20,609 bases of DNA. It comes from a virus. Within the stretch, counting starts at the first letter, position 1. Each line of letters opens with the position of its first letter. The translations under genes and the position numbers were made by a program. Of this stretch, positions 1 through 20,609 are shown piece after piece. The notes under the pieces were generated by a model. The model saw only the letters and a program-made list of their open reading frames with translations, made no database searches and was not told the DNA's origin. The DNA lies in IMG/VR virus record IMGVR_UViG_3300046338_000047, positions 1-20,609 of that record; one strand, written 5' to 3'.

Positions 1-2
1 GC

Positions 3-425
3 ATAAACCTGAGTGAACGTGATGAAACATTGCACAGCGCAGGAGGTGCATGGTTATACCTAACCACATTGAAATACGGAAATCTGCCAAAAAAGGATAA
101 AATAGAGTGCGAAGAGATGTTACCACACGTTATAAAAAGATTAGTCAAGCACGAGGATCATATTATTGAATTGATTTTTGAAAAAGGTGATTTTTGTGGG
201 TTAACGAAACTTGATGTTCAACTGTGGGTCAGAGAGCGTGTGAATTATTGTCTTAAGCAGTTACGTATGCCGTCAATGTATGATGTAGGTAAGACAAAAA
301 TAGGAAGATGGTTTGATAGTGAGACAAAAGGGATAACTCACACCGATTTCTTTGATGGTTTACCTAAATACAGAAAAGGGTTCCCATTAGAGGGTTTTGA
401 TTTTAGTGGATTAATAGAGGTTTAA
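3..425 (+). CDS. nrdB: Ribonucleotide reductase class I small subunit (R2), 3' part
   Basis: This is the C-terminal 140 residues of the R2 subunit; the gene is cut by the window's left edge, and the open frame continues upstream of the TTG at 30 to base 3. R2 holds the metal centre and tyrosyl or equivalent radical used by the large subunit to reduce ribonucleotides in the cytoplasm. Near the left edge the translation reads INLSERDETLHSAGG, matching the family's RDE-x2-H segment, whose Glu (codon 24-26) and His (codon 33-35) are metal ligands. The rest fits the R2 helical C-terminus, ending in an acidic/hydrophobic tail (GFDFSGLIEV) of the kind that docks onto R1. nrdA follows after 4 bases, so the two are almost certainly co-transcribed and translationally linked. 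The other metal ligands lie outside the window, so the metal subclass cannot be judged. Confidence 0.88.
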   Translation: MNLSERDETLHSAGGAWLYLTTLKYGNLPKKDKIECEEMLPHVIKRLVKHEDHIIELIFEKGDFCGLTKLDVQLWVRERVNYCLKQLRMPSMYDVGKTKIGRWFDSETKGITHTDFFDGLPKYRKGFPLEGFDFSGLIEV

Positions 426-429
426 GGTT

Positions 430-2118
430 ATGGATTATGAAGGATTTTCAGAACAACGTAAGTCAGGTCAAAAAAGAGGGACAGTGCCTGATTGGGTAAG
501 TACGGCAGGTTATCAATTACTCTGCAACAAGAACTATATTGATAAAGACGAGACACTCAAGGATAGGCTTAAAAGCATTGCCTCTGTCCTTTCTCAAAAA
601 AAATATTCAATACTACCTATTACTGAACAACGTGTTTTTGACATTCTTTGGAAGGGCTGGTATTCACTACCTACACCTGCCCTGACAAGTATTGGTAAAA
701 ATAATAAGGGTATGCCAGTAAGTTGTACTGGCAACTTAATCCCTGACAGTATTAATGGATTTTACAGCTCCTCTAAAGAGATAGCTGAGCTAACTAAGTC
801 AGGCTTTGGTACCAGCAGTGATTTATCTGCAATAAGACCTAGAGGTACAACAACAAGTAATGGCCTAAGTGCAGCAGGGGTCATGCCTGTTGTAGAACTT
901 ATGACTCAAACTGTACAAAATGTTAGCCAAGGTAAAAATAGGTCAGGTGCATGGGCAGGATATATCACATTTGAGCATGGCGATTTCGACGAGTTCTGCC
1001 AATACATACTCCACAACCCTAAAGCTGTTAATGCAGGATTTACACGTACAGAAAGTTTCTCTAAACTAGTATCTAAAGGTGACCCAGAAGCACACAGGCG
1101 TTTGAAGATGTGGATGAAGATAAGGTTTGAAACTGGGACAGGGTATCTAGTTAAGCGTGATGTGATAAATAAAAGATGGGAGGGTTGGGGTCGTAAAGAT
1201 AGGTTCAGGGCTTCAAATTTGTGTACCGAAGTGGGTTTGCCATCACGTCAAGATTTAAGCTACACTTGTGTATTGAGCAGTATAAACATAGCTAAATATG
1301 ATGAGTGGTCTAAAGATGACATGTTTCTACATGACTCTTTTATTATGCTTAACGCAATAAATGAACTGTTTACTGATATGGCCACCAAAGCAGGTTGGAG
1401 GGATAACCTTGAACTTGCCCGTACATTGAAATTTGCGAAAGAGTACCGTGCTGTTGGTATGGGGGTGTTAGGTTACCATACCTACTTACAATCTAAGTCT
1501 ATACCGTTTTCAGAACAAGAAAAACTCAATAAGCAACTGTTTCAAAAAATACAGTCAGCAGGTGAAATGGTAAGTCGTGGAATATATCAAAGTACAGGAC
1601 TCTCAGCAGTAGATACACCTGGGAGATATAATTATGCACTCTGTGCAGTCGCCCCTACTTTAAGCACAAGCTTAATACAAGGAGGTGTGTCTCAGGGGAT
1701 AGAGCCGGTATTCAGTAATGCCTACACTCAAGCTATGGCAGGTGGCACTGTGAACAGGGTCAACCCAATATTGTTACACCTACTTAAAAGTAAAGGTAAA
1801 GGACAGCAACCTATTCTTGATGACATTGTTGAGCATGATGGAAGTGTCCAGCATTTGGATTGGCTATCAGACCATGAAAGGAGTGTATTCAAAACAGGAT
1901 TTGAAATTGATCAAATGCAGATAATAAGACACGCATCAGCTAGGCAACCCTATATTGATCAAATGCAATCTATAAACCTGTTCAATTGTAATGATCAGAA
2001 ATATATGTCTGATGTACACTCATACGCTTGGTCTAATGACAATATACACAGTTTATACTACCTACACCCAAGTGATAAGGTTAGGCCTGTTCCTAGATGT
2101 GAGTCTTGCGAAGGTTGA
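430..2118 (+). CDS. nrdA: Ribonucleotide reductase class I large subunit (R1), compact phage form
   Basis: This is the catalytic subunit that reduces ribonucleoside diphosphates to deoxy forms for phage DNA synthesis. Visible landmarks: redox Cys99 in PVSCTGN; catalytic Asn263, Cys265 and Glu267 in SNLCTEV; second redox Cys280 in YTCVLSS; the RAVGMGVLGYH segment; the PTLSTSLI...GIEPVFSNAY segment; the radical-transfer tyrosine pair Tyr543-Tyr544 in SLYYL; and a C-terminal Cys557-x2-Cys560 pair that normally relays electrons from thioredoxin or glutaredoxin. At 562 residues it is much shorter than E. coli NrdA (761) and begins close to the catalytic barrel, so the N-terminal ATP-cone that senses dATP appears to be absent. 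That is common in phage enzymes and would make it less sensitive to feedback inhibition. It starts 4 bases after nrdB and is followed by a stem-loop. Confidence 0.95.
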   Translation: MDYEGFSEQRKSGQKRGTVPDWVSTAGYQLLCNKNYIDKDETLKDRLKSIASVLSQKKYSILPITEQRVFDILWKGWYSLPTPALTSIGKNNKGMPVSCTGNLIPDSINGFYSSSKEIAELTKSGFGTSSDLSAIRPRGTTTSNGLSAAGVMPVVELMTQTVQNVSQGKNRSGAWAGYITFEHGDFDEFCQYILHNPKAVNAGFTRTESFSKLVSKGDPEAHRRLKMWMKIRFETGTGYLVKRDVINKRWEGWGRKDRFRASNLCTEVGLPSRQDLSYTCVLSSINIAKYDEWSKDDMFLHDSFIMLNAINELFTDMATKAGWRDNLELARTLKFAKEYRAVGMGVLGYHTYLQSKSIPFSEQEKLNKQLFQKIQSAGEMVSRGIYQSTGLSAVDTPGRYNYALCAVAPTLSTSLIQGGVSQGIEPVFSNAYTQAMAGGTVNRVNPILLHLLKSKGKGQQPILDDIVEHDGSVQHLDWLSDHERSVFKTGFEIDQMQIIRHASARQPYIDQMQSINLFNCNDQKYMSDVHSYAWSNDNIHSLYYLHPSDKVRPVPRCESCEG

Positions 2119-2126
2119 TGGTCAAC

Positions 2127-2154
2127 ACTAACCCTACTTTTTGTTAGGGTTAGT
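2127..2154 (+). terminator. Perfect 10-bp stem-loop after nrdA, possible terminator or processing site
   Basis: ACTAACCCTA (2127-2136) pairs perfectly with TAGGGTTAGT (2145-2154) around an 8-base loop, CTTTTTGT. It lies just after the nrdA stop. No T-run follows the 3' arm (the T-run is in the loop), so it is not a textbook intrinsic terminator. It could be a transcript-end or mRNA-processing hairpin separating the nrd genes from the polymerase genes. Confidence 0.5.
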
Positions 2155-2182
2155 TGTCACTTAATATTCAGGAGGTGCGGGT

Positions 2183-3340
2183 TTGAAGATCTCTAAAAAG
2201 GAAAATAGGGCAAACCTTAATATCATGGCGTTTTACGGTAACGATGATGTTTTTTATTTATCTCGATCTTTTTCTGAGGGTTTTTGTAAGAAACCAAGCA
2301 ATAATAGTAGAAAAGTCAGGAGAATAACTGACCTTATCCTTTTGTTAATTTCCAATGGCCTATACCACTATCCAGAACCTTTCGGTATTTCAATTTCCTC
2401 TGGTGTGACGTTAAAAGGACAACAATACTCATCTTTTGTGCTCAGGAAAGTTGTTAATTACTTAGTGAAAAGGGAGGTTATAAACTATAAGAAAGGTTAT
2501 AGCTTCAAAGGTAATGTACAAAATTCACAAATAGTCCTTGTTCCTTCTTTTCTTAAGAGTTACAAAGAGGAACTAGCTACGGCTAAACAAGATAAAGGAA
2601 CTAGGCGTGTATTTATTAGGGACAAGAACAAAGAGGACATGTTTAAGGAATACAATGACAACACTTTCATGTCTCAGGTTTTTCTTAACAAATACGAGGA
2701 CTTCCTGATAAGTAACAATGTTCTACTAGATGGACTGCCACTTACTGTATCACCTATCTATCGGATTTTTAATGGAGATGAAGATCACGGAGGAAGGCTA
2801 TATGGGAAGTGGACTAACCTACCTAAAGAGACAAGGAAAAGGATTACAATAGGAGGAGAAGGCCTGGCAGAAATTGACTTGAAAGCTTGTACATTGTCAA
2901 TAGCTTGTCATCTTAATGGTATAGAATTAGATAGAGATCCTTACGATTTTGGTGTAAAAAGAGATGTAGCTAAAAAGGCTATGATAATAATGTTTTACTC
3001 TCAGACAGAAATCAGGGCTAAGAGGGCTATAGCAGGGTTAGGAGCAGTTAACGGATTTAAAAAGGGAGAGCTCTTCACCAAGTGTGTTAACCACTTAGAA
3101 GAGAAGGGACTTAAAGGGATAATGATGAAGGGTGAAGGATTGTCCTACATTAAGAAAGAGTCTGATTTTTGTATTGACGTAGTTAATACTTGTATTGAGC
3201 AAAAGGTTGTGGTACTTTCAATACACGATGCTTTCCTGTGCAGGGTTAGCGATGTGGATAAACTGCAAAATAACATAGATATAACCTACTTAAAATGTTT
3301 TAAAAGGCTACCCGAATGTCACAGAATGTTGTTAGATTGA
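2183..3340 (+). CDS. Unrecognised protein with family A polymerase-like (T7 RNAP/Pol I superfamily) palm motifs
   Basis: I do not recognise a named family for this 385-residue protein. It has in order: a basic region and possible winged helix (about 45-115; RRITDLILLLI then VLRKVVNYLVKREVINYKKGY); a GGRLYGKW segment resembling the GRxY strand of T7 RNAP; a motif A-like EIDLKA with Glu230 and Asp232; a motif B-like helix with Arg260, Lys264 and Tyr272, the same R-x3-K-x7-Y spacing as T7 RNAP Arg627/Lys631/Tyr639; and a motif C-like SIHDAF with His348 and Asp349. These are the catalytic and NTP-binding positions of the superfamily, so I infer a small template-directed polymerase or a relic of one. 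No exonuclease domain is seen. The start is TTG at 2183, supported by AGGAGGTG 6 bases upstream. It overlaps the next gene by 25 bases and lies one gene upstream of the true RNA polymerase. Confidence 0.6.
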   Translation: MKISKKENRANLNIMAFYGNDDVFYLSRSFSEGFCKKPSNNSRKVRRITDLILLLISNGLYHYPEPFGISISSGVTLKGQQYSSFVLRKVVNYLVKREVINYKKGYSFKGNVQNSQIVLVPSFLKSYKEELATAKQDKGTRRVFIRDKNKEDMFKEYNDNTFMSQVFLNKYEDFLISNNVLLDGLPLTVSPIYRIFNGDEDHGGRLYGKWTNLPKETRKRITIGGEGLAEIDLKACTLSIACHLNGIELDRDPYDFGVKRDVAKKAMIIMFYSQTEIRAKRAIAGLGAVNGFKKGELFTKCVNHLEEKGLKGIMMKGEGLSYIKKESDFCIDVVNTCIEQKVVVLSIHDAFLCRVSDVDKLQNNIDITYLKCFKRLPECHRMLLD

Positions 3341-3696
3341 AAACTAAAGACAAAAGTACTTTTAAACTGTTCATCCAATATGTCTTCAGGAACTACGGTA
3401 ATAAGGTAGGTATGAGGCTTGAGGACTTGTTAATGTTCATGTGGTATGAGAAAACTTTTCCTAAAGAACTCCTAAATAGGGAAGAACTTTCGAGTATTTA
3501 TTCAGAATTCAAAGAGGATTGTGATAAGCTGACAGATTCTCTTTGTAAGTTTGAGAAGTTTAAAGAGCCTTCACAGAAAGCTTTTGTCGCTACAATATTA
3601 GTGTTAACGGAACTATCACTAGGTTATGGAATATTCCCTAGTGATTATGGCTTCAGTAGCTTCTTTGATTCCCAGGAAAATGTCGATTTCACTTAG
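3316..3696 (+). CDS. Hypothetical protein, 126 residues
   Basis: Not recognised. The predicted protein is mostly helical and charged, with a hydrophobic helix (AFVATILVLTELSLGYG, about 88-104) that is too irregular to call a membrane segment with confidence. The ATG at 3316 lies inside the end of the preceding polymerase-like gene, with an AAAAGG purine run 9 bases upstream, so translation is probably coupled to that gene; a TTG at 3337 is a weaker alternative. It sits between two polymerase-type genes and ends 8 bases before the RNA polymerase start. The arrangement suggests an accessory of transcription or replication, but nothing in the sequence shows this directly. Confidence 0.65.
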   Translation: MSQNVVRLKTKDKSTFKLFIQYVFRNYGNKVGMRLEDLLMFMWYEKTFPKELLNREELSSIYSEFKEDCDKLTDSLCKFEKFKEPSQKAFVATILVLTELSLGYGIFPSDYGFSSFFDSQENVDFT

Positions 3697-3704
3697 GAAA
3701 CAGT

Positions 3705-6008
3705 ATGTCGCCAATCGAAAAACAAATAATTGCTGAGAAAGAGATACTCGATTTAGGTGTATCTAAACTTAAGGAAGTAGCTCTAGAAACTCTCAACGGA
3801 GAGGAAGGGTGGTTACATTCTTATGTCAGGGAATTAGTTTGGCCACTGTCTTTAGTGATACAGGATAGGTTTGAGGCAGAAGATAAAAGAGGAGGGGCAG
3901 GAAGGAAGACCTTATTTTACACCTTACTTAAAGAGGGGTTTGATCCTTTTGCCATATCTGTTTGTGTTCTTAACGCGACAATAAAAAGTGCGATACAAGA
4001 GAGGATACTCTTAACAATCTTATCGGGGGAGATAGGCAATAACATACAGGACTATTTTGGTAAAAAAATAACTAAATTCAATAAAATAGGACTAGGTGTA
4101 ACTTTGCTTCACTCTCTTTCAGTTTCTTCACCAGGACTTTTTGAACTTGAGAAGGATATGGCTACAGGTACGGCAATTTACATGGTACAATTTAAAAGTT
4201 GTAGTAGTTTTAAAACCATAAAAAAATGTATTTCTCTTATATTGGGGAGGTATAGCCCTATGTCTGTTCCTCCTAAAACTTGGACAACAAGTAAAGAGGG
4301 TGGGTACCTATCGAGTGACTTATCTAAAAAAGCAACACTAGTAAGAAAAAGGAGTTCTGAAGCATATGAGAGTGTTTATAGTTATGAAGCAATGCCAGAT
4401 GTCTATGATTCAGTCAACTACATACAATCAGTACCTTACAGAATAAACAGTTTTATTTATGACGCGTTCACAAAAGCAGTGAGAAAGGGATTGAAAGTCA
4501 AAAACCTCCCAGCTTGCAAGCCTCTTACTTTATACTCTTATCCTCTACCAAAAAAACTAACTAAAGATAAGATGACAGAGGAACAAAGAGGTGTTCTTAA
4601 GAAGTGGATGACTGTTAATGGGCACATCAGGAAGGAGAAACAAAGATACCAATCAAAGATGTTCAACATAAAGATCATTAAAGAGGTTTGCGGTAAACTC
4701 CTTAACGAGGGAGACTTCTATTTCCCCCACAACCTAGATTATAGGGGGAGAATATATCCTGTTCCTGTTATTTTTAATCTTCACAGTCTAGACTATGTAA
4801 GGGCTATGTTGTTGTTTTCAGAAGAGAAAGCCCTCAAAAATGAGGAGGGTGTTAAATGGTTAGCAGTCCATGGTGCAAACTGTTTCGGGGTGGATAAAGA
4901 GTCATATGAAGACAGGGAGAGATGGGTAAAAGATAATGAGATGGCTATTCTTTTCGCGTACAGAGAACCTATGGCCTCTACTTTTTGGCACAAAGCTAAA
5001 GACCCTTTTCAGTTTCTAGCGTTTTGTAAAGAGTGGGCAGGGTATTGCAAGTTTGGTTATGGGTACAAAACAGGGCTGCCTATTGGGGTGGATGCAACTT
5101 GTTCTGGTTTGCAACATTACAGCGCTATGTTAAAAGACCCTGTAGGGGCTAGGTATGTTAACATCCTGCCGTCAAATAAACCCCAAGATATATATCAAGA
5201 AGTGGCTAATGTACTTGTCAAAAAACTAGAAGAGCTGGTGGCCTCAGGGGCTATACAAGACTCAGAAGAGGCTAAAAAATGGCTGGCACTAGGGATTAAT
5301 AGGAGTACTACTAAGAGGGTGGTTATGACAACTGTCTACAGTTTAACCCAATACGCATCTAGACAATATATTGAAGAGTACATAATAGACACCAACAAAG
5401 ATGCCTTTATAGATACCTTTAAGGCCAGTTTATGGTTGTCGCCTTTTCTTTGGAAAGCCGTCACAGAGGTGATAAAAGGTGCAAGGGTAGCTATGGATTA
5501 CCTTAAAATGTGTACAAAAGACCTATCTAAGATGCAGGAAGGGATAATATGGCAGGTTCCTAGTGGTTTTATATCCCACCAAAAATGTATGAAGAAAGAG
5601 AAAAAAGAAGTCAAGTGTGATTTTGGAGACAGGAGGATATCTCTCACTATCTATGATGACTCAGACAAGATAAACTCAAGTAAACAAGTTAATGCAGTTT
5701 GCCCTAATATTATCCACAGCCTAGATGCCTGTCATCTAATGATGGTTGCTAATAGGTCTAAAGGGGAGGGTTTGTCAGGGTTCGGTGCTATACATGATTG
5801 TTTTTTTACGCACCCTAGTGATGTAGGTGTTTTACAGAAGGTTATAAGAGAGTCTTTTGTGGACATGTACCATGAAAGTTCTTTTTTAGAAGATTTTAAG
5901 GTCTTCTTAGAATATAAATATAACATAAAACTACCTCAAGTACCTGTAGATGATAGTTTTACCCTCAACCTAAGAGAGGTCTTACAAAGCCCTTATTTTT
6001 TCTGCTAG
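3705..6008 (+). CDS. Single-subunit T7-type DNA-directed RNA polymerase
   Basis: This phage RNA polymerase transcribes phage genes from its own promoters without host sigma factors. Landmarks align with T7 gp1: FPHNLDYRGRIYPV; WLAVHGANCFGVDK; PFQFLAFCKEWAG; motif A with catalytic Asp463 (IGVDATCSGLQH); motif B with Arg533, Lys537 and Tyr545 (NRSTTKRVVMTTVYS); and motif C with His697 and catalytic Asp698 (AIHDCFF). The length of 767 is below T7's 883, with a shorter N-terminal region. In motif B the Tyr-Gly-Ser of T7 is Tyr-Ser-Leu here, so the ribose-discriminating Tyr is kept but the Gly after it is not. The C-terminus ends YFFC, comparable to T7's FAFA foot. GGAAACAG precedes the ATG. The gene sits directly before the packaging genes, so it probably drives the late module. 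Confidence 0.95.
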   Translation: MSPIEKQIIAEKEILDLGVSKLKEVALETLNGEEGWLHSYVRELVWPLSLVIQDRFEAEDKRGGAGRKTLFYTLLKEGFDPFAISVCVLNATIKSAIQERILLTILSGEIGNNIQDYFGKKITKFNKIGLGVTLLHSLSVSSPGLFELEKDMATGTAIYMVQFKSCSSFKTIKKCISLILGRYSPMSVPPKTWTTSKEGGYLSSDLSKKATLVRKRSSEAYESVYSYEAMPDVYDSVNYIQSVPYRINSFIYDAFTKAVRKGLKVKNLPACKPLTLYSYPLPKKLTKDKMTEEQRGVLKKWMTVNGHIRKEKQRYQSKMFNIKIIKEVCGKLLNEGDFYFPHNLDYRGRIYPVPVIFNLHSLDYVRAMLLFSEEKALKNEEGVKWLAVHGANCFGVDKESYEDRERWVKDNEMAILFAYREPMASTFWHKAKDPFQFLAFCKEWAGYCKFGYGYKTGLPIGVDATCSGLQHYSAMLKDPVGARYVNILPSNKPQDIYQEVANVLVKKLEELVASGAIQDSEEAKKWLALGINRSTTKRVVMTTVYSLTQYASRQYIEEYIIDTNKDAFIDTFKASLWLSPFLWKAVTEVIKGARVAMDYLKMCTKDLSKMQEGIIWQVPSGFISHQKCMKKEKKEVKCDFGDRRISLTIYDDSDKINSSKQVNAVCPNIIHSLDACHLMMVANRSKGEGLSGFGAIHDCFFTHPSDVGVLQKVIRESFVDMYHESSFLEDFKVFLEYKYNIKLPQVPVDDSFTLNLREVLQSPYFFC

Positions 6009-6051
6009 GTCCAGTAATAAACAACAACTTAGATGCTGTTCAATTAATGTC

Positions 6052-6081
6052 GACTATATAAAGAGACTGTGACCATATAAA
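6052..6081 (+). promoter_or_regulatory. Two GAC(T/C)ATATAAA direct repeats, candidate phage RNAP promoter pair
   Basis: The 157-base gap between the RNA polymerase and the late genes holds GACTATATAAA at 6052-6062 and GACCATATAAA at 6071-6081, 19 bases apart. The first reads ACTATATAAAGAGA, loosely like the ACTATAGGGAGA core of T7 promoters. The position, just before the late operon, suits promoters for the phage enzyme. I saw no further copy in the other gaps, so the assignment is tentative. Downstream, GTGACGC-ATA-GCGATCAC (about 6097-6114) can form a short bulged hairpin. Confidence 0.3.
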
Positions 6082-6165
6082 ACAGACATCACTTTGTGAC
6101 GCATAGCGATCACCCTGCTGCACAGTGTGTGTTAGAATTAAACGAAACACTATGAAAATGACCCT

Positions 6166-6741
6166 ATGAACAATTTTGAAGGTAGGACACTTAAGCCACT
6201 GACCTACGACGAGATAAAAGAATTACCAGATACAGAGAAGCCTAATTATAGAGGTGAAGATTCTCTAGGTAAATATATCGTTGACGGTTATGGTATTAAA
6301 AGACGAGAGGGTGAGAGGGGTGGGCCTTTGGCAGAAAGACCACCTCTGGTGACTGAAAGATCAGAGTCACCCCAACCTAAGGTAGCTAAAATACAGAAAA
6401 AAACCCTTAAGTCATTCTTAGCTAATAAACCAAGATGGAAAGACCCAGGGGAGATACTGTTAGCTATAGCTAATGGTGATAAAGAATTTTTCAACAACTC
6501 TAGGCTAAACAAAGATACGAAAGTAGAGGATATCCCTCTTTTCATGAGAATGGATGCTGCTAAGCAACTTCTACCTTACCTATACAGTAAGCCTGTGTCT
6601 ATACTAGAGACAGAAGAAACAGTAGAAGAGAAAGCACATAGGCCTCAGGTCATGGTTATTCTCGGCAGTAACGGTCATGAGCTTGTTAAACCTGAAAATA
6701 GAGGTTATAATGGTTTAGAAGATAACCAAGAAGAGATTTGA
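6166..6741 (+). CDS. terS: Probable terminase small subunit
   Basis: Small terminase subunits bind the packaging site on phage DNA and hand it to the large subunit. The evidence here is mainly position: it ends 3 bases before the large terminase. The central region (about residues 75-145) is helical and includes RMDAAKQLLPYLYSKP, a segment type common in phage proteins annotated as small terminases. The first 70 residues are proline-rich, charged and probably disordered, and the C-terminal 45 residues are acidic. No helix-turn-helix can be called with confidence. The ATG at 6166 has a poor Shine-Dalgarno; it overlaps the TGA of a five-codon frame (ATG at 6152, MKMTL) that could couple initiation. 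Confidence 0.6.
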   Translation: MNNFEGRTLKPLTYDEIKELPDTEKPNYRGEDSLGKYIVDGYGIKRREGERGGPLAERPPLVTERSESPQPKVAKIQKKTLKSFLANKPRWKDPGEILLAIANGDKEFFNNSRLNKDTKVEDIPLFMRMDAAKQLLPYLYSKPVSILETEETVEEKAHRPQVMVILGSNGHELVKPENRGYNGLEDNQEEI

Positions 6742-6744
6742 AAT

Positions 6745-9294
6745 ATGAGAGACGATGCTTATGATGATAAAGATAAGATTTTCAAGCCTCAGCCAGGCCC
6801 ACAGACAGCCTTTATAGAAAGTAAAGCGGATATTGCCATTTATGGGGGCTCAGCAGGCTCGGGTAAGCTCTTGATTTTAAAGGAGAAAGTACAAACGCCC
6901 ACAGGAGAGGTTGAGATACAAGATGTAAAAGTAGGAGACAAGATCTTTAACCCTGACGGCAACACTCAAGACATTCTTCAAATACACCATCATAAAAATG
7001 TTAATATTTATAAAGTTTCATTTAATGATGGCACATTTGTAAAGGCTTGTGAAGATCATCTATGGAACACTTGGAAGGCAGGCATAAGAACCAACAAAGC
7101 CATAAAACTGATTAAAAGTGGAACCCCTGATCCAGTTTTTAGCCTCTACCCACTGTCAGCTGAGGTAATGCGCACTAAAGATATAAAAGACAACTGGTTG
7201 TCAAAAGGGATAAAACCTCTGATACCTTGCACAAAACCCCTAGACTACAAAATAAAGAGCAACCTACTAAAAATAGACCCTTACCTCCTTGGGATTCTTA
7301 TAGGGGACGGTTGCTTCTCTGATAAGAGTATGGTTAGGAGTAAAAGGATACGTATTTGTAAGCCAGACAAAGAAATCCTAGAATATCCCTCTAAAGTAGG
7401 GTTCTCGACTGAAATTATCCCACCCTCTGGGTCTAAATGCCCTTACGTAGAGTTTAAAAGGGATAAAAAAGACGCTGAACTAAGGGAGGATCTGGTTAAG
7501 TGCGGTTTGTTTGGGACTTATTCACACAGTAAGTTTATACCAGAAGAGTTTTTTACCCGCCCATTAAAAGACAGGTTATCACTGGTTCAAGGGATATTTG
7601 ACACAGACGGCACTTGTGCAGAAAAAGAATCCAACATAACATGGACTACTGTTTCTGAGAAACTGTCTGAAGGGGTTGTAAAATTAGTACAATCTTTAGG
7701 AGGGTGGGTCTCTGTATCTACAGAGGAAGCTGGGGTGAACCCTAACAGGAAACATAAAAGAGATTGCCAAAAACTTTATAAACATTATGTGAAACTCCCT
7801 GTAGAGTGCCCTCCTTTTAGGATGAAGAGAAAACTTTCCAAATACAGGAAACCTACTAGGAGGTTGTATAGAACGATAGTTTCTATCGAGTTTGATCACA
7901 TAGGAGAAGGGAAGTGCCTAACTGTATCTAACCCTAACGGACTTTTCATAACCACAAATTTTATAGTGACCCACAACTCTTTTGCAATTCTTTTGGAATC
8001 TTTGAGGAACATTAATATTCCTAATTTTTACACAATGATTTTGAGAAGAACTTCTAATGAGGTACTAGGCCCAGGATCTTTATGGGATGAATCTCACAAT
8101 ATTTACCCTCATTTTGAAGGGGAGTCTTTTGTTACTAGAAGAACTTGGAAGTTCCCTACTGGGGCTAAAACTCAGTTTGCTTTTATAGAATTAGAGAAGG
8201 ATTTGGAGAGGTTCAAAGGTACACAAGCCCCTCTAATCATGTTTGATGAGTTGACAACATTTTCAGAACGTATGTTTTTCTATATGTTATCAAGGAACAG
8301 GTCAACCACAGGTATCCCTGGCTACATTCGTGCTACTACTAACCCTGAAGAAGGTTGGGTAAGAAAACTCATAGCTTGGTGGTTAGATGACACAGGTTAC
8401 CCTATCCCTTATCGTTCTGGCGTTATCCGTTGGTTTGTAAGGATAGAAGGAGAGATGTTTTGGGCAGACAAGCCGGAGGAACTTATTGAGATGTTCCCTG
8501 GCCAACGAGTCCTACCTAAGTCTTTAACTTTCATCCCGGCTAAGTTGTCAGACAATAAAAAGATGATGGATAAAGACCCAGGGTATGAATCTTCACTGAT
8601 GGCCATGTCAAGGGTAGACCGTCTTAAATTGTTAGACGGCTGTTGGCTAGCACAAGCTACTTTCGGAAGCTATTTTGAGAGGTCTTGGTGTGACCTAGTA
8701 ATGATGCCAGATGAACCTGGCCGATGGGTAAGGTACTGGGATAGAGCTTCTTCTGAGCCGAGTGAAACATACCCAAACCCAGATTATACTGCTGGTGTTT
8801 TGATGGGTATAGGTAAACAAACAGGCTCATTCTACATAAAAGATGTGGTAAGGTTTAGGGCAAAACCAATGAAAGTCCATGCTGAAATCAGAAAAACAGC
8901 TGAAAAGGATAAAAAACTTTACGGCAATGTTCGTGTCGTAATAGAGAAAGATCCAGGACAAGCAGGGGCATCAGATGCTCACTACCTTGTCAACCACCTC
9001 AAAGGGTTTGAAGTCAGAGTAAGAAGTGCTACTAAAGATAAGCTTACACGGTTCCTGCCTTTCTCAGCAGCAGCAGAGAATGGCTTAATTAAGGTTTGCC
9101 GTGGGGAATGGAATGAAGCTTTCTTAGCTGAACTAGAAAGGTTTATAGGTGATGGCGTAGGAAAGGACGATCAAGTGGATGGAGCTAGTGGTGGTTTTAA
9201 TGAGCTACTAAGTAAAGCGTACTCAGCACCTAATCTCGTAATGCCAGACTTATCTTTCAAAGGACTAGGCATCTCATCTAATGTAAGGTTTTAA
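6745..9294 (+). CDS. terL: Terminase large subunit precursor containing an intein
   Basis: This is the ATP-driven motor and headful nuclease that packages phage DNA into proheads. The precursor is 849 residues; removing residues 42-411 (intein) leaves 479, a normal TerL length, and rejoins GGSAGSGK to SFAILL as a perfect Walker A loop. ATPase domain: Walker A at precursor 34-41 plus Ser412; Walker B LIMFDE with Asp501 and Glu502. C-terminal RNase H-like nuclease: Asp666 in RYWDRASSEP, Glu734/Asp736 in VVIEKDPG, and the Asp808-Asp809 pair in DDQVDG, matching the acidic metal-binding set of TerL nucleases. Because the insertion splits the P-loop between Lys41 and Ser412, the unspliced protein cannot be a working ATPase. 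It follows the small terminase by 3 bases and is followed by a terminator-like hairpin. Confidence 0.95.
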   Translation: MRDDAYDDKDKIFKPQPGPQTAFIESKADIAIYGGSAGSGKLLILKEKVQTPTGEVEIQDVKVGDKIFNPDGNTQDILQIHHHKNVNIYKVSFNDGTFVKACEDHLWNTWKAGIRTNKAIKLIKSGTPDPVFSLYPLSAEVMRTKDIKDNWLSKGIKPLIPCTKPLDYKIKSNLLKIDPYLLGILIGDGCFSDKSMVRSKRIRICKPDKEILEYPSKVGFSTEIIPPSGSKCPYVEFKRDKKDAELREDLVKCGLFGTYSHSKFIPEEFFTRPLKDRLSLVQGIFDTDGTCAEKESNITWTTVSEKLSEGVVKLVQSLGGWVSVSTEEAGVNPNRKHKRDCQKLYKHYVKLPVECPPFRMKRKLSKYRKPTRRLYRTIVSIEFDHIGEGKCLTVSNPNGLFITTNFIVTHNSFAILLESLRNINIPNFYTMILRRTSNEVLGPGSLWDESHNIYPHFEGESFVTRRTWKFPTGAKTQFAFIELEKDLERFKGTQAPLIMFDELTTFSERMFFYMLSRNRSTTGIPGYIRATTNPEEGWVRKLIAWWLDDTGYPIPYRSGVIRWFVRIEGEMFWADKPEELIEMFPGQRVLPKSLTFIPAKLSDNKKMMDKDPGYESSLMAMSRVDRLKLLDGCWLAQATFGSYFERSWCDLVMMPDEPGRWVRYWDRASSEPSETYPNPDYTAGVLMGIGKQTGSFYIKDVVRFRAKPMKVHAEIRKTAEKDKKLYGNVRVVIEKDPGQAGASDAHYLVNHLKGFEVRVRSATKDKLTRFLPFSAAAENGLIKVCRGEWNEAFLAELERFIGDGVGKDDQVDGASGGFNELLSKAYSAPNLVMPDLSFKGLGISSNVRF
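6868..7977 (+). mobile_element. Class 3-type intein with LAGLIDADG homing endonuclease inside terL
   Basis: This 370-residue in-frame insertion runs from Leu42 to Asn411 of the precursor; the next extein residue is Ser412. It has block A-like KVGDKIF, block B ending CEDHLW (His105, Trp107), two LAGLIDADG motifs (LLGILIGDG with Asp188; LVQGIFDTDG with Asp286/Asp288), block F GKCLTV (Cys391) and block G FIVTHN followed by Ser. Standard inteins begin with Cys, Ser or Ala; here the first residue is Leu. The Trp two residues after the block B His, Cys in block F and Thr just before His-Asn form the WCT signature of class 3 inteins, which splice through the block F Cys. Intein numbering: Leu1, Trp66, Cys350, Thr368, Asn370. 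The block B Thr usually three before His is Cys102. Both endonuclease motifs keep their acidic residues, so homing may be active. Confidence 0.9.
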
Positions 9295-9303
9295 ATTAAC
9301 AGT

Positions 9304-9354
9304 ACCTGCCAAGCCTATGCCTAGGTATGCTCAAACCGGCAGGTCATTTATTTT
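9304..9354 (+). terminator. Probable intrinsic terminator after terL
   Basis: ACCTGCC (9304-9310) pairs with GGCAGGT (9338-9344), and the 27-base interior can form a weaker inner stem (AGC/GCT, CCTA/TAGG). A T-rich tail, ATTTATTTT, follows. It lies in the 72-base gap between terL and the portal gene. The long loop makes it weaker than a textbook terminator, and it may only attenuate transcription. Confidence 0.5.
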
Positions 9355-9366
9355 GTAGGGTGAAAA

Positions 9367-10710
9367 ATGGATAAAAGTTTATATAAGCCCATAGGAGTTT
9401 CTGGCCTGCGCCACTCTGGTGGCATAATTCAGGAAGAGTTTCTACCTGAATTAAGGAACAGTGAAGCTCTTAAAGTTTTTAGACAAATGTCCACTAATGA
9501 TGCTACTGTCAGCTCAATGTTGTTTGCTATTAAAATGCTTATACGTGGAATAGAGTGGGATGTCACCCCTTTTTCAGACAAGCCTAGGCATATTAATCAA
9601 GCTGATGAATTGAGAACAATGCTAGATGATATGGATATAAGCTGGGCAGACACCCTCTCAGAGATTATGTCTTTTCTAGTTTACGGTTTCAGCATTCATG
9701 AGATAGTCCTCAAAAAGCGTCAAGGCCGTAAAAAAGGCTCTAAATATAATGACGGTCTTGTGGGCATTAAAAAACTTGCAATTAGAGGCCAAGAAACTAT
9801 CCAATATTGGAAGTTTGATGAGTATGGTGACCTTTTGTGGGTGGAGCAAGTAGACCCTAATACCGCTAAACGTAACATTTTAAGGCGAGATAAGTTTCTT
9901 CTTTTCAAAGCAGATTCCTATAAAGAAAACCCAGCTTCTACCTCTATTCTAAGGAATAGTTACAGAGCATGGAAACTTAAAACTAAAATAGAAGATTATG
10001 AAGCTGTAGGCATAAGTAGAGACTTAGCAGGAATGCCTGTTATATATGTTCCTGCTCAAATGCTAGGAGAAGATGCAACAGACGAAGAGAAAAGTGCAGT
10101 AGAATATTTCAAAAAGGTAATAACCTCTGTTCAAAACAACGAACAATCAGGTGTTATGATCCCTGCTCTCTATGACGAAAATGGTAACAAACTTTTTGAC
10201 TTCCAGCTAATGAGTTCAGGCGGGACAAGACAGTTCGATACTTCTGCAATTATCCAACGTTATAATACACAGATAGTGCAAACAGTACTGGCTGATTTTA
10301 TCATGCTTGGCCAAGGTTCACAAGGTTCTTATGCCCTTTCTAGTAATAAGACTAAGCTTTTTACAGTGGCCATCCAATCGTGGTTAAAATCTGTAGTCCA
10401 TGAATTAAACAACAACCTAGTTACTAAACTAGGTGAGTATAATGGTTGGAAGCAAGATGAGCTGCCAAGGATAACACACGGTGAACTTGAAAGCCAAGAT
10501 GTTAATGGTATCTCAACGTTCATATCCGACCTAGCTAAAGCTGGTGTTATCACATATGACGTTAAACTAGAGAACTACATGAGAAGTCTTGTAGATGGCC
10601 CACTTACCGATGGAAGTGGTAAACCCTTAGGGGCAGCTAATAAAGATAATAAAAATGTTACTACTACCCCAACTGCATCAGGCAAACCAACAGGAGAGGC
10701 GAAAACTTAA
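9367..10710 (+). CDS. Portal protein (DUF935/Mu gp29-like)
   Basis: The portal forms the dodecameric ring at one capsid vertex through which DNA is packaged and to which the connector and tail attach. At 447 residues it is within the usual range. Early regions such as STNDATVSSMLFAIKMLIRGIEWDVTP (about 46-72) and EIMSFLVYGFSIHEIVLKK resemble the wing and clip segments of Mu gp29-type portals, and RDKFLLFKADSYKENPASTSILRNS followed by an aromatic-rich helix is a familiar portal core region. The C-terminal 35 residues are low-complexity Asn/Thr/Gly. An AGGGTG site lies 5 bases before the ATG. The stop overlaps the next start (TAATG), so it is translationally coupled to the protease. The exact portal subfamily is inferred, not proven. 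Confidence 0.82.
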   Translation: MDKSLYKPIGVSGLRHSGGIIQEEFLPELRNSEALKVFRQMSTNDATVSSMLFAIKMLIRGIEWDVTPFSDKPRHINQADELRTMLDDMDISWADTLSEIMSFLVYGFSIHEIVLKKRQGRKKGSKYNDGLVGIKKLAIRGQETIQYWKFDEYGDLLWVEQVDPNTAKRNILRRDKFLLFKADSYKENPASTSILRNSYRAWKLKTKIEDYEAVGISRDLAGMPVIYVPAQMLGEDATDEEKSAVEYFKKVITSVQNNEQSGVMIPALYDENGNKLFDFQLMSSGGTRQFDTSAIIQRYNTQIVQTVLADFIMLGQGSQGSYALSSNKTKLFTVAIQSWLKSVVHELNNNLVTKLGEYNGWKQDELPRITHGELESQDVNGISTFISDLAKAGVITYDVKLENYMRSLVDGPLTDGSGKPLGAANKDNKNVTTTPTASGKPTGEAKT

Positions 10711-11147
10711 TGAGTTTTAAAGCAAAACTAAAAGCAATGTTTGAGTCTTTCTTAGACAAAGAGATTGTTGAAGATGATAGTAAGTTTATTAGTAAATCGA
10801 ACGATGAGCTTAGAGAAGTTACTGGCATTGTCCTCGTACCGGAAGAAGTTGATCTTCAAGGGGACATATACTCTGAGGAAGAAATACACAAAGCTATGAT
10901 TAGTTTCAACACTTTGTGTAACAGAACTAAGTTACAACACGCTGTAGGCTCCGAGTCCCAAGTAATAGAGAGTTGGCAAGCCAAGTCAGACGAGATCATA
11001 AACGGCAAGGTAGTTAAAAAAGGCAGCTGGCTTTTAACAATGAAGCTTCCCCTCACAGAGTGGGAAATGGTTAAGAACGGCATGTTTAGTGGGTTCTCAG
11101 TAGGTTGTAGGGCCAGACCAGAAAATTTAGGAGAACAGTATGACTGA
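10710..11147 (+). CDS. Prohead protease, XkdF-like, catalytic part
   Basis: Such proteases (S78-related XkdF family) cleave scaffold and capsid N-termini during head maturation. The visible pattern is TGIVLVPEEVDLQGDIYSEEEIHKAM (about 38-63), then a His in LQHAVGSES, then GSWLLTMKLPLTEWEMVKNGMFSGFSVG, with the candidate nucleophile Ser in GFSVG. These are the ordered landmarks of XkdF-like proteins. At 145 residues it stops soon after GFSVG, whereas relatives usually continue through an EISLVDKAAN-type segment; that segment is found at the start of the next ORF, so the protein appears split in two. It begins on the portal stop codon and overlaps the next gene by 8 bases. Confidence 0.75.
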   Translation: MSFKAKLKAMFESFLDKEIVEDDSKFISKSNDELREVTGIVLVPEEVDLQGDIYSEEEIHKAMISFNTLCNRTKLQHAVGSESQVIESWQAKSDEIINGKVVKKGSWLLTMKLPLTEWEMVKNGMFSGFSVGCRARPENLGEQYD

Positions 11148-12042
11148 CATAGCAAGACCAGAGCCAAGAAAGAGGCTTTTCGACTTCGACTTCTCTGAGG
11201 AAGGCGCAGAGATAAGCTTAGTAGACAAAGCTGCTAATGGGCATAAATTTCTTATGCTTAAAGCTGCCCCTGCTTCTGAAGAAGAAAAACCTGTTGAGGT
11301 TGTTGAAGAAAAAGATGCTGAAGAGGTAACTAAAAACCTAAGCACTTTAATGGGGATATTAGGACAACTCCTAGGAAACCCTGAACAGCAACAACAAGCC
11401 GCACCAGTTACTCAGCAGAACGGATTCGATGTTGAGTTAGGTAAGTTCTTGGCGTACTTGACTGATCAAGTCAGACAAAGTGCACCTGAATCACCATCCC
11501 CGCACCGTGTGAACGAAAGTACCCAATACAATCCAACACCAGCAACTATGTATTTAACAGAAAAAAGTGAGGAAAATGAAATGCCTTTAGAGGATGTCAT
11601 TAAGTCAGAAGAAGGTCAAAAGTTTATCAACGAATTAGTTGAGAAAGCTATTGATGGCGTGAAAAAGGAAAATGAGGATCTTAAAAAGTCTTTGAAGTTT
11701 TTCCAAGAAGAGCAAGAAGTACTACGTTCAAAGCAGTTTGTAGAAGTTGCTAAAAGCTTAGGTTCGCTTGGTTTCACAGAAGAGCATGGTAATTTGTTGA
11801 AAAGTATTTGTGACAAATCACCAGAAGAATATCAACAACTATCTGTAATTTTAGAAAAAGCTTCTAAGATCAGCAAAAGTGAAGATATGTTCCAAGAAGT
11901 AGGTACTGCCGCTGAAGGTGATTCTGATCAACTTATAGACGGTCTTCCTAAAAACATAGTCCTTATGGCTAACGAATTACAAAAAGCAGACAAATCTTTA
12001 ACACGTCCCCAAGCTGTTGCTAAGGCTTACAAATCTAGATAA
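11140..12042 (+). CDS. Protease C-terminal segment plus scaffold-like protein
   Basis: The first 45 residues contain EGAEISLVDKAANGHKFLMLK, the segment that normally follows the catalytic domain in XkdF-like proteases. The rest is acidic, Glu/Gln/Lys-rich and predicted helical or coiled coil (about 150-215, KKENEDLKKSLKFFQEEQEVLRSK), as expected of a capsid scaffold. This 300-residue product therefore probably serves as scaffold with a piece of the protease attached. Its own AGGAG lies 6 bases before the ATG at 11140, so it is translated independently rather than by frameshift: the frame is closed by a TAG at 11128-11130 upstream. The 8-base overlap with the protease also allows coupling. A second internal start is described separately. 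Confidence 0.7.
   Translation: MTDIARPEPRKRLFDFDFSEEGAEISLVDKAANGHKFLMLKAAPASEEEKPVEVVEEKDAEEVTKNLSTLMGILGQLLGNPEQQQQAAPVTQQNGFDVELGKFLAYLTDQVRQSAPESPSPHRVNESTQYNPTPATMYLTEKSEENEMPLEDVIKSEEGQKFINELVEKAIDGVKKENEDLKKSLKFFQEEQEVLRSKQFVEVAKSLGSLGFTEEHGNLLKSICDKSPEEYQQLSVILEKASKISKSEDMFQEVGTAAEGDSDQLIDGLPKNIVLMANELQKADKSLTRPQAVAKAYKSR
11581..12042 (+). CDS. Possible nested scaffold from an internal start
   Basis: Inside the preceding gene, in the same frame, ATG at 11581 (codon 148) is preceded by GAGG at 11569-11572 with 8 bases between, a good bacterial initiation site. The product would be the 153-residue helical, acidic C-terminal half, beginning MPLEDVIKSEEG. Nested in-frame scaffolds made from the 3' half of a protease gene are known, for example lambda Nu3 inside gene C. 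The region just before this start is low-complexity Pro/Ser/Gln/Thr, a plausible linker. This is inference from the start site and composition. Confidence 0.5.
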   Translation: MPLEDVIKSEEGQKFINELVEKAIDGVKKENEDLKKSLKFFQEEQEVLRSKQFVEVAKSLGSLGFTEEHGNLLKSICDKSPEEYQQLSVILEKASKISKSEDMFQEVGTAAEGDSDQLIDGLPKNIVLMANELQKADKSLTRPQAVAKAYKSR

Positions 12043-12055
12043 GAGGTATTTTTAC

Positions 12056-12469
12056 ATGTTTTCATACAAAGGCGAAGATGTTGGTGTTTTTGTTTCTAGC
12101 GCAAACTTAGACCCATTAAACGGCGGAACTAACCACCTATACAAAGCAGTTAAACTTAATGGCACGACTGGCAAAGTTGATGTTGTTTCTGCAATCGGTG
12201 ACGTAGTTTTCGGTGTTCTTCAAGGACAACCAAGAGCTGACCAAGCTGCATTAGTAAGGATTGAAGGCGTAAGCAAAATGATCGCTGGTGGAGTTATTGC
12301 ACTTAACTCACCTGTTTACTTAGCCGCTACGGGCAAATGCTTAGCTACGGCTGGCGCTGCTTCTGGTGCAAGATTTTTAGGCACGGCACTTTCTGCCGCA
12401 GCAGCTGATGGAGAGCATATTACTGTTCTTTTAGCTGACCAAAATACAACCACCCCTGTTAAAGCTTAA
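12056..12469 (+). CDS. Capsid decoration-like protein (DUF2190-like)
   Basis: This 137-residue protein is rich in Gly, Ala and Val, with short beta-strand repeats: YKAVKLNGTTGKVDVVSA, GVLQGQPRADQAALVRIEG, GGVIALNSPVYLAATGK and AAADGEHITVLL. This pattern is typical of DUF2190-type proteins found just before major capsid genes and thought to stabilise or decorate the head. The ATG at 12056 is preferred over the upstream TTG at 12017 because AGAGGT lies 8 bases before it and because the longer version would overlap the scaffold gene. It precedes the major capsid gene by 21 bases. The family assignment rests on pattern and position. Confidence 0.7.
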   Translation: MFSYKGEDVGVFVSSANLDPLNGGTNHLYKAVKLNGTTGKVDVVSAIGDVVFGVLQGQPRADQAALVRIEGVSKMIAGGVIALNSPVYLAATGKCLATAGAASGARFLGTALSAAAADGEHITVLLADQNTTTPVKA

Positions 12470-12490
12470 CAACTAATCTAGGAGATAACC

Positions 12491-13456
12491 ATGCCTAATC
12501 CAAATATGAATGCTGTACACATTGATGTACCACTAAGTAACATTGCTATTGCTTTTATGCAATCTAGCGAAGGTTTTATCGCTAACCAAGTATTCCCAGT
12601 AGTACAAGTAAGCAAGAAATCAGACAAGTTTTATAAATATAAAAGAGAAGATTGGAACAGAGTTGAGATGAAACCTCGCGCTCCTGGTTCTGAATCAGCT
12701 GGCGGAGAGTACAACTTAGATACCGACTACTTCGTTTGTGAAGAGTTCGGCCTACACAAAGACGTTAATGATGCTGAAGTTGAGAATGCTGATAGCTTAT
12801 TCAACTTGCAAGCAGAAGCTGCTGAATGGTTAGCTATGCAACAAATGCTTTTCACTGAGAAAAAATGGTTTGACACCTTTTTCAAAACTGGCGTATGGGG
12901 CGTTGACACAACCGGTACGGCTTCTTTAGGTGGCGTTCTATCTAGCCCTACTTCAACACCTATTAAAGGTTTGAAAGAGCTTATCCGTAACCAACAACAA
13001 ATTACCGCTGGCTACAAACCTAATACGCTAGTAATTGGCGCTAAAGTTTGGGATGCTCTTCAAAGTAATGATGACTTCTTGTCAAGAATCATTGGTGGTG
13101 CTACCATTTCTCAACCTGCTGAAGTTAGCAAACAGCTTTTAGCTAACATGCTAGGTATTGGTAAGATTTTGGTTTCTGAAGCCATCATCAACACGTCAGC
13201 ACAAGGTGCTGCTGAGTCTAACAGCTTTGTTGCTTCTGACTCTATGTTGTTATGTTATGCAGCTCCTAAAGCTGGTATCAAAAAGCCTACCGCTGGTTAT
13301 AGCTTTGCTTGGACTGGTATGGGTGGAGTTGAAGGCTCTGCTATCAAAAGATTCCGTATGGAGCATTTAGAATCAGAAAGAGTTGAAATTAATTCTTCTT
13401 TCGTTCAAAAAGTTATCGCTCCTGAAATGGGAACTTTTATCCGTCCTTTAGTATAA
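12491..13456 (+). CDS. Major capsid protein
   Basis: The main shell protein, 321 residues, presumably with the HK97 fold. Features seen: an N-terminal segment MNAVHIDVPLSNIAIAFMQSSEGFIANQVFPVVQVSKKSDKFY..., a familiar opening in this capsid group (A/N-vFP-v-V-kkSdkyykY); a central EAAEWLAMQQML helix that could be the long spine helix; and a C-terminal SFAWTGMGG...KRFRMEHLESERVEINSSFVQKVIAPEMG segment typical of the axial domain. A strong TAGGAGAT precedes the ATG. No long removable N-terminal delta domain is seen, so shell assembly presumably uses the separate scaffold. The gene is followed by a GC hairpin. Confidence 0.88.
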   Translation: MPNPNMNAVHIDVPLSNIAIAFMQSSEGFIANQVFPVVQVSKKSDKFYKYKREDWNRVEMKPRAPGSESAGGEYNLDTDYFVCEEFGLHKDVNDAEVENADSLFNLQAEAAEWLAMQQMLFTEKKWFDTFFKTGVWGVDTTGTASLGGVLSSPTSTPIKGLKELIRNQQQITAGYKPNTLVIGAKVWDALQSNDDFLSRIIGGATISQPAEVSKQLLANMLGIGKILVSEAIINTSAQGAAESNSFVASDSMLLCYAAPKAGIKKPTAGYSFAWTGMGGVEGSAIKRFRMEHLESERVEINSSFVQKVIAPEMGTFIRPLV

Positions 13457-13465
13457 TCTAAGTTT

Positions 13466-13481
13466 AGGGGCGAAAGCCCCT
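13466..13481 (+). terminator. GAAA-capped GC hairpin after the capsid gene
   Basis: AGGGGC pairs with GCCCCT around a GAAA tetraloop, 10 bases after the capsid stop. Only TTCCC follows, with no T-run. It is more likely an mRNA-stabilising or partial-termination hairpin that keeps capsid message high relative to downstream genes. Confidence 0.45.
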
Positions 13482-13498
13482 TCCCAGAGAGGTATTAA

Positions 13499-13792
13499 AT
13501 GGGATATTCAGTTACGCGACCATTGTTTTGGTTGCAAGATCACAATGAACACAAAAGAGGAGAGCCTGTTGGTAAACTAGCATTAATTGCTGTTGCCAGG
13601 GTAAAAATGCTTTGTGCTCAAGGTATTGTAGGAACAGAAGATGACCTAGTAGCTACAGCTTGTAAAGTTGAAGTTAAGGTTGTTGAAGTTGTAAAAGAGG
13701 AAGAAGTACTTGAAGAGGTTGTTGAGCCTGAAGAAGTATCTGCCCCTGTCTTAGAAGAAAAGAAAGATTACTCTAAAAAGAAAGGTAAATAA
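13499..13792 (+). CDS. Hypothetical head-region protein with acidic/basic tail
   Basis: Not recognised. The first 55 residues look folded (GYSVTRPLFWLQDHNEHKRGEPVGKLALIAVARVKMLCAQGIVG). The last 42 are low complexity, alternating Val, Glu and Lys and ending KKDYSKKKGK, probably disordered. GAGAGG lies 6 bases before the ATG. It sits between the major capsid gene and a connector gene, with a 2-base gap to the latter, so a minor head or head-tail junction role is likely from context alone. Confidence 0.65.
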   Translation: MGYSVTRPLFWLQDHNEHKRGEPVGKLALIAVARVKMLCAQGIVGTEDDLVATACKVEVKVVEVVKEEEVLEEVVEPEEVSAPVLEEKKDYSKKKGK

Positions 13793-13794
13793 AT

Positions 13795-14214
13795 ATGTCT
13801 TGGTCATATTCAGGTGACCCATCTACGTCTAACGTTGATGCGGTTAGGTTTCTGATTGGTGACACAGACATCGCCGATCCTATTATGAGTAATGAAGAAA
13901 TATCTTGGCTCCTTACCCAACACGGGACACCAGCTAAGGCTGCTTACCATGCTGCCCTATCAGCAGCTGGCAAGTATGCAAGAATGGTTAATCAGGAGGC
14001 AGGAAGAATAAAAGTCAAAGCTGAAAGTAAGTTTTTGCATTACAAAATGCTTGCTGTACAACTTAGGGACGATATGATCTCAGGGTTTAGTGTAAGAAAC
14101 CTTAAAATGTATGCTGGTGGCATCTCTGTCTCTGACATGCAATCTAAGAATGCTAATACTGACAAAGTTCAAAACCCGTTCTCAATAGGTCAAGATGACT
14201 ACTATGAAAATTGA
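13795..14214 (+). CDS. Head-tail connector/adaptor protein
   Basis: This 139-residue protein begins SWSYSGDPSTSNVDAVRFLIGDTD followed by NEEISWLL and AAYHAALSAAGKYARM, the usual opening of phage connector proteins of the HK97 gp6/SPP1 gp15 adaptor type: helical proteins that bind under the portal. AAAGG lies a few bases before the ATG. The 3' end overlaps the next ORF by 20 bases. The assignment comes from this N-terminal pattern and the position after the capsid gene. Confidence 0.7.
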   Translation: MSWSYSGDPSTSNVDAVRFLIGDTDIADPIMSNEEISWLLTQHGTPAKAAYHAALSAAGKYARMVNQEAGRIKVKAESKFLHYKMLAVQLRDDMISGFSVRNLKMYAGGISVSDMQSKNANTDKVQNPFSIGQDDYYEN

Positions 14215-14653
14215 AATGGTGGTTAACTCAAAGGCTTTAAAGGCAATAAAACGAGAGTTAGCTAAGAAAATCAAAGTAGGTTATCTGAAAGATGACGGTG
14301 AGCATGACATCCCTTCCCCTTTATTAGCTTCAATACTACACAATGGTAACGAAGAGGTATTAATACCTCCTAGGCCATTCTTCAGCAACTTTAAGAACAA
14401 CTATAAGATGCAAATCGAAAGTGGACTTAAGTTGATGGCAGTTAAGGCTTTACAAGGTGAAAGTGGCCATGCAGAAGCTGGGTATATCTTTAAAACCAAT
14501 CTTAGAAAGGCCATAGAGGATTATAAGTTTGGTGCAGGTATGATAAACAAAGATAACACCAAATCGACCATCAAACAGAAAGGGTTTAACAAAGCCCTTA
14601 CAGAAGAAGGTTTCTTAGTGGAAGGTGTCGATTTTGAAACAGTCAATAACTAA
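14195..14653 (+). CDS. HK97 gp10-like head-tail/tail completion protein
   Basis: A 152-residue protein with VGYLKDDGEHDIPSPLLASILHNG and IPPRPFFSNF (about 77-86); the Pro-x-Arg-Pro-Phe-Phe segment preceded by an N-terminal alpha/beta region is typical of gp10-like or virion morphogenesis proteins that complete the neck or tail. Two starts are possible: ATG 14195, overlapping the connector by 20 bases with AGGT 4 bases upstream, and ATG 14204, where the same AGGT would be 13 bases away. I keep the first. The family name is inferred from pattern and gene order. Confidence 0.65.
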   Translation: MTTMKIEMVVNSKALKAIKRELAKKIKVGYLKDDGEHDIPSPLLASILHNGNEEVLIPPRPFFSNFKNNYKMQIESGLKLMAVKALQGESGHAEAGYIFKTNLRKAIEDYKFGAGMINKDNTKSTIKQKGFNKALTEEGFLVEGVDFETVNN

Positions 14654-14664
14654 AGGTAACAGAA

Positions 14665-15024
14665 ATGACAACATTTGATCCAACTTCTGTTGGTTTTGTT
14701 AATCTGACAGTTACAAGACCTGGCACTGGTGGTACATATGTTCTTGGTTTATATCAAGAACCCGTAGCTACTACTTTTGTTATAAAAGCTAACATACAGC
14801 CATGTGACTTCGAGATTCTAAGAAAGATGCCTGAGCTTGAGAGAGCTGACGACGTTATTGTTATCTTTACCCCGACGGTTCTAAAAGTAGGTAGTCGTCC
14901 TAATAAACAGAAAGCAGATTACTTCACTTGGAATGGTGGGGTATATGAAGTGTTTAAGGCAGGAACATTCTCTATGGGTGTTCAGAACCACACAGAAGCT
15001 ATCTGTGCAAGGATATCATCATGA
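14665..15024 (+). CDS. Hypothetical neck protein (head-closure position)
   Basis: A 119-residue, mostly beta-strand protein with IKANIQPCDFEILRKMPELERADDVIVIFTP and a C-terminal WNGGVYEVFKAGTFSMGVQNHTEAICARI segment. This layout (small beta protein with a late W..g..YeV strand) is common for head-closure proteins between the gp10-like and tail-terminator genes. AAGGTAA lies before the ATG. Its stop overlaps the next start (ATGA), so translation is coupled. I do not recognise a specific family. Confidence 0.6.
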   Translation: MTTFDPTSVGFVNLTVTRPGTGGTYVLGLYQEPVATTFVIKANIQPCDFEILRKMPELERADDVIVIFTPTVLKVGSRPNKQKADYFTWNGGVYEVFKAGTFSMGVQNHTEAICARISS

Positions 15025-15557
15025 TAAATGACACAGCCACACTACAAGAGCTTTTATTTATCTTAGGCCAGAACACAAGCCTAGGCCCTAGTAAATACGT
15101 CCTTTCTCACCACAACAGCCCACAACCTGACCTACCCTACGCTACCTTGAGTACTAGGGCTTTAACACCCTATGGAATGCTCCAGAATGGTGAAATAGAT
15201 AATGCAGGTAATAGGGAAGTGGTCGGTTGGTATAGGTGGGATGTAAGATTCTCATTCTTTGGTGACAACTCAGTAGGTTTAGCATTAGAAACTTTGACAG
15301 CACTTAACTTCGAGACAATCAGACTTCTTTACTTGCAAGAAGGTTTCAATCTGCTCCACTCAGGTGGTATAGAGAGAGCGCCTTATCTTGTGGATAACCT
15401 TTGGCGAGACAGTTCTTTTTTCATAGTATCCTTCCTTATTTCGGATAAAAACAACGAGTTTGTATCTTTCATAGAACACCTTGGTGTTACAGAAGGTAAA
15501 TTCTTACGTGGCCAGGGAGATCCTGACCCAATCATAAACAACTTCACAATTAATTAA
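15021..15557 (+). CDS. Neck/tail terminator-like protein
   Basis: A 178-residue protein with PDLPYATLSTRALTPYG, GWYRWDVRFSFFGDNSVGLALETLTAL and APYLVDNLWRDSSFFIVSFLISDKN, resembling phage neck terminator proteins (gp12-like/LIC12616 type) that cap the tail tube and fix its length. The central D-V-R-F-x-F-F-G and the closing R-x-x-F-x-V-x-F are the parts I rely on. It lies immediately before the sheath-like gene, the usual place for a terminator. The last 30 residues (FLRGQGDPDPIINNFTIN) look like a flexible tail. Confidence 0.65.
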   Translation: MINDTATLQELLFILGQNTSLGPSKYVLSHHNSPQPDLPYATLSTRALTPYGMLQNGEIDNAGNREVVGWYRWDVRFSFFGDNSVGLALETLTALNFETIRLLYLQEGFNLLHSGGIERAPYLVDNLWRDSSFFIVSFLISDKNNEFVSFIEHLGVTEGKFLRGQGDPDPIINNFTIN

Positions 15558-15569
15558 TCGAGGTATTTA

Positions 15570-16577
15570 ATGGCCGATATAGATCAAGTCATTACAGTCA
15601 ATATCTCTAGGGAAACTTCTGCCGTTAGTCAAGTAGGCTTCGGTACAGGTATGTTCCTAGGTGATCATAGACGTTTTATCGAAAGATACAAATCTTATAA
15701 AAGTGCCGCAGAAGTATTAGCAGATGGTTTTGCATCAACAGATGCAGAGTACATTGTTGCTACTAAATTCTTCGGACAAGAACTTAAGCCAACGAAACTA
15801 GCTATTGGCCGCAGAAAGGCTGTTGATATTGCTACGTTAACTTTCTCAGCAGCAGTTTCAGGAACATCTTATAGCGTCACTGTTAATGGTGTTGTACTGA
15901 GTTATACTGCTGCTGGCATCATGACAGCCATTGCTGTTGCTGCTGCTTTTGAAACAGCTAATGCTGCTGGGTTTGTCACTGCTGGTATTACGTTCAGTGA
16001 TGCTGCTGCTGATGGCACTGCTACCATTACACCTACTGTTGCTGCTACACCTATTTCAATAGTTGGTGAGACATCTACTATTGTTATTGTAAACACGTAC
16101 ACAGAAACATTGACAGATGCACTAGCTGCTGTTGCTGACGAAAACTCAGACTTCTTTGTAGTTATGGCTAAGTCACACATCAAAGCTGACCAACTTGAGT
16201 TGGCAACGGTTGTTGAGTCTATGGACAGAATATATGTTACATCATCTTCTGATGTTAACATTAAAAACCAATCAGCTGTAGTTGATACTACATCTATTGC
16301 AAGGGCCTTGAAAGATGGCTCTTACAACAATACCGCTCTTATGTATTCAGCTGTAGCTAACAGCCAATACCCTGAAGCAGCTTTTGTCGGCTATAACCTA
16401 AGCTACCAACCTGGTGAAAATACCTGGAAGTTTAAAACCCTTTCTGGAATCACTGTTGACAGTTTAACAACCACACAGATCAACAACATTAAAGCTAAAT
16501 ACTGTAACTACTACACCAACATTCGTAATATTAATATTACATCTGAAGGCGTTGTGGCATCAGGTGAATTTATCGAT
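15570..16577 (+). CDS. DUF3383 tail protein (sheath-like), exon 1
   Basis: This is the first 336 residues of a DUF3383-family tail protein, opening DIDQVITVNISRETSAVSQVGFGTGMFLGDHRRF. DUF3383 proteins occur with DUF3277 tubes and are regarded as sheath-like, which would mean a contractile tail; I take this as likely, not certain. An Ala/Thr/Val-rich stretch (about 88-170) looks like an inserted beta domain. The coding sequence is interrupted after GEFID by a group I intron: if unspliced, the frame runs only five codons further (YQLVA) to TAA at 16593-16595. Joining base 16577 to 17743 gives GEFID-IIVGISWFKARLAERLFNLL, the expected DUF3383 continuation, and a 439-residue product. CGAGGT precedes the ATG. 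Confidence 0.88.
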
Positions 16578-17742
16578 TATCAATTAGTCGCCTAACTTAG
16601 TAATAGGTTAGTGAAAACTCTTTTAATTGCTGGAAACCCGCGAAAAAATATTAACTACAACGTAAAGATGAAACAAACTTAAGCGTGAATGTATGAAAAT
16701 AATATTTTATGTGGCAATCAGCAGCCAAGCCTCGAAGAGAGGAAGGTTCATCGACTATCCCGTAACGGGAGTAGTACCAAGTGGTACGAAATGGAGAGCA
16801 ACATAGCAGGTAAAGCTGATGTTGAAGATATAGTCAAGTCTTCATGGAAACATGAAGTAGTTTAGGATCAGGAAATGAATTACGAAAAACTTTATTACCA
16901 CTTTATTGAGAAATACAAGAGTCAAATAATAGATGAATCAGTTTACACTGAGAGACATCATATTATCCCGCGCCATGCAGGGGGCGGTGACTCACAAGAG
17001 AATTTAATCACATTAACATACAAACAGCATAGGTTTATCCATAAGCTGAGATACAAAGCTTTTAAGCTGATAGGAGATTTTATTTCCTATAGGCTTATGT
17101 ACGGGATACCACCTCACAAAAAGCAATTTTTATGCTCTGAAGCAGGCAAAATAGGCGGCAAAAAGAACAGAGAGTCAGGGCACATGTCTTCTGTAGGAAA
17201 GGTGTTTGGGCCTATCCACGGCAGAAAGAATGTTGAAAACGGAAATTTAGATAAGATCAGGCATTTGGCTAATAATAATGTGCAAAGGGCCAAAGTAAAA
17301 CAATTAGGCCTATATAATGTTAAGTCAGGGCAATTGGCAAAGATTGCCAAACTTGGCTGGGTAGCTAAGTGGTCTCAAAAGGCCAAAAGTAAGAAATCAA
17401 TAGAGAGTAAAGAAAAGTATGCTGACCCTGCAAATAAGCAGCAGCTTTTTAAGATGTCCCACCTTTCTGCTAAAAAGAAAATAGCAGAAGCTGAGGAAAG
17501 AAGTAAAGTAATTATAGATAAAGCAGAACGCAATAGTGGTTTTCTAGAAAAGAAATCTACTAGGAGTTTTTATTTATTCATTTCACCTGAAGGTTTAGTA
17601 TTTGAAAGCCCAATTTTTGCTGCAAAATATTACGGTAACGTAAGTTGTAAAGTAGTAGAAGGGTGGTGCAAGAGGTTCAAATACGGCTGGAAGGTCATCC
17701 CAAAAACAACACAGATATAACGTACCTGTGTGAATATTAACG
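16578..17742 (+). mobile_element. Group I intron encoding an HNH endonuclease
   Basis: A 1165-base intron. P1: CGATTA (16574-16579) pairs with TAGTCG (16585-16590) around TCAAT, placing the exon's last U (16577) opposite G16587, the required U-G pair. P7: GACTAT (16753-16758) pairs with ATAGTC (16830-16835). P8: CCCG-TAA-CGGG follows P7's first strand, then GTACC-AAGT-GGTAC. Further conserved elements: TTGCTGGAAACCCGC (P4-P5 region) and CAGCAGCCAAG/GAAGGTTCATCGACTA (P6-P7). P9: CTTCATG-GAAA-CATGAAG (16840-16857). The last intron base is G (17742). The endonuclease gene lies after P9, so the catalytic core is intact. Splicing restores the DUF3383 frame exactly. Confidence 0.92.
16875..17720 (+). 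CDS. Intron-encoded HNH homing endonuclease
   Basis: This 281-residue enzyme presumably cuts intronless alleles of the tail gene so that the intron is copied in. The HNH domain is at about 24-57: TERHHIIPRHAGGGDSQENLITLTYKQHRFIH, with His28-His29, Asn43 and His52/His56 as the ββα-metal residues. A Lys/Gly-rich middle (about 90-200, repeated short segments such as EAGKIGGKKNRESGHMSS and SGQLAKIAKLGW) resembles NUMOD-type DNA-binding modules. A C-terminal segment (SFYLFISPEGLVFESPIFAAKYYGNVSCKVVEGWCKRFKYGW) has the usual ending of intron endonucleases. AGGATCAGGA precedes the ATG. It ends 22 bases before the 3' splice site. Confidence 0.9.
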   Translation: MNYEKLYYHFIEKYKSQIIDESVYTERHHIIPRHAGGGDSQENLITLTYKQHRFIHKLRYKAFKLIGDFISYRLMYGIPPHKKQFLCSEAGKIGGKKNRESGHMSSVGKVFGPIHGRKNVENGNLDKIRHLANNNVQRAKVKQLGLYNVKSGQLAKIAKLGWVAKWSQKAKSKKSIESKEKYADPANKQQLFKMSHLSAKKKIAEAEERSKVIIDKAERNSGFLEKKSTRSFYLFISPEGLVFESPIFAAKYYGNVSCKVVEGWCKRFKYGWKVIPKTTQI

Positions 17743-18054
17743 ATTATTGTAGGAATTTCATGGTTTAAGGCTCGTTTAGCTGAAAGATTGTTCAACCTAT
17801 TGATTAACGCACCTAAAATTCCTTATACCGCTGCTGGATTGGCTGCTGTACAAGCAGAAGTTCTTGGCCAACGTCAAGAGGGTATTGCATCTGGTTTCCT
17901 ATCAGGAAGCAAGTCAGATTTAACAATAGTACCTAACATGAAAGATGTCTCATTTGCTGATAAAGCTACGAGAACATTAAACAATGTTAAGTTTGAATAC
18001 AAATTAGCAGGCGCTGTACATTTTATCAATGTAGCCGGATCAGTTGTACTTTAA
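17743..18054 (+). CDS. DUF3383 tail protein (sheath-like), exon 2
   Basis: This gives the last 103 residues of the sheath-like protein, beginning IIVGISWFKARLAERLFNLLINAPKIPYT and ending LNNVKFEYKLAGAVHFINVAGSVVL. It has no start site of its own: the frame is open back to the splice junction and the first residues belong to the conserved DUF3383 C-terminal segment (I-x-W-x-K-A-R ... FNLL-x-N-x-P-K-IPYT). The stop is 12 bases before the tube gene. It is read only after intron removal. Confidence 0.88.
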   Translation: MIVGISWFKARLAERLFNLLINAPKIPYTAAGLAAVQAEVLGQRQEGIASGFLSGSKSDLTIVPNMKDVSFADKATRTLNNVKFEYKLAGAVHFINVAGSVVL

Positions 18055-18066
18055 GGGGCATAAAAA

Positions 18067-18507
18067 ATGGCATACGACAAAACACGTCAATACAGCCCTT
18101 CAGATATTAAATTTATCTTTGGCGGTGTTGAGATTACTGGCTTAGCTGACGGTACCTTTTTAGGTCTCGAATTCGGCTCTGACAGGTTCATGAAAACGGT
18201 AGGAGCTGATGGCTCTGTTGTCCGTACAAGATCAGCAGATGAAAGTGCTGTTATTACTTTAACACTCCTCCAAAGCTCTATATCTAACGATATTTTAAAT
18301 GCTTTTGATGCAGCTGATTTTGAAGGGTTAACAGGCGCTCTACCTATGATCATCAAAGATGCAAATGGTAACAGCTTATATACAGCTGACAAATGCTGGA
18401 TCTCTAAGCGTCCTTCTGTTGAGTTCGGTAAAGAGCTTGGCACGAGAGCATGGGAATTCACTGTTGACCATGTATTCGCTATCACTGGTTCTTCTAATCA
18501 GTTATAA
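18067..18507 (+). CDS. Tail tube-like protein (DUF3277)
   Basis: A 146-residue protein that probably forms the inner tube through which DNA passes. It opens YSPSDIKFIFGGVEITGLADGTFLGLEFGSDRF, followed by VGADGSVVRTRSADESAVITLTLLQSSISNDIL and GTRAWEFTVDHVFAITG. These are the ordered landmarks of DUF3277 tube-type proteins (small beta barrel with the G-A-D-G and t-L-x-q-S-x-x-N-D segments). TAAGGGG lies before the ATG. DUF3383 followed by DUF3277 is the usual sheath-tube order. A TATAAT hexamer spans its stop codon at 18503-18508. Confidence 0.85.
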   Translation: MAYDKTRQYSPSDIKFIFGGVEITGLADGTFLGLEFGSDRFMKTVGADGSVVRTRSADESAVITLTLLQSSISNDILNAFDAADFEGLTGALPMIIKDANGNSLYTADKCWISKRPSVEFGKELGTRAWEFTVDHVFAITGSSNQL

Positions 18508-18513
18508 TAAATA

Positions 18514-18799
18514 ATGATGCGAGTCAGATATGTTGGCAACAACATTACATCACACCACCTGAAAAGGTCATCTCCTAGAGAGCTGGCCTTGACAGGTCAG
18601 CCAGTGGCGGTAAGGGTGATCTGTGCAGTCCCCGCACTTGGGATGGCCTGTGAGACAGGTGAAGGTGTGGTTAACCCCGCTAGAGATCGCATCTCTAGTC
18701 TGACGTCACTAAGCTATATGTTGTTACTGTTTATCGGGGGCAACATTTAGTGACGTTTCTTTCAATGCTCACCTGTAATAGGGTGGGCATTATTTTTTT
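18514..18799 (+). ncRNA. Candidate structured RNA in a non-coding gap, family unknown
   Basis: Bases 18508-18873 hold no convincing gene (the only + frame, from 18514, has no protein-like pattern and would be disrupted by paired regions). Instead there is a row of hairpins: ATGTTG-GCAA-CAACAT (18530-18545); ACCT-GAAA-AGGT (18557-18568); CTGGC/GCCAG (18583-18604); GTGC/GCAC (18623-18637); CCTGT-GAG-ACAGG (18647-18659); CTAGAGAT-CGC-ATCTCTAG (18680-18698); and a compound stem with 10 bp ACGTCACTAA/TTAGTGACGT (18703-18756) enclosing ATGTTG/CAACAT. It ends in a strong terminator. By hand count GC is 58% at 18601-18700, against 41% at 18301-18400 and 33% at 18841-18940. TATAAT at 18503-18508 would place a start near 18515, but no -35 is seen at the right distance. 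No tRNA, group I or hammerhead core was found. Confidence 0.55.
18764..18799 (+). terminator. Strong intrinsic terminator
   Basis: AATGCTCACC (18764-18773) pairs with GGTGGGCATT (18782-18791), 10 bp with one G-U pair and an 8-base loop, followed by A and seven T's (18793-18799). It ends transcription of the tail tube/structured RNA unit and lies directly against the next promoter. Confidence 0.9.
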
Positions 18800-18800
18800 G

Positions 18801-18829
18801 TTGACAACACACCTGTATCAATTTATAAT
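18801..18829 (+). promoter_or_regulatory. Full-consensus sigma-70 promoter
   Basis: TTGACA (18801-18806) and TATAAT (18824-18829) with exactly 17 bases between them. Both hexamers are perfect consensus. It begins one base after the terminator's T-run and drives the nuclease gene, with a leader of roughly 38 bases. This indicates host RNA polymerase, not the phage enzyme. Confidence 0.9.
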
Positions 18830-18873
18830 TTTCTTGTCTAGGGCAATTACAAATTAACACCAAAGAGGCGTTT

Positions 18874-19503
18874 ATGATTTTTCCTTTTAAAATAGAATAC
18901 GAAGGGTATTTAACACAATCAAAACTTCTGGGGATCTTAAAACAAATACCAGAAATAACATTCCTTGGGGAGGAGGTTAAAGTTAGCCCTAAGTCCAGGA
19001 GGAGATGGGACATGTTGTTTAAGAAAGGTGAACAGGTATTAGCAATAGAGTTTGATGGGGACAGTCACTACCAAAACTCATTAGTATCTAAATCAGACAA
19101 AGAGAAGAACAAAGAAGCAGAGTCACAAGGGATAACAGTGGTTAGGGTTCCTTTCTTTATACAACTGGACAGTGATGTTTTTGAAATACTTTTTGGTTTC
19201 AGGCCTTCTGTTGAGATATTGAACAATTTTCCTAGTGGTTTCATAACAACAAAAACATTCCCTTGTTCTTTCGGTGATATAGGCATTTCTAGACTTTTCC
19301 ATGAAGTTAAAGACATGCCAGAAAAAACAAAGAAAGAGGTAGTGCAGAGTTTGATTGATAGGTCTTTAGTCTATGGAGAGGAATATGTGTGGCCCCCTTC
19401 CTTTAAAAGGACAGCGATAGGGATAATTGAGGAGTTCGGAGGAGAAGAAAAGGATTATTCCTTAAAAGAAGACCTTGACATTTTCTTCAATGTACTACAA
19501 TAG
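18874..19503 (+). CDS. Vsr/DUF559-like PD-(D/E)XK nuclease, possibly a free-standing homing endonuclease
   Basis: This 209-residue protein has RRRWDMLF (Asp46), then LAIEFDGDSHY (Glu59, Asp61, His65), then SDKEKNKEAESQGITVVRVPFF, the order of landmarks seen in very short patch repair-like and DUF559-type nucleases: acidic residue, hydrophobic strand with E-x-D-G-x-x-H, then D-x4-x-L/A-x-x-x-G-h-x-V-h-R. The nuclease fold fills residues 30-105; the C-terminal half is unrecognised and may bind DNA. It has its own consensus promoter and AAAGAGGCG ribosome site and interrupts an otherwise ordinary tail operon between the tube and chaperone genes. That setting suits a free-standing homing endonuclease or a moron-type accessory gene. 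The substrate is unknown. Confidence 0.75.
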   Translation: MIFPFKIEYEGYLTQSKLLGILKQIPEITFLGEEVKVSPKSRRRWDMLFKKGEQVLAIEFDGDSHYQNSLVSKSDKEKNKEAESQGITVVRVPFFIQLDSDVFEILFGFRPSVEILNNFPSGFITTKTFPCSFGDIGISRLFHEVKDMPEKTKKEVVQSLIDRSLVYGEEYVWPPSFKRTAIGIIEEFGGEEKDYSLKEDLDIFFNVLQ

Positions 19504-19514
19504 ATTAAATAAAA

Positions 19515-19543
19515 TTGACAAAGTTTGTATAACATAGTAAAAT
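19515..19543 (+). promoter_or_regulatory. Near-consensus sigma-70 promoter
   Basis: TTGACA (19515-19520) and TAAAAT (19538-19543) with a 17-base spacer, starting 11 bases after the nuclease stop. It would restart transcription of the tail genes (chaperone, tape measure) with host RNA polymerase. Confidence 0.82.
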
Positions 19544-19576
19544 ACAAGCTGACATTAAACATTTAGGAGATAGGCA

Positions 19577-19948
19577 ATGATAAAGTTGTGCGAAGTAAAT
19601 ATTGATGGCAAGTACTATAGCTTTAACCAATACACGGCGTCTAAAGGGCTTAACATTCTTAAGCGTGTCGCTAAAGTAGCAGGCCCAGCTATTATAACTG
19701 CTATGCAAGAAGGCAGGGGTTTCGGATTAGATCTTCTCCGTGATGCCGCTCAAGAGCTTGTTATGGGCCTTGACCAAGAAGACCTAGGACAACTATGTAA
19801 AGACATCTTAGCTGATGTAAAAATCGATAACAAGCCTATTTCCTTTGACCTCCACTATGGTGCTAACTACAGAGAACTGTTCAAAGCAGTTTTTGAAGTA
19901 CTCAAAGGTAACTTCTCTGATTTTTTGGAACAAAAAGATTCTCAGTAG
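19577..19948 (+). CDS. Tail assembly chaperone, short (G-like) form
   Basis: A 123-residue protein located between the tube and tape measure genes, where tailed phages keep the chaperone pair (lambda gpG/gpGT type). It has an IDGKYYSFNQYTASKG opening, a central helical part, and FDLHYGANYRELFKAVFEVLKGNFSDFLE (about 92-118), a familiar ending for phage tail assembly chaperones. Strong TAGGAGAT precedes the ATG. Near its end the codons GAT TTT TTG contain the heptamer T TTT TTG, allowing a -1 shift into the following open frame; those that do not shift end at TAG 19946-19948. The chaperone coats the tape measure protein during tail assembly. Confidence 0.8.
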   Translation: MIKLCEVNIDGKYYSFNQYTASKGLNILKRVAKVAGPAIITAMQEGRGFGLDLLRDAAQELVMGLDQEDLGQLCKDILADVKIDNKPISFDLHYGANYRELFKAVFEVLKGNFSDFLEQKDSQ

Positions 19949-20154
19949 CCAGCTCAGAGTCTGAAGTACACCCAGTAAGCAAAAAAATTGCTAAAGAATC
20001 ACAATTAGAGTTAACCTTGTGGAGGCCAGTTCTCGCCAAGGTGGCCTCATGGCATGAAGTATCAACATATTGGACAATCAACGACTTATACGATTGTATT
20101 GAGGCGCTTGATATAGAACACGCCTACGAGGCACACCAAAACAAAAAAGGTTAG
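19577..20154 (+). CDS. Tail assembly chaperone, frameshifted (GT-like) fusion
   Basis: A -1 slip at the heptamer T TTT TTG (19921-19927) continues in a frame that stays open for 75 codons (19927-20154, TAG at 20152). The result is about 192 residues: 117 shared plus an extension containing ELTLWRPVLAKVASWHEV, STYWTINDLYDCIEALDIEHAYEAHQ. No start codon with a good ribosome site opens this second frame, the frame is otherwise unexplained, and it ends 4 bases before the tape measure ATG. All of these match the conserved G/GT frameshift arrangement. In such pairs the T part recruits tail tube subunits. The extent of frameshifting cannot be judged from sequence. Confidence 0.78.
19921..19927 (+). 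promoter_or_regulatory. -1 ribosomal frameshift slippery heptamer
   Basis: T TTT TTG in the zero frame (GAT TTT TTG) fits X XXY YYZ with X and Y both T. It is placed 7 codons before the zero-frame stop, at the end of the conserved chaperone segment. No clear stimulatory hairpin directly follows; inverted repeats lie about 90 bases downstream. Confidence 0.75.
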
Positions 20155-20158
20155 ACTA

Positions 20159-20609
20159 ATGGAAAACTTATCCGGTGCGATAGCCCAATTCTTTGCCACT
20201 TTATCTATCAAAATAGACAAGGCTGGCATTGACACTGCACTAAAATCAATGAAGGCTCTTGTTGAATCAAGCAACGAATTAGCCGTTAAACTCCATGTAG
20301 CTCTTGATACCAGTGGCATAAAATCTCAATTAACTAAAGTAAAAGAACAACTCAACCTGACAGTAAACACAGCTACTGCAAAAGAGGCTACATCTAGTCA
20401 AATAAGAAAAGTAAAAGATAAGGTCACTAGGGGAGATCTAATAAAAGCTGCCGACATCCACACAAATATGGTGAAGGATGTTGGGCCTAATAGACTTGAG
20501 AACATGCTTAACCAAGCTGACCATCTTAAAAATGTCATGGCTGAGATGGATAAAGGCACACTAAACCTTGCACAAGACTTTAAGGGGCGCCTAATACCCA
20601 CTTCAGAAC
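20159..20609 (+). CDS. Tape measure protein, N-terminal part (cut by window end)
   Basis: The frame from ATG 20159 is open to the last base, giving 150 residues with no stop. It starts MENLSGAIAQFFATLSIKIDK and continues with helical, heptad-like, Lys/Asp/Ala-rich sequence lacking Cys and rich in Ala, Leu, Lys and Asp, e.g. IKSQLTKVKEQLNLTVNTATAKEATS. It begins 4 bases after the chaperone fusion's stop, the standard position for the tape measure gene, whose protein sets tail length and is extended inside the tube. AAAGG lies 8 bases upstream. The assignment is by position, composition and opening; the bulk of the gene lies outside the window. Confidence 0.75.
   Translation, partial: MENLSGAIAQFFATLSIKIDKAGIDTALKSMKALVESSNELAVKLHVALDTSGIKSQLTKVKEQLNLTVNTATAKEATSSQIRKVKDKVTRGDLIKAADIHTNMVKDVGPNRLENMLNQADHLKNVMAEMDKGTLNLAQDFKGRLIPTSE

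Follow-up and report, generated by a model that had tools for sequence, protein, structure and literature searches.

A small palm-domain polymerase homologue of the divPolA2 group encoded near a T7-like RNA polymerase in a phage genome

What kind of protein is encoded by a 385-codon gene that carries polymerase-like motifs and lies next but one to the gene for a T7-like RNA polymerase (RNAP)? The gene occurs in a viral sequence of 20,609 nucleotides (IMG/VR record IMGVR_UViG_3300046338_000047, positions 1 to 20,609), which we analyzed as a whole and refer to as the window. A preliminary description, based on the letters alone, had proposed a small member of the T7 RNAP/Pol I superfamily and knew of no function described for such a protein. 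The observation itself was confirmed and its interpretation partly supported: superfamily membership holds, while such proteins are already in print as divPolA2 (Yutin et al. 2024, PMC11348598) and probably as TV-Pol (Iyer, Abhiman and Aravind 2008, PMC2579912).

Gene, family and conservation

The gene is intact at window positions 2183-3340 on the (+) strand, with zero internal stops based on the open reading frame (ORF) listing and translation. Its features and close neighbors are given below in window coordinates.

430-2118, (+): ribonucleotide reductase (RNR) large subunit, upstream neighbor (PF02867, E 1.1e-66)
2127-2154, no strand: perfect 10-bp inverted repeat with an 8-base loop and without a T-run, between the RNR and polymerase genes
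2170-2176, (+): Shine-Dalgarno sequence AGGAGGT, perfect, 6 bases upstream of the TTG start
2183-3340, (+): small palm-domain polymerase homologue, PHROG 4756/divPolA2 family, 385 aa, TTG start (phrog_4756 E 1.7e-35; predicted structure)
2306-2539, (+): probable N-terminal winged-helix domain, residues ~42-119 (profile matches to a PadR-type regulator; model of residues 1-141)
2789-2806, (+): GGRLYG strand with invariant Arg205, residues 203-208, preceding motif A (model strand 203-207)
2870-2893, (+): motif A with E230, catalytic D232 and gate position T237 (gate is His in 60 of 67 rows)
2936-2998, (+): fingers with D252, Y254 and motif B, R260-x3-K264-x7-Y272 (register with phage PolA from a weak alignment)
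3137-3172, (+): helix preceding motif C, residues 319-330; family signature G-x2-LQ-x2-DSDIA, with Y322, I323 and E326 in the window protein
3215-3232, (+): motif C strand and turn, residues 345-350, with H348-D349 (second catalytic Asp; 67 of 67 rows, partly by construction, and 11 of 11)
3316-3696, (+): 126-aa ORF with a 25-base overlap with the polymerase gene (only family matches E 0.12 or weaker)
3705-6008, (+): T7-like RNAP of 767 aa, two genes downstream within this tight cluster (PF00940 E 1.1e-98; phrog_414 E 4.7e-196)

D232, R260, K264, Y272, H348-D349 and GGRLYG (203-208) lie in the translation where the preliminary description had placed them. The GC content of the gene (0.361) and its GC3 (0.348) are inside the range of six neighbors (0.35-0.41 and 0.31-0.37), giving no sign of a recent foreign insertion.

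General domain models gave little. A Pfam scan of the window protein returned no model at its cut-off and two sub-threshold matches of its own; PF00940 (RNA_pol) scored 10.7 bits against a gathering score of 22, and the weak matches to RNAP models lay over motif C (PF00940, E 0.22; phrog_414, E 0.019). PF00476 (DNA_pol_A) gave no match at a maximum E of 10, a setting at which HMMER filters drop most matches above 0.1. No exonuclease family in Pfam matched the 385 residues, in agreement with the preliminary description. NCBIfam up to E 10 produced zero matches among 11 members (the window protein and ten homologues), and Pfam matches among the 11, 24 and 67 members scanned were sporadic, with at most 4 members per family shown. 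The lowest Pfam E value, 3.5e-5 for Skp1_POZ in one of 11 members (its cut-off not shown), was taken as chance, and a defense gene was rejected, with 0 of 24 members matching PADLOC up to E 1.

The informative match was to PHROG 4756, annotated as 'unknown function' (E 1.7e-35). Because the same profile matches AUR84708 (E 1.5e-93), the protein of Vibrio phage 1.063.O that was published as the divPolA2 exemplar (25469-26761 of MG592441.1), the window protein can be assigned to divPolA2, and we regard its place in this group, and in the palm/fingers superfamily, as almost certain. The barbavirus protein Barba19A also matched (E 1.7e-67). Among 14 control genomes, phrog_4756 had matches in none at E 0.001 and in three at E 10.

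Searches by tblastn with the window protein recovered 48 phage records at E 0.01, and homologues used as queries recovered 122 (E 0.01) and 238 (E 0.001). Many phages of Vibrio, Aeromonas and Rheinheimera carry the family, and ICP1 has one copy; two PHROG 4756 copies were present in 8 of 23 phage records, all of them picked as family holders (two others list two pieces of one ORF). A family match at E 0.001 was found in 13 of 190 genomes sampled from the class of a Pelagibius genome (seed included), with weak or partial matches in G078, G028, G162 and G183. Scans of viral contigs with single proteins were unproductive: the KASIA and Klebsiella homologues found zero relatives, and the window protein matched its own contig alone. 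When contigs were scanned with a degenerate DNA pattern encoding L-Q-[KR]-x-D-S-D-I...HDS, it matched 6 times in viral and 20 times in genome contigs, all 26 in ORFs with family motifs (judged by eye, as far as the frames reach), and patterns from an alignment of these 26 matched 159 stretches, of which 71 encode relatives and were added as viral loci.

Conservation was assessed in two alignments. The smaller comprised the window protein and ten phage homologues from tblastn (20-24% identity; L005 and L007 are near-copies), and the larger (A4) comprised the window protein and 66 of 97 loci, the other 31 having been left out by eye, without a computed cut-off, as near-copies, second matches per contig, fragments or, in one case, an over-long frame. 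R205, R218, D232, R260, K264, H348 and D349 are identical in 11 of 11 rows, with G204 in 10 of 11 and E230 in 7 of 11. In the 67 rows, G204, R205, R218, E230, D232, R260, K264, H348 and D349 are invariant and D252 is present in 63; the constancy of H348-D349 and of the DSDI helix there is partly built in, because both scans used DSDI/HDS stretches, while the 11-row set was found independently. D232, K264 and D349, three of the four residues on which the preliminary description had staked its case, are thus conserved in every row of both alignments. The fourth, Tyr272, is not: Asn takes its place in 65 of 67 and 9 of 11 rows.

As described by Yutin et al., divPolA2 proteins occur in barbaviruses, number up to two or three per genome in other phages and accompany a regular DNA polymerase, and both a repair DNA polymerase and an RNA polymerase are left open as their role (PMC11348598). 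The window protein resembles them in its PHROG 4756 match, its palm with catalytic residues, its lack of an exonuclease, its extra N-terminal domain and the regular DNA polymerase (PolA) in the same phage; it differs in being shorter (385 aa), in having the longest end branch and a T237/Y272 pocket, and in its near neighbor, the phage RNAP. The term 'TV-Pol' appears once in the main text of that report, in the Background (PMC11348598). TV-Pols, for which primase-polymerase activity was proposed, were defined by a hairpin Arg, two Asp, a fingers Asp with RxxxK and a two-helix thumb; a subset has an N-terminal domain predicted to be all-helical, and Microcystis phage LMM01 was said to carry a TV-Pol (PMC2579912). 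The window protein shares the conserved Arg (R205, which we infer to be the hairpin Arg from its place before motif A), the two Asp, the fingers Asp with RxxxK and the absence of a nuclease fusion. Relatives in bacteria lie near integrases and resolvases, as reported for TV-Pols (PMC2579912): among 120 neighbor ORFs (at least 90 aa) of 20 chromosomal copies, 8 were Phage_integrase and 6 Resolvase, the top two of 103 families, and a plasmid copy adjoins an IS21 element and a methyltransferase/helicase cluster. Unlike TV-Pols, the window protein probably has a winged helix rather than an all-helical N-terminal domain, and no D5-type helicase was found beside its gene; LMM01 gave zero matches to phrog_4756 and to the 67-row profile. 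The divPolA2 proteins and the TV-Pols of mobile elements are probably one family.

Predicted structure and nucleotide pocket

An AlphaFold2 model built on the 67-row alignment (pLDDT 84.9, pTM 0.76) has the palm and fingers that the preliminary description had led one to expect. The best 50 of 699 Foldseek matches (E up to 10) were family A DNA polymerases, one titled only T7 replisome, with a best E of 2.5e-6; TM-scores among these 50 were low (0.28-0.39 on the query) and rmsd values large. When this same list was re-scored with VIA-align 2, apicoplast DNA polymerase 5dkt reached Z 14.3 (rmsd 3.5 over 222 residues), followed by T7 DNA polymerase 1tk8 (13.8), yeast mitochondrial RNAP 6ymw (13.7) and T7 RNAP 1h38 (13.6). 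These scores place the protein in the T7 RNAP/Pol I superfamily; being ties, they mean that the structure alone cannot tell a DNA from an RNA polymerase. R205 lies within a strand of the model, which also has one long helix (159-177) plus shorter helices; the TV-Pol thumb is described as two antiparallel coiled-coil helices.

The N-terminal domain is likely a winged helix, as had been suspected. The best match of the 67-row profile in the Protein Data Bank (PDB) was N-terminal, to the PadR-type predicted transcriptional regulator 1xma (E 0.0015), with PadR 9qbc next (0.56). The N-terminal alignment alone (A6) matched 1xma (E 0.0007), 6sbs (0.04) and 12 weaker entries, 9 of the 14 being named regulators. 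The profile matches include PadR/MarR-type regulators, which are winged helices, and Pfam gave weak, scattered helix-turn-helix matches in this part. A separate model of residues 1-141 (pLDDT 79.9) had zero Foldseek matches at E 0.001 or better, and its Z scores were borderline (6.3-7.0), to ribosomal protein eS19, PadR LmrR and HxlR regulators, with the T7 RNAP N-terminal part at 6.6. Because the fold matches are borderline, the assignment draws mainly on the profile matches, among which 1xma alone falls below E 0.01. Yutin et al. reported finding no similarity for the divPolA2 N-terminal domain (PMC11348598).

D232 has its counterpart in D487 of the phage's own PolA and D463 of its RNAP. The register of the other pocket positions comes from motif spacing and an hhalign alignment with PolAs, itself non-significant (E 0.48), and their equivalence to T7 RNAP and Pol I numbering is in part our assumption. 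Against T7-like RNAPs the family aligned at E 6e-4 (probability 28%) over motif C only; PolAs and RNAPs, known relatives, aligned with each other at E 0.065, showing how little power the method has at such distance. Position +5 of motif A (Pol I E710) is Glu in 5 of 5 PolAs, Gly in 10 of 10 RNAPs and His in 60 of 67 family rows (Gln in 5, Met in 1), with Thr237 in the window protein. At motif B +8 (Pol I F762), the PolAs have Tyr (5/5), the RNAPs Met (10/10), the family Asn or Leu (60/67) and the window protein Ile268. The Tyr639/Y766 place (motif B +12) is Tyr in PolAs and RNAPs and Asn in 65 of 67 family rows; Tyr272 of the window protein is one of the Tyr found in 2 of 67.

Neither known signature is present in the window protein: it lacks the Gly at motif A +5 that, with Tyr at motif B +12, is invariant in the 10 T7-like RNAPs, and it has Thr237 and Ile268 where family A DNA polymerases have Glu and Tyr/Phe (motif A +5 and motif B +8). 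The Tyr at 'T7 spacing', once put forward as a hallmark, proved to be no family feature; because Tyr is also invariant in all five PolAs, it fails to separate RNA from DNA enzymes. Judged from the aligned residues, the family has its own pocket signature, and in this respect the window protein is an outlier among its relatives.

The window protein departs from the 67 rows at the nearly fixed positions T237, Y272, Y322, I323 and A350 (at 323, Gln in 51 rows and Met in 14). Its end branch, 1.72, is the longest in an 83-row tree; it groups on the side of the named phages, and its exact place is unsure because the branches have SH-aLRT values of 84-91%, below the 95% mark. The long branch and these departures may reflect a changed or relaxed function. 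The family was already known from sequence, and the protein is a divergent new addition to it. Three points appear to be new: the winged helix, the link between divPolA2 and proteins of bacterial mobile elements, and a pocket that fits neither the DNA nor the RNA polymerase pattern.

Genomic setting and proposed function

The window coincides with part of a 68-kb contig of the same phage, with one mismatch over the first 16.5 kb. This contig encodes a 736-aa family A DNA polymerase (PF00476, E 1.5e-22) and a 585-aa Toprim-DnaB primase-helicase. Also encoded there are RuvC, PhoH, a helicase resembling RecD, both subunits of RNR, a dNMP kinase and a protein whose 5'-3' exonuclease match is sub-threshold; PHROG 4756 has one match on the contig. 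The small polymerase is the phage's third member of the polymerase superfamily. Because the phage has its own PolA, primase-helicase and RNAP, the small protein is accessory and hardly the replicase.

The 126-aa ORF product could possibly act with the polymerase, but as a conserved partner it was rejected, since among fetched loci it occurs only in copies of the same phage. A fixed link to the T7-like RNAP was likewise rejected as a rule: in 20 other contigs that encode a related RNAP, the polymerase gene was absent from the flanking sequence covered, which was short or missing in some; in Shewanella phage KASIA, the family gene and the RNAP gene are ~2.2 kb apart. A Pfam scan of five window proteins found no recombinase or D5 helicase. 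The core pattern of the inverted repeat at 2127-2154 occurs once in the 68-kb relative, and the hairpin could possibly be a processing site or regulator.

The closest biochemical precedent is the SCCmec polymerase CCPol, classed as a TV-Pol, which extends primers and, with its partner MP, primes de novo with dNTPs; to its authors' knowledge in 2020, no other TV-Pol had been characterized (Bebel et al. 2020, PMC7581432). PolA-SSB pairs extend the case of the CCPol-MP primase (Rice 2023, PMC10061031). Like these, the window protein is a catalytic subunit of small size and family A type that comes from mobile DNA. CCPol-MP uses a separate OB-fold partner; the 126-aa ORF next to the window gene had family matches of E 0.12 at best. 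CCPol is a distant branch from the window family and keeps E710 and F762, which in Pol I act against ribonucleotides (PMC7581432), where the window family has His and Asn/Leu. Bacterial family A polymerases have been grouped as PolA1-PolA3 and PolA1-like (PMC12926913).

The window protein shares with T7-like RNAPs (PF00940) the palm/fingers fold and motifs A, B and C in order, but it is below the Pfam cut-off, half the size and has a gate residue other than Gly. RNAP2 of phage N4 (6dt7_B, 404 aa) is also a small catalytic subunit with motifs B and C in register. This enzyme works with RNAP1, and no RNAP1-like partner was seen for the window protein; kinship was rejected, as RNAP2 was the only PDB match of the first profile at E 0.63 and is missing from the three hits of the larger profile.

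Computation recovers the fold of palm and fingers, the two aspartates that bind metal, Arg205 and R260-x3-K264, with no recognizable nuclease domain and probably a winged helix at the N terminus. The gene thus encodes a minimal polymerase of the family A/T7 RNAP superfamily, in the divPolA2 group, with its catalytic residues retained. We put at about even the chance that it acts in this phage as an accessory primase-polymerase. Its winged helix would hold a single-stranded or partly opened DNA template, in the part played by the SSB-like MP of the CCPol-MP primase, and its palm would join nucleotides, either dNTPs or NTPs, by a two-metal mechanism. Lacking proofreading, it would start short chains or extend ends, and its role would be to supply primers, aid restart or fill gaps where DNA is damaged or recombining, rather than to act as the replicase. 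Several points speak against this reading: no activity of a member of this branch turned up in print; CCPol is distant, and the window family appears to lack its Pol I gate residues; the window protein has a long end branch and departs at nearly fixed positions; the profile-profile comparison with PolA is non-significant; no D5-type helicase was found next to the gene, and no OB-fold partner was recognized; and the gene was absent from the covered flanks of the 20 other contigs with a related RNAP. A bolder form, which we advance only tentatively, is a single-chain polymerase in which a built-in winged helix replaces the SSB partner, and whose pocket is unlike that of DNA and of RNA polymerases (by alignment, a His gate with Asn in the family, a Thr gate with Tyr in this phage). 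It would start chains at chosen sites and form a third primase class beside the Toprim primase, with the pocket of this phage shifted towards ribonucleotides.

A specialized DNA-dependent RNA polymerase working beside the T7-like RNAP, for example on short transcripts or RNA primers from sites recognized by the winged helix, is possible but doubtful. The tied Z scores for T7 and mitochondrial RNAPs would suit it, as would the hhalign result over motif C (E 6e-4, probability 28%, compared with 0.48 for PolAs), the weak PF00940 and phrog_414 matches, the N-terminal similarity to T7 RNAP, which ties with the winged-helix rows, and the position of the gene, two ahead of that for the RNAP; such a role is among those left open by Yutin et al. 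(PMC11348598). Pocket residues cut both ways, as the small Thr237 stands where RNAPs have Gly and PolAs Glu, and Tyr272 is common to RNAPs, but the family gate is a bulky His, Asn replaces the Tyr in nearly all rows and the same Tyr is invariant in PolAs. The best 50 of 699 Foldseek matches, all DNA polymerases, also argue against it.

Extension of existing primers only, by a DNA polymerase associated with repair or recombination, seems unlikely. It would fit the company of a regular DNA polymerase, reported for divPolA2 (PMC11348598) and found in this phage, the behavior of CCPol, which without MP only extends primers (PMC7581432, PMC10061031), and the lack of a recognized proofreading domain. 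The neighbors, however, are RNR and RNAP with no repair gene adjoining, and the fused winged helix suggests that the protein binds its own template. Loss of polymerase activity in this phage, leaving a DNA-binding or RNAP-associated regulator, is more improbable still. Its long branch, the changes at several near-fixed positions, including loss of the LQ pair, and the clustering with RNAP would be expected of such a protein, but all nine invariant residues, metal ligands included, are kept, and the frame is open behind a strong ribosome site. The option of an evolved regulator, raised in the preliminary description, is therefore disfavored, because the catalytic residues are retained.

Should the accessory primase-polymerase start DNA or RNA chains unaided, it would be a primase without kinship to DnaG or the archaeo-eukaryotic families, and it would model the minimal ancestor from which Pol I and T7 RNAP descend. 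Members occur in many phages and in bacterial mobile islands, and we found no member of the divPolA2 branch with a tested function in the open-access literature; the probable winged helix, the junction between divPolA2 and mobile elements and the pocket residues render the predicted function directly testable.

Other family loci and features of the window

Among 119 family loci, some of them duplicates, 8 from IMG/VR have the family gene at most ~5 kb from an oppositely oriented gene resembling a Toprim-DnaB primase-helicase (L070, L078, L118, L122, L126, L128, L129 and L134, a fragment in L134), a possible link to a replication module. One metagenome-assembled Flavobacteriaceae genome (G017, behind locus L050) has 8 places matching PHROG 4756, perhaps binned phage contigs.

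Elsewhere in the window, a group I intron at 16568-16857 (Rfam RF00028, 98 bits) lies inside an insertion (16554-17760) that splits the gene at 15570-18054, and the ORF behind it (16875-17720) has the look of a homing endonuclease by eye. At this site the 68-kb contig has an uninterrupted 439-aa frame without an Rfam match, and ~42 bases at the insertion point differ between contig and window, as co-conversion would give. By eye, the 849-aa frame of the terminase large subunit (6745-9294) contains an apparent intein near the Walker A region (GSGK ... THN-S); the KASIA terminase gene is likewise made up of joined segments and has an HNH ORF within it. A 209-aa protein at 18874-19503 has weak, sub-threshold similarity to MTES_1575/DUF559-type endonucleases and is perhaps a free-standing endonuclease.
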